A DNA stretch of 64,000 nucleotides from Halomicrobium zhouii (GTDB taxonomy: Archaea > Halobacteriota > Halobacteria > Halobacteriales > Haloarculaceae): assembly GCF_900114435.1 (NCBI RefSeq), contig NZ_FOZK01000002.1, forward strand, positions 1,116,001 through 1,180,000, in the 5' to 3' direction. Both the position numbers and the translations under genes were made by a program. Shown here one piece after another: positions 1 through 64,000 of the stretch. Positions within the stretch are counted from its first letter, which is position 1. Each line of letters starts with the position of its first letter. The notes under the pieces were generated by a model. It searched no databases. It had not been told where the DNA came from and saw only the letters and a program-made list of their open reading frames with translations.

Positions 1-144
1 GACGGGTACTAGCGGCACCTGCTCGTCGCCGACGTCCAGCGTCTGGTACTCAGATTCCGTCCCCGAGCCCGATCCACCGCCGAGACACCCCGCGAGACCG
101 CCTGCCAGCGCCGCGGCCGACGTCAGGAAGGTTCGCCGATTCAT
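1..144 (-). CDS. TAT-exported lipoprotein, N-terminal part (cut by window edge)
   Basis: Only the first 48 residues lie in the window. The reverse-strand start at 144 opens with MNRRTFLTSAAALAGG, a twin-arginine signal (R3-R4), followed by the lipobox LAGC and a Gly/Ser-rich spacer, as in haloarchaeal lipoproteins anchored outside the membrane. The mature start reads TLDVGDEQVPLVPV. The functional domain is outside the window. I have a weak memory of rhodanese-like haloarchaeal proteins beginning this way but cannot support it here. Confidence 0.8.
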   Translation of the reverse strand, partial: MNRRTFLTSAAALAGGLAGCLGGGSGSGTESEYQTLDVGDEQVPLVPV

Positions 145-206
145 ATTGACGAATAGTTAGTCGAAAGGAATGATAAAGTCGTCGGGAGCGGTCGCCGGGC
201 GCGCCA

Positions 207-707
207 CTACTCCGCGTCGGCGTCGGCATCGAACCGCAGGAGGAACGCGAACAGCGCCGCCGCGAGCAGTTCGACGCTCTTGATGAATCCCTCGACCGGT
301 TCGACGACGTAGTGTTCGGCGATGGTTCCCAGGATGCCCCCGCCGTGGGAGTGGCCGCCGCCGGCGCCGGGGGCAGCCGACCCCGTCAGGAAGGCGCCGT
401 GGCCCGTCTCGTGCCAGAACACCCAGCCGAGAAAGGAGAGCACCATCAACGCCAGGCCGATCTGGTAGGCCCGGCGGAGCGAGAGCTTGTCGTGGATGAC
501 GAGGTAGGGCCCCGACAGGAGCGCGAGCGCGAAGGCGACGAAGAGGAACGGCCGCGGGTCCGGCGGCAGGCCGCGCGAGGCCAGGTCGAGGAGGGCGGTC
601 CCGTAGATGAGGCTCCGCGGGAACCCCCACCAGAGGTGGTAGGCCGCGGTGACGAACACGAGGGCGGCGACGGTGGCTCGCGCCGCGCGGACGTACCGGT
701 GATCCAT
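207..707 (-). CDS. Small multi-pass membrane protein, unknown function
   Basis: A 166-residue protein starting at MDHRYVRAARA. The open frame extends upstream to 845, but that stretch reads as arginine- and alanine-rich noise, so the start at 707 is preferred. Four or five hydrophobic segments are visible (about residues 12-30, 45-62, 75-95 and 140-160). A His/Gly-rich loop (HETGHGAFL, then GGGHSHGGG) lies between the third and fourth and could bind metal, which is inference. It follows the TAT lipoprotein on the same strand with a 62-bp separation. I do not recognise the family. Confidence 0.7.
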   Translation of the reverse strand: MDHRYVRAARATVAALVFVTAAYHLWWGFPRSLIYGTALLDLASRGLPPDPRPFLFVAFALALLSGPYLVIHDKLSLRRAYQIGLALMVLSFLGWVFWHETGHGAFLTGSAAPGAGGGHSHGGGILGTIAEHYVVEPVEGFIKSVELLAAALFAFLLRFDADADAE

Positions 708-931
708 GTCCGAAACGCCGGCGAGCGAAGCCAAGAGCGCGTCGATACGCGCCGAGAACGGGACACCACCGCGCACGTGTGCGAGCGCAGGCACGAGCAC
801 GCGCCTGGCGCGGACACCCGCGCCCGCCCAACCGGGCGCACACACGCGCTATCTGCCGATTTCGGACGAAACACTTTTGGATGCACCTCGCCCTATCCAC
901 CTGTAATGAGCGAGCAATCTGGTGATGTCTC

Positions 932-3505
932 GTGGAGCTGATCATCACCGAGAAGGAGAACGCTGCCCGCCGGATCGCGGAGATCCTCAGCGAGGGGAGC
1001 GCGCAGGCCGAGCGCAAGAACGGGGTCAACGTGTATCGCTGGGGCTCGAAACGCGTGATGGGGCTCTCGGGCCACGTCGTGGGGGTCGACTTCCCGCCCG
1101 AGTACTCCGACTGGCGCGACGTCGAGCCGGCGGAACTGGTCGACGCCGACGTCGTCAAGTCGGCGACCCAGGAGAACATCGTCGAGACGCTCCGCTTCCT
1201 CGCCCGCAAGGCCGAGGAGGCCACCATCGCGACTGACTACGACCGCGAGGGGGAACTCATCGGCAAGGAAGCGTACGAGCTGATCCGTGACGAGACGGAC
1301 GTCCCCGTCAAGCGAGTCCGCTTTTCCTCCATCACCGAGCGGGAGGTCCGGAACGCCTTCGCGAACCCGGACGACCTCGACTTCGACCTGGCCGCCGCCG
1401 GCGAAGCCCGCCAGATCATCGACCTGGTCTGGGGCGCCGCGCTGACGCGCTTTCTCTCCCTCTCGGCGCGCCAGCTCGGCAACGACTTCATCAGCGTCGG
1501 CCGGGTCCAGTCCCCGACGCTGAAGCTCATCGTCGACCGCGAACGCGAGATCGAGGCCTTCGACCCGGAAGACTACTGGGAGATCTACGGCGACCTGACC
1601 AAGGGCGCCGAATCCTTCGAGGCCCAGTACTTCTACGACGACGACGGCACCGAGGCCGAGCGCGTCTGGGACGAGGAGTCGGCCGAGGCCGCCTACGAAG
1701 CCATCGCGAGCACGGACGCCGCGACGGTCACCTCGGTCCGTCGGCGGACCCGTACCGACGACCCGCCGGAGCCGTTCAACACCACGGCGTTCATCTCCGC
1801 CGCGAGTTCGCTCGGTTACTCCGCCCAGCGCTCGATGTCCATCGCCGAGGATCTGTACACCGCCGGGTACATGACCTACCCGCGGACGGACAACACGGTG
1901 TACCCGGACGACCTGGAACCGGACGAACTGCTCGACGAGTTCGTCGGCGACTCGACGTTCGGCGAGCACGCCGAGATGCTGCTGGAGCAAGAGGAGATCG
2001 TGCCGACGGAGGGCGACGACGAGACGACCGACCACCCGCCCATCCACCCGACCGGCGAGATTCCCGCGCCGAGCGAACTCGGCGAGGATGAGTGGGAAGT
2101 GTTCGAACTCGTCGTCCGCCGCTTCTTCGCGACGGTGGCCGAGCCCGCGAAGTGGGCCCACCTCCGTGTGGTCGCCGAGGCGGCCGACCACTCGCTCAAG
2201 GCCAACGGCAAGCGCCTGGTCGAACCGGGGTACCACGAGGTCTATCCGTACTCCAGCGCGAGCGAGAACTTCGTCCCCGCCGTCGAGGAGGGCGAGGAAC
2301 TCGCGCTGTCCGACGTCGAGCTCCAGGCCAAGCAGACCCAGCCGCCGCGCCGGTACGGCCAGTCCCGGCTCATCCAGAAGATGGAGGAACTTGGCCTCGG
2401 GACGAAGGCGACCCGGCACAACACCATCGAGAAGCTGTACGACCGGGGCTACATCGAGAACGACCCGCCGCGGCCGACGACGCTGGCCACGGCTGTCGTC
2501 AAGGCGGCCGAGGAGTTCGCCGACCACGTCGTGAGCGACGACATGACCGCCCAACTGGAGGCGGACATGTCCGCCATCGCCAACGGCGAGGCGACGCTCG
2601 ACGACGTCACCGTGGAGTCCCGCGAGATGCTGGAGGCGGTGTTCGAGGAACTCGCCTCCTCCCGCGAGGAGGTCGGTGAACACCTCCAGGAGTCACTCAA
2701 GGCCGACAAGCGACTCGGTCCGTGTCCCGACTGCGGCGACGACCTGCTCGTTCGCCGCTCGCGCCAGGGGTCGTACTTCGTCGGCTGCGACGGCTTCCCG
2801 GAGTGTGAGTACACGCTGCCGCTCCCCTCGACGGGCGACCCGCTCGTCATCGAGGAGACCTGCGAGGAACACGAGATGAACCACGTGAAGATGCTCGCCG
2901 GACGGGACACCTTCGTCCACGGCTGTCCCCGCTGTGAAGCGGAGAAGGCCGACGAGACCGAAGACGAGGTCATCGGGGTGTGTCCGGAGTGTGGGGAGGA
3001 GCACGACGGAGAGTTGGCGATCAAGCGCCTCCGCTCTGGCTCCCGACTCGTCGGCTGTACGCGCTACCCCGACTGCGACTACTCGCTCCCGCTGCCGCGC
3101 AACGGCGACATCGTCGTGACCGAGGCACGCTGTGAGGAACACGACCTCCCGGAGATCGAAATCCACGACCAGGCCGGCGACGGGGCAGATGATGTGGCTG
3201 ACGACAGGGCTGACGACGAGGAAGGCGATGACGCCGACGACGACGGACCGTGGGAACTGGGCTGTCCCATATGCAACTTCGAGGAGTACCAGGCCCGCCA
3301 GCGCGTCGACGACCTGGAGGACCTGTCGGGGATCGGCGGCGCGACCGCCGAGAAACTCGCCGACGTCGGCGTCGACTCGGTGGACGACCTGAAGGACGTC
3401 GAACCGGGCGAGGTTGCCGCCACCGTCCAGGGCGTCACCGCCAAACAGGTCGAGGAGTGGCAGGAGACGCTGGACGGCGAAGGCGAAGCACCCGCCGCGG
3501 ACTGA
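932..3505 (+). CDS. topA: DNA topoisomerase I (type IA)
   Basis: An 857-residue type IA topoisomerase, which relaxes negative supercoils through a 5'-phosphotyrosine. The GTG start at 932 begins ELIITEKENAARRIAEIL, the first strand of the Toprim domain. DYDREGE is the Toprim acidic motif near residues 107-113. The catalytic tyrosine is Y316 in MTYPRTD. From residue 590 there are several four-cysteine zinc ribbons (CPDCGDD...CDGFPEC, CPECGEE...CTRYPDC). After an acidic Asp-rich linker comes a C-terminal helix-hairpin-helix segment (LSGIGGATAEKLADVGV). Full length for haloarchaeal TopA. An ATG at 906 is in another frame and stops after 11 codons, so the GTG is chosen. Confidence 0.95.
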   Translation: MELIITEKENAARRIAEILSEGSAQAERKNGVNVYRWGSKRVMGLSGHVVGVDFPPEYSDWRDVEPAELVDADVVKSATQENIVETLRFLARKAEEATIATDYDREGELIGKEAYELIRDETDVPVKRVRFSSITEREVRNAFANPDDLDFDLAAAGEARQIIDLVWGAALTRFLSLSARQLGNDFISVGRVQSPTLKLIVDREREIEAFDPEDYWEIYGDLTKGAESFEAQYFYDDDGTEAERVWDEESAEAAYEAIASTDAATVTSVRRRTRTDDPPEPFNTTAFISAASSLGYSAQRSMSIAEDLYTAGYMTYPRTDNTVYPDDLEPDELLDEFVGDSTFGEHAEMLLEQEEIVPTEGDDETTDHPPIHPTGEIPAPSELGEDEWEVFELVVRRFFATVAEPAKWAHLRVVAEAADHSLKANGKRLVEPGYHEVYPYSSASENFVPAVEEGEELALSDVELQAKQTQPPRRYGQSRLIQKMEELGLGTKATRHNTIEKLYDRGYIENDPPRPTTLATAVVKAAEEFADHVVSDDMTAQLEADMSAIANGEATLDDVTVESREMLEAVFEELASSREEVGEHLQESLKADKRLGPCPDCGDDLLVRRSRQGSYFVGCDGFPECEYTLPLPSTGDPLVIEETCEEHEMNHVKMLAGRDTFVHGCPRCEAEKADETEDEVIGVCPECGEEHDGELAIKRLRSGSRLVGCTRYPDCDYSLPLPRNGDIVVTEARCEEHDLPEIEIHDQAGDGADDVADDRADDEEGDDADDDGPWELGCPICNFEEYQARQRVDDLEDLSGIGGATAEKLADVGVDSVDDLKDVEPGEVAATVQGVTAKQVEEWQETLDGEGEAPAAD

Positions 3506-3547
3506 CCGAGTTCCTGTTTTCTGACCCGGCGGCCGTCGACTCGATGG

Positions 3548-4327
3548 CTACAGCGTCGTCGAGACGCGTTCGCCGCTGACGACCTCGGGGATGATCACCT
3601 CGTCGGCGCCCGCGCGGCGGGCAAGCGTCTCGTCGGTCTCGTCGCCGACGCGGACCACCAGCCGGACCGTCGGCGCCAGCTGGCTCGCCGCGAGGACGAT
3701 CTGGATGTTCGCATTCGAGTCGTCGATGGCGCCGACGACGGCGCTGGCCCGCTCGATGCCCGCGTCGCCGAGGGTCTCCTCGCGTCTGGCGTCCCCCCGC
3801 ACCGCGAGGACGCCGTCGTCGATGGCCTGGTCGTACTGTGCCTCCTGGGTCTCGACGACGACCACGTCGCGACCGGCGTCGTCGAGGCTGCGAGCCACGG
3901 TCTTGCCGAAGGTGCCGTAGCCGCAGACGACGACGTGGTCGTCGAGGTCGCCGATGGTGGATAGTTGCTGCATCGCTCTGAGTTCCTCGCGCATCTGTCC
4001 GCCGAACGCCGCCGTCAGGACCGTCTCGCCGGTCCACAGCCCCGTGAGTACGAGCCCCGTCAGCACGACGATGGCGTACCCCTTCACCAGCGTCGCCGGC
4101 CCGTCGTGGTTCTGGAAGTGCAACTCGATGCTCGTTGGGTCGAGCAACCAGAACAGCGCGTCGACGACGCCGACGCCGCCGAGGGCGGTGAAGCCCGCGA
4201 CGCCAGCGAGGACGACGGCCGCGAACGCGGCGATCGGTCTGAGGGCGTGTCTGAGCAGTGGTCGACGGAGCAAGCCGCCGAGCGGAACAGGTGCCACGTA
4301 GTGATGGTGTGTGGTAGTTCGTATCAA
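3548..4327 (-). CDS. Ion-channel-like membrane protein with TrkA-N/RCK domain
   Basis: A 259-residue protein. Two hydrophobic segments (about residues 32-54 and 82-104) precede a Rossmann domain with the dinucleotide motif VVVCGYGTFGKTVARSL (about 132-148), then alternating beta/alpha units ending ADEVIIPEVVSGERV. This is the layout of NAD-gated potassium channels with an RCK domain. The pore loop has no TVGYG-type filter. Instead it reads DALFWLLDPTS, more like the LDPGT motif of CASTOR/POLLUX-type channels. The architecture is seen, and ion selectivity is inference. It ends 42 bp past the topA stop, convergent with it. Confidence 0.8.
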   Translation of the reverse strand: MIRTTTHHHYVAPVPLGGLLRRPLLRHALRPIAAFAAVVLAGVAGFTALGGVGVVDALFWLLDPTSIELHFQNHDGPATLVKGYAIVVLTGLVLTGLWTGETVLTAAFGGQMREELRAMQQLSTIGDLDDHVVVCGYGTFGKTVARSLDDAGRDVVVVETQEAQYDQAIDDGVLAVRGDARREETLGDAGIERASAVVGAIDDSNANIQIVLAASQLAPTVRLVVRVGDETDETLARRAGADEVIIPEVVSGERVSTTL

Positions 4328-4946
4328 ATGGGCGTTCGTGGCGAGATTTGCTATTGTGTGGGTTGTTTGTTGGGGATTTTCGTTTGATTCGGGCGTGTTT
4401 CGAGTGAATGGGTGTGTTAGTGGGTCGGTGCTGGGAGAAACGAGCCCGCAAACAACCAGAAAGCCCTCAGCGTGCTCGACTTGCGCGGACCCGCTGCGCG
4501 CGCTCGTTCCTCGCGTGCTTGCGGGTCCGGGCTTCGCCGACCACGCCTCGCCCTTTCATTCCTCCAGGTCCCGCATCGCTCGCGCGATGAAACGCGCTCG
4601 CGATTGACTCCACCACCCCTCCCCGGATTCGGCGCGTCCGCGCCGAATCACGCTTCCTGCCCGCCCAGCATCCGGCTGGCCGGGAACGCGTCCCCGAGCA
4701 ACGCGAGGGGCGCGCGACCTGGGGAAGGGCAGGGCTGCGGTGTGGTGCCTGGAGGACTGAAAGGGCGAGGCGCGGTCCGGGAACCCCGGTCCACCAAGCA
4801 CCGCAACGCAGTGAGGAGCGCAGGTGGACCGCGGGACCGGAGCGCGCCGAGGGCTTTCGAGGTGTTGGGCGTCGTGGTCACAGCAGCTCCGCCAGATCGC
4901 TCGGCCCTTCATCTGTATCGATCACATCACGCGAGATACCGAACAC
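4328..4946. other. Gene-free interval holding structured repeat copy A
   Basis: The 619 bp between the channel-like gene and the Rieske gene hold no believable ORF. Bases 4328-4450 are T/G-rich (runs such as gggttgtttgttgggg) and should contain the promoter of the channel-like gene. Bases 4459-4867 are the structured repeat. The remaining 80 bp lead to the Rieske stop codon. Confidence 0.7.
4459..4867. repeat. Structured repeat family 1, copy A (full length)
   Basis: A roughly 409-bp imperfect palindrome made of nested hairpins. The outer stem is GAAAGCCCTC (4459-4468) with GAGGGCTTTC (4849-4858). A 25-nt arm at 4544-4568 pairs with 4748-4772 with one mismatch. Side stems are 4487-4494 with 4521-4528, 4626-4636 with 4639-4649, and 4787-4795 with 4823-4831. 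Loop elements such as GATGAAACGC and the C-rich tract CCACCCCTCCCC are shared with copy B at 7645. The stems of the two copies differ in sequence but not in pairing. It could be a structured RNA gene, a MITE-like hairpin element or a transcription terminator. Confidence 0.8.
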
Positions 4947-5372
4947 CTAGAAGCCGATGTGGGAGGTCGAACTCGGGCCGTCGTCGTCGCCCTCGCCGAT
5001 GCCGCCCTCGTGGGCGAAGGTGTACTCGTCGTCGGTCAGGAAGATCGCTTCGTCCTTGACGACGAGGTCGACGTCGGGGAGGGTCGTGTCGGCGGCGTCG
5101 CCGTTGTCGCAGTAGCCCGAGCAGGCGTCGAACATCGAGCCGTGTTTCGGGCAGATGATCTGCCCGTCGCGCATGGCGACGCCGCGGCCGGTGTCGAATC
5201 GCTGGGCCTCGTGGGTACAGCGGTTGACGAACGCCCGCACGGGTCGGTCCTCTTCGTCGCAGGGAACGACGATCAGCTCCTCCTCGGCGCCGTACTCGTC
5301 CGTCGCTGTGAAGCGATAGGAGCGGTTCTCGCGGACGTCGGAGACGGTGGTGAGTTCGGTTCCCGTCGGCAT
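4947..5372 (-). CDS. Rieske [2Fe-2S] domain protein
   Basis: A 141-residue single-domain Rieske protein. The cluster ligands are C52 and H54 (CTHEAQRFD) and C74 and H77 (CPKHGSMFD), the CxH...CxxH pattern of Rieske ferredoxins. There is no signal peptide or membrane segment, so it is probably cytoplasmic and works as an electron carrier or ferredoxin subunit of an oxygenase or nitrite-reductase-like enzyme. No partner oxygenase is adjacent, so the substrate is unknown. The C-terminus is acidic (GIGEGDDDGPSS). The start at 5372 gives the usual short strand before the fold. Confidence 0.9.
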   Translation of the reverse strand: MPTGTELTTVSDVRENRSYRFTATDEYGAEEELIVVPCDEEDRPVRAFVNRCTHEAQRFDTGRGVAMRDGQIICPKHGSMFDACSGYCDNGDAADTTLPDVDLVVKDEAIFLTDDEYTFAHEGGIGEGDDDGPSSTSHIGF

Positions 5373-5400
5373 GGGTGAATCGAGTGGTTTCGGCGACTAA

Positions 5401-5679
5401 GTTCTGTGGGCGGTAGACGAGGCCGACGGGTTCGCGGGCTTCCGCGAGACGGCGACCAAGACCAACTCGCTGGTGGACCGCCTCCGGAAGCTCACCCTCC
5501 CCGCCGTGGACGACGTGCGCGAGGGGCTGGAAAGCTACGTCGAGACGATGGAGCGTGCCGAGGAACTCGAAGAGAAAATCCAGCGAACCGACGACCTGAT
5601 CGACGAAATCGTCTACGAGCTGTACGGGCTGACCGACGAGGAAATCGAGATCGTGGAAGATGCGGTGGGCGAGGACTGA
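5401..5679 (+). pseudogene. Remnant: C-terminus of a restriction-modification-like methylase (tail 1)
   Basis: The frame is open from the stop at 5398-5400 to 5679 and reads ...ATKTNSLVDRLRKLTLP, a charged helical stretch, then ELYGLTDEEIEIVEDAVGED. From memory this resembles the extreme C-terminus of large haloarchaeal Eco57I/PglX-type methylase-restriction proteins, where a coiled region precedes the LYGLT-EEIEIVE ending. Nothing of the catalytic part (NPPF motif) is present, so it is a 5'-truncated relic of about 92 codons. The last 21 codons recur at 5907 and 6570. Family assignment is from memory; the truncation and the repetition are seen. Confidence 0.55.
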
Positions 5680-5906
5680 GTACCGCGAGCGAGCGGAGTG
5701 AGCGAGCGGCCTTTTTCGCCACCGGGAGAGCAAGCTCTCCCGAGCCCACCCTCGCTTCGCTCGCGTGGACCACGTTTTTCGAGGAGTGGTTCCCGCAGCG
5801 AACGGAGCGGGCGCGAAGCGCCCGCGATTGTTCGAACGGGGAACGGAGTGACCCGTGAGAACGAAGTGAGCGAGGAAACCCGACGATGAAAAAGGTGGTC
5901 GTGTAG
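5680..5906. repeat. Repeat family 2, copy E1, hairpin-rich and terminator-like
   Basis: It begins directly after the stop codon of tail 1 with GTACCGCGAGCGAGCGGAGT and a T-run (gcctttttcgcc). Two perfect hairpins follow: 5723-5731 with 5734-5742 (loop AA), and 5807-5814 with 5818-5825 (loop GAA). It ends with gaaaaaggtggt, which is complementary to the earlier T-run region. Copy E2 at 6633 is the same unit with the middle deleted. The T-runs behind a stop codon fit an archaeal terminator, which is inference. Confidence 0.7.
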
Positions 5907-5969
5907 GAGCTGTACGGGCTGACCGACGAGGAAATCGAAATCGTGGAGGCAGCGGTGGGCGAGGACTGA
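5907..5969 (+). pseudogene. Remnant: methylase C-terminal tail 2 (21 codons)
   Basis: 63 bp reading ELYGLTDEEIEIVEAAVGED then stop, nearly identical to the end of tail 1 (5617-5679). It has no start codon and is preceded by the end of repeat E1. This is a duplicated gene end rather than a gene. Confidence 0.75.
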
Positions 5970-6014
5970 AGAGACGACCTCGAATTTAAATGCCATCGGG
6001 ACCCACCTGTTTTC

Positions 6015-6245
6015 ATGGGAATCGTCCGGGACAGCGAACACAGCAACGGTGCGCCAACCGTGGAAGGGACGGGAATACGGGTGAAGGATATAGCAACTGC
6101 CTACGAGCACAGTGGGTACGAGCCCGACGAGATTACCCAGTTGTATCCCGATCTCTCGCTGGGTGACGTTCACCGCGCGCTGGCGTTTTACTACGACCAC
6201 ATCGACGACTTCCGATCAGCCGGTTCCGAGTCTGCGCCTGCATGA
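6015..6245 (+). CDS. DUF433 family antitoxin-like protein
   Basis: A 76-residue protein with the DUF433 pattern: EGTGIRVKDIATAYEHSGY, then a winged-helix-like region (DEITQLYPDLSLGDVHRALAFYYDH). DUF433 proteins are usually encoded just upstream of DUF5615 PIN-like toxins and are taken to be their antitoxins. Here the ATGA overlap (6242-6245) with the next frame shows translational coupling to such a toxin. The gene appears intact although its partner is frameshifted. Confidence 0.85.
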   Translation: MGIVRDSEHSNGAPTVEGTGIRVKDIATAYEHSGYEPDEITQLYPDLSLGDVHRALAFYYDHIDDFRSAGSESAPA

Positions 6246-6567
6246 CGCCCCCGTTGTATTGCGACGAAAGTATCTGGATTCCCGTCGCCGACGGACTCCG
6301 TCGTCGTGGGTGGGAGGTACGTACAGTCCGAGACGAGGGAACCCTGGGTGATCCTGACCGGGACAGCTGCAGTACGCGACGGAACGGGACTGGATCGTCG
6401 CGACGTTCGACGACGACTTTCTTTCCCTCGTCGAAGGCGAGGGGTTAGACCACGCAGGCCTGATATACGTTCAGCAAGCGGGACGCAAGATCGGTGACGT
6501 CGTGAAGGCCGTCGATACGTGTCTCGAAGCATTCGAAGAGACTGAGCAGGATATTCACTATCTATAG
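6242..6567 (+). pseudogene. DUF5615 PIN-like toxin, frameshifted
   Basis: The frame from ATG 6242 reads MTPPLYCDESIWIPVADGLR, WEVRTVRDEGTLGDPDRD and then loses homology. From about 6366 a second frame continues LQYATERDWIVATFDDDF, SLVEGEGLDHAGLIYVQQ and ends DIHYL at the stop 6565-6567. Joined, these form one DUF5615 (Mut7-C/PIN-like) protein of about 108 residues with the acidic residues DE near the start and DDDF in the middle. The frames differ as if one base had been lost near 6363-6368 (cgggacagctg). It may be a real inactivated toxin or a sequencing error. Confidence 0.8.
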
Positions 6568-6569
6568 CC

Positions 6570-6632
6570 GAGCAGTACGGACTGATCAACGAGGAAATCG
6601 AAATTGTCGAAGAGGCGGTGGGAAGGAATTGA
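6570..6632 (+). pseudogene. Remnant: methylase C-terminal tail 3 (21 codons)
   Basis: 63 bp reading [20 protein letters not shown] and a stop, the third and most diverged copy of the tail. It starts 3 bp after the toxin stop and, like tail 1, is followed directly by a family-2 repeat (E2). Tails 2 and 3 therefore bracket the toxin-antitoxin pair. Confidence 0.7.
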
Positions 6633-6745
6633 GTACCGCGAGCGAACGGAGTGAGCGAGCGGCCTTTTTCGCCCACGTTTTTCGAGGAGTGGTGCCGGAG
6701 CGACGCGACGGCACCCGACGAAGAAAAAGGTGGTTCCGAAGCGGT
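6633..6745. repeat. Repeat family 2, copy E2 (internally deleted)
   Basis: It starts GTACCGCGAGCGAACGGAGT directly behind the tail-3 stop, as E1 does behind tail 1. It keeps gcctttttcgcc, acgtttttcgaggagtggt and the closing gaagaaaaaggtggtt, but lacks the hairpin-rich centre of E1. It ends in the promoter region of the GGGP synthase gene. Confidence 0.7.
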
Positions 6746-6775
6746 TTTACCGTCCGGCGAGAGTCACTCACCAAC

Positions 6776-7498
6776 ATGAGCGACTGGGCGGACTGGGACC
6801 ACATCGTGAAGATCGACCCGGACAAGACGCTGGTCGAGGGGGAGACGTTCGAGGACGTCGCGGCGACGGGCACCGACGCCATTGAGGTCGGCGGCACGAC
6901 CGGCATGACCGAGGAGAAGATGGCCCGCGTCGTCGAGGCCTGCGGGAAACACGACGTACCGGTGTACATCGAGCCCTCCAACCCGGCCTCGGTCGTCCAC
7001 AGCGACCTCCACGAGGGCTACCTGGTCCCGGTGGTCCTCAACGCGGGCGACGTGACGTGGATCACCGGCGCCCACAAGGAGTGGGCCCGCATCGACGACG
7101 GCATCGACTGGTCGCGCACGTGGACGGAGGGGTACATCGTCATGAACCCCGAGGCTTCCGTCGCCAGCTACACGCAGGCTGACTGCGACCTCGAGGCGGA
7201 CGACGTCGCGGCCTACGCCGAAGTCGCCGAACACCTGCTGGGCCAGGACATCGTCTACGTCGAGTACTCCGGGACCTTCGGCGACCCCGAGATCGTCGAG
7301 GCCGCCGCGGCGACCCTCGACGAGGCCACGCTGTTCTACGGCGGCGGCATCCACGACTACGACTCCGCGCGCACGATGGCCGCCGTCGCCGACACCGTCG
7401 TCGTCGGCGACCTGGTCCACGACGAAGGCGTCGACGCGGTCCGCGAGACGGTCGAAGGGGCCAGGGACGCACAGCCCGCCGCACCGACTGGCGAGTAG
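6776..7498 (+). CDS. Geranylgeranylglyceryl phosphate synthase (GGGPS)
   Basis: A 240-residue TIM-barrel prenyltransferase of the PcrB/GGGPS family. It joins geranylgeranyl diphosphate to sn-glycerol-1-phosphate, the first committed step of archaeal ether-lipid synthesis, at the membrane surface. Family motifs visible are [10 protein letters not shown] (about 40), [10 protein letters not shown] (about 63), [12 protein letters not shown] (about 160) and the phosphate-binding [12 protein letters not shown] (about 190). The frame is open upstream to 6629 inside repeat E2, but the fold starts at MSDWADWDH, so 6776 is the start. A TATA-like ggttttacc lies about 30 bp upstream, suggesting a leaderless message. 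Confidence 0.95.
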
Positions 7499-8174
7499 TT
7501 CTTCCCTCGACCACATTCTGTGACTTCGACGCATGGGTTCTCGCTCTACAACGGGCGCCTCCGGGATGTGGTCGGTACAGGGAGTGGAGTGAGCGATCGG
7601 TTGGGTTACGGGATTGTCGGTCTTCGCACGAAGTCAAACAACTCGAAAGCCCTCAGCGCGCTCGACGCGCCCTGTGCGGGATATCCTCGCTCCTCCGTCG
7701 CTCGGATAGGGCCCGCGCAGGCCACGCGAGCCCGCCTCGCCCTTTCAGTCCGCCAGGCACAGCCTCGCTCGTGCGATGAAACGCACTCACGATTGACTCC
7801 GCCACCCCTCCCCGGTCGCTCGCCGGACGGCGAGCGACACGCGTCCTGACCGCCCTGCAACCGCCCGGCCGGGAGGCCGTCTCGTCGGCCGACCAGGGGA
7901 AGGGCAGGGCTGCGGTGCGGTGCGGGCCTCGGAGGACTGAAAGGGCGAGGCGCGCTCCGGGAACCCCGGACCGATAAGCACGCGAGGAACGAGCGCGCGC
8001 AGTCGGTCCGCGGGACTGGAGCCCGCCGAGGGCTTTCTCGGTGTTGGCGGTGCCGTTTCTTCCAGCACCAACTCAGAAGAACCACCCACTCAGTTCACAT
8101 ACGGACATCCCAGAGGCCGGGAGCGCGTCTCCGAGCAAACGCGAAAGAGGCGACCGAATCGCGGGATCCACCCG
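7499..8174. other. Gene-free interval holding structured repeat copy B
   Basis: The 676 bp between the convergent GGGPS and permease genes contain no supportable ORF. Structured repeat copy B fills 7645-8047. The flanks (7499-7644 and 8048-8174) show nothing I can name beyond the two gene ends. Confidence 0.7.
7645..8047. repeat. Structured repeat family 1, copy B (full length)
   Basis: A roughly 403-bp homologue of copy A. It keeps GAAAGCCCTCAGCG at the left end and GCCGAGGGCTTTC at the right end, the long arm 7733-7758 complementary to about 7927-7952, the shared loop GATGAAACGC and the tract CCACCCCTCCCCGG. Stems 7671-7680 with 7712-7721, 7815-7825 with 7828-7838, and 7967-7974 with 8003-8010 occupy the same places as in copy A but with different, still complementary bases. 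It lies between two convergent genes. Confidence 0.8.
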
Positions 8175-10385
8175 TTAGAAGACGAAGCGTTCGAAGAGGC
8201 GGCGCAGGATCGTCGACCGCTTGGCGCCCTGTGGGTGGACCTGGATGGCCGTGCAGTCGACGGCGTCGACGATGCGGTCGGCGGGGCGGCCGAACAGGCT
8301 GCCGGTGATCCGGCCGCCGTCGGTGCCGATGACCAGCAGGTCTGCCGGGTCGATGGCCGAGACGATGTCGCGGGCTGGGTCATCGGAGTCGACGATTTCC
8401 CGGTGGACGGGGACCGAACACAGTTCCTCGAGTTCGGCGAGGTACTCGGTGATGGTCTCGCGCTGGGCGTCGGTCGCAGTGCCCTCGATGGGGTAGAGCA
8501 GGTCGATGCGTGACCCGGTCTCGGTCGCCAGGGCGCTCGCGACGGCGATCCGCTCGGGGTCGAACGGGCCGTTGTCGGTGACGACGGTGATCGTGTGTAT
8601 GCGGTCGAGGTCCCGGTCCTCGACGAGGAGGACGTCACACGGCGCGTTGCGGGTGATCCACTCGATGCCGGTGCCGAACACGGACGCGTAGAGGGGGTCG
8701 TCCCGGCGTGCCAGGAGCAGGAAGTCCGGGTCCTCGTGGTCGGCGAAGTTGACGATGGCTCGCTCGGCGTCGTGGCTGACGATCTCGCCGTAGCGGATCG
8801 GGACGTCGAACTCCGCAGTGAGTTCCTCCGTCTGGCGTTCGAACTTGACGTCGGCGGGCGACTGCGTCTCGGAGGCGTGTTCGAGCGTGGCCTGGTCGGG
8901 AACCTCGTCGAACTGGACGACGGTGACCGAGCCGTCGTTCTTGCGGGCGACGTCGGCCGCGATCCGGAGGAGTGACCGTTCACGTTCCTCGCTCGTGTGC
9001 TCGGTGATGGCCACCAGTACCTCGTAGCCCGTGACGTCGTCGAAGGCCGACTTCGTCCGCTCGACGGCCTTGCGGCCGACGCTCCGGCGGACCACGTCCG
9101 TCGCGGCGCCCTCGCGGTCGACCTTCTCGCGGGCGTAGACGGCGTACCAGAGGATCGAGCCGACGGTGATGACCAGGGCTCCGAGGAGCGGGATGGTTCC
9201 CATGAACCCGATGAGCAGGAAGCCACCGAGGATGCCGGCGATCTGGGTCCACGGGTACAGCGGCGACTCGAAGGAAGGATCGTAGTCGCCGACAGCGCCC
9301 TCGCGGAAGGCGATGACGGCGCCGTTGACGAGCGCGAACACGACGATCTGGAAGGCGCTGGCGAGCTTGGCGATCTCGGCGATGGGGACGAAGGCGATGA
9401 GGATCAGCATCACGGCGCCGGTGAGGGTAATCGCTCGCACCGGTGTTCCGTACTTCTCGTGGATCTCCGTCAGCGACGGGGGCGCCAGGTCGTCGCGGGC
9501 CATCGCGAACGGGTAGCGCGACGAGGAGAGGATACCCGCGTTGGCGGTGCTGACGAGGGCCAGCACCGCAGCGGCGATGATGGCGTACACCCCCACTGAC
9601 GCCAGCGACGCCTCGGCGGCGTGTATCATCGGGACGTCGGAGTCGCTGAGCAGGTCCGGCGTGGTGACGCCGACCATCACGACGACGATGAGGACGTACA
9701 GCAGCGTGGTGAACGTCAGCGATCCGAGGATGCCGAGCGGGATGTTCCGGTCGGGATTCTCCACTTCCTCGGCGACGCTGGCTATCTTCGTCACCCCCGC
9801 GTAGGAGACGAAGACGAGGCCGGTCGCCGCCAGGAGGCCGCCCGACCCCTCGTCGAAGAAGCCGCCGTAGTAGGCCGGCGTCGTATCGGGCAATCCGCCG
9901 ATAACGAACCACAGCAGCGCGGCGAGCATCACGGCGACGATGCCGACCTGCAATCGACCGGTCTGCTTGGCGCCCAGCATGTTGACGACGATGAGGACCG
10001 CCGCGAGCCCGAGGGCGACGGGTTTCTGGGGGAGGTCGAACAGGTACAGCATGTAGGGGACGCCGCCGACGAGCGCGAGTGCGCCCTTGAACGACAGGGA
10101 GAACCAGGTGCCGACGCCGGCGATGGTGCCCAGCAGCGGCCCCATCCCGCGCTCGATGTAGATGTAGGTCCCGCCGGCCTCCGGCATCGCCGTCGCCATC
10201 TCCGACTTCGAGAGGGCGGCTGGGAGCACGAGCACGCCGGCCAGCAGGTACGCGAGGATGACTGCCGGCCCGGCCGTCTCCAGCGCGAGGCCCGGGAGGA
10301 TGAAGATGCCGCTCCCGACCATCGCACCGATGCTTATCGCTATCACCGCGAACAACCCGAGGTCTCGTTCTAGTTCCTTTGGCAT
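8175..10385 (-). CDS. APC-family amino-acid permease fused to two UspA domains
   Basis: A 736-residue protein. Residues 1-430 hold about 12 membrane helices of the APC superfamily, starting LFAVIAISIGAMVGSGIF with the unwound GSGIF motif of helix 1. Residues about 448-590 and 600-736 are two universal-stress-protein folds (YEVLVAITEHTSEERERSLL; then IHTITVVTDNGPF..., ending DLLVIGTDGGRITGSLFGR with the GS phosphate-binding motif). Permease-USP fusions are common in haloarchaea and are thought to sense ATP or cell state to gate cationic amino-acid uptake. Substrate is not decided by sequence. Confidence 0.9.
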   Translation of the reverse strand: MPKELERDLGLFAVIAISIGAMVGSGIFILPGLALETAGPAVILAYLLAGVLVLPAALSKSEMATAMPEAGGTYIYIERGMGPLLGTIAGVGTWFSLSFKGALALVGGVPYMLYLFDLPQKPVALGLAAVLIVVNMLGAKQTGRLQVGIVAVMLAALLWFVIGGLPDTTPAYYGGFFDEGSGGLLAATGLVFVSYAGVTKIASVAEEVENPDRNIPLGILGSLTFTTLLYVLIVVVMVGVTTPDLLSDSDVPMIHAAEASLASVGVYAIIAAAVLALVSTANAGILSSSRYPFAMARDDLAPPSLTEIHEKYGTPVRAITLTGAVMLILIAFVPIAEIAKLASAFQIVVFALVNGAVIAFREGAVGDYDPSFESPLYPWTQIAGILGGFLLIGFMGTIPLLGALVITVGSILWYAVYAREKVDREGAATDVVRRSVGRKAVERTKSAFDDVTGYEVLVAITEHTSEERERSLLRIAADVARKNDGSVTVVQFDEVPDQATLEHASETQSPADVKFERQTEELTAEFDVPIRYGEIVSHDAERAIVNFADHEDPDFLLLARRDDPLYASVFGTGIEWITRNAPCDVLLVEDRDLDRIHTITVVTDNGPFDPERIAVASALATETGSRIDLLYPIEGTATDAQRETITEYLAELEELCSVPVHREIVDSDDPARDIVSAIDPADLLVIGTDGGRITGSLFGRPADRIVDAVDCTAIQVHPQGAKRSTILRRLFERFVF

Positions 10386-10712
10386 GTCAGTAGTCGTCGA
10401 CTGGCAGCAGTCTCGTCGATACGTCGCAGCGGGCCTCCGTCGGAACGTCGCGGGGCCGATTCGGTGAGCTGTCCGTCACGTTATCTGTAGAGACGAAATC
10501 ATTTCAGTGTTCGATCGGTCCACACCACCGTCGGTCATCGGTTGGATAGCTAGGTATCCCTCCCGCATCCCGATAAAGAGCCCGATTGAATTGCGGATGC
10601 GTGAATATATAGACTATATTTTGTGGGGTCGTCCGAAAGTAGTGGCCGAACCCGGTGTCTCTCCGACGTCCGATGCCGGTCGCAGCGAACGACGGAGTTC
10701 GACCGACGCGAG
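10386..10712. other. Intergenic region between lrp-type gene and permease
   Basis: 327 bp without an ORF of note. It holds the permease promoter region and, at about 10600-10624, an AT-rich stretch (gcgtgaatatatagactata) unusual for this GC-rich window. That stretch is about 215 bp upstream of the permease start and about 90 bp past the regulator stop. It could be a regulator-binding site or the AT-rich end of the regulator transcript. Confidence 0.5.
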
Positions 10713-11180
10713 TCAGACGTCGACGTCGAACTCGTGGAACTGGTGTTCGTACTCGTTACGGATGAGGTCCTCGTCGACGACTTCGAGGCCCAGCGCGTCC
10801 AGATCCTGGCCGATGCGGCTGAGGTCGTCACCGTCGGTGCCGATGGCCTCGACGTGGACGTTCTCCGTTCCCGTCGTTATCTCGCGGACGGCGACGACGC
10901 CCGGTACCTCCAGCGCGTCCCGTGCGAGTTCTTCGCGCTCGGGTATCGGGGCGGTACAGACGATGAGCGTCCGGAGCTGGTAGCCCGCCTTCTCGTAGTT
11001 CACTTCGGGCCGATAGCCCATCAGAATGCCTGCGTCCTCCAGTTTTCGGATCCGGTTCCGGACGGTGCTCGCCGAGACGCCGACGTTCCCGGCGACGTCG
11101 CTGGCCGAGGTCTTCCGGGCGTCACACTGCAACGCGTGGATAATCCGCTTGTCGAGGGGGTCGAGCGGCTCGTCGTTCAT
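10713..11180 (-). CDS. Lrp/AsnC family transcriptional regulator
   Basis: A 155-residue regulator. An N-terminal AsnC-type helix-turn-helix (about residues 5-60: [19 protein letters not shown]...[19 protein letters not shown]) is followed by a RAM-like alpha/beta ligand-binding domain (about 67-145). These proteins bind DNA as octamers or dimers and respond to amino acids. It sits directly upstream of the amino-acid permease on the same strand and divergent from aspS, so regulation of either is plausible but only inferred. Confidence 0.9.
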
Positions 11181-11252
11181 ACCCTGGCTCTGGCGTGACG
11201 GACAGTAGGCCTTTTCCCTGTGGGCACCGGCCGTCGGCGACCGAAAAGACGG

Positions 11253-11260
11253 TTTTTAAG
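11253..11260 (+). promoter_or_regulatory. TATA-like box of aspS
   Basis: tttttaag preceded by a purine-rich stretch (gaccgaaaagac, BRE-like). Its centre is 29 nt before the aspS ATG at 11285, so the transcript would be leaderless or nearly so. Confidence 0.6.
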
Positions 11261-11284
11261 GCCGGTCCTCCAGAACGGGCACGT

Positions 11285-12583
11285 ATGGACGACCGCACCT
11301 ACACGGCCGACGCCGAGCCGGGCGACACGGTCACTGTCGCCGGCTGGGTCCACGAGGTACGGGACCTCGGTGGCATCGCCTTCCTGATTTTGCGAGACAC
11401 CACGGGCAAGATCCAGGTCAAGTTCGAGAAAGACGAGATGGCCGACGAGCTCGTGGAGACGGGGCTGAACGTCCAGCGCGAGTCGGTCATCTCGGTCACC
11501 GGCGACGTCGAGGAGGAGCCCCGCGCCCCGACCGGTGTCGAGATTACGCCCGACTCCGTCGACGTCGTCTCCGAGGCCGACCCCGAACTCCCGCTCGACC
11601 CCTCCGGGAAGGTCGACGCCGAACTCTCGACGCGGCTCGACAACCGCACGCTCGACCTGCGAAAGGACGAGACGAAGGCGATCTTCGAGATCCGCGCCGA
11701 AGTGCTCCGTGCCGTCCGCGAGCAGTTCCGCGAGATCGGTTGCACAGAGATCAACACGCCGAAGATCGTCGCCACGGGGACCGAGGGCGGCACCGAGCTG
11801 TTCCCGATCACCTACTTCGGCCGCGAGGCGTTCATGAACCAGAGCCCGCAGCTGTTCAAGCAGCTGATGGTCGGCTCCGGCCTGGAGCGAGTGTTCGAGA
11901 TCGGTCCGATCTTCCGCGCCGAGGAACACAACACGCCGCGGCACCTCAACGAGGCAACCAGCATCGACTTCGAGTCGGCCTTCGCCGACCACGAGGACGC
12001 CATGGACGCCTGCGAGTCCGTCGTCCGCGCCGCCTACGAGGCCGTCGAGGCGAACTGCCAGGACCAGCTCGAAGCGCTGGACCTGGCCGACGAGTTCGAG
12101 GCGCCCGCCGACAGCTTCCCCCGGCTCACCTACGAGGAGGCCATCGAGCGCATCAACGCCACGGGCGAACTCGACGAACCGCTCGTCTGGGGCGACGACC
12201 TCCCCACCGAGGGCGAGCACGCGCTCGGCCAGGACGTCGGCGAGCACTACTTCATCACCGACTGGCCCAGCGAGATCAAGCCCTTCTACATCATGGACAA
12301 GGACGACGACGTCTCCACCGGCTTCGACATGATGCACCCGACGATGGAACTGGTCTCGGGTGGGCAGCGCGAACACCGCTACGACCAGCTCGTCGCTGGC
12401 TTCGAACAGCAGGGCCTCGACCCCGAGGCCTTCGACTACTACACCCGAATGTTCAAGTACGGCATGCCGCCCCACGCCGGCTGGGGGCTGGGCGGCGAGC
12501 GCCTCGTCATGACGATGCTCGGGCTCGGTAACATCCGCGAAGCGGTTCTCTTCCCGCGAGACAGGCAGCGTCTGTCGCCCTAG
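11285..12583 (+). CDS. aspS: Aspartyl-tRNA synthetase
   Basis: A 432-residue class IIb synthetase of the short archaeal type. The N-terminal OB-fold ([21 protein letters not shown]) binds the anticodon. The catalytic core has motif 2 ([14 protein letters not shown]) and motif 3 ([16 protein letters not shown]). The bacterial GAD insertion is absent, as expected. The track allows an earlier start, but the ATG at 11285 is 29 nt after a TATA-like box and begins at the OB-fold. Whether it charges tRNA-Asp only or also tRNA-Asn cannot be told by eye. Confidence 0.95.
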
Positions 12584-12635
12584 ACGAACCGTTCCGCGAC
12601 CGCTTTTCAGCGCAGTCTGCGAGTCCAGCCCCTGC

Positions 12636-13628
12636 TCAGAACAGTCCACTCAGCGTCGCCGACGAGAGCCAGAACGCGACCAGCTGGCCACCGCCGACCA
12701 TCGCAACCCCGAGGAGACCTGCGCCGTAGACCCGTCGCCGGAGTTGCGACGCCGCCGCGTCGAGGTCGCCGCGGATCAGGACGGCGTCGCCCTCGGAGCC
12801 GTCGCCGACGGTGTAGTCGGCGTGGGTCCCGAGCAGGTCGTCCGGTGGCGCCTCGTCGACGACCACCTGCCCGGGCTCGTCGCCCTGCCGGGGCGTCCCG
12901 ACGACGGTGACGTGCTCGTCGGCGGGGACGAACTGCTCGACGAAGGTGAGCGACTTCTCCCGGTCGTCGGGGTCCGGTAGCGCCTCGTGGTCCCGGAGGA
13001 ACGCCCCATCCGTCCGGCCGGGGAGGTCCTCGTCCGGATCGACAGTCCGGTGTAACTCGGCGTCGGTGAACGCCCGGGCCCGTCCGGCCTCGACGCGGAC
13101 CGCGCCGCCGCCGAGCGTGAACGGGACGTGCTCGACGCCGCTCGCGATGGCGCTCCACGTCTTCCGGAACCCGATCCGTCGCCGCCGCTGGACCACCCAC
13201 TCCGTGTGGACGGCGGGAACGCCGGAGAACGGAGTCCTCGCGTCGGTCTCGCTCTCGACGGATGGCACGCCAGAGACCGCCACGAGTTCGTCGCTCGCGC
13301 CCGGTGGGACAGCGTCCGGTCCGTATCGCGTCGCCCGAGCGAGGAGGCGGTGTTCGTCGAGCGAACTGGCCGCGACGGCGACCAGGTAGAACCCCCCGCC
13401 GGCCACGGCCGACCCGACCATCCACAGTTCTCCTTCTCCCGCATCCGCGCCGCCCAGGAGCGGCAGGAACATCCACAGGACCGCGACCGCGAACAGTCCG
13501 ATGCCCTTCGTGCGGTCGAGTTCGACCTGCCGCGACAGGTGGTCGACGACCGCCGGTTCGAACCGCGGAATCGCGAACCCGATGACAATAACTATCCCCA
13601 CCATCCCTGCGTACGAAACCACGCCCAT
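12636..13628 (-). CDS. Membrane protein with GIDE-like domain
   Basis: A 330-residue protein with membrane helices near residues 5-25, 43-60, 70-90 and 300-325. The soluble middle (about 140-270) contains a stretch like the GIDE domain of mitochondrial MULAN/MAPL-type E3 ligases (VVQRRRRIGFRKTWSAIASG, then VPFTLGGGAVRVE). No RING finger is present, as in other prokaryotic members. The family match is from pattern memory. Prokaryotic GIDE proteins have no settled role. It ends 52 bp after aspS, convergent with it. Confidence 0.65.
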   Translation of the reverse strand: MGVVSYAGMVGIVIVIGFAIPRFEPAVVDHLSRQVELDRTKGIGLFAVAVLWMFLPLLGGADAGEGELWMVGSAVAGGGFYLVAVAASSLDEHRLLARATRYGPDAVPPGASDELVAVSGVPSVESETDARTPFSGVPAVHTEWVVQRRRRIGFRKTWSAIASGVEHVPFTLGGGAVRVEAGRARAFTDAELHRTVDPDEDLPGRTDGAFLRDHEALPDPDDREKSLTFVEQFVPADEHVTVVGTPRQGDEPGQVVVDEAPPDDLLGTHADYTVGDGSEGDAVLIRGDLDAAASQLRRRVYGAGLLGVAMVGGGQLVAFWLSSATLSGLF

Positions 13629-13706
13629 GGCCGTTCAAGAGAGCAATCCACCAAAAGTCTATCCGCCACGGCAGGCTTCCTCGTCCCCGTTTCCGGCCGC
13701 TCCTGA

Positions 13707-14222
13707 TCAGTCGGCCACTTCACCGACGGCGCGCTCGCGCAACTCGCCGGTCATGTGCAACCCGTGTTTGTCCGTTCGCCGGATGATCCGCTTGGCCGCC
13801 GCCGAGGAGAGGTACTTGTCCTCGATGGCCGCCCGTGCCACGACGCCGTAGCTGCTGGTGACCGTCGCGCCCAGGCCGTGGGCCAGTGCCCGGAGGTGGG
13901 TGTCCTCGGAGAGGACGGCGACGGCGGTCCGGTCGTCGCCGTCGCGGTGGGCCAGCACGCCCGCCAGGACGGCGGCCTCGTGGGTCTCCTCGTCGGTGTC
14001 GAGCATCGACGTCGCGCGTTCGAGTGCCTTCGAGGGGACCGCCGTCGAGACGTCCTCGTCTTCGAGGAACTCCGCGACGCCCGTCCGCGCGGGTTCTGAA
14101 TCGACCTCCGCCTGAACAGCGTCGGGGATGACGAGTCGCCCGTCGAGGTGGGTGAGCAGCGGCAGCTCGCCGATCTGGCCCAGCGAGTGGAGCACCGTGG
14201 GCCCCACGTAGATGCGCGTCAT
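13707..14222 (-). CDS. PIN-domain toxin (VapC-like RNase)
   Basis: A 171-residue protein starting MTRIYVGPTVLHSLGQIGEL. The frame extends to 14309, but this start overlaps the stop of the antitoxin gene by ATGA. Acidic residues expected for a PIN nuclease are seen in LVIPDAVQAEVDSE, ETHEAAVLAG and VAVLSEDTHLRALA. The usual first aspartate of PIN domains (residue 4-6) is replaced by V/G here, so activity is less certain. Haloarchaeal members of this branch (DUF3368-like) pair with small HTH antitoxins as here. Confidence 0.75.
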   Translation of the reverse strand: MTRIYVGPTVLHSLGQIGELPLLTHLDGRLVIPDAVQAEVDSEPARTGVAEFLEDEDVSTAVPSKALERATSMLDTDEETHEAAVLAGVLAHRDGDDRTAVAVLSEDTHLRALAHGLGATVTSSYGVVARAAIEDKYLSSAAAKRIIRRTDKHGLHMTGELRERAVGEVAD

Positions 14223-14521
14223 AGCTCGGTGGCTTCTTCGACATCGCGCTCGACGTCCTCCGGCGAGAGGTGGGACGTGAGGTGCGTGTCGTGGGCGTAG
14301 GCCAGCCACTCGGCCACCGAGCAGTCGGCGATGCGGGCCGCCTCGGCGATGGAGACGTCGTTCGACTGGTAGCGCTCGGCGGCCACGCGGAATCGCATAG
14401 TCTCCAGTCCCTCCCTGAGCGCCTTCCTGATCGTCGTACTGCGGTCCTCCGCGAGCAACTCCGCGACCTCGTCGAGGTCGGCTTTCTCCGCTCGTGGCAA
14501 CCGGGCGCTGATAGTCGGCAT
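14219..14521 (-). CDS. Antitoxin of the PIN toxin (UPF0175/RHH-HTH-like)
   Basis: A 100-residue protein beginning MPTISARLPRAEKADLDEVA, a ribbon-helix-helix-like start. It continues with a UPF0175-like helix bundle (RSTTIRKALREGLETMRFRV), a helix-turn-helix (SIAEAARIADCSVAEWLAYA) and an acidic tail (LSPEDVERDVEEATEL) that could cover the toxin. The stop overlaps the toxin start by 4 nt, so the pair is translated together with the antitoxin first, as is usual for type II systems. Confidence 0.8.
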   Translation of the reverse strand: MPTISARLPRAEKADLDEVAELLAEDRSTTIRKALREGLETMRFRVAAERYQSNDVSIAEAARIADCSVAEWLAYAHDTHLTSHLSPEDVERDVEEATEL

Positions 14522-14617
14522 GTGTACGCTTTCACACACCGTCCGACATAAATCCGTAGGGTGACCTGGACGCCCGGTAGAGGGTTTATCTGGTCGGCGA
14601 ACCAACAGGAACCACCG

Positions 14618-15172
14618 ATGGAACTCGACCCCGAGGCACTCGACACGGCGGAGGAGCGCGGCCAGTACTTGCTCGCGAAGGAGTTGCTGACGTTCATCGA
14701 GGAGTACGACGACGAGGTCGAGCGGGGCGTTCACGTCGAACGGCTGGAGGCCTACGCGGACGCGCTCGACGAACGGGGCGTCCAGTCGGTCGACGCCGAG
14801 CAGATGGACGAACTCCTCGAGGCCGACCGAACGGACGCGGAGACCTGGGTCGATTCGGACGCCATCTACGACGTCGGCGACGGGTTCAGCGCGTTCCCGG
14901 CGCGGTGGCACGACGAGCTACGGGGGGAGGAGGACGTCCTGCGGTTCGTCGACGCGATCGACGCCGACCTGGCGGGCGGCGAGAAGGAGACAGCGACGGG
15001 GGCCACCGGCGACGGCGTCCCCCAGGACCTCCTGCTGGACGCGGTGAGCGCGCTCGGGCCCTATAGCCGCGACGGCGCGAAGTCGGAAGTCGAACGAATC
15101 CGCGAGGAGGGGTACGTCGAAGAACTCGCCGACCAGCACCCGCAGGCGCGGATCCGTCCGACCCACGAGTGA
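14618..15172 (+). CDS. Acidic hypothetical protein
   Basis: A 184-residue, strongly acidic, soluble protein with helical heptad-like stretches (MELDPEALDTAEERGQYLLA, LEAYADALDERGVQSVDAEQ). It ends PQARIRPTHE. No membrane segment, cysteine cluster or known motif is seen. The ATG at 14618 follows a TATA-like ggtttatc about 30 bp upstream, so I prefer it to the in-frame start at 14561. I do not recognise the family. It lies 69 bp before the pantoate kinase gene on the same strand, but kinship with CoA synthesis is not shown. Confidence 0.75.
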   Translation: MELDPEALDTAEERGQYLLAKELLTFIEEYDDEVERGVHVERLEAYADALDERGVQSVDAEQMDELLEADRTDAETWVDSDAIYDVGDGFSAFPARWHDELRGEEDVLRFVDAIDADLAGGEKETATGATGDGVPQDLLLDAVSALGPYSRDGAKSEVERIREEGYVEELADQHPQARIRPTHE

Positions 15173-15208
15173 CGACCGGGCCTCGCTTCCTGGCGGCGTA
15201 ACTGCCAA

Positions 15209-15217
15209 GGATTTTAC
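15209..15217 (+). promoter_or_regulatory. TATA-like box of the pantoate kinase gene
   Basis: ggattttacc is centred about 29 nt before the ATG at 15242, the spacing seen for other leaderless genes in the window. The pantoate kinase gene therefore need not rely on readthrough from the upstream hypothetical gene. Confidence 0.5.
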
Positions 15218-15241
15218 CGCGGCCACACCGACTGGTGGCCA

Positions 15242-16072
15242 ATGACCGACGTTGCGACGGCGTTCGTGCCCGGCCACGTCACCGGCTTCTTCACCACCGA
15301 GCGGGACGACGACCCGACGAAGGCGGGCTCCCGCGGCGGTGGCATCGCTCTGGACGACGGCGTCGAAGTGACGGTCCGGCCCGCCGACGAGACCGCGATT
15401 TCGCTCGACGGCGTCGACCTGGAGATGGGCGCGGTCGAGCGAGTGCTCGACGCGCTGGAGGCGACGGCGACCGTCAGCGGGGAGACCGACCTCCCGCTGG
15501 GGGCCGGATTCGGCGTCTCCGGCGCGATGGCGCTCGGCACCGCCCTCGCCACGAGCGAGGCCTTCGACCGACCACTCTCCGAGAACGAACTCGTCACGAT
15601 CGCCCACGGTGCCGAGGTTCAGGCCGGGACCGGGCTCGGCGACGTGGTAGGACAGGCTCGGGGTGGGATGCCCCTCCGCCTGGAACCCGGCGGGCCACAG
15701 CACAACTACATCGACGCTATCCCCGAACGCACGCGCGTGGAGTACTACGTCATCGACGAACTCTCGACGGAAGACGTCCTCTCCGGCGACACCCACACGC
15801 TCTCGACCGCCGGGCAGCGTGCCCTCTCCCGGGTCGTCGGCGAACCCACCCTGTCGAGTTTCATGCGCGCCTCGCGCCAGTTCGCCCGCGAGGCCGAACT
15901 GCTCACGCCCGACGTCCGCGAGGTCGTGATGGACGTGGCCGACGCCGGCGGCGAGGCGTCGATGGCGATGCTCGGCGAGACGGTGTTCGCCCCCGGCAGG
16001 GGGCTGACCGACGCCGGCTACGACGCCCAGGTGACGAGCGTCCATCCGGGTGGGGCGACGCTGCTGGAGTGA
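15242..16072 (+). CDS. Pantoate kinase (PoK, GHMP family)
   Basis: A 276-residue GHMP-superfamily kinase that phosphorylates pantoate to 4-phosphopantoate in the archaeal CoA pathway, which replaces bacterial PanC/PanK chemistry. The glycine-rich ATP loop GAGFGVSGAMALG (about residues 87-99) and the PoK start FVPGHVTGFF are clear. GTGLGDVVGQARGG matches the family's substrate region. The next enzyme of the pathway (16314) follows on the same strand, separated by a 241-bp gene-free stretch. Confidence 0.9.
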   Translation: MTDVATAFVPGHVTGFFTTERDDDPTKAGSRGGGIALDDGVEVTVRPADETAISLDGVDLEMGAVERVLDALEATATVSGETDLPLGAGFGVSGAMALGTALATSEAFDRPLSENELVTIAHGAEVQAGTGLGDVVGQARGGMPLRLEPGGPQHNYIDAIPERTRVEYYVIDELSTEDVLSGDTHTLSTAGQRALSRVVGEPTLSSFMRASRQFAREAELLTPDVREVVMDVADAGGEASMAMLGETVFAPGRGLTDAGYDAQVTSVHPGGATLLE

Positions 16073-16313
16073 ATTGACGGGATGGTAGACGAGCGGAGTG
16101 CTCTCCGCCCCATCCGTGGACTCGTGCTTGCGAGCAGGCGACGCTTCCCGACCGCGAAGCGGGGCGTCGCGCTCCCGCGGACCGCTTCGCGGCGACTCGT
16201 CAGGGCATCGGCGGGCCTGGCCCTCCGATCCGGTATAAAGCTGTGTACCGACCAGGACCTCCGGTCCTCGTCCGAGGCGATGCCTTTTCTACAGTCGACG
16301 GTGAGCTAATTCT

Positions 16314-17060
16314 ATGACCGACGTCGACGTCCCCGAGAGCCACCCCCGGTACGAGTCCCTCCTCACACGCCATCGCATCGAGGCGGGCGTGGAGAAGGGG
16401 ATCACCTCGAAGCAGGGTCTCATCGCGCAAGGGCGTGGCGAGGCCTACGACTACCTGCTCGGCGAGCGGACCATCCCGACCGCCGACGCCGCTGCCCGGG
16501 CCGCAGCCGCGCATCTCCTCCGGGCCGACCACGCCGTCCTCTCGATCAACGGCAACGTCGCCGCGCTCGTCCCGGGCGAGATGGTCGAACTGGCCGAGGC
16601 GACCGGCGCGGACCTCGAAGTGAACCTGTTCAACCGGACTGAAGCGCGGATGGAAGCCATCGCCGACCACCTCCGCGAGCACGGCGCCGAGGACGTCAAA
16701 GGACTCACCGCTGACGGACGCATCTCCGGCCTCGACCACGAGCGGGCGAAGGTCGACGCCGACGGCATCGGCGACGCCGACGTCGTCCTCGTCCCGCTGG
16801 AGGACGGCGACCGCGCCGAGGCGCTCGCCGAGATGGGCAAGACCGAACTCGTCGTCGACCTGAACCCCCTCTCCCGGTCGGCCCAGACGGCGACGGTCCC
16901 CATCGTGGACAACATCATCCGGGCGATTCCGAACGTGACCGAGCACGCCCGCGACCTGGAAGGCGACCCCGAAGCCCAGCAGCAAGCCATCGACGAGTTC
17001 GACGCCGAGGCGGCGCTCGACGCCGCCGAGCGGGCCATCCGCGGAGGTGACATCGAATGA
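16314..17060 (+). CDS. 4-phosphopantoate--beta-alanine ligase (PPS)
   Basis: A 248-residue member of the archaeal phosphopantothenate synthetase family (DUF137). It condenses 4-phosphopantoate with beta-alanine using ATP, directly after pantoate kinase in CoA synthesis. Family stretches seen are HPRYESLLTRHRIEAGVEKG, GLIAQGRGEAYDYLLGE and VVDLNPLSRSAQTATVPIVD. The stop overlaps the start of the AAA ATPase gene by ATGA, so the two are co-translated. The preceding 241 bp (16073-16313) contain only G/C-rich inverted stretches and a weak promoter (tgccttttctac near 16281). Confidence 0.92.
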   Translation: MTDVDVPESHPRYESLLTRHRIEAGVEKGITSKQGLIAQGRGEAYDYLLGERTIPTADAAARAAAAHLLRADHAVLSINGNVAALVPGEMVELAEATGADLEVNLFNRTEARMEAIADHLREHGAEDVKGLTADGRISGLDHERAKVDADGIGDADVVLVPLEDGDRAEALAEMGKTELVVDLNPLSRSAQTATVPIVDNIIRAIPNVTEHARDLEGDPEAQQQAIDEFDAEAALDAAERAIRGGDIE

Positions 17061-19645
17061 GCCTCCCGACGTACGTCTACGCGGACCGGCGGGTGCCCGA
17101 CGAGGACCGCGTCCGGGAGAGCCTCGAGTCGGAGACCCTCACGAAGTTCGGCGACGACGAACGGCTCGAACGGCTCCACCGCGTGTTCTACCCGGCGTTC
17201 CGCGTCGAGTACCAGTACGAAACCGGGAAGGGGAAGCTGTTCGGGACGGAGACGAAGCGGGCCGTCGCCCTGCTCGACGGCCTTTGGGACGACAACGACC
17301 GCGCGCTCTCCCAGTACGCCGACGGGACCGACGATCTCGTCCGTCGCGCGACGAACGACTACGACTTCGGCGCCGACGTCCCCGGCCTCGGCCGGTCCGT
17401 CCTCCTCCAGTTCCAGGTGACCAACGACCGGGCGGAGTCGCTACTGCACAGCCGCGTCACGGAGTATCGCGAACACGACCGCGACGGCCGTGCGGAGACG
17501 GCGAACGTCTTCCTGCGGAAGCTCCGGGAGGCCTACGGGCTACCGGGCGACTTCGACCCCGACGGGTTCGAGGAAGTCCTCGGTATCGATCGGATCTACC
17601 TCCCGTTCTGGCTCGCCGAGTTCCACTCGCCCCACAGCGACGACGTCGTGATGGTGAGCTTCCGGGACCCAGCAGAGTCGGTCGACGAGATGCGCCGCGA
17701 CGCCTGGCTCTCGGAGTACGTCAGCGAGGACCCTCGCCGGCTCGCGACCTACGGCTACGAAGTCGACAGGGACCGGCTCGAACGGAACATCCGTGAGCGA
17801 ACGAACCAGGACGGGCAGGACGGGCAGGACGGCGAACGGACCGGTTCGCCGGGCGAGGAACGGCGGACGGAAGCGACGAACCGGCGGGAGGACGACGGCG
17901 CCCCGACGATCAACCGGGAGTCGCCCGACCCCGTCGAGGAGCGCGAGGTGGTCCAGCCCGACGGCGTCGAGCTGCAGGCCGACCAGCTGGTCGAGCTCGA
18001 CCCGGACCGGAGCTTCGCCGACGTCGGCGGGATGGCAGGGCTGAAGCAGACGCTCAACCACAAGGTCGTCCGGCCGCTCGAGGACCCCGAGGCGTTCGAG
18101 GAGTACGGCATCGGCGTCGTCAACGGCGTCCTCCTGCACGGCCCGCCGGGCTGCGGGAAGACCTACGTCGCGGGCGCGCTAGCCGGCGAGGTCGACCACG
18201 CGTTCGTCGAGGTGTCGCCCGCCGACGTGACGAGCAAGTACATGGGCGAGCCCGCACAGAAAGTCCAGGAGCTGTTCGCCGTCGCCCGCGCGAACGCGCC
18301 CTGTATCCTCTTCATCGACGAGATCGACGGCATCGCCGGCTCTCGCGACGGGGACAGCAACATGAACTCCAGCGAGCAACAGCTCGTCAATCAGCTGCTG
18401 ACCGAGCTAGAGGGCATCGCCGACGAGGACGTCGTGGTCGTCGGCGCCACGAACCTCGTCGAGGACGTCGACGGCGCCATCCGCCGGTCCGGTCGCTTCG
18501 ACGAGCGCGTCGAGGTGCCCCATCCCGGCGCCGCGGCCCGCCGCGAGATACTCAAGATCCACCTCGCCGGCCGCCCGACCGCCGCGGACCTGGACCTCGA
18601 ACCGACCGTCGAGGAGACGGCCGGCTTCGCCGCGAGCGACCTGGAACTGCTCGCCGAGGACGCCGCCCGGCAGGCGCTCCGCGAGGACGCGCCTATCGGC
18701 ACCGACCACCTCCGCTCGGCCGCCGAGGAGGCAGAGACGAGCATCGCCGAGTGGGTCGACCCCGCGGCGGTCGCCGAGGACGGCGTCGTCCAGCCCGACG
18801 GCGTCGACCTGCAGGCAAGTTCCCTCGTCGACGCCGACCCCGACCGGACGTTCGCGGACGTCGGCGGAATGGGCGAGCTAAAGGACCGCCTCGAAGAGAC
18901 CGTCCTCGACCCGCTGGAAAACGCCGACGAGTACGAGGAGTACGGCATCGACGTACTCTCGGGGCTGCTCCTCTACGGCCCGCCGGGCTGCGGGAAGACG
19001 TACCTCGCAGGCGCACTCGCCGGCGAACTCGACCACAGCTTCGTCGAGGTGTCGCCCGCAGACGTGACGAGCAAGTGGATGGGCGAACCCGCCCAGAACG
19101 TCGCCGACCTGTTCGAGGTCGCGCGGGCGAACGCCCCCTGTGTGCTGTTCATCGACGAGATCGACGGCATCGCCGGCTCGCGCCGCGGCGGGATGAACAC
19201 GAGCGAACAGCAACTGGTCAATCAGTTGCTGACCGAACTCGAGGGCGCGGCCGCGGACGACGTCGTCGTCGTGGGCGCGACGAACTTCGTCGACGACGTC
19301 GACACCGCGCTGCGGCGCTCGGGACGGTTCGACGAACGCGTCGAGGTGCCACCGCCGGACGCCGACGCCCGCCGCGAGATACTCCGGATCCACCTCCGGG
19401 ACCGCCCGGTCGCCGAGGACGTCGACTGGGACCCGGTAATCGAACCGACCGAGGGGTACGCGGCGAGCGACCTCGAACTGCTCGCGGAGGACGCCGCCCG
19501 CCACGCGCTCAGAGACGACTCGCCCGTCGCGCAGGAACACCTCGAGATCGCCGTCTGGGAGACCCACTCCAGCATCGCCGACTGGGGCGGCCGCGACCGG
19601 TACCAGGACGCAGAGGGAACGACCGATCTGGGTTTCTCGGGGTAA
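17057..19645 (+). CDS. Double-AAA ATPase (CDC48-like) with a novel N-terminal domain
   Basis: An 862-residue protein. Two AAA modules are complete. Walker A GPPGCGKT is near residues 361 and 641, Walker B LFIDEID near 417 and 697, and pore loops read KYMGEPAQ and KWMGEPAQ. GRFDERVEVP arginine-finger regions are present. Each module is preceded by the same linker (VVQPDGVELQADQLV near 297; VVQPDGVDLQASSLV near 576), so the half arose by duplication. The first roughly 240 residues are not the CDC48 double-psi-barrel N domain. They contain VYADRRVPDEDRVRESLES and EYQYETGKGKLFGTETKRAV, and a hydrophilic Gln/Asp/Gly linker (about 250-295) follows. It overlaps the CoA ligase gene by 4 nt. It probably unfolds or remodels protein complexes; the substrate is unknown. 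Confidence 0.88.
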   Translation: MSLPTYVYADRRVPDEDRVRESLESETLTKFGDDERLERLHRVFYPAFRVEYQYETGKGKLFGTETKRAVALLDGLWDDNDRALSQYADGTDDLVRRATNDYDFGADVPGLGRSVLLQFQVTNDRAESLLHSRVTEYREHDRDGRAETANVFLRKLREAYGLPGDFDPDGFEEVLGIDRIYLPFWLAEFHSPHSDDVVMVSFRDPAESVDEMRRDAWLSEYVSEDPRRLATYGYEVDRDRLERNIRERTNQDGQDGQDGERTGSPGEERRTEATNRREDDGAPTINRESPDPVEEREVVQPDGVELQADQLVELDPDRSFADVGGMAGLKQTLNHKVVRPLEDPEAFEEYGIGVVNGVLLHGPPGCGKTYVAGALAGEVDHAFVEVSPADVTSKYMGEPAQKVQELFAVARANAPCILFIDEIDGIAGSRDGDSNMNSSEQQLVNQLLTELEGIADEDVVVVGATNLVEDVDGAIRRSGRFDERVEVPHPGAAARREILKIHLAGRPTAADLDLEPTVEETAGFAASDLELLAEDAARQALREDAPIGTDHLRSAAEEAETSIAEWVDPAAVAEDGVVQPDGVDLQASSLVDADPDRTFADVGGMGELKDRLEETVLDPLENADEYEEYGIDVLSGLLLYGPPGCGKTYLAGALAGELDHSFVEVSPADVTSKWMGEPAQNVADLFEVARANAPCVLFIDEIDGIAGSRRGGMNTSEQQLVNQLLTELEGAAADDVVVVGATNFVDDVDTALRRSGRFDERVEVPPPDADARREILRIHLRDRPVAEDVDWDPVIEPTEGYAASDLELLAEDAARHALRDDSPVAQEHLEIAVWETHSSIADWGGRDRYQDAEGTTDLGFSG

Positions 19646-20883
<1,238 letters not shown>

Positions 20884-21009
20884 CTTCCAGACCGACGGAA
20901 GTCGCCTCTGACATCTTCTTCCGTTTCTGCCCGTCCCGAGCGGCGGCGCCGTTTCGTTCCCGCCGGCCCGGATAGAATGTATTACGGGGCTGCACGGAGA
21001 GAACCGTCT

Positions 21010-21711
21010 ATGCTTCGGGAGGCAGGGTGGTACTCGTCCGCGATCGAATCGGGTGATCCCGCGTTGGTGGGGGCGGCGCTCCGGGCCGTCCGCATGACCT
21101 GGCCGAGCGACCGGGCCCGTCTCGTCGAGGAGAACGTCGACTGGTGCCGGGAACGCTACGGCGACGGCGACCCGTGCCAGCGTCGGGCTGTCGTCCGGTT
21201 CCTGCGGGAACTCGCCCGGGCGACGGCGGGTCTCGACAGGGCGGACCGGCCGCGGCCGCGGTCGGCCGCCGACACGTGGTGGGTCGTCGAAGAGATCCTC
21301 CTGGCGGCAGTTCGGGACGACGACCCGTCGGTCCGGCGGACGGCCGTCCGCGCGGCGGCGGCCCTGGCGGCGGCCTACGAGCGTTCGCTCGACGACCGGT
21401 CGATCGAGCGTCTCACCGGCCGCCTCAACACGCTGGCGACGGCCGATAGCGACGGCGACACCGCAGTTGCGGTCCTCGCGGCATTGCGGACTATCCGCGA
21501 GGAAACCGGCCGCGACGTCGCGACCGACGGACTCGCCTGTCCCCGGTGTGGCGACCACGTCGAGCGATACGAACTTCAGGGGAGCCAGTCGCTGTCCTGT
21601 GTCGGCTGTGGCTACATGGGCGTCCCCGTCGCGAGCCCGGACGAGCCGACGACGCGGGAGACCTGGCCCGAGGCCGTCCAGCGATTCCGTGAGCGAGCGG
21701 CGGCGGACTAG
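21010..21711 (+). CDS. Helical-repeat protein with C-terminal zinc ribbon
   Basis: A 233-residue protein. Residues 1-165 are alpha-helical with HEAT-like periodicity (GDPALVGAALRAVRMTWP, DDDPSVRRTAVRAAAALAA, DGDTAVAVLAALRTIRE). Residues about 178-205 form a zinc ribbon (CPRCGDHVE, then CVGCGYMG). There is no catalytic motif. It may be a small scaffold or nucleic-acid-binding protein; I cannot name a function. The start at 21010 is preferred over 20977 because it begins the helical domain. Confidence 0.75.
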   Translation: MLREAGWYSSAIESGDPALVGAALRAVRMTWPSDRARLVEENVDWCRERYGDGDPCQRRAVVRFLRELARATAGLDRADRPRPRSAADTWWVVEEILLAAVRDDDPSVRRTAVRAAAALAAAYERSLDDRSIERLTGRLNTLATADSDGDTAVAVLAALRTIREETGRDVATDGLACPRCGDHVERYELQGSQSLSCVGCGYMGVPVASPDEPTTRETWPEAVQRFRERAAAD

Positions 21712-21762
21712 CGTCGGCACCGGACGACAGGCGATCCGGACCGCCAGTGCGGTGCCTGCGAC

Positions 21763-22230
21763 TCAGAGTTTGAAGTCGTTCTCGTCGTCCTGCTCCTCCT
21801 CCGTCTGGAACTCCTCGGGTGACCGGCCGGCCGCGTCGACGACTTCGTCGGAGACGATGAGCGGGCAGTCTACCCGCAACGAGATGGCGATGCCGTCGGA
21901 GGGTCGGGCGTCGAACACCATCTCCTTGCGTCGGTCGTCGAGGTACTGTTCGGTGTCTATCTTCGCGTAGAAGGTGCCGTCGGCGAGGTCGTCGATCCGG
22001 ACGCGGTCGATGGCCGCGCCGAACTCGGCGACCATCTCCACCATGAGGTCGTGGGTGAGCGGCCGCTCGAAGGGCTCGCCGTCGATCGCCAGTTGCATCG
22101 ACTGGGCCTGGTCGGTGCTGACGAAGATGGGGACGACCTCGTCGCGCGCACGCAGGAGGACGACCGGTGCGCCCGACCCCTCGTCGCCCACCCCGATGCC
22201 GACGCCCTCGACGGTGGCCTCGTGTTCCAT
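21763..22230 (-). CDS. Bifunctional nuclease family protein (BFN/DUF151)
   Basis: A 155-residue BFN-domain protein. Visible family features are VVLLRARDEVVPIFVSTDQA (strand-rich start), ERPLTHDLMVEMVAEFGAAI and MVFDARPSDGIAISLRVDCP with the conserved ARPSDGIAL-type motif. In plants a member shows DNase and RNase activity. Archaeal and bacterial roles are not settled. The tail is acidic (EEEQDDENDFKL). It faces away from the small gene at 22580 across repeat copy D. Confidence 0.88.
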   Translation of the reverse strand: MEHEATVEGVGIGVGDEGSGAPVVLLRARDEVVPIFVSTDQAQSMQLAIDGEPFERPLTHDLMVEMVAEFGAAIDRVRIDDLADGTFYAKIDTEQYLDDRRKEMVFDARPSDGIAISLRVDCPLIVSDEVVDAAGRSPEEFQTEEEQDDENDFKL

Positions 22231-22579
22231 GTCAGTTGATTGGGAGTCGGGGTATGAAAAGCCTCGGCGTTTCGGAGGATCACGAACTGGGAACTGTCGA
22301 GATACCTCGGACAGCAACGGCTTGAAAGCCCCGAGCGTCTGAACTCGGGGAACTCGCTGTCGTTCGAAAGACGCGGAGCGTCTTTCGTGATGACGAGAGA
22401 GCGAAGCTCTCTCGAACCACGCTTCTCGGCTTCGCCCGCGGTGCTTACTTCGTTCGCCGTCGTTCAGACGCTCGCCCCTTTCAGTCCTACCCGGCGTCAG
22501 TTGGTCGGCGTGGCGACTACCCTGGAACGCTGAATGGTGGCCGACCCGTTTACGGTCCCCCGCACGAAACGGGAAGTCA
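22231..22579. other. Divergent intergenic region holding repeat copy D
   Basis: 349 bp between divergent genes. Bases 22323-22500 are the hairpin-rich repeat described separately. The rest should carry the two promoters. No ORF is supportable. Confidence 0.6.
22323..22500. repeat. Structured repeat family 1, partial copy D
   Basis: It opens TGAAAGCCCCGAGCG, like the left end of copies A and B, and closes with CGCCCCTTTCAGTCCTACC, like their long left arm. The right half is missing. Three perfect hairpins fill it: 22329-22335 with 22344-22350, 22365-22374 with 22378-22387 (loop GGA), and 22394-22402 with 22406-22414 (loop GAA). The middle hairpin CGAAAGACGC/GCGTCTTTCG is shared with copy C. 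Confidence 0.6.
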
Positions 22580-22906
22580 GTGAGCGAGGCGAACGAGAAG
22601 AGCGATGCGGAGGACGACGACGCGGCCCACGACGGCTACGTGGTCGCGGTCAAGCCCTCGGCGCGGAAGTCCAACGCCGCGGTCGGACGGTGGGTCAACC
22701 GGAACGGCTCGACGCGGCGGTTCCCGTCGAAGGGCCACGCTCGCGAGTGGGCGCGCGACTGCGCCGGTCCGGGCGCCTTCGTCTGGATACAGGACGCCGT
22801 GCCGTGGGACGACGGCGAGACCGACGGCTATCTGGTCGGGGGATCCCGGTGGCCCACTCCGACGGAGACGCCACCCGGCGACCAGGCCACGCTGGAGGAC
22901 CAGTAG
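22580..22906 (+). CDS. Small basic-core haloarchaeal protein, unknown
   Basis: A 108-residue protein with a GTG start at 22580 (no ATG fits). After an acidic head (SEANEKSDAEDDDAA) it has VVAVKPSARKSNAAVGRWVN and PSKGHAREWARDCAG, a compact aromatic- and Arg-rich core (WVNRNG, FVWIQDAVPWDD), then a Pro/Asp tail. I do not recognise a characterised family. It precedes the Get3/ArsA gene by 85 bp on the same strand. Confidence 0.65.
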   Translation: MSEANEKSDAEDDDAAHDGYVVAVKPSARKSNAAVGRWVNRNGSTRRFPSKGHAREWARDCAGPGAFVWIQDAVPWDDGETDGYLVGGSRWPTPTETPPGDQATLEDQ

Positions 22907-22991
22907 GACCGAACCGGGCCGGCGGTCGGCGACGGTCCAGCGACGTGGTCGTTTCTAAAGGTACACAAGGCCGGGCGCAGAAGGAATCGCC

Positions 22992-24089
22992 ATGAGCGAC
23001 ATCGACGTGGAGGCGGTCGAGGACATCGACGCGCCGGAGGGTGTCGAGGCGCCGGACTACGTGCTCTACGGGGGGAAAGGCGGCGTGGGCAAGACGACGA
23101 TGGCCGCGGCGACGGCGCTGGCCAGCGCCCGCGACGGGACGGCGACGCTGGTCGTCTCGACAGACCCGGCCCACTCGCTGTCGGACACGCTGGAGACCGA
23201 CGTGCCCGGCGAACCGACGCGGGTCCGCGATGACGTTCCCCTGTACGCCGCCGAAATCGACCCCGAGGCCGCGATGGACGAGGGCCCGTTCGGGATGGGC
23301 GGCGACATGGGTGGACTCGAACAGCTACTCGGTGGCGGTGGCCCGATGGGCGGTGAGGCCGGTCCGTTCGGCGGCGGCGACGACTCCGCCGCTGACGACG
23401 GGCCCCTCGGCGAGGACGCCAACCCGCTCAGTTCGATGCCGGGGTCCGACGAGGCCGCGGCCATCCGCCTCCTGCTGGAGTACATGGACGACCCCCGATT
23501 CGACCGCGTCGTGATCGACACCGCGCCGACGGGCCACACCCTCCGCCTGCTCGAACTTCCAGAGGCGATGGACTCCATGCTCGGGAAGATCCTGACCCTG
23601 CGCGAGCGCCTCTCGGGGATGCTCGACGGCCTCGGCGGGCTGTTCGGCGGCGGCGACGGGCCAGATACGGAGGAACAGATGCAGGACCTGGAGGAAGTAC
23701 GCGAACAGATAGAGAAGCTCCGGGCCGTCCTCCGGGACCCGAACAAGACCGACTTCCGCATCGTACTGGTCCCCGAGGAACTCTCCGTCGTGGAGTCCGA
23801 GCGCCTCCTCTCCCGGCTGGAGGGGTTCGGCGTCCCCGTCGGCACCATCGTGGTGAATCGCGTGATGCAGGACCTCTCGGACGTCGTCGACGCCGACGTC
23901 GCCGATGCCTACGTGGGCCCGAACCTCGACGACTGTGAGTTCTGCGCCCGGCGGTGGCAGGTCCAGCAAGGGGCGCTCCAGCGCTCCCAGGACCTGTTCC
24001 GCGGCCACGACGTCAAGCGCGTGCCGCTACTGGCCGAGGAGGTCCGCGGTGAGAAACTGCTGCGCGTGGTCGCGGCCTGTCTGGACTGA
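22992..24089 (+). CDS. Get3/ArsA family ATPase
   Basis: A 365-residue deviant-Walker ATPase. The P-loop is YGGKGGVGKTTMAAATA (about residues 27-43). Switch I reads STDPAHSLSDTL, switch II VVIDTAPTGHTLRLLELP, and the A-loop region NRVMQDL. A Gly-rich insert (about 112-128, GGGGPMGGEAGPFGGGDD) and a CEFC pair near 315 are seen. The CxxC matches the zinc-binding pair that holds the Get3 dimer, so a tail-anchored-protein targeting role is plausible. There are no arsenite ArsB or ArsD genes nearby, so an arsenite pump role is less likely. Confidence 0.9.
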   Translation: MSDIDVEAVEDIDAPEGVEAPDYVLYGGKGGVGKTTMAAATALASARDGTATLVVSTDPAHSLSDTLETDVPGEPTRVRDDVPLYAAEIDPEAAMDEGPFGMGGDMGGLEQLLGGGGPMGGEAGPFGGGDDSAADDGPLGEDANPLSSMPGSDEAAAIRLLLEYMDDPRFDRVVIDTAPTGHTLRLLELPEAMDSMLGKILTLRERLSGMLDGLGGLFGGGDGPDTEEQMQDLEEVREQIEKLRAVLRDPNKTDFRIVLVPEELSVVESERLLSRLEGFGVPVGTIVVNRVMQDLSDVVDADVADAYVGPNLDDCEFCARRWQVQQGALQRSQDLFRGHDVKRVPLLAEEVRGEKLLRVVAACLD

Positions 24090-24093
24090 CCGC

Positions 24094-24711
24094 TCAGGCG
24101 CGTTGATACACGTCCCGTGTCCGCTCGTACTCGAGTTCGGTCGAGACGGCTGCGGCGACGTCTTCTCCCCACTCGCGCTCAACGAGCCACAGCGCCAGGT
24201 CGATGCCGGCGGTGACGCCGCCGCACGTCAACACGTCGCCGTCGTCGACGACGCGGGCGTCCACGACGGTCGCCTCTCCCTCACGGAGCTCGGCGAGTGC
24301 GCCGCCGTGGGTGACTGCTGGTCGACCGTCGAGCAGCCCCGCCCTGTCTAGGAGCATCCCGCCGGTACAGACCGACGTGACGGTCGTCCCCCGTTCGTGG
24401 CACGCGGCGATGCGGTCCGGCAGGACGCCACGCTCCGCCTCGGCCCAGGCGCCGGTCTCCGCACGGCTGTTCCACCCGCCGCCGGGGACGACGAGGTAGT
24501 CTGGTGCGTCCGCCACGGCGAGCACGCCGTCCGGTTCCACGCGGAGCCCCTTGCTCGCCGTGACCAGGTCGGCATCGTCGACGGCGAGCAGTTCGACGGC
24601 TATCGGGGCCCCTTCGCGGGCGGCGGTCTGGAGCACGTCGTAGGGGCCGACGGCGTCGAGTTCCTCGAACCCCGCGAAGACGACGACGCCGACGGTCGAT
24701 TCTGCACGCAT
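24094..24711 (-). CDS. DJ-1/PfpI family protein
   Basis: A 205-residue class I glutamine-amidotransferase-like protein. The nucleophile elbow is VTSVCTGGMLL with C115, and the preceding strand ends LVVPGGGW. An acidic residue near the N-terminus (VVFAGFEELDAVGP) fits the Glu that tunes the Cys in this family. Members act as chaperones, glyoxalases or isonitrile hydratase-like enzymes; this branch (GFEELDAVGPYDVL) looks like the isonitrile hydratase/transcription-factor type without the HTH. It ends 4 bp past the ArsA-type gene, convergent. Confidence 0.88.
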   Translation of the reverse strand: MRAESTVGVVVFAGFEELDAVGPYDVLQTAAREGAPIAVELLAVDDADLVTASKGLRVEPDGVLAVADAPDYLVVPGGGWNSRAETGAWAEAERGVLPDRIAACHERGTTVTSVCTGGMLLDRAGLLDGRPAVTHGGALAELREGEATVVDARVVDDGDVLTCGGVTAGIDLALWLVEREWGEDVAAAVSTELEYERTRDVYQRA

Positions 24712-24755
24712 AGCCACACAGACGAAAGGCGCCGGCAAAGGGCTGCTGAATCGGG

Positions 24756-26096
24756 CTATTCCAGCACGAGCACGCGCAGGTCGTTGACGTTCGTCCCGGT
24801 CGGCCCGGTCCGAATCGTCGCGTCGCGCTCGTCGAGATAGCCCCCGGCGTCGTTGCGCGCCAGCGCGCCGCGGGCAGCGGCCCGGTCGTCGACCGTCGAC
24901 GCGTCCACGATCGCGCCGGCCACCTCGGAGAACCCGTCGACGCCGTCGGTGTCGACGCAGGCCAGCACGGCCTCGGCTGGGAGTTCGAGGGCGGCGGCGA
25001 GCGCGAACTCCTGGTTGGGTCCGCCGGAGCCGTCGCCCTCGACGGTGACCGTGCACTCGCCGCCGGAGAGGACAACGGCGGGCGGTTCGACCGGATCGCC
25101 CCTCGACAGCGCTTCCTCCGCTATCGCGACGTGGGTGAGCGCGGCGTCGCTGGCCTCGCCGCGGACCGTCGAGGAGAGCACGAGCGGTCGGTAGTCGGCC
25201 TCGCGAGCGACTTCGCGGGCGGCGTCGATAGCGGTCCGCCCGCTTGCCAGGACGTAGTTCTCGACACGGTCGAACGCGGGGTCGTCGACGGCGGCGGTCT
25301 CGGGGAAGTCGCCGGCGTCGCCGTGTTCGAGGTGGAGCCGGACGTCCGGCGCCTCGACGTCGTACCGGTCGAGGACGGCCAGGGCGTCGGCGTAGGTCGA
25401 CGCGTCCGGCGCCGTCGGGCCGCTGGCGACGACCGACAGGTCGTTCCCGACGACGTCGCTGAAGACGAGGCCGGCCACCGTCGCGGGGGCGGCCGTCGTC
25501 GCCAGCTGGCCACCCTTGATGCGCGAGCAGTGCTTGCGAACGGCGTTTATCTCGTCGATGGTGGCGCCGCATTCGAGCAGAAGTTCGGTGACCGTCCGGA
25601 GCGACGAGAGCCCGACGCCGGAGACGGGCGCGGGCAGGAGCGCGCTGGCGCCGCCGGTGATGACGGCGAGGACGAGGGTTCCCTCGTCGGCCGCGGCAGC
25701 GGCATCGAGAACCTGGCGAGCGCCTTCCAGGCCCCGTTCGCTGGGAACCGGGTGGTCGCCGACGACGACGTCGACGCCACCGGTCCTGGCGTCGGTGTCG
25801 GTCGCGCCTGCCGGCAGTTCGTCGGTGACGACGACGCCACCGCTGAGCCGGTCCCCGAGGACGGCTTCGAGCGCGGCGGCCACGCCGGTCCCGGCCTTGC
25901 CGCCACCGAGGACGACGACGTCGTCGAACCTCGTCAGGTCGTACTCGCCGTCGGCGACCCGCAGGACGTCGCCGTCGAGGGAGACGTGGTCTCGGAGCAC
26001 CCGTTCGGGCGTCGCCGCCTCGATGCCGGCCTCCACGCACTCCAGCGCGAGGTCGTGGGCCGGCGTTCGCGCGAGGGAGGACCGCTCCTCTATCAT
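24756..26096 (-). CDS. Glycerate 2-kinase (MOFRL/DUF4147 family)
   Basis: A 446-residue kinase that phosphorylates glycerate to 2-phosphoglycerate and feeds glycolysis. The N-terminal domain has VVVLGGGKAGTGVAAALE and ITGGASALLPAP (nucleotide binding). The C-terminal MOFRL domain has VVLSGGECTVTVEGDGSGGP and NQEFALAAALELP. Start ATG 26096 touches the stop of the upstream SDR gene (26093-26095), so the two form an operon. The SDR might act on the same or a related metabolite, which is inference. Confidence 0.93.
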   Translation of the reverse strand: MIEERSSLARTPAHDLALECVEAGIEAATPERVLRDHVSLDGDVLRVADGEYDLTRFDDVVVLGGGKAGTGVAAALEAVLGDRLSGGVVVTDELPAGATDTDARTGGVDVVVGDHPVPSERGLEGARQVLDAAAAADEGTLVLAVITGGASALLPAPVSGVGLSSLRTVTELLLECGATIDEINAVRKHCSRIKGGQLATTAAPATVAGLVFSDVVGNDLSVVASGPTAPDASTYADALAVLDRYDVEAPDVRLHLEHGDAGDFPETAAVDDPAFDRVENYVLASGRTAIDAAREVAREADYRPLVLSSTVRGEASDAALTHVAIAEEALSRGDPVEPPAVVLSGGECTVTVEGDGSGGPNQEFALAAALELPAEAVLACVDTDGVDGFSEVAGAIVDASTVDDRAAARGALARNDAGGYLDERDATIRTGPTGTNVNDLRVLVLE

Positions 26097-26914
26097 ACCA
26101 GCTTCTGCAGGAGCCGGAAGGCGAAGTCGCGGTACGTGCCGGGCAGGAACCTGGTCATGAGCGCGATCTTCGCGAACTCGCCGACGGGGTACCGGGGCTC
26201 GGGATCCGAGGCGTAGGCCGCGTCGCGGATCGTGAGGGCGACCGCCCGGGGCGGAATCGACAGCGTCCCGCCGCCGCCCACCAGCGACGCGTCGTCGTAC
26301 ATCTCGTAGAGCCAGTCGTACTCGGGCGTGTGGTCGACGTCTTCGAGTTCAGTCTCGAACCGGTCGTCGAAGCCGGTGTCGACCGGGCCGGGCTCGACCA
26401 CCACGACGTCGACGCCGAAGCCGTCCACTTCCGCCCGGAGTGAATCGCTCATCGCCTCGAGGGCGAACTTCGACCCGCTGTAGGCGCCGTTGCCTGGCGT
26501 CGCGATGCGTCCGGAGACGCTGGAGACGTTGACGATGGTCCCGTCGCCGCGCTCGCGCATGTGCGGGAGCGCCTCGCGGACCAGCCGGTGGGGGCCGTAG
26601 ACGTTGACGTCGAACTGGGCGTGGAGCTCCTCGACGGAGACGTCCTCCAGCGGGCCGAACTGGCCGTAGCCGGCGTTGTTGACCAGGCAGTCGATGCGGC
26701 CGTCGGTGTCGAGGACTCGATCGACGACGCGCTCGCAGTCGCGCGCGTTCGTCACGTCGAGTTCGGCCGTCTGGCACCCCTTGTCGGCCAGGTTGGCGAC
26801 GTCGTCTTCGTCGCGCGCCGTCGCCCAGACGGACCACTCTTCGTCCAGGAACGCCAGCGCCGTCGCGCGACCGATCCCCGAGGAACAACCCGTAATCAGC
26901 ACGGTCTTCGCCAT
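26093..26914 (-). CDS. Short-chain dehydrogenase/reductase
   Basis: A 273-residue classical SDR. The cofactor motif is TGCSSGIGRATALAF (TGxxxGxG, residues 8-14), NNAGYG follows (about 82), and the catalytic YxxxK is YSGSKFALEA near residue 151 with a serine in NVSSVSG. The acidic residue after strand 2 is absent, and the region ATARDEDDVA suggests NADP preference, weakly. Substrate is unknown. First gene of the operon with glycerate kinase. Confidence 0.9.
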   Translation of the reverse strand: MAKTVLITGCSSGIGRATALAFLDEEWSVWATARDEDDVANLADKGCQTAELDVTNARDCERVVDRVLDTDGRIDCLVNNAGYGQFGPLEDVSVEELHAQFDVNVYGPHRLVREALPHMRERGDGTIVNVSSVSGRIATPGNGAYSGSKFALEAMSDSLRAEVDGFGVDVVVVEPGPVDTGFDDRFETELEDVDHTPEYDWLYEMYDDASLVGGGGTLSIPPRAVALTIRDAAYASDPEPRYPVGEFAKIALMTRFLPGTYRDFAFRLLQKLV

Positions 26915-27022
26915 ACGCGGTGTGACGAAGCCCTGTCAGTTAAGGCTAGTAGATGCGCCGACTGATAGATCCGGATCGGGTTCGTTCTCCGGGATCCGTG
27001 GGCGTTACCCAGTCGCTCGCAC

Positions 27023-27832
27023 TTACTCCCGGAGCTCGGCCTTCGCCTCGTCGGCATAGGAGTCTGCCAGCCGGGTCGGCTCGGGAAGCTTGTACCCCGC
27101 ACAGCACCCCTCGACGACGTCGGCGGCCGTCGCTGCGCTGAAGCGGTGGCCCGGGCTGACGTACAGCGGGTTGACGTAGCGGTCTGCGTTCGCGTACTGG
27201 CGCGTCTGGAGCGCGTAGCCGATGACCGTCCCCGGGTCGGCCGTCTCGACCTTCGCGTCGGCCTCGATGGGGATACGCGTCCCCACCGCGAACTTCTCGT
27301 CCAGCGACCGCGCCGGCGTGCCACAGAGCAGGCTCTTGGCGACGCCGACCGCCGGCAGGTCGAACAGGAGGCCGACGTGGGTCGCCAGCCCGGCCTCGCG
27401 GAAGTGGATCCGGCCGCTGCCGTCGACCAGCGCGAGGTCGGGCTCGGATTCGAGGGCCTCGAATGCCGCGACGATGGCACCGCCTTCCCGGAAACTGAGC
27501 AGGCCCGGAATGTAGGGAATCTCCGTGTCGACGACCGCCGACACTCGCTCGACCACCTCGTCGCCGCACGAGACGACGACGGCCGACACGGCCCGGTCGT
27601 CGACGAACGCCTGGTCGACGCCGGCGACGAGCGGCGGTTCGGCTGAAGCGTCCGCGGACTCGGTCGACTCACCGAGTCGCTGCTGGTCGGCGTCGTCCTC
27701 GCAGACGAGTGCGGCGTCGAACGAGAAGTCGTCGAGAAAGGTCGCCTGGTCGGCGATGTCGCGCTGGAGGGCCTCCATCTCCTCGCGAGAGAGCGCGGGG
27801 TCGGGGAGGAACTCGGGGCGGACGACCTCCAT
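27023..27832 (-). CDS. nfi: Endonuclease V
   Basis: A 269-residue deoxyinosine-specific endonuclease that nicks one base past a deaminated adenine. Active-site aspartates lie in LVAGVDQAF and LALVDGSGRIHFREAG, and the wedge-like PYIPGLLSFREGGAIVAAFE is clear. GVAKSLLCGTP and YVSPGHRFSAATAADVV are conserved C-terminal segments. An acidic, Ser/Glu-rich insert sits at about residues 46-66, before the first catalytic strand, probably a haloarchaeal surface loop. It is followed by the rhomboid gene 3 bp upstream in coordinates, same strand. Confidence 0.93.
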   Translation of the reverse strand: MEVVRPEFLPDPALSREEMEALQRDIADQATFLDDFSFDAALVCEDDADQQRLGESTESADASAEPPLVAGVDQAFVDDRAVSAVVVSCGDEVVERVSAVVDTEIPYIPGLLSFREGGAIVAAFEALESEPDLALVDGSGRIHFREAGLATHVGLLFDLPAVGVAKSLLCGTPARSLDEKFAVGTRIPIEADAKVETADPGTVIGYALQTRQYANADRYVNPLYVSPGHRFSAATAADVVEGCCAGYKLPEPTRLADSYADEAKAELRE

Positions 27833-27835
27833 CGC

Positions 27836-28765
27836 TCAGAACCGACCGCGGCCGGGCCCCCCAGGACCACCCGGTCCGCCGGGGCCGCGACCGCCGCCGC
27901 CGAACTGGAGTTGCTGTGGGACCCGTTGTTGGCCCTTCATCTTGACTCCGTAGAGCAGACCGATGATCAGGCCGGCGAGATGGCCCATGTTGGCGACGTT
28001 CCCGGTCAGGATGCTCGGTCCCGTTCCGAAGATGCCGCCGACGCTCAGCGCGAAGTAGCCGATGGTGATGACCCAGATCGGGACCGGGATCAGGAACCAG
28101 ATGTAGACGCGGAGACTCGGGTTCAGGACGCTGAGGAAGGCCATGATAGCCAGGCCGGCACCGCTGGCCCCGAGAACTCCGTAGGGGGACCCCTGGAGCA
28201 GATTCAGCGCTATCTGCGAGAGTCCGGCGAGTGCACCTGAGACGATGAAGAGGGCAGTGAAGCGCTTCGAACCGAGGTACCGTTCGACGATCCGGCCGAA
28301 GAAGAAGATGATGATGCTGTTACCACCGATGTGCCAGAAGCCGCCCAGCGAGTGCGAGAAGATCGACGTGAACCAGGTCCAGACGTACTCGGGATGTTGT
28401 GGTGTCAGGACGAAAAGGGCCCTGTAAACGTCGGCTCCGGCGGTGAACGCGACAATATGCTGTAGCAGGAACGTGACCCACATCAGCCCGAGGAACACGT
28501 AGGTCATGTTCCCGCGGAAGTATCCGAACAGTCCACCGGGGCCGGTGTTCAGCGACAGCCGGTCGGCGAGCCCGCCCGACCCGCCGCGGTCCTCGACGCT
28601 GTCGTCGAACCCGCTGTCGAACACCCCGCCAGGATCGTTCCACTGGTCCAGCCCGGGACAGTCGTGCGCCTCGGGAAGCCGGTGTTCGGCGCAGAAGGTC
28701 CCGCCGCAGTGGTGACACTGGTACGGCATGTTCTCACTCTGGCCGCACACGTCGCAACTCGACAT
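27836..28765 (-). CDS. Rhomboid intramembrane protease with AN1-like zinc finger
   Basis: A 309-residue protein. The N-terminal AN1-type finger (CDVCGQSENMPYQCHHCGGT, then FCAEHRLPEAHDC) is followed by an acidic linker and six membrane helices from about residue 90. The rhomboid serine is in GASGAG (about 200) and the histidine in NMGHLAG (about 262), the Ser-His dyad that cuts within membranes. The HIGGN motif of helix 2 (HIGGNSIIIFFFG) is present. The tail is Gly/Pro-rich (GGGGRGPGGPGGPGG). It shares a strand with endonuclease V and likely its transcript. Confidence 0.93.
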   Translation of the reverse strand: MSSCDVCGQSENMPYQCHHCGGTFCAEHRLPEAHDCPGLDQWNDPGGVFDSGFDDSVEDRGGSGGLADRLSLNTGPGGLFGYFRGNMTYVFLGLMWVTFLLQHIVAFTAGADVYRALFVLTPQHPEYVWTWFTSIFSHSLGGFWHIGGNSIIIFFFGRIVERYLGSKRFTALFIVSGALAGLSQIALNLLQGSPYGVLGASGAGLAIMAFLSVLNPSLRVYIWFLIPVPIWVITIGYFALSVGGIFGTGPSILTGNVANMGHLAGLIIGLLYGVKMKGQQRVPQQLQFGGGGRGPGGPGGPGGPGRGRF

Positions 28766-29296
28766 TGATGGGGGTTTAGCGAGGCCGGTGCAAAGGGATT
28801 GTGCTTCGACGGATCCAGCGGCGCCAACCTGGAGTGTGTAGGTCTCCGTGGAAGGGGATTCCCGTTCAGGTCCTGCGGTTTTCTGGTCCGGCTCCTGTTT
28901 TCGGCTGGTGGTCTTGTTCTCGGTCGTGTCCGCTTAGCTGGTGGTTAGCAAAGTGTCTGTAGTGAGCGACCAGGCGGATTCAAGACAGTGACGGAGTAGG
29001 AGACGACAACAACTCGGAAGCCCTCGGTACGCTCGACTCGCGCAGCAAGCCCCGGGATCCTCGTGAGCGAAGCGAACGAGGGCTCGAAAGACGAGCAAAG
29101 CGAGTCTTTCGGTGCCGGAGCACGCCGAGGGCTTTCGACGTCTTGCTGTTAGTGTTCGTTTCGACAGCTCGATCGTGAACCAACAGAGCGAATCACACCC
29201 CTCATGTACGACCGGACCGCCAAACCGAAAGATCATACAATCACGATTTCGAGGCGAGCGAAGCGAGTAAGGCCCCCCGAACCCAAGGAATCGCCA
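28766..29296. other. Divergent intergenic region holding repeat copy C
   Basis: 531 bp between the rhomboid gene and the DUF5788 gene. Copy C of the structured repeat lies at 29016-29136. Bases 28850-28960 are T/G-rich. No supportable ORF on either strand. Confidence 0.6.
29016..29136. repeat. Structured repeat family 1, short copy C
   Basis: The outer stem GGAAGCCCTCGG (29016-29027) pairs with CCGAGGGCTTTC (29125-29136), one G-T pair, matching the termini of copies A and B. The interior is replaced by a short segment carrying the hairpin CGAAAGAC...GTCTTTCG and the sequence GTGAGCGAAGCGAACGAG. It is about 120 bp instead of about 405 bp, so it is an internal-deletion derivative. Confidence 0.65.
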
Positions 29297-29749
29297 ATGA
29301 AGGACTTCGAGCGCAAGCAGCTGCTCGAACGCCTGGACCGGGAGGGCGCGACCGTAGGGGCGTCAATCCCCGAGGAGATCGAGGTCCAGGGCGAGGACCT
29401 CGACCTGCAGTCGTTCGTCTTCGAGATCAAGCGACGGGACACGATTCCCAAGGGCGAACGGGACCGCGTGGAGACGGCGAAGAAGAACCTCCGACGGGAA
29501 CGGTTGCAGCGGCGCCAGCTGATCGAGGACGGCGAGATCAGCTTCGAGGAGGGCGAACAGCTGGTCGAGGACGTCGTCGGGATCGACCGGGCGCTGAACG
29601 CGCTCGAACAGCTCGGACCGGCCAACATCGAGGGCGAGGCGCAGGCTCAGGAGATGGCCGACCGAAAGCGCTGGATGAAGTTCCTGAAGCAGGCGCTGGG
29701 TCACGAGGCGGCCGATTCGGGCACCGGACGAGCGAGCAGGGGCCGATGA
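29297..29749 (+). CDS. DUF5788 family protein
   Basis: A 150-residue helical protein: MKDFERKQLLERLDREGATV, IPEEIEVQGEDLDLQSFVFE, RRDTIPKGERDRVETAKKNL and EEGEQLVEDVVGIDRALNAL. It is conserved in haloarchaea under the name DUF5788; the name is from memory and the function unknown. The charged coiled-coil middle suggests a protein-binding role. It lies 40 bp before polX, so they may share a transcript. Confidence 0.8.
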   Translation: MKDFERKQLLERLDREGATVGASIPEEIEVQGEDLDLQSFVFEIKRRDTIPKGERDRVETAKKNLRRERLQRRQLIEDGEISFEEGEQLVEDVVGIDRALNALEQLGPANIEGEAQAQEMADRKRWMKFLKQALGHEAADSGTGRASRGR

Positions 29750-29789
29750 GCCGGAGCGAGGAACGAACGATGACGGAGAGAGACAGACA

Positions 29790-31538
29790 ATGAGCAGAAA
29801 CGCCGAAATCGCCAGTCGACTCGAAGAGTTCGCCGACCTGCTGGAGGCGAAGGGCGTCGAGTACAAGCCGCGGGCCTACCGCCGGGCGGCAGAGAACGTC
29901 CGGGAGTACCCCGGCGCCATCGAGACCCTCGCGGCGGAGGGAGAGGACGCGCTCGACGACATCGAGGGCGTAGGCGACGCCATCGCGTCGAAGGTCGTCG
30001 AGTACTTCGAAACCGGAGAGATCGAGGAGCTGAACGACCTCCGGGACGAGTACCCGATGGACATCGCCGCCATCACGAGCGTCGAGGGCGTCGGGCCAAA
30101 GACCGCGGGCACGCTGTACGAGGAACTCGACGTCCGGACGCTGGACGACCTGGAGACGGTCGCCGAGGCCGGGGAGATCCAGGAGGTCTCGGGCTTCGGC
30201 GCCAAGACCGAGCAGAACATCCTCGACAACATCGAGTTCGCCCGCCAGACCCAGGAGCGCCAGTTGCTGGGGACGGCGCGTCCCTACGGCGAGAGCGTCG
30301 TGCACTTCCTCGAAGACGTCCCCGCCGTGGACGACGTCGCCCTCGGCGGGTCGCTCCGGCGCTGGAAGGCGACCATCGGCGACGTCGACGTGCTCGTCGG
30401 GAGCGAGGACGGCGAAGCAGTCGTCGAGGCCTTCACCGACTGGCCGGAGGCAGATTCGCTCATCGAGGCCGGCGAGACCAAGGCGAGCGTCCGCGCGGGC
30501 GGCGTCCGCGTCGACCTGCGCGTCGTCGTCCCCGTGGAGTTCGGTAGCGCACTGCAGTATTTCACCGGGAGCAAGGAGCACAACGTCGCCGTCCGGAACA
30601 TCGCCATCGACGCCGGCCTGAAGATGAACGAGTACGGGATGTTCGACGTGAGCGACCTCGACCGCGACGAGGCAGAGGCCGACCAGCGGGCCGGTGAACG
30701 CGTCGCGGGCGACACCGAGGAGTCGATGTACGACGCGCTGGACATGCCCTTGATCCCACCGGAGATGCGGGAGAACCGCGGCGAAATCCAGGCGGCCGTC
30801 GACGGCGACCTCCCGGACCTGATCGAAGAGGGCGACGTCCGCGGGGACCTGCACACCCACACGGAGTGGTCCGACGGCGCGAACACTATCGCCGACCACG
30901 TCCAGGCCGCCGCGGACTTCGGCCACGACTACGTGGGAATCACCGACCACGCAACCGGTCCGGGGATGGTCGGCGGCGTCGGTCTCGACGACGAGGAACT
31001 CCGGGAGCAACTGAGCGAGATCAGGGCCGTCGCCGACGACGCCGCAATCGACGTGTTTGCGGGCGTCGAGGCGAACATCGACGCCGACGGGAACGTCTCC
31101 GTCGGCGACGACCTGCTCGCGGACCTGGACTGCGTCGTCGCCTCGCCCCACTCCGGGCTGGACGGCGACGGCACCGAGCGGCTCGTCGCCGCGGCCGAAC
31201 ACCCCGCCGTCGATATCATCGGCCACCCGTCGGGGCGGATGTTGAACCAGCGCGCTGGCCTCGACGTCGACGTCGAACGACTGGCGACGGCCGCCGCCGA
31301 CCACGGCACAGCGCTCGAAATCAACGCCAATCCCTCGCGCCTTGACCTCTGGGGCGGGGCGGTCAAGACCGCCATCGAGGCGGGCGCGACCATCGCCATC
31401 GATACCGACGCCCACTCGCCGCCGGAGTTCGCCAACGTCCGCTACGGCGTCCACACCGCTCGCCGCGGCTGGGCCGAGGCCGCCGACGTGCTCAACGCCC
31501 GCGACGCCGACGGCGTCCGCGAGTTCCTCCACGACTGA
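29790..31538 (+). CDS. polX: Family X DNA polymerase with PHP domain
   Basis: A 582-residue PolX. Residues 1-100 hold the 8-kDa-like helical region with helix-hairpin-helix motifs (IEGVGDAIASKVVEYFETG, VEGVGPKTAGTLYEEL). About 100-320 is the polymerase-beta-like nucleotidyltransferase with ALGGSLRRWKATIGDVDVLV (GS and DVDVL catalytic aspartates) and a third aspartate in VRVDLRVVVP. About 345-575 is the PHP phosphoesterase/3'-5' exonuclease domain (DLHTHTEWSDG, GVEANID, DCVVASPHSG, IDTDAHSPPE). It acts in gap filling during base-excision repair. Length and domains are typical of archaeal/bacterial PolX. Confidence 0.95.
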   Translation: MSRNAEIASRLEEFADLLEAKGVEYKPRAYRRAAENVREYPGAIETLAAEGEDALDDIEGVGDAIASKVVEYFETGEIEELNDLRDEYPMDIAAITSVEGVGPKTAGTLYEELDVRTLDDLETVAEAGEIQEVSGFGAKTEQNILDNIEFARQTQERQLLGTARPYGESVVHFLEDVPAVDDVALGGSLRRWKATIGDVDVLVGSEDGEAVVEAFTDWPEADSLIEAGETKASVRAGGVRVDLRVVVPVEFGSALQYFTGSKEHNVAVRNIAIDAGLKMNEYGMFDVSDLDRDEAEADQRAGERVAGDTEESMYDALDMPLIPPEMRENRGEIQAAVDGDLPDLIEEGDVRGDLHTHTEWSDGANTIADHVQAAADFGHDYVGITDHATGPGMVGGVGLDDEELREQLSEIRAVADDAAIDVFAGVEANIDADGNVSVGDDLLADLDCVVASPHSGLDGDGTERLVAAAEHPAVDIIGHPSGRMLNQRAGLDVDVERLATAAADHGTALEINANPSRLDLWGGAVKTAIEAGATIAIDTDAHSPPEFANVRYGVHTARRGWAEAADVLNARDADGVREFLHD

Positions 31539-31556
31539 CCCGGGGCCGCTTCTTCC

Positions 31557-32033
31557 ATGCCGGACCGCCTGCTCCTCGATACGATGTGCGGCAAGCTCGC
31601 AACCTACCTGCGAATGTGCGGGTACGACGCCGCGTACGCGCTGGACGCGGGCGAGGGGGAATCGATCGATAGTCGCGACGCCCCCGACGACGACGAGTTA
31701 CTCGCCCGGGCCGACGCCGAGGACAGGACTATCCTCACGCGTGACCGTCGGCTCGCCGACCGGGCCGCCGACGCGGTACTGCTGACTGAGAGAGACGTCG
31801 CGGACCAGCTTCGGGAACTCGCCGACGTCGGGTTCAATCTCGACCTGCCGGACGAACCGTCGCGTTGTGGCAACTGCAACAGCACCCTCGAACCGGTGGA
31901 CGCCACCGAGTCGACGCCGGAACACGCCCCCGACCCGGCCGAGACAGACGTCTGGCGCTGCGTCGACTGTGGTCAGTGCTTCTGGCAGGGCAGCCACTGG
32001 GATGACGTGGCCGAGACGTTGGCGGGCTTGTGA
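31557..32033 (+). CDS. Mut7-C RNase domain protein with zinc ribbon
   Basis: A 158-residue protein. The N-terminal PIN-like Mut7-C fold is shown by LLLDTMCGKLATYLRMCGYD (the DxMxGKLAxxLR pattern), DDELLARADAEDRTILTRDR and AVLLTERDVADQLREL. Acidic residues D8, E/D of the middle and D of TRDR should form the metal site. The C-terminal zinc ribbon is CGNCNSTLEPV with CVDCGQCFWQGSHW. It probably degrades RNA. It follows polX by 18 bp and is likely co-transcribed. Confidence 0.9.
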   Translation: MPDRLLLDTMCGKLATYLRMCGYDAAYALDAGEGESIDSRDAPDDDELLARADAEDRTILTRDRRLADRAADAVLLTERDVADQLRELADVGFNLDLPDEPSRCGNCNSTLEPVDATESTPEHAPDPAETDVWRCVDCGQCFWQGSHWDDVAETLAGL

Positions 32034-32135
32034 ATTGGCCTCTGGAAATCACCACGGCGAGCCGTTTCTCGCTGAACTGTCGGTAAGAGTCCTCCCCGCC
32101 GTCCGAGGCGCGGCTGTGAGGAACGACCGACTCCG

Positions 32136-33206
32136 CTACGTCGACACCCGCTCTGCGATCTCGACGGCGCGCTCCGTCGACCCATCGACGATCACCACGG
32201 TTGTGACGTCGTCCTCGGTCCAGAAGACGGCGGAGCGGTCGCCGAAGTCCGTCACGGACGCGTTCTGCCCGGCGACCTGGACGGTCGAGGCGTTCGCCGC
32301 CTCCCCGCGGAAGCGGTCACTCGTGGTGGAGACGACGGTCACGTTCTCACCGTCGAGGTCGTAGCGCTGGGAGACGACGGTCTCGCCCTGCTGGACGGTG
32401 ACCGTCGCCTCGGAGAAGGTACCTCCATCGAGGCTCGGGAGGTCGATGTCCGTGGCATTCTGGGCCGCTCCGAAATCGTCGTAGCGGTCGAACGACCACG
32501 CAGTCAGCCGGTCCTCGGGCGGCTGGAAGGTGCTCTCGTCGATGCTGACGTCGAAGAACGTCTCCGTGACGTCGACGGTCGTCGTGTTCGTCCCGTCGGT
32601 GGTTTCGGCCCTCAGGACGCGGTAGTCTTCCTGGGCGACCCAGAGCGTCGTGGCGGCGTCGGTGTCGTCATCGCTGGTAGGCCGGAGTTCGAGTTCGTAT
32701 GCGGGGACGCCGTCGACCTCGGTGGTGCCGGCCAGGGTCGCGGAGACGTTGTCCAGCCCGTTCCCATCAGTCGGGACCGTCCACGCCAGCGCGTCGTCGT
32801 CACCGGGACCCAGACGCTGGTCGGACGGTGGCGCGCTGTCCGCGTCCCAGACGAACGCGCCTGCGGGTCCGACCGTCCACGTGACCGACCCGTTCGTCCC
32901 GGACCGGTACGTCTCGTCGCCGCGCTCGACGACGAGTCGCGAACTCTCCGGGTCGGCGACGGCGAAGGAGACGTTCGCCGTGGTCGTCTCAGACGCGTTG
33001 GTCGTGGTGAGGACCGCACGCCCGGCGATGGTGTCCGCACTCTCGTATCGCTGCTCGACGCGGTCGATGATCTCGTCGCCCGTCGGCTGCTGGCGCTGGT
33101 CGACGGCGCCGACGGCGCCTGTCGCGCCGGTCCCGATGCTACCGACGACCACGACCGCCAGGAGCAGGACGGCTGTTGTCCGAACGCTGTGGTGGCGTCG
33201 TTCCAT
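32136..33206 (-). CDS. Exported LolA-like protein
   Basis: A 356-residue protein with a Sec-type signal (residues 11-34, VRTTAVLLLAVVVVGSIGTG). The following beta-rich domain resembles LolA/LolB-type half-barrels: DEIIDRVEQRYESADTIAGR, TANVSFAVADPESSRLVVER, VDGVPAYELELRP, ALWVAQEDYRVLRAET-like strands and FQPPEDRL. Haloarchaea have many such proteins labelled outer-membrane lipoprotein sorting although they lack an outer membrane. It is transcribed away from a MacB-type ABC exporter (33306) and may hand it a lipid or lipoprotein, which is inference. Confidence 0.75.
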   Translation of the reverse strand: MERRHHSVRTTAVLLLAVVVVGSIGTGATGAVGAVDQRQQPTGDEIIDRVEQRYESADTIAGRAVLTTTNASETTTANVSFAVADPESSRLVVERGDETYRSGTNGSVTWTVGPAGAFVWDADSAPPSDQRLGPGDDDALAWTVPTDGNGLDNVSATLAGTTEVDGVPAYELELRPTSDDDTDAATTLWVAQEDYRVLRAETTDGTNTTTVDVTETFFDVSIDESTFQPPEDRLTAWSFDRYDDFGAAQNATDIDLPSLDGGTFSEATVTVQQGETVVSQRYDLDGENVTVVSTTSDRFRGEAANASTVQVAGQNASVTDFGDRSAVFWTEDDVTTVVIVDGSTERAVEIAERVST

Positions 33207-33305
33207 CGGGTGATATTGGCTCGCGGCTGGAAAGTGGATTCTCGCCAGTTACGTGCCACTCGCCCTCGCCAATTCTGATACGGCTCGGCCGCGACGGATC
33301 GACCG

Positions 33306-34010
33306 ATGGGCTCCGCCAGCGCCGCGCCCGTGGTCGAACTCGCCGACGTCCGGAAGACGTACGACGTCGGCGGCGTCGTCGAGGCGATGGCCGGCGTGTC
33401 GCTCTCGCTCGACGCCGGGTCCTACACGGCCGTGATGGGGCCGAGCGGGTCGGGCAAGAGCACCCTGCTCAACCTCGTCGGCGGCCTGGACACGCCAGAC
33501 GAGGGCCGCGTCACCGTCGACGGGCGCGACCTCTCGACGGCCAGCGAGGACGAACTCGCGGCGGTCCGCGGCACAGATGTCGGCTTCGTCTTCCAGACGT
33601 TCAACCTGATGCCGCGGCTCACCGCCGTCGAGAACGTCGCCCTGCCGCTGGTCTTCGACGGCTGGGGCCGCGCCGACCGGACCGAGCGCGCCCGCGACCT
33701 GCTCGAAGACGTGGGGCTGGGCGACCGCCTCTCCCACCTCCCGTCCGAGTTGAGCGGCGGCCAGCGCCAGCGCGTGGCCATCGCGCGTGCGCTCGCGACG
33801 GATCCCGCCATCATCCTCGCCGACGAACCGACCGGCAACGTCGACACGGAGACCGGCGACCGGATCATGGCGCTCCTCGGCGAGTTGCACGCCGATGGCC
33901 ACACTATCCTGCTCGTGACCCACGAGCGCCGCATCGCCGAGCACGCCGAACGTATCGTCCACGTTCGCGACGGAACTATCGAGCGGATAGAGGAACTCGG
34001 AGACCGATGA
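33306..34010 (+). CDS. MacB/LolD-type ABC transporter ATP-binding protein
   Basis: A 234-residue ATPase. Walker A GPSGSGKSTLLNLVGGLD, Q-loop FVFQTFNLMPRLTAVEN, signature LSGGQRQRVAIARALA, Walker B IILADEPTGN and the H-loop LVTHERR are all complete. FQTFNLMPRLTAVENV is typical of the MacB/LolD/FtsE branch. It overlaps the permease gene by ATGA. Confidence 0.95.
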   Translation: MGSASAAPVVELADVRKTYDVGGVVEAMAGVSLSLDAGSYTAVMGPSGSGKSTLLNLVGGLDTPDEGRVTVDGRDLSTASEDELAAVRGTDVGFVFQTFNLMPRLTAVENVALPLVFDGWGRADRTERARDLLEDVGLGDRLSHLPSELSGGQRQRVAIARALATDPAIILADEPTGNVDTETGDRIMALLGELHADGHTILLVTHERRIAEHAERIVHVRDGTIERIEELGDR

Positions 34011-35242
34011 ACCTGCGAGAAGCGGTCTCGATGGCGGTGCGGTCCATCGGGTCCCACAGGCTCCGGTCGATCCTGACCGTCCTGGGTATCGTCATCGGCA
34101 TCGCCTCCGTCGTCACGTTCGCGACGTTCGGTGCCAGCGTCGAGGCGGAGGTCCTGGGGGACCTGGAGGGATCGGGCGCGAACAACGTCTACGTCTTCGC
34201 GTCCGCCGAGGACGGTGACGGCTTCGACCGGGCGCTCCAGCCGCTCTTTACGGCCTACGACGTGAACCAGATCCAGGACATCGACGGCGTCCAGGCCGTC
34301 GTCCCCCAGGGCATCGTCCAGGTGAGCGCCGTCACCCACGGGAACGAGACGGTCGCCAGGCAACAGGTGACGGCGACGGTTCCGGAGACGTTCTCGAACG
34401 GGACGACCGTGGCCGGTCGGCCGTTCGAACTGGGCGCCGCGGAAGCCGTGGTGAACGAAGAGGCTGCGACCGGGTTTCGCGATAACCTCTCTGTCGGCGA
34501 CGAACTGACGCTGGAACTGTCCGACGGCGGGGCCCGGAACGTGACCGTCGTCGGTATCGTCAACGGGACGGCGGGCGAGTTACCCGTCGGCGGGTTCGGC
34601 CAGCAACCCCGGATCTACGTCCCGGCCGACCCGTTCTACCGGACCGTCGTCGAGAGCCCGACCGTCGGCGTCAACCAGCTCGCCTACCCACAGGTGACCG
34701 TCGTCGCCGACCCTGCCCGGACCGAGGCCGTCGAGCAGTCGGTCGCGGTGTACCTGGCGAACGAGTCGGACGCCGGCCAGCTGAAGAGCGACGACGTGGA
34801 GCTCGTCGCCCGGACCAGCGGCGACTTCGCCGAACAGATCGGCGACGTCATCGGCCAGATCACCCGCTTCGTCACCGGCATCGCCGTCATCGCGCTCGTC
34901 GTCGGGGCCATCGGTATCGCCAACATCATGCTCGTCAGCGTCACCGAGCGAACCCGCGAGATCGGGATCATGAAGGCCGTCGGCGCGCGCAACCGCGACG
35001 TCATGCAGCTGTTCCTGTTCGAGGCCGCGCTGCTGGGCCTGGCCGGCTCCGCGGTCGGCGTCCCGCTCGGCCTCGTCGTCGGGTGGGCCGCGACGCGATA
35101 CGCCGAGGTGTCGTTCGCGCTCGCGCCGTTCTGGACGGTCCTCGCCGTCGCCGTGGGAGTGCTCGTCGGCGTCGTCTCGGGGCTCTACCCGGCGTGGCGC
35201 GCCGCCCGCGTCGACCCCATCGACGCGCTGCGCCACGAGTGA
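34007..35242 (+). CDS. MacB/FtsX-type ABC transporter permease
   Basis: A 411-residue permease. One N-terminal helix (LRSILTVLGIVIGIASVVTF) anchors a large extracellular MacB_PCD domain (about residues 45-270), and three helices close the protein (about 288-310, 335-360, 370-392) with VSVTERTREIGIMKAVGARN between the first two, the FtsX hallmark, and the ending YPAWRAARVDPIDALRHE. Such pumps use mechanotransmission to move substrates on the outer face of the membrane. The divergent LolA-like gene suggests an extracytoplasmic partner. Confidence 0.95.
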   Translation: MNLREAVSMAVRSIGSHRLRSILTVLGIVIGIASVVTFATFGASVEAEVLGDLEGSGANNVYVFASAEDGDGFDRALQPLFTAYDVNQIQDIDGVQAVVPQGIVQVSAVTHGNETVARQQVTATVPETFSNGTTVAGRPFELGAAEAVVNEEAATGFRDNLSVGDELTLELSDGGARNVTVVGIVNGTAGELPVGGFGQQPRIYVPADPFYRTVVESPTVGVNQLAYPQVTVVADPARTEAVEQSVAVYLANESDAGQLKSDDVELVARTSGDFAEQIGDVIGQITRFVTGIAVIALVVGAIGIANIMLVSVTERTREIGIMKAVGARNRDVMQLFLFEAALLGLAGSAVGVPLGLVVGWAATRYAEVSFALAPFWTVLAVAVGVLVGVVSGLYPAWRAARVDPIDALRHE

Positions 35243-35292
35243 CGGGGCTACTCCAGAACCACCTTATAGCCCCCTCGTCGTACCAACAGGCG

Positions 35293-35769
35293 ATGGCACT
35301 CTCGGAGGAGGCACGGGAACGGCTCGTGGACGTCGTCGAACTCCAGCCCACGAAGAACGCCGATCTCCAGGACCGGTGGGACATGGAGAGCGGGAGCGAG
35401 GTCCACCAGTTCCTCGAGAACGAACTCAAGGAGTACTACTACCGCAACGAGGACAGCCTCATCTGCGCGACGCCGGAGGCGGTCGAACTGGTCGGCGGCC
35501 CCGACGCCGAAGGGCAGACGATCGCCGTCACTTCCCTCCAGTCGGCGATTCTGGAAGTGATCGCCGGTCCCGACGAAGACAGCCAGAGCGTCGTCTCGGT
35601 GCTCCACGACGTGCGCGAAACGGGCCACGACCCGACCGTCGACGAGGTCCGCTCGGCCCTGCGGAGCCTGGTCGACAAGGGCGTCGTCGAGACGGTCAAG
35701 AAGACGGTGCCGACGTTCCGGCTGGCCGTCGAACGCGACCAGCTCGACGTCGAGACGCTCGACGAGTAA
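35293..35769 (+). CDS. DUF5797 family, winged-helix-like protein
   Basis: A 158-residue protein. LSEEARERLVDVVELQPTKN, then ADLQDRWDMESGSEVHQFLE look like a DNA-binding winged helix. A second helical unit (TVDEVRSALRSLVDKGVVET) resembles another winged helix. Haloarchaeal DUF5797 is the name I recall. It starts 50 bp after the permease with a TATA-like accttatagcc about 28 nt upstream, so it may have its own promoter. Confidence 0.75.
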   Translation: MALSEEARERLVDVVELQPTKNADLQDRWDMESGSEVHQFLENELKEYYYRNEDSLICATPEAVELVGGPDAEGQTIAVTSLQSAILEVIAGPDEDSQSVVSVLHDVRETGHDPTVDEVRSALRSLVDKGVVETVKKTVPTFRLAVERDQLDVETLDE

Positions 35770-36810
35770 TTATTCCAGACCGGGTCGCTCACGCCGTCGC
35801 TGGTCGGCGAGCAGCCGTTTGATACCCTTGCCCGGCCCGCCCTCGATGGGCCAGCCGCGCGAGCGCCAGGCTGGTGGTTCGGGTTCGAACGACGGACAGG
35901 AGTGGCGACACTCGCTGGCGGTCGGCGTCCGCCCCTTCGCCGTGCAGTGGGGGACGAAGCCGGTCTCGTCGGCTCGCAACTCGAAGTGCCGGCAGTCTGG
36001 TCGCATGGTATCGGCGAAGGAGCGCCAGCCGCGCTCGTAGGCCCGCTCGGCGATTTCCAGGCGCTTCTGGGCCTTCCACTCGGGGTCGGCGTACTCGAAC
36101 CGGCCCGCCGTCGTCGCGTGCTCGCTCGGGCCCGGATTCTCCAGGATCTGGGTCCCGGGCTCGCCGACGGCCAGCGTACGGGGATGCCACGAGGTCTCGG
36201 CACGGTCCGCGTCGACGTCGAGCGTCAGGACGCCGGCGTCGACCGGCAGGTCCTCCAGCAGGATCGGTTCGACCGTCTCGCCGGTGGCGGCTGTGGCGAC
36301 CCACACCTCGTCGGCAAGTCCGAGGGCGACGTCGCGGTGGAGTTGCGGGGCCAGATCACGAGCGGCGCTGGCGTCGAGGTCCGGCTTGTTCTCGATGGCG
36401 ACGATCCGTTCGACCCAGTCGGGGTAGTCGTACGTCCGGCGGATCTCGATCCGGTTGCCGTTCTTGCGGGTGTCGAGAATGCCCCGGTCCCCTGCCCTGT
36501 GTATCGCCTCGCGGACGTACTGCCAGGGGTAGCCCGGGTCCGGGAGGGCGTCCTGGTACCACTCCCACTCCGCGGGCGCGTATGGAACGATATCGAGGAG
36601 GTCCGAATCGAGGCGCTTCTCGCCGAACTTCGCTCGCTGGCGAAGCCCCGCTGGGTCGCACTCGACGACGATGGTGTCCCAGCGCCGGCGCTTGGTGCCG
36701 AGTTGCCTGGCGACGATGGTGGGTCCCTCGTGACCACCCGCCGGTGGCCAGTCGTCCTCTGCCCACTGGCAGACCCGCAGTTCGAACGCGAACTCGCTCG
36801 TGTGCGCCAC
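35770..36810 (-). CDS. DUF5787 family; possible Fe-S PD-(D/E)XK nuclease
   Basis: A 346-residue protein with a GTG start at 36810 (VAHTSEFAFELRVCQWAEDD). The upstream in-frame stretch reads as noise. The central core has YDYPDWVERIVAIENKPDLD followed by ARDLAPQLHRDVALGLADEV, matching a D...ExK and then a Q-containing helix of RecB/Cas4-like nucleases. One cysteine lies near the N-terminus (C14) and four near the C-terminus (DCRHFEL, HCTAKG, ECRHSCPSF), the distribution of the iron-sulfur Cas4/AddB nucleases. The family has no assigned function; the nuclease reading is mine. It abuts the DUF5797 stop, convergent. Confidence 0.7.
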   Translation of the reverse strand: MAHTSEFAFELRVCQWAEDDWPPAGGHEGPTIVARQLGTKRRRWDTIVVECDPAGLRQRAKFGEKRLDSDLLDIVPYAPAEWEWYQDALPDPGYPWQYVREAIHRAGDRGILDTRKNGNRIEIRRTYDYPDWVERIVAIENKPDLDASAARDLAPQLHRDVALGLADEVWVATAATGETVEPILLEDLPVDAGVLTLDVDADRAETSWHPRTLAVGEPGTQILENPGPSEHATTAGRFEYADPEWKAQKRLEIAERAYERGWRSFADTMRPDCRHFELRADETGFVPHCTAKGRTPTASECRHSCPSFEPEPPAWRSRGWPIEGGPGKGIKRLLADQRRRERPGLE

Positions 36811-36862
36811 TATAGGGTGGGAAACGGGAATGGCGGATAAAAAAGCTACAGTCGGCGCTCGC

Positions 36863-37465
36863 TCACGCCGAGGACTGGTCGACGGCTGCGACGGGACCGC
36901 CGCCCTTGCCACTGGTGTTGGCGAACGCGGTTCCGAACATCCTGAACACGGCCACCTGCCCGTAGAAGGAGACGAACGGGACGAGGACGAGTCCGACGAC
37001 CGTCACCGCGAGTATCGATACGACGACGTTGAGGAGGATGCCGACTACGATGGGCATCAACACGGCGAGGAAGTACTCGGAGGTCAGGACGACGTCCCGC
37101 ATGACGTCGACGTCGAAGGCTGCGCCGAGGTTCCCTTCGATAGCCATGTTCGCGAGTGCCGCGGGAACCAGGTAGTAGACGACGAACATCACCGGGATGA
37201 GCAACAGGAACGTCAGGATACCGACGCCCGCGAGGATACCGCCCCCCGTGTCGCCCGCTGCGCCCCCGAGCCCGAACATGGTGATACCCACGCCGAGGAT
37301 GACGATCGTCGGGACGATGCTATACACGAACGCGACGACCGCGACCTTGATCCCGTCGACGATCAGTTCGCCCCAGTCGTCCCACTCCGGCGGTTCGTCC
37401 TCGCCCGCGACGGTCTGCCGGATCACTTCCAGCGTGTATCCGGAGATGGCCAGGCCGGGAACTAT
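36863..37465 (-). pseudogene. DUF4013 membrane protein, 3' part split by a TnpB element
   Basis: About 200 codons reading IVPGLAISGYTLEVIRQTVA, GEDEPPEWDDWGELIVDGIK and then four to five membrane helices, ending FANTSGKGGGPVAAVDQSSA. The DUF4013 family normally begins with MLEDGLSYPLRGDW and one more helix. That missing start is found at 38912-39004, on the other side of the TnpB element, in the same frame. A GTG at 37426 could restart a shorter product, so residual expression is possible. Confidence 0.85.
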
Positions 37466-38911
37466 CTATCCGCGAGGAGAGAATCCCGCCCTTCAGGGCG
37501 GGAGTGAATTCGACACTTCCTCCACAATGTACCGGCGTTAGTAGGCCGGATATTCAACGCGTATCCACACCATTAAGCAGTATTGCCTACATAGGCTATG
37601 TATGGCGATCGAGGTCACGCGCACCTACATTGGTTCCATCCAGAACCACCGGCAGGTCTGCAATGGCCTCGATTCGCTCGGTGAGTCCGCCTCGAAAATC
37701 TGGAACGTCGCACGCTGGACAGTAGACCGGATCTGGGACGCAACCGGTACAATTCCAGATGAAGGCCCGCTGAAATCGTATATGAAGAACCAGTCGTGCT
37801 GGAAAGACTTGAACGCACAATCCAGTCAGAAAGTCATCGAAGAACTTTCCGACGCTTTCCAGTCGTGGTTCGACTTGCGACAGAACGACCCAGCGGCGAA
37901 TCCGCCTGGCTACCGCAAACACGGCGATACCCGACCGCGTTCCACAGTCACGTTCAAAGCAGACGGGTTCAAACACGACCCCGAGAATAACCGCGTCCGA
38001 CTCAGCAAAGGCTCGAACCTCAAAGAATCGTGGTCGGACTTCATCCTCTGCGAGTACCAGACCCGTCCAGGTGTCGATCTGGCCGGGGTCAACAAGGTGC
38101 AGAACGTTCGAGCTGTCTGGACGGGTGACGAGTGGGAACTACACTTCGTCTGTAACGTCGAACTCGAAACCACCGACTCCGCAGACGACGAAGTGGCAGG
38201 CATCGACCTCGGCATCACGAATATCGCCACGGTCGCGTTCCCCGATGAATACGTCCTGTACCCCGGGAACTCGCTCAAGCAGGACGAGCACTACTTCACC
38301 CGCGCAGAGTACGCAACGGAAGGCGAGAACGGCCCGTCGGCGAAGTCGATGTGGGCACGCGGGAAACTCGCTGACCGTGAAACGCACTTCTACCACACGC
38401 TTACGGACACCATCACCACCGAGTGTGTCGAACGGAGCGTGGGAACGCTCGTGGTGAGTTGGCCCGAAGACGTGCGTGAATCAAACTGGGGCAAAACAGG
38501 CAACAAGAAGTTACACTCGTGGGCGTTCGACCGCATCTACCAGTACCTCGAATACAAAGGCGAGATGCGCGGTGTTGAAGTGCTAAAGGAAAACGAGTGG
38601 AACACCAGTAAGACCTGTTCACGGTGTAGTGACGACACGAAATCGAACCGTGTCGAACGTGGCCTGTACGTCTGCTCGTCATGCGAGTTGGTGGCCAACG
38701 CGGATTGTAACGGGGCAGAGAACATGCGACAGAAGATAACTCCGAGTCCTCACGGAGAGGATAGGAGTAACGGCTGTGTGGCACAGCCATCGGTACACCT
38801 GTTCGACCGCGAGAGCGGGACGTTCAAAACGAGAGAACAGGTCGTGTCGTAGACCAGCAAATATCCCACCTGCGGTACGGGAAGCCTCGCCTTTTACGGC
38901 GAGGAGGATGT
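37463..38911 (+). mobile_element. IS200/IS605-family element carrying only tnpB (IS1341-type)
   Basis: Rejoining the two halves of the host gene in frame fixes the length at 1449 bp, although the exact cut can slide by up to 3 bp (37462|38912 to 37465|38915). The left end has the hairpin CCCGCCC TTCA GGGCGGG (37485-37502), and the right end has CCTCGCC TTTTAC GGCGAGG (38885-38904). No inverted terminal repeats or target duplication, as expected for IS605-type single-strand transposition. No TnpA transposase is present, so it would need one in trans. Confidence 0.88.
37602..38852 (+). CDS. tnpB: TnpB, RNA-guided nuclease of the IS605 family
   Basis: A 416-residue TnpB. The N-terminal helical/RNA-binding part includes WNVARWTVDRIWDATGTIPD. 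RuvC-I is VAGIDLGITNIATVAF (catalytic D). The zinc finger is CSRCSDDTKSNRVERGLYVC with CSSC, and the last RuvC residue is in VANADCNGAENM. In the RuvC-II place the sequence is GTLVVSWPEDVRESNWG; the usual glutamate (VVEDL) is not in its standard position, though E of WPED may serve. Full length with no frame breaks. Its codon use looks less GC3-biased than the neighbours. Confidence 0.92.
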   Translation: MAIEVTRTYIGSIQNHRQVCNGLDSLGESASKIWNVARWTVDRIWDATGTIPDEGPLKSYMKNQSCWKDLNAQSSQKVIEELSDAFQSWFDLRQNDPAANPPGYRKHGDTRPRSTVTFKADGFKHDPENNRVRLSKGSNLKESWSDFILCEYQTRPGVDLAGVNKVQNVRAVWTGDEWELHFVCNVELETTDSADDEVAGIDLGITNIATVAFPDEYVLYPGNSLKQDEHYFTRAEYATEGENGPSAKSMWARGKLADRETHFYHTLTDTITTECVERSVGTLVVSWPEDVRESNWGKTGNKKLHSWAFDRIYQYLEYKGEMRGVEVLKENEWNTSKTCSRCSDDTKSNRVERGLYVCSSCELVANADCNGAENMRQKITPSPHGEDRSNGCVAQPSVHLFDRESGTFKTREQVVS

Positions 38912-38914
38912 CAC
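38720..38914 (+). ncRNA. Predicted omega RNA (reRNA) region of the TnpB element
   Basis: In TnpB elements the guide RNA is made from the 3' part of tnpB through the right end, and its guide is the flanking DNA. Here that would run from late tnpB through the right-end hairpin 38885-38904, with a guide beginning caccagaaccgacaggaacc (from about 38912). Boundaries are inferred from element structure only. Confidence 0.35.
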
Positions 38915-39004
38915 CAGAACCGACAGGAACCCGAGGATGCCACCGATAGCGACGCGTCCGATCCAGTCCCCCCGGAGGGGGTACGACAATCCATCTTCTA
39001 ACAT
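38912..39004 (-). pseudogene. DUF4013 membrane protein, 5' fragment
   Basis: Reads MLEDGLSYPLRGDWIGRVAI, GGILGFLSVLV, the standard start of DUF4013 proteins, then runs into the right end of the TnpB element. Frame and order match the 3' part ending at 37465. The interval 39005-39217 upstream should hold the original promoter (TATA-like tttatgtcccaac on the minus strand near 39040) and the 3' end of the Nudix gene. Confidence 0.85.
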
Positions 39005-39217
39005 TGGTAATCTCTCGGACGTAAGGGATTATCTGTTGGGACATAAATGGAGGTGGTCATTCGGTCGTTTTTCGTCGGAATGGTGACTGGAATGGAGACT
39101 GAAATGGACGACTGTTTGACTAGAAGCGGGGAGGCCGCCCGTCGCAAGGCCGGACGCGTCGCTGGCCGCACTCGTCATCGGTCGGAACCGGCACCCTCAC
39201 AGGTCAGGACCGGCGCG

Positions 39218-39652
39218 TTACTCCTCGGTCTCCTCGAGTTTCTCGTCGAGGAACTCGTGGGCCTCTTCGAGGATCTCGCGGGGGCCGTCCTGCGTGACCG
39301 TGTTGATGGCCTGTTCGTAGTCGCGCCACTGCAGGTCGCGGTGTTCGTTGGACAGTTCTGCCGACGCCTCGTACGATTTCGCGACGAACAGGTGGACCGT
39401 CTTGTGGATGGTCTTCCCGTTCGCCTCGAAGACGTAGTCGTAGTCTTTGCGAAAGCCGTCTAACAGCCGGAAATCGCCGATCCCGGCCTCCTCTTTCACT
39501 TCGCGTATGGCGGTCTGTTGTAGCTCCTCTTCGCCTTCGACCCCACCTTTGGGGAACTCCCAGTCGCCCGGGCGGCTCTTGAGCAGCAGGTACTCCCGCC
39601 GGCCACGCGTGTCGCGAAAGAGGATGGCTCCCGCGCTCGTGGCCTCTATCAT
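39218..39652 (-). CDS. Nudix hydrolase (Ap4A/diphosphoinositol type)
   Basis: A 144-residue Nudix protein. The Nudix box GGVEGEEELQQTAIREVKEE plus AG (residues about 37-58) is complete with its REVKEE metal-binding helix. The lead-in WEFPKGGVEGEE is that of the Ap4A hydrolase/DIPP group, so dinucleoside polyphosphates are a likely substrate. The frame is open to 39658 but the ATG at 39652 begins the domain (MIEATSAGAILFRD). Faces away from the S10-like gene. Confidence 0.9.
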   Translation of the reverse strand: MIEATSAGAILFRDTRGRREYLLLKSRPGDWEFPKGGVEGEEELQQTAIREVKEEAGIGDFRLLDGFRKDYDYVFEANGKTIHKTVHLFVAKSYEASAELSNEHRDLQWRDYEQAINTVTQDGPREILEEAHEFLDEKLEETEE

Positions 39653-39807
39653 TATCAACGGGTATACGACCGTAACTTAAGAGCATATCGGACGCCCGAC
39701 GGCCAGACCGGGTGCAGCGACGCCCGCGTGGCCACTCGTGGCGGACGAGTGACATGCCGCCCGCGAAGAGGTGCGCTTTTCACTCTCGCATTCGGACGGA
39801 TCGACAG

Positions 39808-40134
39808 ATGCCGTTCGTCACCAAACTCACCCTGGAAAGCGGGGACCGGCACCGTCTCGACGACGTCGTCGACGACATCAAGCGCCGCGCCTCGCGCAAG
39901 GGCGTCGAGTTGAAGGGGCCCCACCCGAGCCCGCCCGAGCACCTCCGGGTGCCACAGTCGAAAACCCTCGGCCCCGGGAGTGCCCGCTTCGAGTCCTGGG
40001 AGTACACCGTCTACACGCGCACCATCGAGATCGTCGGGTACGAGGACTTCGCCCGCGACGTCGCCGGCAGCGAGTACCCCGAGGGAATCCACGTCGAGGC
40101 CGAAGTCGAACAGCGAACGCACGCCGGCAACTGA
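39808..40134 (+). CDS. uS10-like protein (second S10 paralogue)
   Basis: A 108-residue protein of the S10 fold: MPFVTKLTLESGDRHRLDDV, IKRRASRKGVELKGPHPSPP, EHLRVPQSKTLG, ESWEYTVYTRTIEIVGYEDF. The GP-HP-PP and YTRTIEI stretches are as in ribosomal protein uS10. Haloarchaea have the standard rps10 elsewhere (next to the elongation factor gene), so this is probably an accessory paralogue of unknown role. Its last codons and stop (GGCAACTGA) are the seed of the tandem repeat that follows. Confidence 0.85.
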   Translation: MPFVTKLTLESGDRHRLDDVVDDIKRRASRKGVELKGPHPSPPEHLRVPQSKTLGPGSARFESWEYTVYTRTIEIVGYEDFARDVAGSEYPEGIHVEAEVEQRTHAGN

Positions 40135-40280
40135 TCCTAAGTTCTCCGGCAACTGATCCCCGGTTCTCAGGCAACTGATCCGGTCCTGCGGCAACTGATC
40201 CCGCCCTCCGGCAACTGATCCTAAGTTCTCCGGCAACTGATCCCCGGCCCTGTGGCAACTGATCCTAAGTTCTCCGGCGT
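40129..40280. repeat. Minisatellite of the S10-like stop-codon region
   Basis: About seven tandem units of 20-22 bp with the consensus CCGGCAACTGATCC followed by 6-8 variable bases. Units alternate among ctaagttct, ccggttct, ggtcctg, cgccct and ccggccctg fillers. The first unit contains the S10-like stop codon (gcaactga); the last ends 13 bp before the next ATG. The array occupies nearly the whole gap to the M20 gene. Confidence 0.9.
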
Positions 40281-40292
40281 CCTCGCTCGGGT

Positions 40293-41582
40293 ATGGACGC
40301 CGACCGCTTCGACCGACTCGTCTCGCTCCGCCGCGAGCTACACCGTCACCCGGAGCCTGCGTGGTGCGAGTTCTACACGACCGCGCGAATCATCGACGAA
40401 CTGGACCGCATCGGCGTCGACCGCCAGTACGTCGGTTCGGACCTCTACGCGTCCGAGGACCGTCTCGCCGTTCCCGACGACGACGAACTCGAACACTGGT
40501 ACGACCGCGCACGCGATGCCGGCGCTGACTCCGACGTCCTCGAACGACTCCGAGGTGGCAACACCGGCGTCCTCGCCGTACTGGAGAAGGGAGACGGACC
40601 GACCGTCGGCCTGCGCGTCGACATCGATGGCCTGCCGCGCGAGGAATCGGACGACCCGGGTCACACTCCCGCGGACGAGGGGTTCCGCTCCGAAACCGGT
40701 GCGATGCACGCCTGCGGCCACGACGCCCACGTCGTCTTCGGCATCGGCGTGCTGGAGGCCATCGCCGAGGGCGACTTCGAGGGGACGCTGAAGGTGCTGT
40801 TCCAGCCAGCCGAAGAGGTCGTGGGTGGGGCGAAGCCCATTGCAGAAAGCGGCCACCTCGACGACGTCGACTCGTTCCTGGCCGTCCACGTCGGCCTCGA
40901 CCACCCCACCGGCGAGGTCGTCGCCGGCATCACCGACTTCCTCGCGGTCAGCCAGTTCGAAGCGAACTTCACGGGCGACCCCGCCCACGCCGGCGGGCAC
41001 CCGGCCAGGGGCCGCAACGCCGTCCAGGCGATGGCCGCCGCGGTCCAGAACCTCTACGCCATTCCCCGGAACGAGGGTGGGGCGACGCGGGTCAACGCCG
41101 GCGTCGTCGAGGGTGGCACCGCGACCAACATCGTTCCCGAACACGCCGCCATCGAGGGCGAGGTCCGCGGCGAGACGACGGACCTGATGGAGTACATGCG
41201 CGAGCGCGCGGACGACGTCCTCGACCACGCCGCCGGGATGCACCAGTGTGAGGTGTCAGTCGAGACGACGGGCGAGGCGCCCAGCGCCGACAACGACGAC
41301 GGGATCGTGAATCTGGCTTACGACGTCGCGGGCGAGGTCCCCTCGGTCACGTCCCGTCTCCGGACGGACCCGCTGGGCGGGAGCGAGGACGCGACGTTCC
41401 TGATGCGCCGCGTCCAGGAGCAGGGTGGGAACGCGGCGTACGTCGCCGTCGGGACAGACCATCCGGGTGGCCACCACACCGCGACGTTCGACGTCGACGA
41501 GGACTCTATCGCCATCGGCGTCGACTGGCTCACAGACACTATCGCAGCGCTCGGACAGTCCGAACCGGCGTCGCGTCGATAG
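40293..41582 (+). CDS. M20 family amidohydrolase/peptidase
   Basis: A 429-residue metal-dependent hydrolase related to N-acyl-amino-acid amidohydrolases and AbgA. Visible features are LRRELHRHPEPAWCEF, the metal motif GAMHACGHDAHV, the catalytic QPAEEVVGGAKPI, ATNIVPEHAAIEGEVRG and the last histidine in TDHPGGHHTATFDVD. The dimerisation domain lies between. Substrate is unknown; the family includes indole-acetyl-amino-acid and p-aminobenzoyl-glutamate hydrolases. Starts just past the minisatellite. Confidence 0.9.
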   Translation: MDADRFDRLVSLRRELHRHPEPAWCEFYTTARIIDELDRIGVDRQYVGSDLYASEDRLAVPDDDELEHWYDRARDAGADSDVLERLRGGNTGVLAVLEKGDGPTVGLRVDIDGLPREESDDPGHTPADEGFRSETGAMHACGHDAHVVFGIGVLEAIAEGDFEGTLKVLFQPAEEVVGGAKPIAESGHLDDVDSFLAVHVGLDHPTGEVVAGITDFLAVSQFEANFTGDPAHAGGHPARGRNAVQAMAAAVQNLYAIPRNEGGATRVNAGVVEGGTATNIVPEHAAIEGEVRGETTDLMEYMRERADDVLDHAAGMHQCEVSVETTGEAPSADNDDGIVNLAYDVAGEVPSVTSRLRTDPLGGSEDATFLMRRVQEQGGNAAYVAVGTDHPGGHHTATFDVDEDSIAIGVDWLTDTIAALGQSEPASRR

Positions 41583-41619
41583 AGAGAAAGGAATCGGCTC
41601 TGCGCTCTGAATTATCGAT

Positions 41620-41748
41620 TTAGATAACTGGAGTGCCACACACCTCGCATAGTGCGGCGTGACCGCTCGCCCGTACTCGGCCGTGACAGCCCGGAAGACG
41701 GCATTTCTCGCCGTCGATTTCTGATATGTATCGCTCGCCGACTTGCAT
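41620..41748 (-). CDS. 42-residue zinc-ribbon microprotein
   Basis: Starting MQVGERYISEIDGEKCRLPG and ending LCEVCGTPVI, it has four cysteines (C16, C21, C34, C37) spaced CxxxxC...CxxC, enough for one zinc site. Haloarchaea carry many such very small CxxC proteins. The coding strand is clean from ATG 41748 to TAA 41620, and the neighbours run convergent or away, leaving room for it. No function can be assigned. It is too short for common gene finders. Confidence 0.6.
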   Translation of the reverse strand: MQVGERYISEIDGEKCRLPGCHGRVRASGHAALCEVCGTPVI

Positions 41749-41954
41749 GTTCGATACCAGAATCATTCCCGATATAGTATCTTTCGCTTCGGGACGGCTC
41801 CGAGTCGTGTTCGCACGCGCCCCTCGCTCGGGCCCGAATTGCCGTCCAGAGACGCTCGACGCAGTGGATCCCTGTGTCCGCTATCGCTACTGAAAACGGC
41901 GTGTTCGGAGAGATAACGCGCCCAGGCCGCGCTGGTCCTCACGGCGACCGAAAG

Positions 41955-43373
41955 TCAGTACTTCGCGTCGGCGCCCGTGACCGCGTAGATCTCGTCCATC
42001 AGGTCGTCGCGCTCGGACTGCCACTCGTCGAAGCCGTCGGGACTGGACGGGTAGGACTCGTAGTGCGCTTTCAGCTGGTCGGCGAGCCCCTTCGCCTTGT
42101 AGAGGTCGTAGATGGTGCCCCAGTGGCCGAAGCTCTTTACCGCGGTCTTGAGTTTGAGGCCCAGGCTGATCTCCGCAGACCCCGAGTACAGCGCGTCGGC
42201 GATCTTGTTCGCGGGAAGCGACGCGAGCAGCCCCATCAGGTCGTCGACCTCGACGGCGGTCGTGAAGATGTTGTAGACGTCCAGCGCGGCGTAGCGGGCG
42301 CCGAAGTGGTCCATGACGCGCTCGTTGTAGCGCCAGAGGGCCGCCTCCTGGTCGGTGGTGCCGTCCTCGATGGCTTCGATGGCCTGTTCGCCGGCGTACT
42401 GGCCGGCGTAGGCCGCGCCGGCGATGCCGCCGCCAGTGGTGGGGTTGACGTGTCCTGCCGCGTCGCCGACGGCCATGTAGCCCGGGGCGACTGCGGAGTC
42501 GTAGGGCCGGCGCGTCGGGAGCGCGGCGCCGAGCTTGTCCTTGACCTCGGCGTTGCGGAACTCCGGGCGCCCCTCCAGGTCCTCCTTGAGGTCGTCGACG
42601 AGTTCCATGGGCTCCTCGTTCATCTGGAAGCCGAGGCCGACGTTGATCTCCGTGTCCGTACGCGGGAAGTACCAGAGGTAGCCCGCGGCGCGGTCGGTCG
42701 GCTTGAACACGAGGGCGTCGTCCCAGGGGACTGGCTCTTCTGTCTCGACGATTTCGCGGTAGGCCGAGCAGAACTGCGAGTAGGTGACGTTCGTGTCGAA
42801 CGTCGAATCGTCGAAGTCGACCTTGTCCTGGAGCAGGGAGAGGGATCCGGCGGCGTCGACGACGACGTCGGCCTCGTAGGTGACGGGGTCGCCCGCTCGC
42901 ATCGCTTCCAGTCCGGTGACGACGCCGTCGTCGTCCTGGGTGACGTCTTTGACGACGGTGTCGTAGTGGAACTCGACGCCCGTCTTCGCGGCGCCCTCGA
43001 TCAGGAGGCGGCCGTACTCCCAGCGGTCGATGACCGCCAGTTCGCCCGGCACGGGAATCTCGAGGACGGTGTCCTCCTGTGGAATCTCGAAGCGGCCGTG
43101 GTCGACCCCCGTGTTGGTGAAGGCGTCCTCGATCTGCGACTTCGGGATGGCATCGGGGAAGTTGCTCGCCCCCTTGAGCGCGTCCCCGCAGGCGATGTGA
43201 CCCGCTTCGGACTCGTCTTTGCGCTCGACGACGACGACGTCGTAGCCCTCGCGGGCGAGCGTGGCCGCGGCGTAACAGCCGGAGGTCCCCGCGCCGACGA
43301 CCGCGACGTCGACGGACTCGGTCCGGGGCGTCGCCGCGGTCCCGTCGGTGGAACCTGGCTTCGTAGTGGTCAT
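41955..43373 (-). CDS. Geranylgeranyl reductase family flavoprotein
   Basis: A 472-residue FAD-dependent reductase of the digeranylgeranylglycerophospholipid reductase family, which saturates the isoprenoid chains of archaeal lipids or of menaquinone. The FAD fold begins DVAVVGAGTSGCYAAATLAR with ERKD at the end of strand 2, then GLGFQMNEEP and the second FAD motif GYMAVGDAAGHVNPTTGGGI. The C-terminal 110 residues are helical. It may reduce membrane lipids made from GGGPS product. The adjacent ferredoxin (43500, divergent) could supply electrons, which is inference. Confidence 0.92.
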   Translation of the reverse strand: MTTTKPGSTDGTAATPRTESVDVAVVGAGTSGCYAAATLAREGYDVVVVERKDESEAGHIACGDALKGASNFPDAIPKSQIEDAFTNTGVDHGRFEIPQEDTVLEIPVPGELAVIDRWEYGRLLIEGAAKTGVEFHYDTVVKDVTQDDDGVVTGLEAMRAGDPVTYEADVVVDAAGSLSLLQDKVDFDDSTFDTNVTYSQFCSAYREIVETEEPVPWDDALVFKPTDRAAGYLWYFPRTDTEINVGLGFQMNEEPMELVDDLKEDLEGRPEFRNAEVKDKLGAALPTRRPYDSAVAPGYMAVGDAAGHVNPTTGGGIAGAAYAGQYAGEQAIEAIEDGTTDQEAALWRYNERVMDHFGARYAALDVYNIFTTAVEVDDLMGLLASLPANKIADALYSGSAEISLGLKLKTAVKSFGHWGTIYDLYKAKGLADQLKAHYESYPSSPDGFDEWQSERDDLMDEIYAVTGADAKY

Positions 43374-43499
43374 GGCATGGTCTGCTGTCCCGAGGGAGAA
43401 AACTCTTTATTCACCTCGACGAAACCTGTCGCCTCGCTGGGGTCAGACGCCGATTAGCCAGTGGCAAACGTTTTGTCGGGCGGTTCCGAACCCCGGGGC

Positions 43500-43835
43500 A
43501 TGACCGACTACACCGTGGAGTTCGTCGGGACGGGGGAGACGATCACCGTCTCCGACACGGAGACGATCCTGGGCCGGTGCATCGAGGAAGGGATCGCCCA
43601 GGAGTACTCCTGTCGCGTCGGGATGTGTCTCGCGTGTTCGGCAGAGATCGTCGAGGGCGAGGTCACCCAGCCCGCTGCCAGGGGACTCTCGGAGAAAGAA
43701 CGGGAAGCCTACGCGCTGACGTGCATGGCCAGGCCAGCATCTGACCTCGTTCTCGACCGGGGGAAGTACCCACCGTCTATCGAAGGCGGCACATCCGCGG
43801 TCGCCGGCGACGACGCGGCGGCGGCCGACGACTGA
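43500..43835 (+). CDS. Plant-type [2Fe-2S] ferredoxin
   Basis: A 111-residue ferredoxin. The cluster ligands are C38, C43 and C46 (SCRVGMCLAC) and C75 (LTCMARP), the CX4CX2C...C pattern. It lacks the haloarchaeal acidic N-terminal insertion of the main Halobacterium ferredoxin and is therefore a specialised form. The tail is alanine/aspartate-rich. Divergent from the geranylgeranyl reductase gene with 126 bp between the starts. Confidence 0.9.
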   Translation: MTDYTVEFVGTGETITVSDTETILGRCIEEGIAQEYSCRVGMCLACSAEIVEGEVTQPAARGLSEKEREAYALTCMARPASDLVLDRGKYPPSIEGGTSAVAGDDAAAADD

Positions 43836-43838
43836 GCA

Positions 43839-43859
43839 ATTCCGGTTTCGAACCGGAAT
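43839..43859 (+). terminator. Perfect hairpin after ferredoxin
   Basis: ATTCCGGTT TCG AACCGGAAT, 9 bp perfect stem, 3 bp after the ferredoxin stop codon. No long T-run follows, so it is either a processing/stability hairpin or a weak terminator. Confidence 0.4.
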
Positions 43860-44040
43860 GCGAGAAACAAAGTATTATGTGGTCCTTTTGCCGGTAAACG
43901 GTCTGTTAACTCCGTCTGAGCGATTCTAGATCGCGGTTCGTGGAAGGACAGGTCATATATGGTAGTGGTGCGTATGGGGTAGTAGACACCTGCACCTTCG
44001 CCAGGGGACGGCTGTCGAAGACTGACACACGTTCACAACC

Positions 44041-44637
44041 ATGACCAGCCGCGTATACAGACTTCACTCGACGCTCGAACTGCCACTGGAAGACACATAC
44101 GACTTCTTCGAAGACGCGGACCTCCCCCCAGAGATCAACGACGTAGACATCACCCGCCGTAACAATACGCTCATCATCAGCGCGGTGTCGGACGACGAAG
44201 AGATCAGCAAGTACACGCCGACGGCTCAGCTGAAAGCCAGCGTCACCGAGAACCGCGTGTACGAGGAACTTCCCGAGGAGGAAGAGGACGGCCCCGGCCC
44301 GAGCAGCGGTCCAGGCGGCCCGCAGTGGGGCGCGCTGGAAGAGGAAGAGGAGGAGATTCCCTCGGAACTCGTCGAATACGCCTGTTTCAAGGGCGACCGG
44401 GAGACCGTGCTCCAGAACACGGCCCTGCAGTATCCGATGTTCCTGGTACTGTGTGAGGTCGCGCGGAACGCGGAGAAAGGGACCCTTACCGCCATCGCGT
44501 GCGTCGACGACGAGCTCGAGGCGGTCCGTATCGTCGACGGCGAGGACCGGCCCGCGACGATCAACGTCGTGGAGGAACCGCGCGAGGACGAAGCCGCCGA
44601 GGGCGTCAACTGGCGCGACAACAAGTTCATCTCGTAG
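44041..44637 (+). CDS. Conserved acidic haloarchaeal protein, unknown
   Basis: A 198-residue protein. Two compact parts (MTSRVYRLHSTLELPLEDTY... and ELVEYACFKGDRETVLQNTA...LCEVARNAEKGTLTAIACVD) flank a Glu-rich, Gly/Pro linker (EEEEDGPGPSSGPGG, EEEEEEIPSE). No membrane segments or catalytic motif. I recall it as widely conserved in haloarchaea without function. The 205-bp gap before it has tcatatatggta around 43952 but no clear near-leaderless TATA box. Confidence 0.75.
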   Translation: MTSRVYRLHSTLELPLEDTYDFFEDADLPPEINDVDITRRNNTLIISAVSDDEEISKYTPTAQLKASVTENRVYEELPEEEEDGPGPSSGPGGPQWGALEEEEEEIPSELVEYACFKGDRETVLQNTALQYPMFLVLCEVARNAEKGTLTAIACVDDELEAVRIVDGEDRPATINVVEEPREDEAAEGVNWRDNKFIS

Positions 44638-44717
44638 TCCGTTGCCGAACTGTTCTTTCGCCGATCAGCGTTCGCAGAGTCACGACGCTGCCCTGCGCTC
44701 GGTAACCATCACCGGAT

Positions 44718-44727
44718 ACAATTAAGG
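44718..44727 (+). promoter_or_regulatory. TATA-like box of the small wHTH gene
   Basis: acaattaagg is centred 28 nt before the ATG at 44751, pointing to a leaderless transcript. Confidence 0.5.
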
Positions 44728-44750
44728 CCGTACTTCGATAATCACTGCAT

Positions 44751-45023
44751 ATGCCCGAGCGCGGCCCGGAGGGGACGTTCAGATCGACGGTCACCACGGC
44801 CGACGTCGTCGAACTCTTCGACGTCGTCGACGGCCCGGTGCTGGGATCCGCCGACGTCGCAAATCACCTGGGATGCACGCGGGATACGGCCAGGCGGAAA
44901 CTCGATTTGCTGGAGAAGCGCGGCCTGGTCGCCTCGCGGATGGTCGGATGCACCAAAGTGTTCTGGCGCGTCGACCGGTCCAGCGACCTCCGGGAGTGGC
45001 TCGACGAGGACGAGGATGCGTAG
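44751..45023 (+). CDS. Small winged-helix DNA-binding protein
   Basis: A 90-residue protein made of one winged helix: TTADVVELFDVVDGPVLGSA, DVANHLGCTRDTARRKLDLL (recognition helix), EKRGLVASRMVGCTKVFWRV (wing). It has an acidic tail (REWLDEDEDA). Likely a local transcription regulator of the MarR/ArsR-like single-domain type; the target is unknown. Confidence 0.85.
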   Translation: MPERGPEGTFRSTVTTADVVELFDVVDGPVLGSADVANHLGCTRDTARRKLDLLEKRGLVASRMVGCTKVFWRVDRSSDLREWLDEDEDA

Positions 45024-45213
45024 TCGATGCCGTTCCCGCCGTCTGTTCTCGCCATCTGTTCCTGCTACCCATCGGCGATGCCGACCGCCGCAGTTCGGCG
45101 GTTAGGAACTGTTTAGGCTTACGTTATCGCAGGTACGCGCGGCTAGGTGGCTACTAAGGGTGTCGGTTTTCCAAAAAGTACTTACAGCCTCTCCTAATTA
45201 CATCTCATTACCG

Positions 45214-46191
45214 ATGTCAGAGTCAGAGAGCTTCCCCGACTACCTCGACGTCGACTACGCCGACGGCGAGGGCGAGTCGCCCGAGGACTATCCCTCCGTC
45301 AACCACAAGATCGAGAAGGCGATCGAGGTCACGAAGAAGGGCCTCGAACAGTACGACAACCCGGTCATCATGTGGACCGGCGGCAAGGACTCGACACTGA
45401 CGCTGTACTTCGTCAAGGAAGTGGCCGACCGTTTCGACCTCGAAGTGCCGCCGGTCGTCTTCATCGACCACTACCAGCACTTCGACGAACTCATCGACTT
45501 CTGCAAGCACTGGGCCGACGAGTGGGACCTCGACGTCATCTGGGCGCGCAACGAGGACATCGGGGACTACGTCGACGAACACGGCCTCGAACCGGGCGAC
45601 GACATCCCGGTCGACGCGCTCTCGGAGCACAACCAGCACCACGTCCGGAACCTGCTGGAGTACGAGGAGGACACGTTCCCGTTCCTGCTCGACACCTACG
45701 TCGGCAACCACCTGCTGAAGACCGTCGCGCTCAACGACACCCTCGAGGAGTACGACGTCGACGCCGTCCTCTCGGGCGTCCGCTGGGACGAACAGGAGGC
45801 CCGCGCCGACGAGACGTTCTTCTCGCCGCGCCACGACCCCGACATCTACCCGCCCCACGACCGCGTCCAGCCCATCCTCCAGTTCGCCGAGGCCGACGTC
45901 TGGGAGGCCTTCTGGAACTTCGTCGTGCCGGACACCGTCGAGGGCTTCCCGGAGGAGGGCTACGTCCCGCAGGGGCAGGACGACCTCCCCGAGGGCATCG
46001 AGAAGGACGACGTCCCCGTCTCGCCGAAGTACTTCGCCGGCTTCCGTTCGCTCGGGAGCGAAGTGAGCACCGACAAGTCCGCCCAGGAGCCCGCGTGGCT
46101 CCAGGACATGGAGAACACCACCGAACGCGCCGGCCGGGCCCAGGACAAGGAGGACCTCATGGAGCGCCTCCGCGACCTGGGCTACATGTAA
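45214..46191 (+). CDS. PAPS reductase family (PP-loop) protein
   Basis: A 325-residue protein. The PP-loop is IMWTGGKDSTLTLYFV (about residues 51-66), which binds ATP or PAPS/APS. LSGVRWDEQEARADETFFSP and RVQPILQFAEADVWEAFWNF match the PAPS-reductase/ATP-sulfurylase core. The catalytic ECGLH motif of true assimilatory reductases is not seen, so the reaction may be different (adenylation or sulfur transfer). The frame continues to 45160, but the ATG at 45214 follows a plausible TATA-like aaagtactta. Confidence 0.85.
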   Translation: MSESESFPDYLDVDYADGEGESPEDYPSVNHKIEKAIEVTKKGLEQYDNPVIMWTGGKDSTLTLYFVKEVADRFDLEVPPVVFIDHYQHFDELIDFCKHWADEWDLDVIWARNEDIGDYVDEHGLEPGDDIPVDALSEHNQHHVRNLLEYEEDTFPFLLDTYVGNHLLKTVALNDTLEEYDVDAVLSGVRWDEQEARADETFFSPRHDPDIYPPHDRVQPILQFAEADVWEAFWNFVVPDTVEGFPEEGYVPQGQDDLPEGIEKDDVPVSPKYFAGFRSLGSEVSTDKSAQEPAWLQDMENTTERAGRAQDKEDLMERLRDLGYM

Positions 46192-46281
46192 CGCAGGCCG
46201 TTCGCATTCGAGCAGTTTTCTCCCGGACGCGATCGCTGACGCGACACAACACTCAACAGTCCACCCGTTGCAGGGTCAGTC

Positions 46282-46860
46282 ATGAGTGAGGAGTACGACT
46301 GGCTGACGCTGGACGAGGACGAGGAGATACTCTGGGACGGGAAGATCTCCCAGAAGTCGATGATCGGGACGTACGTCGTCGGGGTGCCGCTGATCCTCCT
46401 GCTGGGGCTCGGGCTGTTGATCATCGTGCCCTCGTACCTCATCGTCAAGCACACCGACTACGTCATCACGAGCAAGGGCGTGTACAAGAAGACCGGCATC
46501 CTCAGCCGCTCTGTCACCGAGATCGAGTACGAGAAGATCCAGAACACGGCCTTCTCCGCGGGGCCGGTCGCCCGCTACTTCGGCTACGGCGACGTCGACA
46601 TCAGCACGGCCGGGGGGTCGGGCGTCGAGATGAAGCTCCGGGCCGTCGAAGACCCCCAGGGTGTCCAGAAGCGCCTCTCCCGGCTCGTCAAGCGCGCCCA
46701 GGGCGCCCGTGGCGAGGAAGACACGGAGGGGAAGGCCGACGTGCTCGACGAGATCCTCGTCGAACTCCGGGCGATCCGCGAGTCGGTCGAAGCACGCGAG
46801 GGCGATGCCCGCGGGCAGACCGGGGGCGCGCGACAGCCCGACGGCCGCGGCGACCGATGA
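46282..46860 (+). CDS. PH-domain (bPH2) membrane protein 1
   Basis: A 192-residue protein. One or two membrane helices (about 27-50, GTYVVGVPLILLLGLGLLII) are followed by a bacterial PH domain (HTDYVITSKGVYKKTGILSR, EIEYEKIQNTAFSAGPVARY, GYGDVDISTAGGSGVEMKLR). A charged helical tail (about 130-170) may coil. PH-like membrane proteins of this type (YdbS/YdbT) are of unsettled function and usually come in pairs, as here: the next gene overlaps by ATGA. Confidence 0.9.
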   Translation: MSEEYDWLTLDEDEEILWDGKISQKSMIGTYVVGVPLILLLGLGLLIIVPSYLIVKHTDYVITSKGVYKKTGILSRSVTEIEYEKIQNTAFSAGPVARYFGYGDVDISTAGGSGVEMKLRAVEDPQGVQKRLSRLVKRAQGARGEEDTEGKADVLDEILVELRAIRESVEAREGDARGQTGGARQPDGRGDR

Positions 46861-47441
46861 CCCTGCCCGACTGGGCGCCGGCGTCGGCCGACGAGACCGC
46901 CGTCTGGCAGGGAAAGCCGCGCGCTCGCATCGTCCACTGGGGCGTCGTGACTGGCGTGCTGGTCGCGGTGACGGTCCTCGGCGTCGGTGGGTTCCTCTGG
47001 CGAAGCGGTGCCATCGGCCTCGCCCTCCTCGCCGCGTGCGCCGCGGTCGCTCTGGTGGGGTTCGCCATGCCGGCCGGGTCCGCCTATCTCTGGCGTACAC
47101 ACACTGACTACCTGCTCACGGACGCGGCGCTGTACCACCGCACCGGTGCCGTCTGGGTCACAGTGACGGAACTCGGCCTCGAGAAGGTCCAGAACTCCGC
47201 GTACTCCCAGGGCGTCTTCGGGACGATGTTCGACCACGGGACCGTCACGGTGGACACCGCGGGAAGTGAGGGCGCCGAACTCAGTCTGCGTGCCCTCGAC
47301 GACCCGGACGACGTTCACCGTCTCGTCGCCGAGCGCGCGGGGGTGACCGGGAGCGATGAATCGATCCCTGGGACGATCGAACAGTGGCGAGCAGTGCTCG
47401 ACGAGGTTCGCAAGCTACGGACAGTTCTCCGAACGGAGTGA
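46857..47441 (+). CDS. PH-domain (bPH2) membrane protein 2
   Basis: A 194-residue protein with two membrane helices (about 29-47 and 56-74) and a PH-like domain (HTDYLLTDAALYHRTGAVWV, GLEKVQNSAYSQGVFGTMFD, HGTVTVDTAGSEGAELSLRA). It is homologous to the preceding gene and co-translated with it. The two probably form a heteromer at the membrane; the ligand is unknown. Confidence 0.88.
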   Translation: MTLPDWAPASADETAVWQGKPRARIVHWGVVTGVLVAVTVLGVGGFLWRSGAIGLALLAACAAVALVGFAMPAGSAYLWRTHTDYLLTDAALYHRTGAVWVTVTELGLEKVQNSAYSQGVFGTMFDHGTVTVDTAGSEGAELSLRALDDPDDVHRLVAERAGVTGSDESIPGTIEQWRAVLDEVRKLRTVLRTE

Positions 47442-47492
47442 TCCTGGGGTAGGTCTGGTCGCCGATGGGACGATCACGGCCCGAAAGCGGCA

Positions 47493-47502
47493 CAATATAT
47501 TC
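47493..47502 (+). promoter_or_regulatory. Strong TATA box of the VWA-kinase cluster
   Basis: caatatattc, one of the clearest AT-rich boxes in the window, lies after a purine-rich BRE-like ccgaaagcgg. Its centre is about 31 nt before the VWA start at 47529, so the cluster has its own promoter separate from the PH genes. Confidence 0.6.
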
Positions 47503-47528
47503 ATACGGTTGGCCACAGAGTCACAGAT

Positions 47529-48710
47529 ATGGCGACAATTTCGACCGACGTCAATCGCCCTTACTTGCCCTCCGACGGTGCGAAGATCACGGCCGAGATC
47601 GACGTCGAACCGGGCGAACAGGACGAGAGCGTACGACGACACGTGGCGCTGTGTATCGACACCAGCGGATCCATGGGCGGCGCGAAGATCCAGCAGGCCC
47701 GTGACGGGGCCGCGTGGGTGTTCGGACTGCTCGACGACGACGACTACGTCAGTCTCGTCGGCTTCGATACCGACGCGACGGTCCACATCCCCACGACGCG
47801 CTGGGGCCGACTGGAACGCGACGAGGCGATGGACGCCGTCGAGGACCTGACCGCAGGCGGTGGCACCGACATGTTCGGCGGGCTGGCGTCGGCCCGCGAG
47901 GAACTCGCGTCCTCTCGCGCCGGCCCAGACGCCGTCAAACGCCTCCTCCTGCTCTCGGACGGCAAGGACAACGAACACGAGCCCGACGACTTCGAGGAAC
48001 TGGCCCGCGAAATCGACAACTCGGGCGTCCGCATCCAGTCCGCTGGCATCGGCGAGGACTACAACGAGGACACCATCCGGACGCTCGGAACGACCGCCCG
48101 CGGCACCTGGACCCACCTCGAAGCGCCGGGCGACATCGAGGAGTTCTTCGGCGACGCCGTCGAGCAGGCGGCCTCCGTCGTCGCGCCGGACGCACAGGTC
48201 GAACTCGACGTGGCCCCCGGCGTCGAGGTGAGCGAGGTGTACCGCGCGCTCCCGCAGGCCCAGGAGGTCGACGTCGAGTGGGAGGACAACGCCGCGGTCG
48301 TCAAACTCCCCGACCTGACCGAGCGCGAACACCAGCGCGTCGTCCTGAAGATCCACGCGCCCGCCCGTCGCGAACTGGAGGAAGTCACCCTCGCCGACGT
48401 GACCCTCTCCGCGCGCGGCGACACCGCCAGCGACGACGTCACCGTCGAGTACACCGACGACAACGAGAAGCTCGCAGAACACGACGAGTCGGTCTCGATC
48501 GACCACAAGCAGACCGTCATCCGGACGGAACTCGGCAAGGGCAACGTCGAGGCCGCCGAGACCCAGGTCGAGAAGATGACCGTCGTCCACGGCGAGGACA
48601 CGGAGGCCGTCCAGGAGGCCGACCGCCAGACCCAGATCGTCAAGGAGGGCGGCCGCGCCGAACAGAGCCAGGCCACCCAGATCGTCGACGACGCCGACCG
48701 GCTCGGATGA
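47529..48710 (+). CDS. VWA-domain protein (TerY-like) of the phospho-signalling cluster
   Basis: A 393-residue protein. The VWA fold spans about residues 38-215 with the MIDAS motif DTSGSM (D44, S46, S48), GGTDMFGGL and LLLLSDGKDNEHE. A beta-rich domain (about 220-330) and a charged helical tail with repeated Glu/Gln follow. No signal peptide, so it is intracellular. In bacterial TerY-P triads a VWA protein is encoded with a PP2C phosphatase and a Ser/Thr kinase; the next two genes are exactly those. It probably binds a partner in a metal-dependent, phosphorylation-controlled way. Confidence 0.9.
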   Translation: MATISTDVNRPYLPSDGAKITAEIDVEPGEQDESVRRHVALCIDTSGSMGGAKIQQARDGAAWVFGLLDDDDYVSLVGFDTDATVHIPTTRWGRLERDEAMDAVEDLTAGGGTDMFGGLASAREELASSRAGPDAVKRLLLLSDGKDNEHEPDDFEELAREIDNSGVRIQSAGIGEDYNEDTIRTLGTTARGTWTHLEAPGDIEEFFGDAVEQAASVVAPDAQVELDVAPGVEVSEVYRALPQAQEVDVEWEDNAAVVKLPDLTEREHQRVVLKIHAPARRELEEVTLADVTLSARGDTASDDVTVEYTDDNEKLAEHDESVSIDHKQTVIRTELGKGNVEAAETQVEKMTVVHGEDTEAVQEADRQTQIVKEGGRAEQSQATQIVDDADRLG

Positions 48711-48744
48711 CCGGTCGACGGGACGATACGGGAGGTGCCCGCCG

Positions 48745-49977
48745 ATGAGCGCTACCGCGCTCGCGAGCGGCGACCTCGTCGCCGACCGGTACCGCATCGA
48801 GAACGAGGCCGGCAGCGGCGGCTTCGCCATCGCGTACGAGGCCGTCGACACGCAGACCGGTGACACGGTCGCCGTGAAGGTCCCCAACACCGCCGGGTCG
48901 AGCAACGACGCGGCCGTCGTCGAGGAGTACTTCCTGAAGGAGGCCACCGCACTGGAGAGCATCCGCGACGCCGGCGGCCACCCGAACGTGATGAACCTCC
49001 TCGACCGCCACGAGGACGAAGACGGCCCGGTCCTCGTCGTGGAGTTCGTCGACGGGTACGAACTGGACGACGCCATCGACAAGACCGGGCCACTCGACCC
49101 CGCAGAGGTCCGCGAAGTGGGCGTCGGCCTCTGTGGCGCCATGTCCTTCCTCCACGAGAACGAGATCGTCTACCGCGACCTGAAGCCGGACAACGTCATG
49201 CTGACCGAACGAGACGGCCGCGTCACGCCGGTGCTCATCGACTTCAACACGGCGACCGGATTCGACGCTTCCGGCGAGGCCGAGGACTCCGGGACGACGA
49301 TCCTGGGTCCGTACAAACCCCGCGAGGTCGCCGACGCGAGTCGGTCGGAGGCCCGCCAGGGGCCCTGGTCCGACGTCTACTCCATCGGGAAGATACTGCT
49401 CTTCCTGCTGAAGGGCACGGTTCCGAAGATGGACGGCGTCGACCCGCGGGACTTCGGCGTCGACTGCCCGCCCTACCTCGCCGAGATCGTCGAGCGGGCG
49501 ACGGCGACGAGCTACGAGGACCGCTACCACAACGCCACCGCGATGGAGCACGTCCTCCGCGAGAAGGACCCGACGCCGCCGCCGCAGGCCTCGGTCCGGT
49601 ATCTCCAGCAGGCGGACCGCTACACCATCCACGTCGGGGACACCATCGGCCGTGAGGACGCCGTCGGTCCTTCACCCGCCGTCGCCATCCAGGACGACGA
49701 TGAGTACATCTCGACCGTCCAGGTCCAGTTCGACGTCGACGACCACGGCAACTGGGTGCTGCGCGACCGGAGCCTCAACGGGACGTACGTCCAGACCGGC
49801 GACGGCTGGCAGCGCGTTCTGGGCGAGGCGGGCCGCGAACGCCTGCGCGAGCAGGGCGAGGACCCGACGGACCGCCACGGCAACGTCCCGCCGACCACCT
49901 TCCGACTGCAGGACGGCGACCTCGTCGCGCTCGTCCACCCGAGCTACGGGGTCACCTTCGAGTTCCACCAGCACTGA
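48745..49977 (+). CDS. Hanks-type Ser/Thr protein kinase with C-terminal FHA domain
   Basis: A 410-residue protein. The kinase domain covers about residues 15-275: Gly-rich loop GSGGFAIAY, ATP lysine K45 (VAVKVPN), catalytic loop YRDLKPDN (D145; Y in place of the H of HRD), and magnesium loop DFN instead of DFG (D166). The C-terminal 115 residues are FHA-like (ISTVQVQF, NWVLRDRSLNGTYVQ), a phosphothreonine reader. No membrane segment. The kinase would act on itself or cluster proteins and recruit phosphorylated partners. It follows the VWA gene by 34 bp. Confidence 0.93.
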   Translation: MSATALASGDLVADRYRIENEAGSGGFAIAYEAVDTQTGDTVAVKVPNTAGSSNDAAVVEEYFLKEATALESIRDAGGHPNVMNLLDRHEDEDGPVLVVEFVDGYELDDAIDKTGPLDPAEVREVGVGLCGAMSFLHENEIVYRDLKPDNVMLTERDGRVTPVLIDFNTATGFDASGEAEDSGTTILGPYKPREVADASRSEARQGPWSDVYSIGKILLFLLKGTVPKMDGVDPRDFGVDCPPYLAEIVERATATSYEDRYHNATAMEHVLREKDPTPPPQASVRYLQQADRYTIHVGDTIGREDAVGPSPAVAIQDDDEYISTVQVQFDVDDHGNWVLRDRSLNGTYVQTGDGWQRVLGEAGRERLREQGEDPTDRHGNVPPTTFRLQDGDLVALVHPSYGVTFEFHQH

Positions 49978-49980
49978 ACC

Positions 49981-51093
49981 ATGGACTACGCTACCAACTA
50001 CGACGTCGGGGACCGCAAGCGCGGCGGGGGTATCAACGAGGACAGCGTCGCGCTGTCCGTCTTCGAACAGGGCCACCGGTCGGGAGTGACCGCGGACGGA
50101 ACCGACGGGAACGGAATCGGGAGGGACGGGGCCGGCGAACCCGACGAGAGCGAGGGCCCGCCCGCGAACCGCAGCGCCGCCGTGTTCGCGCTCGCGGACG
50201 GCGCGGGTGGCCACGACGCGGGCGACGTCGCCTCCTACCTGGCGACGACGGTCGTCTGCGAGGAACTGGCACCAGTCGTCGCAGAGGCGGCCCGTCGCGA
50301 CCCCGGCGATTTCGCTGTCGATATCGACGAGTCCCTGTTGCCCGACCGACCGAGCGCGACCGACCTCCAGACGGCCGTCGCGGACGCTATCGTTGCCGCC
50401 CACCGCGCGGTCGTAGCGTACGCCGCCGAGAGCGGGACACAGGCCTACACCACGGTCGTCGCGGGCGTCGTCGTCGACGGCGAAGTCCACTACGGCTGGG
50501 TCGGTGACAGCCGCGCGTACCTCGTCAACGGTGCGCGCCAGTCCATCGAATTACTCACGAAGGACCACGGCGTCGTCCAGGAGCTACACGACCGGGGCGA
50601 AATCGACGACGTCGCGGCCCACGTCCACCCCAGGGGGAACGAGATAACGCGCGCACTCGGCGGCGCGGGCGACGGGGACCCGGAGACGGCGTCGGTCCCG
50701 GTCGAGACCAACTCCGTCCCGATCTTCGCCGAGGATGTCCTGCTCGTGACGAGTGACGGCCTGATCGACGCCCAGACCGACGCCCCCGCGCTGTACGAGC
50801 GCTACGTCGAGGCGGGCCGGAGCGACGAGGCCGCCGAGGTCGTGCGCGACGCCGTCGTCACGGACGAGGAGATCCGCGACCTGGTTCTCGGGTCGGACTC
50901 GCTGGTCGACGCCGCGTCGGGCCTGATCGACCTGTCGAACGACCGCGGCGGGAAGGACAACCTGTCGGTCGTCCTGGCCCGCGACTCCGCACTTCCGTCG
51001 ACCCCCGGCGAGGACGAGGGGATGCCGGTCCGGGCCGTCGACCCGGACGACCCGGTCGAGGACCGGGAGACCGTGATCCTTCCCGGGGAGTGA
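49981..51093 (+). CDS. PP2C-family Ser/Thr phosphatase
   Basis: A 370-residue metal-dependent phosphatase. PP2C motifs are in order: INEDS (E20, D21), VFALADGAGGHDAGD (D73), GWVGDSRAYLV, LLTKDHGVVQ, VTSDGLIDAQ and GGKDNLSVVL. An insert of about 35 polar residues (HRSGVTADGTDGNGIG...) separates the first two motifs. It starts 3 bp after the kinase stop, so kinase and phosphatase are translated together, as expected for a reversible phospho-switch. Confidence 0.95.
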   Translation: MDYATNYDVGDRKRGGGINEDSVALSVFEQGHRSGVTADGTDGNGIGRDGAGEPDESEGPPANRSAAVFALADGAGGHDAGDVASYLATTVVCEELAPVVAEAARRDPGDFAVDIDESLLPDRPSATDLQTAVADAIVAAHRAVVAYAAESGTQAYTTVVAGVVVDGEVHYGWVGDSRAYLVNGARQSIELLTKDHGVVQELHDRGEIDDVAAHVHPRGNEITRALGGAGDGDPETASVPVETNSVPIFAEDVLLVTSDGLIDAQTDAPALYERYVEAGRSDEAAEVVRDAVVTDEEIRDLVLGSDSLVDAASGLIDLSNDRGGKDNLSVVLARDSALPSTPGEDEGMPVRAVDPDDPVEDRETVILPGE

Positions 51094-51186
51094 CTGTCAC
51101 AGAAGCTTCCCGAGGAGTAGCTGGCCCCGAAGCGTGAGCGCCCCCGTCTCGGGCTCACTGGAGTGTATTTTTCCGGTTCGCTGACG

Positions 51187-51197
51187 GAAACTATTTT
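51187..51197 (+). promoter_or_regulatory. TATA-like box before the zinc-ribbon FHA gene
   Basis: aaactattttc is centred about 33 nt before the ATG at 51227. It suggests that the last two cluster genes can also be transcribed on their own. Confidence 0.4.
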
Positions 51198-51226
51198 CAC
51201 CACCTGGGTATAGTGTATTCCCAGGC

Positions 51227-52342
51227 ATGTCCGAGAGTGACACGGCGTCGGTCGAATGCCCGCTCTGTGGCGAGGCGTTCGACCCGGCTGCCGCTGGGGG
51301 CTGGTGTACAAACTCCGACTGTGGCGAGTGGCAGTACGAAGCCGACGCCACGTCGGACGAGCAATCGGTGGGTGCGGACGATTCGACAGCCGACGGTGAG
51401 GACCCGCTCGCCGACGTCGCGGACGGCTCTGAGCCGACAGACCCGCCGTCGTGGATGCAGGAGGACGACGACGAGTCGGCCGACGCCGACGAGAGCGACG
51501 GTACGGACGACGCCGCACCGGACGAGGCAGCTGGTGCGGTCGACGACGACGCCGCACCGGACGAGGCGGCTGGTGCGGTCGACGACGACGGCGCGGACGA
51601 CGACGTCGCAGACGACGCGGAGACAGAGGCCGATCTCGAAGCGGACGACGCGGTGTCCACGTCCGACGCGGACGATGGCGCGGCCGACGCGGACTCGTTC
51701 GACTGCCCAGGTTGTGGCACCGAGCTGGCGGCCGACGTCAACTTCTGTCCCGACTGCGGCTCGGACGTGAGCAGTTTCCCGGCCGACGACGGCGCGGACG
51801 ACGAACTCGCCGCGTGTCCGTCCTGTGGCGGCGACGTCGACGCGGACGACAGCTTCTGTGCGCAGTGCGGTGAGGACCTCGACGCTCACCGCGGCGGCGC
51901 GAACGTCCTGACGGAGTGTCCCGACTGCGGAACCGACGTCGGTCCGGACGACAGTTTCTGTGCCGACTGTGGAACCGACCTCGACGCCGCCCGCTCGGGC
52001 GGCGCTGCGGGGGCCGGCGACGCGTCAGGCGACAGCGCGCCCAGCGCGCTCGCACTGACCGCCCACGGGAAGACCGTCGTGGCCGGGGACGGCGACATCG
52101 TCGGCCGCGAGATCAGGTCGCTCCTGACCGAGGCGGGCCGACCAGAGGACGAGGCGGTTCGCGTCCACCGCGAACACGTCCGGTTCGTCCGCGAAGACGG
52201 CCAGTTCTACGCGGTCGCGCTCGGCCAGAACCCGACCCGCGTGAACGGCACGTCGCTGACGAAAGGCGACCGGGAGGCGGTCGCGCCCGGCGACGAACTC
52301 GAACTCTCCGAGGTCGTCACCCTCGACGTCGAGGCGGCCTGA
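51227..52342 (+). CDS. Multi-zinc-ribbon protein with C-terminal FHA domain
   Basis: A 371-residue protein. It has an N-terminal zinc finger (CPLCGEAFDP...WCTNSDCGEW), then an acidic Asp/Ala stalk (about 45-160) with a near-duplicate AAPDEAAGAVDDD repeat. Three zinc ribbons follow (CPGCGTELAADVNFCPDCGS; CPSCGGDVDADDSFCAQCGE; CPDCGTDVGPDDSFCADCGT). An FHA domain (about 285-371: RVHREHVRF, NPTRVNGTSL) ends the protein. It looks like a scaffold that reads phosphothreonine marks made by the kinase two genes upstream. It is 133 bp after the phosphatase. Confidence 0.88.
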   Translation: MSESDTASVECPLCGEAFDPAAAGGWCTNSDCGEWQYEADATSDEQSVGADDSTADGEDPLADVADGSEPTDPPSWMQEDDDESADADESDGTDDAAPDEAAGAVDDDAAPDEAAGAVDDDGADDDVADDAETEADLEADDAVSTSDADDGAADADSFDCPGCGTELAADVNFCPDCGSDVSSFPADDGADDELAACPSCGGDVDADDSFCAQCGEDLDAHRGGANVLTECPDCGTDVGPDDSFCADCGTDLDAARSGGAAGAGDASGDSAPSALALTAHGKTVVAGDGDIVGREIRSLLTEAGRPEDEAVRVHREHVRFVREDGQFYAVALGQNPTRVNGTSLTKGDREAVAPGDELELSEVVTLDVEAA

Positions 52343-52440
52343 CCACCGACATTTCTCCGTCTCGATCGCAGCGTACAACGCGGCGAGTCGAAGCTGTCGC
52401 GTAACAGCTTTCCCATCCGGCGAAAAACACCCTCCAAGCA

Positions 52441-53643
52441 ATGTCCGGACGCCGACGGCGCGAACTCGCCGATTCGTTTCGCCTCGTCACTGGTGACGAG
52501 CAGTGGTGCCTCCGCGACCTGCTGGTCGGCGTCGTCGCGGCCGCCGTCTGGATCGGCGGGACGGGTGCGCTCGCCATCCAGGTTGCCGACGTACTCGGCG
52601 TTCCACTCGGACTCGGGGTCGGTGAGAGCCCGTCGCCGCTCGCGGTCGGCCTCTTCGCCGTCCTCTGGCTCGCCGTCCCGGCCGTCGCCGTCACGGTCCG
52701 AATCCGGCGACGGACGCTGAACCTCCGCGGCAACGTCGAACAGTACTACCGCTTCGAACATCCGGCCGCGTTACTCGCGCCGCCAGCGCTCCTCGTCGTC
52801 GTGGCTGTCGTGGTCGGAATGGCCCTCGGCGGGTTCCCGTCGTCCGTCTCCCTGGTGTTGCTCCCCGTCGGCCTGTTCGCCCTGATACGGACGCTCGCCT
52901 TCAGCTACCGGGTGTACTCCTTCTCTCACCCGCTGGTCGTCCATCTCTTCGTCGCCGTCTCGACCACGGTGGCACTCGCCAGCGCGCTGGCGGCAGTCGG
53001 GATGGCGACGGGGCAGGGCCAGTTCACAGAGCGGGTACTCCGCGCGGCGGGACTGCCGTCGTGGGTCCTCGGGACCGTCTCGGTCGAGGGCGTCGTCGTG
53101 TCGGGCGTCGCCGTGGTGGCGGCGCTTCCGGTCGGCCTGGCGCTGGCGTACGTGCTGGTCCAGACGGTGGTCTCGCTGGCCGTGCGGCTGGTCGAACCCG
53201 ACGTCGACCGGTCCTCGATGCGGACTGGCCAGCGGTATCCGCCGTTCCTGGACTCGACCACGCCAGTCGGTACCTCCGTCGATTCGTCGGATTCCTCAGC
53301 CGGGTCGACTGGCACGGACACCGACGCCTCGACTGCAGACCGGGGGCCGACCGAATCGGACGGAGACGGGACGGACTCGGAAGATTCGGTGGAATCCGAC
53401 GACGAGGGGGAGGACCTCGACGACGTCAGTAACACGCGCGTGTTCACGCCGCCCGCCGACGACGGTGACGGCGGATTCGGGTCCAGTACGGCCGGCGAGA
53501 CGCGCTCGGTTCCGGGGACCGACGACGAAGTGACGTCCTCGACTGGCGGTGGTTCTCGCTGTGACGCCTGTGGCGAGACCTTCTCGATGGAGACGGACGT
53601 CCGGTTCTGTCCCAACTGTGGAACCGCGCTGGACGGCGAGTGA
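52441..53643 (+). CDS. Membrane protein with C-terminal zinc ribbon
   Basis: A 400-residue protein. Six membrane helices lie between residues about 28 and 245. A Ser/Thr/Asp-rich, probably disordered stretch (about 270-360) contains many TD/TE sites suitable for phosphorylation, including VSNTRVFTPP. The end is a zinc ribbon (CDACGETFSMETDVRFCPNC). It may be the membrane receptor or target of the cytoplasmic kinase/FHA proteins, which is inference from position and from the zinc ribbon shared with the previous gene. Confidence 0.8.
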   Translation: MSGRRRRELADSFRLVTGDEQWCLRDLLVGVVAAAVWIGGTGALAIQVADVLGVPLGLGVGESPSPLAVGLFAVLWLAVPAVAVTVRIRRRTLNLRGNVEQYYRFEHPAALLAPPALLVVVAVVVGMALGGFPSSVSLVLLPVGLFALIRTLAFSYRVYSFSHPLVVHLFVAVSTTVALASALAAVGMATGQGQFTERVLRAAGLPSWVLGTVSVEGVVVSGVAVVAALPVGLALAYVLVQTVVSLAVRLVEPDVDRSSMRTGQRYPPFLDSTTPVGTSVDSSDSSAGSTGTDTDASTADRGPTESDGDGTDSEDSVESDDEGEDLDDVSNTRVFTPPADDGDGGFGSSTAGETRSVPGTDDEVTSSTGGGSRCDACGETFSMETDVRFCPNCGTALDGE

Positions 53644-53673
53644 TCGACTGCGGGTTTCGCGACTCCCGGGCCG

Positions 53674-54528
53674 TCAGGCCAGTGGCCGGAACCACACGGC
53701 CGCGAGCAACAGGGCGAGAAAGACGTAGGACCCCCGGATGAGGAGCATCGTCGCGAGTTCGGCGTCGGCGTTCCGCGAGAGCACGGCCACGATGCCGAAC
53801 GCGAGGGCTGCGAGCGCGGCGCTCGGCGGAATCGAACTCATCGTGACCGCCATCGCGAGCACGGCGACCATCCCCAGGAACATCAGACCGTAGGCCAGCC
53901 GCCGCGCCCGGGTCCGCCCGAGGACGACGGCGACGGTTCGCTTGTCGATGGAGCGATCGTACTCGACGTCGGTCGAGTCGTCGATGACCTTGATTCCCGA
54001 GAGGACGACCAGGAAGACGACGGCCAGTGCGACGACGACGGGCGCAAGCCCGGCCGTCTGGACGTAGAACCCGCCGAGTAGCGCGAAGGCGATGCCGGTC
54101 GGGTAACCGATGCTCGCGGTGACCGGATGCATGTCGAGCCGGGGGGCGTGGTGGTAGCCGATGAGCCACCCCGGGAGCGTGATCAGGGCGGCCCAGACGT
54201 CGACGAGCGCGAACAGGCCGAGCGTGCAGGCGAAGAACCCGACGGAGGTGCCGGCCAGCGCGAGGCGACAGCCCCGTTCCGAGAGCGGGTGGTCGTCGTC
54301 CTCCCCGCGGCCGTAGAAGTCGACGTAGCCGTCTTTCACGTGGGCGGTGTAGAGGCCGAAGAAGACGGCGGCGAGGTGGACGCCGGCGAGCGGGAGGGAG
54401 AACTGGTCGGCCAGCAGTCCGCCGAACAGCGACGCCGAGAGCGGCGGGAGCATGAAGACGGGGTGGACCTGCGAGGCGAGCGCCCGAACGGCGGCCGCGA
54501 CGCCGGATCCGTGCCGCGCGATTGCCAT
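53674..54528 (-). CDS. UbiA-family prenyltransferase
   Basis: A 284-residue protein with eight or nine helices. Both aspartate-rich UbiA motifs are present: HVKDGYVDFYGRGEDD (first) and GIKVIDDSTDVEYDRSIDKRT cut to IDDSTDVEYDRSIDK (second). Members prenylate quinone, heme or lipid head groups; in archaea one makes digeranylgeranylglyceryl phosphate. The substrate is not clear, and the first motif differs from the NxxxD form of DGGGP synthase. The minus-strand TATA box at 54551-54558 supports a leaderless start at 54528. Confidence 0.88.
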   Translation of the reverse strand: MAIARHGSGVAAAVRALASQVHPVFMLPPLSASLFGGLLADQFSLPLAGVHLAAVFFGLYTAHVKDGYVDFYGRGEDDDHPLSERGCRLALAGTSVGFFACTLGLFALVDVWAALITLPGWLIGYHHAPRLDMHPVTASIGYPTGIAFALLGGFYVQTAGLAPVVVALAVVFLVVLSGIKVIDDSTDVEYDRSIDKRTVAVVLGRTRARRLAYGLMFLGMVAVLAMAVTMSSIPPSAALAALAFGIVAVLSRNADAELATMLLIRGSYVFLALLLAAVWFRPLA

Positions 54529-54550
54529 GTGCGGTCAAAGGGGCGCTCGT

Positions 54551-54558
54551 GTTAAAAA
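54551..54558 (-). promoter_or_regulatory. TATA box of the UbiA gene
   Basis: TTTTTAAC on the minus strand, centred about 27 nt before the start at 54528. Confidence 0.55.
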
Positions 54559-54592
54559 TCCAATCAGAATATGGGGTGGTCGGCCCGCTCCC

Positions 54593-54964
54593 CTACCGCC
54601 AGTTCCCCCGGTCGAGGACGAATCCGGAGACGTGGGAGGCCAAGTCGCGGGCGTCGCGTTCGGTCGGCGCGTGGAGTTCGCCGGAGACTGACCCGGCCTC
54701 GCCGCCGACGCCTTCCGTCTCCGAGACCGGGTCAGTCCCGGTGGGGTAGGGCCGTCGCGAGCGGACGCGGTCGCGCAACGCCTGGAGCGCGGCCTGGGTC
54801 AGTTCGGCGTCGAGGTGCTGGAGGTCGTAGTGGACGACGTAGCCGCGCGCGGCGTCGCGGACGGCGAGCACTGGCTGGCCGCGGTCGGCACAGCGCTCCC
54901 AGAGAGCCCGCTGTTCGTCGACCGTCTCGTAGACGGGGACGTTCGAGGACGCCAGGTATTCCAT
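54593..54964 (-). CDS. Small soluble haloarchaeal protein, unknown
   Basis: A 123-residue protein: MEYLASSNVPVYETVDEQRA, CADRGQPVLAVRDAARGYVV, HYDLQHLDAELTQAALQALR, then a polar linker and RDARDLASHVSGFVLDRG. No known motif, membrane helix or metal site. The compact alpha/beta start suggests a small folded domain. I do not recognise it. Confidence 0.65.
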   Translation of the reverse strand: MEYLASSNVPVYETVDEQRALWERCADRGQPVLAVRDAARGYVVHYDLQHLDAELTQAALQALRDRVRSRRPYPTGTDPVSETEGVGGEAGSVSGELHAPTERDARDLASHVSGFVLDRGNWR

Positions 54965-55138
54965 CGGTGGGACTGTACGGTCTGGAACACTATTGGCCTG
55001 TCGTCGGGCCCGGTGACAGTTCGCCGGACGGCGTCGCGATCGCGGGACAGAAACTCGATACCGGATCGGTCACGTGCCGGGTGTCCTCGCGGACGGACCG
55101 CCTGAGCGGTGGTCAGTGTCGGACCGATTGAGCGGTGG

Positions 55139-56263
55139 TCAGTGTCGGACCGCCTGTGCGGCGTCGTCCATAATCTCGAGTGCCTCTTTCAGCGTCTCGA
55201 CGTCGACGGCGTAGGAGATGCGCGCGTACCCCGCGCCGTGCTCGCCGAAGGCCTCGCCCGGGACGATGACGACGCCGCGGTCGATCACTTCGTCGACGAA
55301 CCCTTCGGGGACCTTCGGCATCGCGTAGAAGGCGCCCTGGGGTGTGGGACAGTCGAGGCCGGCGTCGGCGAGGCCGTCGACGAGGACGTCGCGACGCTCC
55401 TCGAAGGCGGCGCTCATCTCCGCGACGGCGTCCTGGGGCCCGTTCAGCGCCGCTTCGGCGGCGTACTGCGAGGGCGCGGCGGCGCAGGCCTGGGCGTACT
55501 GGTGGACGCGCAGCATGCGCTCGACGCGCTCGTTCGACCCCGTCACCCAGCCGAGTCGCCACCCGGTCATCGAGTAGCTCTTCGAGCAGCCGTTGACGAC
55601 GACGACGTTGCCGGTGTCGTCGAACTCCGCGGGCGAGCGGTGTTCACCGTCGAAGACGATGTGTTCGTACATCTCGTCGGAGATGCACAGCACGTCGTGG
55701 TCGCTGGCGATGCGGGCGAACTCTCGCATGTCCTCGGGCGACTGGACCGCGCCGGTCGGATTGGCGGGGCTGTTGACGACGAACGCCGCGGTGTCGTCGG
55801 TGATGGCGTCCTCCACCGTCGCGGGATCCATCGTCAGGTCCTCGCGTAGCGGGACGGGCCTCGGCGTCCCGCCGGCGAGTTTCGTCAGCGCGTCGTAGGA
55901 GACGAATCCCGGGTCGGGGAAGACGACCTCCTCGCCCGCGTCGACGTGGGCCTCGATGGCGACGTGGAGCGCCTCGCTCCCGCCAGCGGTCGCGATGATA
56001 TCCCCGGGGTCGACGTCGAGGTCGTTGTCCCGCGCGTGCTTGTCCGCGATGGCCTCCCGCAGCGACTCGGTCCCCTTGTTCGACGTGTACGCGTCCACGT
56101 CGCCGGCCCGGATGGCGTCGATGGCGCCCTCCCTGGCGTGCTCGGGCGTCGGGAAGTCGGGCTGGCCGAGGCCGAGGTTGATGGCGTCCTCGCCGGCCGC
56201 TTCGAACACCTCGCGGATGCCGCTGATCGATATCGCCTCCACGCGCGCGGAGAAGTCGGTCAT
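55139..56263 (-). CDS. Class I/II PLP aminotransferase
   Basis: A 374-residue fold-type I aminotransferase. NLGLGQPDFPTPEHAREG opens the domain, TAGGSEALHVAIEAH binds PLP phosphate, NSPANPTGAV and DEMYEHIVFDG contribute the pyridine contacts, and the Schiff-base lysine lies in NGCSKSYSMTGWRLGW. The C-terminal arginine for the substrate carboxylate is in GYARISYAV. It is close to haloarchaeal aspartate or aromatic aminotransferases; the specificity is open. Confidence 0.92.
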   Translation of the reverse strand: MTDFSARVEAISISGIREVFEAAGEDAINLGLGQPDFPTPEHAREGAIDAIRAGDVDAYTSNKGTESLREAIADKHARDNDLDVDPGDIIATAGGSEALHVAIEAHVDAGEEVVFPDPGFVSYDALTKLAGGTPRPVPLREDLTMDPATVEDAITDDTAAFVVNSPANPTGAVQSPEDMREFARIASDHDVLCISDEMYEHIVFDGEHRSPAEFDDTGNVVVVNGCSKSYSMTGWRLGWVTGSNERVERMLRVHQYAQACAAAPSQYAAEAALNGPQDAVAEMSAAFEERRDVLVDGLADAGLDCPTPQGAFYAMPKVPEGFVDEVIDRGVVIVPGEAFGEHGAGYARISYAVDVETLKEALEIMDDAAQAVRH

Positions 56264-56360
56264 ACTCTACGGGGTGTCGCGCTCGCCGATAACTGTTGGT
56301 GGTCCGCCGCGGTCGAAAAAACGAAGAAATCGACGTGGTTCGGCTGGTCCGACCGCTCCG

Positions 56361-59168
56361 TCAGTAGTTCCGTCGCCTGAAGGCCAGGACCGATGCGCCG
56401 GCGAACGCGAACGTCCCGGCTATCAGTCCGCCTGGTGCCGATCCGGGGACTATTCCACTACCGGCCGGGTTGCTCATCGACGCGGCGCCTGTTCCCTCAC
56501 AGGACTCGACGTCCCCGCTGTCCGGGAGGTCTCCGGGGTCGCCGGGGAACGTGCAGGTCTCCCCGCCCGCTCCGACCACGGCGCCGGTGACGTCGTAGAT
56601 CGTCGACGTCCACTGGGCCTCGACCGGCTCGTTCGGCTCCTTAAATGCCTCAGCTGTCATCGTCGTTCCCGCTTCGTCGCCTTCGGCAGTGAACGAACTA
56701 CCGGTCCACTCCCACCTGACGAACGGTTCGCCCTCCGGACAGTCATCGGCTCCTGCTCCGCCTATCGTGGGTGCTCCCTCGTCAGTTGTGCAGAGCAGAA
56801 CGTAGCTGATCGCCGCACGCTGATCTTCCGTCTCGGTATCGGTCTCAGTGTCCGTTTCCGTGTCGGTCTCAGTGTCCGTCTCGGTATCGGTCTCCGTGTC
56901 AGTCTCAGTGTCTGTCTCGGTGTCAGTCTCCGTGTCGGTCTCAGTGTCTGTTTCCGTGTCAGTCTCAGTGTCCGTCTCGGTGTCAGTCTCCGTGTCGGTC
57001 TCAGTGTCCGTCTCCGTGTCGGTCTCAGTGTCCGTTTCCGTGTCAGTCTCAGTGTCGGTCTCGGTATCGGTCTCCGTGTCGGTCTCAGTGTCCGTTTCCG
57101 TGTCGGTCTCAGTGTCCGTTTCCGTGTCGGTCTCAGTGTCGGTCTCGGTATCGGTTTCCGTGTCGGTCTCAGTGTCCGTTTCCGTGTCCGTCTCGGTGTC
57201 TGTCTCGGTGTCCGTCTCGGTATCGGTCTCAGTGTCCGTTTCCGTGTCCGTCTCGGTGTCCGTTTCCGTGTCGGTCTCAGTGTCAGTCTCGGTCTCAGTG
57301 TCTGTCTCCGTGTCCGTCTCGGTGTCAGTCTCGGTCTCAGTGTCTGTCTCCGTGTCCGTCTCGGTATCGGTCTCGGTGTCTGTCTCGGTGTCCGTTTCCG
57401 TGTCAGTCTCGGTGTCGGTCTTTGTTTCCGTCTCGGTGTCTGTCTCGGTGTCTGTCTCCGTGTCCGTCTCGGTGTCCGTTTCCGTGTCAGTCTCGGTGTC
57501 AGTCTTTGTTTCCGTCTCGGTGTCGGTCTCAGTGTCCGTTTCTGTGTCGGTCGGCCGATCGGTCTTCGTTTCGGTGTCGGTGTCCGTTTCCGCGTCAGTC
57601 GGCTTCTCTGTCTCGTTATCCGTCGTCACGTCGCCGCAGTCGCTGTTCAGGAGGTACGCGGCGCCGGCGTCGGTCTCTCCGTCGTTGTCGTTGTCCGGCG
57701 CGCCGACGAGGATAGCCTGTCCGCCGTCGTCGGTCACGTTGCCGGCGCCGGAGACGGCGTGGCCGGCGCGGTCGGTGGCGGCCTCGCCGTAGAACGTGGC
57801 GGCGGCGTCACCGAGCGACTGGAACGCCGGGGGCGACTGGGCTCCGGCGACTACGTAGGCGGCACCGGAGTCGTTTCCGTTCTCGTCGTGGCCGGGTGCG
57901 CCGACGAGCAGGTCGTCGATTCCGTCACAGGTGACGTCGGCCGGGCCGGCGTCGGAGACGGACCAGCCCGCCAGGTCGCCCTCACGGTCGCCGGTCAGCG
58001 TTCGGTCGGCATCGGCCAGGGAGCGCACTCCCTCGGCGTCGGCGCCGCCGTAGACGACGTAGGCCGCGCCGGTCGCGTCGACGGCGTCGGCGTCGTGGTA
58101 CGGTGCGCCGACGACGACGTCCGCGACGCCGTCGTCGTTCACGTCACCGGCGCCCGAGACGGACCACCCGGCACGGTCGCGGTCCGAGGCGCCGGTGAGG
58201 ATCAGGTCGGCCGATCCGAGGTCGACTGTCCCCGAGACGTCGGTGGAGACGACGTAGGCGCCGCCGGCGCTCGCCGTCTCGTTCGTCTCGCCGGACCAGT
58301 TCATCGCGCCCACGACGACGTCGGCCGTGCCGTCGTCGTCGACGTCACCGGCACCGGAGACGGACCAGCCCGCCTGGTGGCCGGCCGACTCGCCTTCCAT
58401 CGTCGCCGCGGCTGCGTCGTCGAGCGCAGCGGTTCCGTTGGCGTCCGCGCCGGGGACCAGGTACGCGGCGCCCGCCTCGTCGTTCGCGTAGGGCGCTCCG
58501 ACCAGGACCGCGTCGTCACCGTCTGCGTCGGTCGCGTTCGACACCGACCAGCCCGCGCGGGCGTCCGCGTCGGTGCCTTCCAGGGTAGCGTTCGCGTCGG
58601 CGAGGCTCATGTTCGCGGGGAGCGAGTCGCCGCCGTGGACGACGTAGGCCGCGCCGGTGTTCGACCCGGTCGAGTCGTGGTTCGGCGCACCGACGACGAC
58701 GTCGTCGTAGCCGTCGTCGTTCACGTCACCCGCGTGCGAGACGGACCAGCCGGCCATGTCGTCGGCCGAGGCGCCGACGAGTTTGACGTCGGCGTCTTCC
58801 AGGTCGACCTCGCTCGCGTTCACGGGCCCGTAGACGATGTAGGCCGCGCCGGCGTCCTCGCCGCCGGTGTCGTTGTGCGGCGCGCCGATGATCAGGTCGT
58901 CGACGCCGTCGCCGTTGACGTCACCGGCGCTGGCGACCGATCGCCCCGCGGTATCGTTCATACCTTCACCGTGGAACTCCGTGTCCGCGTCCGAGAGGTT
59001 GGTCTCGCCGGAGAGCCCGTCCGGTTCGGCTTGCTGTGCGACCTGTGACTGACCACCGGTCGTGACGGCGCCGGCGGTAATCACCATCGTGCTCGCGACC
59101 ACGAGGAATGTGATCGCGACGACTGTCCCATTCGACAACGCTGTCGTAGAGATTCGCTTTGGAAGCAT
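56361..59168 (-). CDS. Secreted seven-bladed FG-GAP protein with (TETD)n stalk and membrane anchor
   Basis: A 935-residue surface protein. The signal is in the first 40 residues (TVVAITFLVVASTMVITAGA). Seven integrin-alpha-like FG-GAP repeats follow (e.g. DVNGDGVDDLIIGAPHNDTG, GAAYVVYG), each with a calcium-binding DxDxDG, forming a beta-propeller to about residue 520. Then comes a stalk of about 250 residues of nearly pure Thr-Glu-Thr-Asp, a region of about 100 residues with four cysteines, and the C-terminal helix GGLIAGTFAFAGASVLAFRRR as anchor. The start at 59168 is chosen at the signal peptide. It is probably an adhesin or cell-surface receptor. Confidence 0.92.
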   Translation of the reverse strand: MLPKRISTTALSNGTVVAITFLVVASTMVITAGAVTTGGQSQVAQQAEPDGLSGETNLSDADTEFHGEGMNDTAGRSVASAGDVNGDGVDDLIIGAPHNDTGGEDAGAAYIVYGPVNASEVDLEDADVKLVGASADDMAGWSVSHAGDVNDDGYDDVVVGAPNHDSTGSNTGAAYVVHGGDSLPANMSLADANATLEGTDADARAGWSVSNATDADGDDAVLVGAPYANDEAGAAYLVPGADANGTAALDDAAAATMEGESAGHQAGWSVSGAGDVDDDGTADVVVGAMNWSGETNETASAGGAYVVSTDVSGTVDLGSADLILTGASDRDRAGWSVSGAGDVNDDGVADVVVGAPYHDADAVDATGAAYVVYGGADAEGVRSLADADRTLTGDREGDLAGWSVSDAGPADVTCDGIDDLLVGAPGHDENGNDSGAAYVVAGAQSPPAFQSLGDAAATFYGEAATDRAGHAVSGAGNVTDDGGQAILVGAPDNDNDGETDAGAAYLLNSDCGDVTTDNETEKPTDAETDTDTETKTDRPTDTETDTETDTETETKTDTETDTETDTETDTETDTETDTETETKTDTETDTETDTETDTETDTETDTETDTETETDTETDTETDTETETDTETDTETDTETDTETDTETDTETDTETDTETDTETDTETDTETDTETDTETDTETDTETDTETDTETDTETDTETDTETDTETDTETDTETDTETDTETDTETDTETDTETDTETDTETDTETDTETDTETDTETDTETDTETDTETDTETEDQRAAISYVLLCTTDEGAPTIGGAGADDCPEGEPFVRWEWTGSSFTAEGDEAGTTMTAEAFKEPNEPVEAQWTSTIYDVTGAVVGAGGETCTFPGDPGDLPDSGDVESCEGTGAASMSNPAGSGIVPGSAPGGLIAGTFAFAGASVLAFRRRNY
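56824..57606. repeat. Low-complexity (gtctcNgtgtcN)n tract encoding the TETD stalk
   Basis: About 780 bp of 6- and 12-bp units (gtctcagtgtcc, gtttccgtgtcg, gtctcggtatcg) on the plus strand, coding T-E-T-D on the minus strand. Third positions vary freely while the protein stays fixed, so selection holds the peptide, and the tract should be prone to length changes. Confidence 0.9.
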
Positions 59169-59564
59169 TCCTTCGACGGTACCCGACCAGTCACCTTTGT
59201 TATAAATAGAGAAACGAGAGTAAGGGATATTACCGGTCGAAGCCGGGCGAGTAACTCGCGACGATCCGACCGACAACGTCCGCTTACAGGAGTACTGACG
59301 AGCGCGTCAGAACCGTTCTGTACCGAGTCGAAAAACACAACCTGATTCTGTCACATCCGTCGCGAGGCGGAGGGACGTTCGCCTCCGCCGTCGCTACGGT
59401 AGACTGATAGGACCAGGCGCGACCGAGTTAAGCCGACGCACTCCCCGGATAACGGTGGCTTTCGAAGCCCAGAGTAGACCGCTCGGATCCCGACGCCGCG
59501 AATCGCGCCCCTCCCTCCGCCGGCTGCGACGCTTCCGCACTGGTCGAGAGAAGCGAAGCGAGTA
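59169..59564. other. Promoter region of the FG-GAP gene and gene-free gap
   Basis: 396 bp without a supportable gene. It contains the FG-GAP promoter at about 59200 and nothing further that I can name. Short frames in it have basic, GC-rich shadow composition. Confidence 0.5.
59200..59206 (-). promoter_or_regulatory. TATA box of the FG-GAP surface protein gene
   Basis: TTTATAA on the minus strand, centred about 35 nt before the start at 59168, so a leader of only a few bases is expected. Confidence 0.6.
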
Positions 59565-59714
59565 TTACTCCTCGACTGCGTCACGGAGATCGTCGATGTG
59601 CGTTTCGAGGCGGCGGAGCGTCGCGTCCGCGTCGGTGTACCCGTTGTCGTACTCGCTGTAACAGTCGTCGGCGCTGGCCAGGAACTCCCGAACGGTCGCT
59701 TCGATGTCGTCCAT
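59565..59714 (-). CDS. 49-residue acidic helical protein, unknown
   Basis: Reads MDDIEATVREFLASADDCYS, EYDNGYTDADATLRRLETHI, DDLRDAVEE. Two amphipathic helices are predicted around a Tyr/Asp turn. The frame is open further upstream but that part is Arg-rich noise. Similar small helical proteins are common in haloarchaea. No function known. Confidence 0.6.
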   Translation of the reverse strand: MDDIEATVREFLASADDCYSEYDNGYTDADATLRRLETHIDDLRDAVEE

Positions 59715-59839
59715 ACGTCGCGTTCGTCGCGCGACGGTTGAAACCTGGCGATTCCAGTCGGGGGGCTTCGGTGAGGACGCCGAGCGCACGAAACTGCGTG
59801 GCGTCAGGTTGATAGCCGGGCGGCACTGACCCGCCGCCC

Positions 59840-60520
59840 ATGGAACTGGCCTACCGGGACCGGGCGCTCGTCCTCGACGACGTCCTCGTGCTCGCGGACC
59901 TCCACGTGGGGAAGGGGGAGACGGCGAACCTGGAGGTTCCGGTCGGCGACAGCGCGGACATGACCGGGCGCTTCGAGGCGCTCGTGAGCGAAGGCGACGT
60001 CTCGGCCGTCGTCGTCGCCGGCGACTTCCTCCACTCGTTCGGCACGATTCCCCGGACCGTCGAGGAGACGGTCCGGGAGGTCTTTCGCATCGGCGATGCG
60101 TACGACGTCGAGATCACCGTCACGCCGGGGAACCACGACCCGATGATCGAGTCGCTCTGGGACGGCGGGATTCGGGACGAGTACCGCGTCGGTGACACGG
60201 TGGTTCTCCACGGCCACGAGACGCCAGACGCCGACGCCGACCGGTACGTCGTCGGCCACGACCACCCGACCATCGTCATCGAGGGACAGCGCCGACCGTG
60301 TTACCTCTACGGCGAGGACGCCTATCGCGGTGCCGACGTCCTGATGCTCCCCTCGTTCAACCGCCTCGTCCGCGGCGTCAGGGTCAACGGGATGTACGCC
60401 GGTGACTTCATGTCACCCCTCGTCCGGAGCGCCGAGGCGTTCAGGCCAATCGTTCGCGACGAGGACGCCGGCGAGACCCTGGAGTTCCCGCCGCTGGGGG
60501 AGTTCCGACGGATGCTGTAG
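59840..60520 (+). CDS. Calcineurin-like metallophosphoesterase
   Basis: A 226-residue phosphoesterase of the archaeal MJ0037/YmdB-like type often encoded by helicase genes. Metal motifs: LADLHVGKGE (DxH), VVAGDFLHSFG (GDxxH), VTPGNHDPM (GNHD), VLHGHETP and VGHDHPTI (GH and GHxH). The substrate (nucleic acid or cyclic nucleotide) is unknown. The start at 59840 places the first strand at VLVLADLH. Confidence 0.92.
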   Translation: MELAYRDRALVLDDVLVLADLHVGKGETANLEVPVGDSADMTGRFEALVSEGDVSAVVVAGDFLHSFGTIPRTVEETVREVFRIGDAYDVEITVTPGNHDPMIESLWDGGIRDEYRVGDTVVLHGHETPDADADRYVVGHDHPTIVIEGQRRPCYLYGEDAYRGADVLMLPSFNRLVRGVRVNGMYAGDFMSPLVRSAEAFRPIVRDEDAGETLEFPPLGEFRRML

Positions 60521-60607
60521 GTCGCGCCGGATGCTGTAGGGATGCGGCCTGCAGGAATCTGGATCGATCCCGGAAGCTATTTTGGCCGCGGCGGCCCTCG
60601 CTCGCAC

Positions 60608-60760
60608 ATGGCTACGACGCAAGTGGCGCTCGCGCTCATCGGAACGACGCTCTTCGGACTCACGCTCCTCTGCTGGGGAACGCTGTACTACGTCCCACGG
60701 ATCCTGAACGGCGAAGATCACGCGGAGAACGCACACGCCGACGCCGGCCGGCCGAGCTGA
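60608..60760 (+). CDS. 50-residue single-helix membrane protein
   Basis: Reads MATTQVALALIGTTLFGLTL, LCWGTLYYVPRILNGEDHAE, then a polar end. One clear membrane helix (about 5-28) with a short cytoplasmic tail. Start ATG 60608 lies after a TATA-like agctattttggc about 30 nt upstream, supporting a real leaderless gene. Function unknown. Confidence 0.65.
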   Translation: MATTQVALALIGTTLFGLTLLCWGTLYYVPRILNGEDHAENAHADAGRPS

Positions 60761-60815
60761 GCCCGGCGTCGTCACCGCTTCGTCACCGCTCCGGTACCGC
60801 CCCGGAATCGCTCCG

Positions 60816-62084
60816 TCACCGCTCCAGTTCTTCGACGGCAGCCTCGGCAGCCACCCGTCCGCTCTCCAGCGCTCCCTGAATCGACGACCACCTGGTGTAG
60901 TCGCCGGCGAGGAACACCGGCCCGTCCGGGTCGTCGACGGTGGGCAGGCCGGCGCGGAACCCCGGGGGCTGGGCGAACTGGGCGAACGGGACGCGGTCGG
61001 TCGCGACCAGCTCCAGGTCCGCGAGGTTGGCCTCGGGGTACCACGACGCCATCGTCTCTCTGACCGACTCGAACAGCGTCTCGTCGCTCTCCTCGCGGTC
61101 TCCGAGGAACGTCGCGCTGTACAGCGTCGCGTCGCTCGGCGCGTACTCGGGCGCAACGGCCGACATCGGGGCCACCTGATTCGGGCCGGACTCCCCGGCG
61201 TTGAGAATCAGGCGCTTGCCCGTCGGGAGGCCGGTCCGGGACTGGCGCGCGACGGAGAGTGTGACGCAGCTCCGGGCCTCGGTCGGAATCGACCCGAGAC
61301 CGGTGAGATCACGTGCAGCTGGCGGGTCCGCCGCCACGACGACGGCGTCGGCGACGACGGTCTCCCCGTCGACCGTGAGGACGGCCTCCGTCGAACTGGG
61401 ATCGACCGACGACACCGCGGTCCCCGTCTCTATGGTCGCCCCTGCCATCTCCGCGCGCTTGGCTAGCTGGTCGGGAATCGCGCCCATGCCCGCGGCCGGC
61501 ACGCCGATGCGCCCCTCCGAGAGCATCTTGAACGTGTACTCGAACACCATGCTGTCGGTCTCCAGGTCCCGGTCCAGCGTGATACCGCCGTAGAACGGCG
61601 CCGCGAAGTTCTCGACGAACTGCTTCGAGAACCCCACCCTTTCGAGGTACGCCCGGGTGCTCGTCCCGCCGCGGTCCAGGATAGCCTCGGGCGACCGACC
61701 GGCGAGTTCGCGCTGGAGCGTGAACAGCCGGAGCTTGTCGCCGAACGTGACGTCCCCGTTGAACAGCGTCTGCAGCGCGTTCGTCGGCGCGCGTCGCGGG
61801 TCGACGAGCACCGACCGCTCCCCGGGCCGGGCGATGGTCGCGCCCGGCGTGAAGTATCGCAGGTCGAGCGCGTCCAGATCCAGCTCCCGCTGGACGGCGG
61901 GATAGGCCGAGAACAGCACCTGGAACCCGCGGTCGTGCGTGTAGCCGTCCACCCGGTGGGACCGGACCCGGCCGCCGACCCGCGACTCTCGTTCGAACAC
62001 CGTCACGTCCGCGCCCGACTCGGCGAGCCGGCGGGCCGCGACGAGTCCCGCGAGTCCGCCACCGACCACGACGACGTCGCTCAT
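60816..62084 (-). CDS. FAD-dependent amine-oxidase-type oxidoreductase
   Basis: A 422-residue flavoprotein. The FAD motif [17 protein letters not shown] with the acidic end [14 protein letters not shown] is at the N-terminus. [27 protein letters not shown], and the C-terminal FAD contact [20 protein letters not shown] match the protoporphyrinogen oxidase/phytoene desaturase-like branch. The substrate is not decided. The start at 62084 begins the FAD strand; the upstream open frame is noise. Confidence 0.9.
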
Positions 62085-62218
62085 ACCGGTCGGTTCGACC
62101 GTCTCCCGGAAAACCACACCGCCCCACTGGTCCGGTGTGGGGCGATGCGACGGGCGCGGCCAGCGCCCCGTCCGGCCGACATCGCACAGCACAAGGCACA
62201 CGGCCGTGGACTCCCTGC

Positions 62219-63406
62219 ATGGACGACCCAGCTGATCACTCGCTCCACTGCCTCGACTGTGGCGCCACGTTCGATCCGTCCGGGGCGGTCTACCGGTGCC
62301 CCGACTGCGACGGCCTGCTGGAGGTGGCCACGGACGACGAAGGACTCGGAGACGTCGACGCGGCGACGGTGCGGGGCCGCGACGACGACGGCCTCCACCG
62401 GTACGCCGAGTTCCTGCCGTTCACTCGCGACACCGCCGTCAGCATCGACGAGGGAGCGACCCCGAGCGTGTCGTGTCCCGACCTGGCCGACGATCTGGGC
62501 GTCGGAGCGCTACTGATCAAGGACGAAGGGCGGAATCCAACGGGCACAGTGGCCGACCGCGGCCTCTCGCTGGCCGTCACGGCCGCCGTTCGGCAGGGCG
62601 CCGCCGACGTCGCACTGCCGACGACCGGCAACGGCGGGCAGTCGGCCGCGGCATACGCCGGCCGCGCCGGCATCGACTCGCACTCGTTCGTCCCGACGCG
62701 CTGTCCGTTCGTCAACAAGGCGATGGTCAACGTCCACGGTGGCGACATGACGGTTGTCGAGGGACGCTACGCCGACGCGCTCGGCGCGTACGAGGACGCT
62801 GTGGCTGACGCCGAGGAGTGGACGCCCGTCGGCCCAGCGTCGCCGTATCGTCGGGCGGGCGCCAAGACCGTCTACTTCGAATTCGCCGAGGCGCTCGGCT
62901 GGGAAGCGCCCGACGCCGTCGTCGTGCCGGTCGGTCACGGGAACGTCATCGCGGGCATTCACGAAGCCGTCGACGACCTCGACGCAGCGGGTCTGGTCGA
63001 GGACGCCCCGCGCCTCTACGCCGTCCAGCCCGAGGGCTGTCCGCCGGTGTACGACCGCTGGGCCGAACAGGGGCAACTGGACTCGGTCGAGACGCCCGAC
63101 ACCATCGTCGGCCCCCTGGAGGTCGGCGACCCGGCCGCCGGGGCCCTGGCCGTCGACGCGGTCGACCGGACCGGCGGCCGGGCCGTGGTCGTCGACGACG
63201 ACGCCATCCTGGAGGCCGGCGCCGACGCGGCGAGCGAGACCGGCGTCGAAGTCGGCGCGACCGGGGGCGTCGCCGTCGCCGGCGCCCGTGCGCTCGCGGC
63301 CGACGGCCACCTGGAGTCCGACGATACCGTCGCGCTCGTCAATCCGATCGCCGGGAGCAAGGAGGCCGACCTGCTGCGGAGCTACCTGATGAGCCAGGGG
63401 ATGTAG
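62219..63406 (+). CDS. Threonine-synthase-like fold-type II protein lacking the PLP lysine
   Basis: A 395-residue protein. An N-terminal zinc ribbon (C11, C14, C27, C30) precedes a PLP fold-type II domain. The conserved NPTGSFKDRG motif of threonine synthase reads [10 protein letters not shown], so the lysine that binds PLP is alanine (A112). The phosphate loop [17 protein letters not shown] is largely kept, and [17 protein letters not shown] and [10 protein letters not shown] are intact. It may have lost PLP chemistry and act as a binding or regulatory protein, or use another lysine. Divergent from the FAD oxidoreductase gene. Confidence 0.85.
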
Positions 63407-63442
63407 GAACGTGATGGACCAGTGGAACGGCGCGTCACCGGG

Positions 63443-64000
63443 TCAGTCGGCGGCGTGTCGCTTGGCCGTCGTGTAGGCCTCGCGGACTCGTTTGAAGGCG
63501 TCCTCGTCGCCGCCGCGGTCGGGGTGGACCTCCTTGACGCGGCGTCGGTAGGCTCGCTTGACCTCTTCTAGCGTCGCGCCTGCTGGGAGGCCGAGTTCGC
63601 GGAACGCCGCCGTCGCGGGGTGGACCTGGTCCCGTTCGACCTGCGTCCCGAACTCGACTTCCGGCGTCTCGAAGGGCAGACGCGCGCCGAGCTGGACGCC
63701 GGGCATCTCGTGTTCGACGAGCACCGGCGTCGTCGGCGACCGCTCGATGCGGTAGAACGCGCGCGCGTCGAAGGTGATGGCGACGTCGCGTTCCGGCAGG
63801 TAGAAGGCGACGTGCTGACCCTCGACGAAGTGGTCCTCCGCGTAGGACTCGTCGATGGCCTGGAGGTACGCCCGTAGCTCGTCGCGGCGCCGTCCCTCCC
63901 CGTCGCCCCGGCCGTCGCTCGTCGCCGTCGGCGTCGGGTATAGCCGGTTCGCGACGAGGAAGAGGCCGGCGACGACGACGCTGCCGAGTACGCCCAGCAG
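63443..64000 (-). CDS. Membrane-anchored J-domain (DnaJ-like) protein, 5' end outside window
   Basis: 186 codons are seen, open to the window edge. A membrane helix (LLGVLGSVVVAGLFLVANRL) is followed by a soluble region (DELRAYLQAIDESYAEDHFV, VAFYLPERDVAITFDARAFY). The C-terminal J domain has ELGLPAGATLEEVKRAYRRR and the invariant HPD in VKEVHPDRGGDEDAF. J domains stimulate DnaK; here at the end rather than the start of the protein, and tethered to the membrane. The true start lies past 64000. Confidence 0.85.
   Translation of the reverse strand: MLGVLGSVVVAGLFLVANRLYPTPTATSDGRGDGEGRRRDELRAYLQAIDESYAEDHFVEGQHVAFYLPERDVAITFDARAFYRIERSPTTPVLVEHEMPGVQLGARLPFETPEVEFGTQVERDQVHPATAAFRELGLPAGATLEEVKRAYRRRVKEVHPDRGGDEDAFKRVREAYTTAKRHAAD

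Follow-up and report, generated by a model that had tools for sequence, protein, structure and literature searches.

The locus raises the question of what kind of protein the haloarchaeal family DUF5787 is, and in particular whether the member encoded in the window, the whole 64,000-nt stretch of Halomicrobium zhouii DNA analysed here, is a Cas4-like nuclease, as its cysteines and ENK motif had suggested to the first-pass annotation. The reading frame proposed there, from a GTG at 36810 to a stop at 35770 on the minus strand, proved correct on reading the sequence, as did the family name: residues 32-310 of the product matched positions 1-278 of the PF19100 model, its full length, at 411.9 bits against a curated Pfam cut-off of 25 (Table 1). 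The T-rich TTTTTTAT, a possible TATA element 26 nt ahead of the GTG, would fit a leaderless haloarchaeal transcript. An NCBIfam search with the protein returned neither a name nor a relative by sequence, profiles of the two DUF5787 paralogues drew chance matches only from the PDB sequences, and the literature library that was searched contained neither papers nor activity data on the family.

A two-copy core family of haloarchaea

DUF5787 is a core family of the haloarchaea and was found only there among the sampled genomes of the phylum. It occurred in 80 of 81 genomes of the source organism's order in the phylum-wide sample and in none of the 312 phylum genomes outside the order, the lone outside match being due to chance. 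A denser sample placed it in 234 of 243 order genomes, including 203 of the 205 that were at least 90% complete, and the order genomes without it belonged to three families of small genomes. Profile searches of 14 control genomes gave a match in Haloferax volcanii only, an organism in which gene deletion is routine. The family was absent from IMG/VR viral contigs, from phages and from PADLOC when each was searched, and the single plasmid record carrying it was an 828-kb replicon of Natronorubrum bangense.

Almost every genome carried two copies, which separated cleanly into A and B types that are 30-37% identical to each other; three matches instead of two were seen in a few genomes (6). The gene in the window is of the A type, and the second, divergent copy (B) in the source genome shares 37% identity with it. 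A search of the same genome for Cas4 gave no match, indicating that DUF5787 is independent of CRISPR.

Table 1. Features of the DUF5787-A locus and its neighbours, in window coordinates, with the evidence for each.
Feature	Position	Strand	Evidence
DUF5787 paralogue A, 346 aa, GTG start	35770..36810	-	PF19100, E 2.1e-123; 140 A-type sequences as orthologues
TTTTTTAT, possible TATA element, T-rich, 26 nt upstream of the DUF5787-A GTG	36837..36844	-	direct sequence reading
Predicted first helix, residues 6-20, with E6, E10, C14, E18	36751..36795	-	both models and conservation
Predicted strands 1-2, residues 31-51, RQLG...RRWD	36658..36720	-	both models and conservation
D45 (RRWD), proposed catalytic aspartate	36676..36678	-	211/211; aligned to PDDEXK_4 catalytic Asp
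Insert, residues 53-126, possibly winged-helix-like, helices then hairpin 112-124	36433..36654	-	secondary structure, couplings, weak fold matches
YPDW, residues 129-132, includes D131	36415..36426	-	Y129 and W132 invariant
E140-N141-K142	36385..36393	-	E and N 211/211; K 210/211
Q156 of QLxxD helix	36343..36345	-	211/211; aligned to PDDEXK_4 Gln
DUF7140-like Cys4 module, C273-x15-C289-x11-C301-x3-C305	35896..35994	-	conservation, spacing, profile match, reciprocal Pfam matches
DUF5797 gene, convergent neighbour	35299..35769	+	PF19110, E 7.6e-73
IS605-type OrfB with Cas12f1-like TNB domain	37602-38852	+	PF01385, PF07282
Nudix hydrolase gene, Ap4A-hydrolase type, conserved upstream neighbour	39218..39676	-	PF00293

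Conserved residues and the putative nuclease core

Conservation was scored on an alignment of 211 DUF5787 sequences, 140 of the A type and 71 of the B type. E6, E10, R35, Q36, G38, R42, D45, R59, E140, N141, Q156 and D160 were invariant, and K142 and E18 were each present in 210 sequences. The elements on which the nuclease proposal had been built were all found in the protein, including C14, the YDYPDW...AIENK stretch, the glutamine helix (Q156 in the predicted helix 147-164) and the cysteines of DC, HC, EC and SC (273, 289, 301 and 305), and their presence is not accidental, since ENK was kept in 210 and the four C-terminal cysteines in all 211 of the orthologues. A single sequence, a B protein, reads ENN at this site and may be a natural inactive variant. 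The aspartate assigned to the core, however, had to be changed. The first-pass annotation had chosen D131 of YPDW, which is replaced in 45 of the 211 sequences, while its neighbours Y129 and W132 are invariant; the loss makes D131 an unlikely catalytic aspartate, and the 8 residues between it and E140 would also be too short for a strand hairpin. D45 never varies and fits this role, so that the metal aspartate of DUF5787 is likely to be D45, with an insert of ~75 residues preceding ENK. The motif expected of PD-(D/E)XK enzymes, an invariant D...(D/E)xK with a following Gln, was thus found as D45, E140 and Q156 in all 211 sequences and K142 in 210.

Comparison with known nuclease families gave one supportive, though weak, match. 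When the insert (residues 53-126) was removed, DUF5787 aligned with PDDEXK_4 (PF14281) of the same phylum over both halves at a score of 20.8 (P 0.014), and D45, E140, K142 and Q156 all fell on the PDDEXK_4 motif, placing an R-x-D strand, an E-x-K strand and then a Gln helix in register. Among 400 column shuffles a single one did as well, and the best of six unrelated families scored 16.2; PDDEXK_4 was one of five nuclease families tried and was picked after its ENK/QL-like motif had been noticed. Calibration on known nuclease pairs gave scores from 11.2 (Cas4 vs PDDEXK_4) to 97.5 (Cas4 vs PDDEXK_1), a spread showing that the profile test often misses true relatives, so the PDDEXK_4 result is supportive and not proof. 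The similarity is too weak for family membership, and DUF5787 differs from PDDEXK_4 in the ~75-residue insert between the D and ExK strands and in its Cys4 tail. The Hjc profile did not match DUF5787. MmcB (PF06319, PDB 3dnx), a small PD-(D/E)XK repair enzyme (PMC9578287), matched weakly and only after the ExK region, where an LP-x-E-x-G-h-h-x-x-D stretch following the post-ExK strand could be aligned; it has neither the insert nor the Cys module, its global alignment fails, and it was absent from the 100 phylum genomes searched.

AlphaFold2 was run twice, on the full-length protein with 81 alignment rows and on residues 1-216 with 72 rows, all of them A-type and >60% identical, and both models were poor (pLDDT 45.2 and 48.9). 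These two low-confidence models placed a helix at 6-20, strands at 31-38 and 43-51, the insert, a strand at 133-139 and a helix at 147-164. This helix-strand-strand-(insert)-strand-helix order would fit the alpha-beta-beta-beta-alpha-beta core fold of PD-(D/E)XK enzymes, with the insert between strands 2 and 3. Foldseek and VIA-align searches with the same models listed no PD-(D/E)XK chain and gave no fold match, a result that is uninformative because the models are poor. Coupling analysis of the 211 sequences supported a hairpin at 112-124 within the insert (pairs L112-I123 and D113-R124); the core strands were beyond its reach because they hardly vary. The full-length model matched many winged-helix chains, all at E above 1, giving a hint only that the insert may be winged-helix-like.

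Taken together, these data make it moderately probable that DUF5787 is a housekeeping, metal-dependent PD-(D/E)XK-type nuclease that is restricted to haloarchaea and carries a DUF7140-like Cys4 module. The constancy of the D/E/K/Q set across paralogues that are only 30-37% identical counts for this prediction; the poor models, a PDDEXK_4 match that is weak and requires the insert to be cut out, and the one ENN protein count against it. A fold left unconfirmed at pLDDT 45-49, the weak winged-helix matches and the B protein with ENN, would suit a nucleic-acid binder that does not cut, either derived from the PD-(D/E)XK fold or unrelated to it, acting as a regulator or structural factor through its insert and Cys4 module. 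We regard such a binder as distinctly unlikely, since invariance of D, E, K and Q in both paralogues is what catalysis would predict and goes beyond the apparent needs of binding alone.

The four-cysteine tail and the proposed Cas4-like layout

C273, C289, C301 and C305 were each present in all 211 sequences. C14 was found in 207, with Ala or Ser in its place in four B proteins. The best non-self Pfam match of the tail was DUF7140 (PF23601) and the match was reciprocal, with best E values of 0.0039-0.0054 per direction that lie below the curated cut-off in significance; the reverse match held for two of the three DUF7140 members tested, although in one of these two a chance match to TfoX_N ranked higher. 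A profile-profile comparison by hhalign of DUF7140 with paralogue A gave P 9.8e-7, with 0 of 60 shuffles as good, and a weaker match to paralogue B (P 0.006). Three of the four cysteines align, with spacings of x15 and then x11-12 and a shared C-x-HF...PxC pattern. In contrast to the DUF5787 tail, which ends with C-x3-C, DUF7140 is a standalone 42-residue domain that starts with CxxC, so that the fourth cysteine is placed differently. DUF7140 is a small haloarchaeal Cys4 domain present in 36 of 40 haloarchaeal genomes, including the source genome (C2:1020744-1020866, minus strand). Its pattern, CxxC-x15-C-x12-C followed by Trp, recalls that of high-potential iron-sulfur proteins. Given this match and the four invariant cysteines, the DUF5787 tail is best read as a self-contained, putative metal module holding Zn or Fe-S.

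These findings bear directly on the Cas4-like layout. In Cas4 and AddB the cluster is bound by a single cysteine near the N-terminus and three near the C-terminus, an arrangement that DUF3799 uses for zinc (PMC3466216). DUF5787 resembles these nucleases in having an ExK-Gln core with cysteines on both sides, and with C14 near-universal (207/211) it might be thought that a 4Fe-4S 'staple' is shared between C14 and the C-terminal cysteines in an enzyme acting on DNA ends. Such a Cas4/AddB-like Fe-S nuclease is, in our estimate, quite improbable. The conserved pattern was not one N-terminal plus three C-terminal cysteines but four invariant C-terminal ones and a dispensable C14, and the Cys module matches DUF7140. 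In addition, the Cas4 (PF01930) and PDDEXK_1 (PF12705) profiles scored 11.5 and 15.6 against DUF5787, equalled by 11 of 40 and 4 of 40 shuffles, respectively, with no Pfam match for either, and matched neither the core nor the tail, yet these two profiles find each other at P 8e-15. Of the earlier proposal of an iron-sulfur PD-(D/E)XK nuclease, the core thus gained support from the conservation of D45, E140, K142 and Q156 and the weak in-register PDDEXK_4 match, whereas the Cas4/AddB layout was not borne out. The nuclease reading is plausible and now better located in the protein than before, the strongest new points being the distribution as a two-copy core family of haloarchaea, the choice of D45 over D131 as the likely metal aspartate and the link to DUF7140.

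Proposed mechanism and gene neighbourhoods

In the mechanism that we propose for the nuclease, the active site would be assembled from four elements: helix 1 with E6 and E10, strand 2 with D45, strand 3 with E140, N141 and K142, and the helix after it with Q156. D45 and E140 would coordinate Mg2+ or Mn2+, with K142 assisting the attack, and nucleic acid would be bound and positioned by two further parts, the winged-helix-like insert that separates strand 2 from strand 3 and, at the C-terminus, the four-cysteine module of DUF7140 type with its Zn or Fe-S. Fold, chemistry, metal, winged helix, substrate and pathway are inferred in this scheme, which builds on observed family membership, distribution, paralogy, conservation, synteny and resemblance to DUF7140. 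The two ancient paralogues, kept in nearly every haloarchaeal cell, would most likely act on different substrates in genome maintenance. A more specific version envisages a clade-wide pair of nucleases in which a winged-helix insert divides the PD-(D/E)XK core and a metal module of the DUF7140 type is attached to it, the pair performing an important haloarchaea-specific step of nucleic-acid processing; this version is tentative and somewhat doubtful. If DUF5787 is a nuclease, it would fill the place of a core enzyme so far missing from the nucleic-acid metabolism of haloarchaea. The residue map of D45, E140, K142, Q156 and the four cysteines opens the question to direct test, and the resemblance to DUF7140 provides an entry point to another haloarchaeal domain that has no name.

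The neighbourhoods of the two paralogues differ. In 73 of 87 A loci a Nudix gene of the same orientation lay upstream of DUF5787-A, its Natronorubrum bangense counterpart being annotated as bis(5'-nucleosyl)-tetraphosphatase, and the convergent DUF5797 gene lay downstream in 76 of 87. In 9-10 of 12 loci the B paralogue adjoined an opposite-strand operon encoding aIF2-gamma, a PIN protein, Rpb7 and DUF359, and its other flank carried a metallo-beta-lactamase gene in 11 of 12. The Ap4A-type Nudix gene beside A and the aIF2-gamma/PIN/Rpb7 cluster beside B would be consistent with a nuclease acting on RNA (mRNA ends, rRNA or tRNA) rather than on DNA. However, PD-(D/E)XK enzymes are mostly DNases, and co-function with the neighbours is only suggested because those of B are on the opposite strand and those of A lie at variable gaps; we consider an RNA substrate unlikely.

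DUF5797 is another unnamed haloarchaeal family and, like DUF5787, is missing from small-genome families. Within the window, the Nudix gene and DUF5787-A are separated by a DUF4013 gene and the OrfB element, and in many other genomes the Nudix and DUF5787 genes are adjacent. The Nudix neighbour is far better conserved than DUF5787, at ~90% against 67% identity in the same loci.
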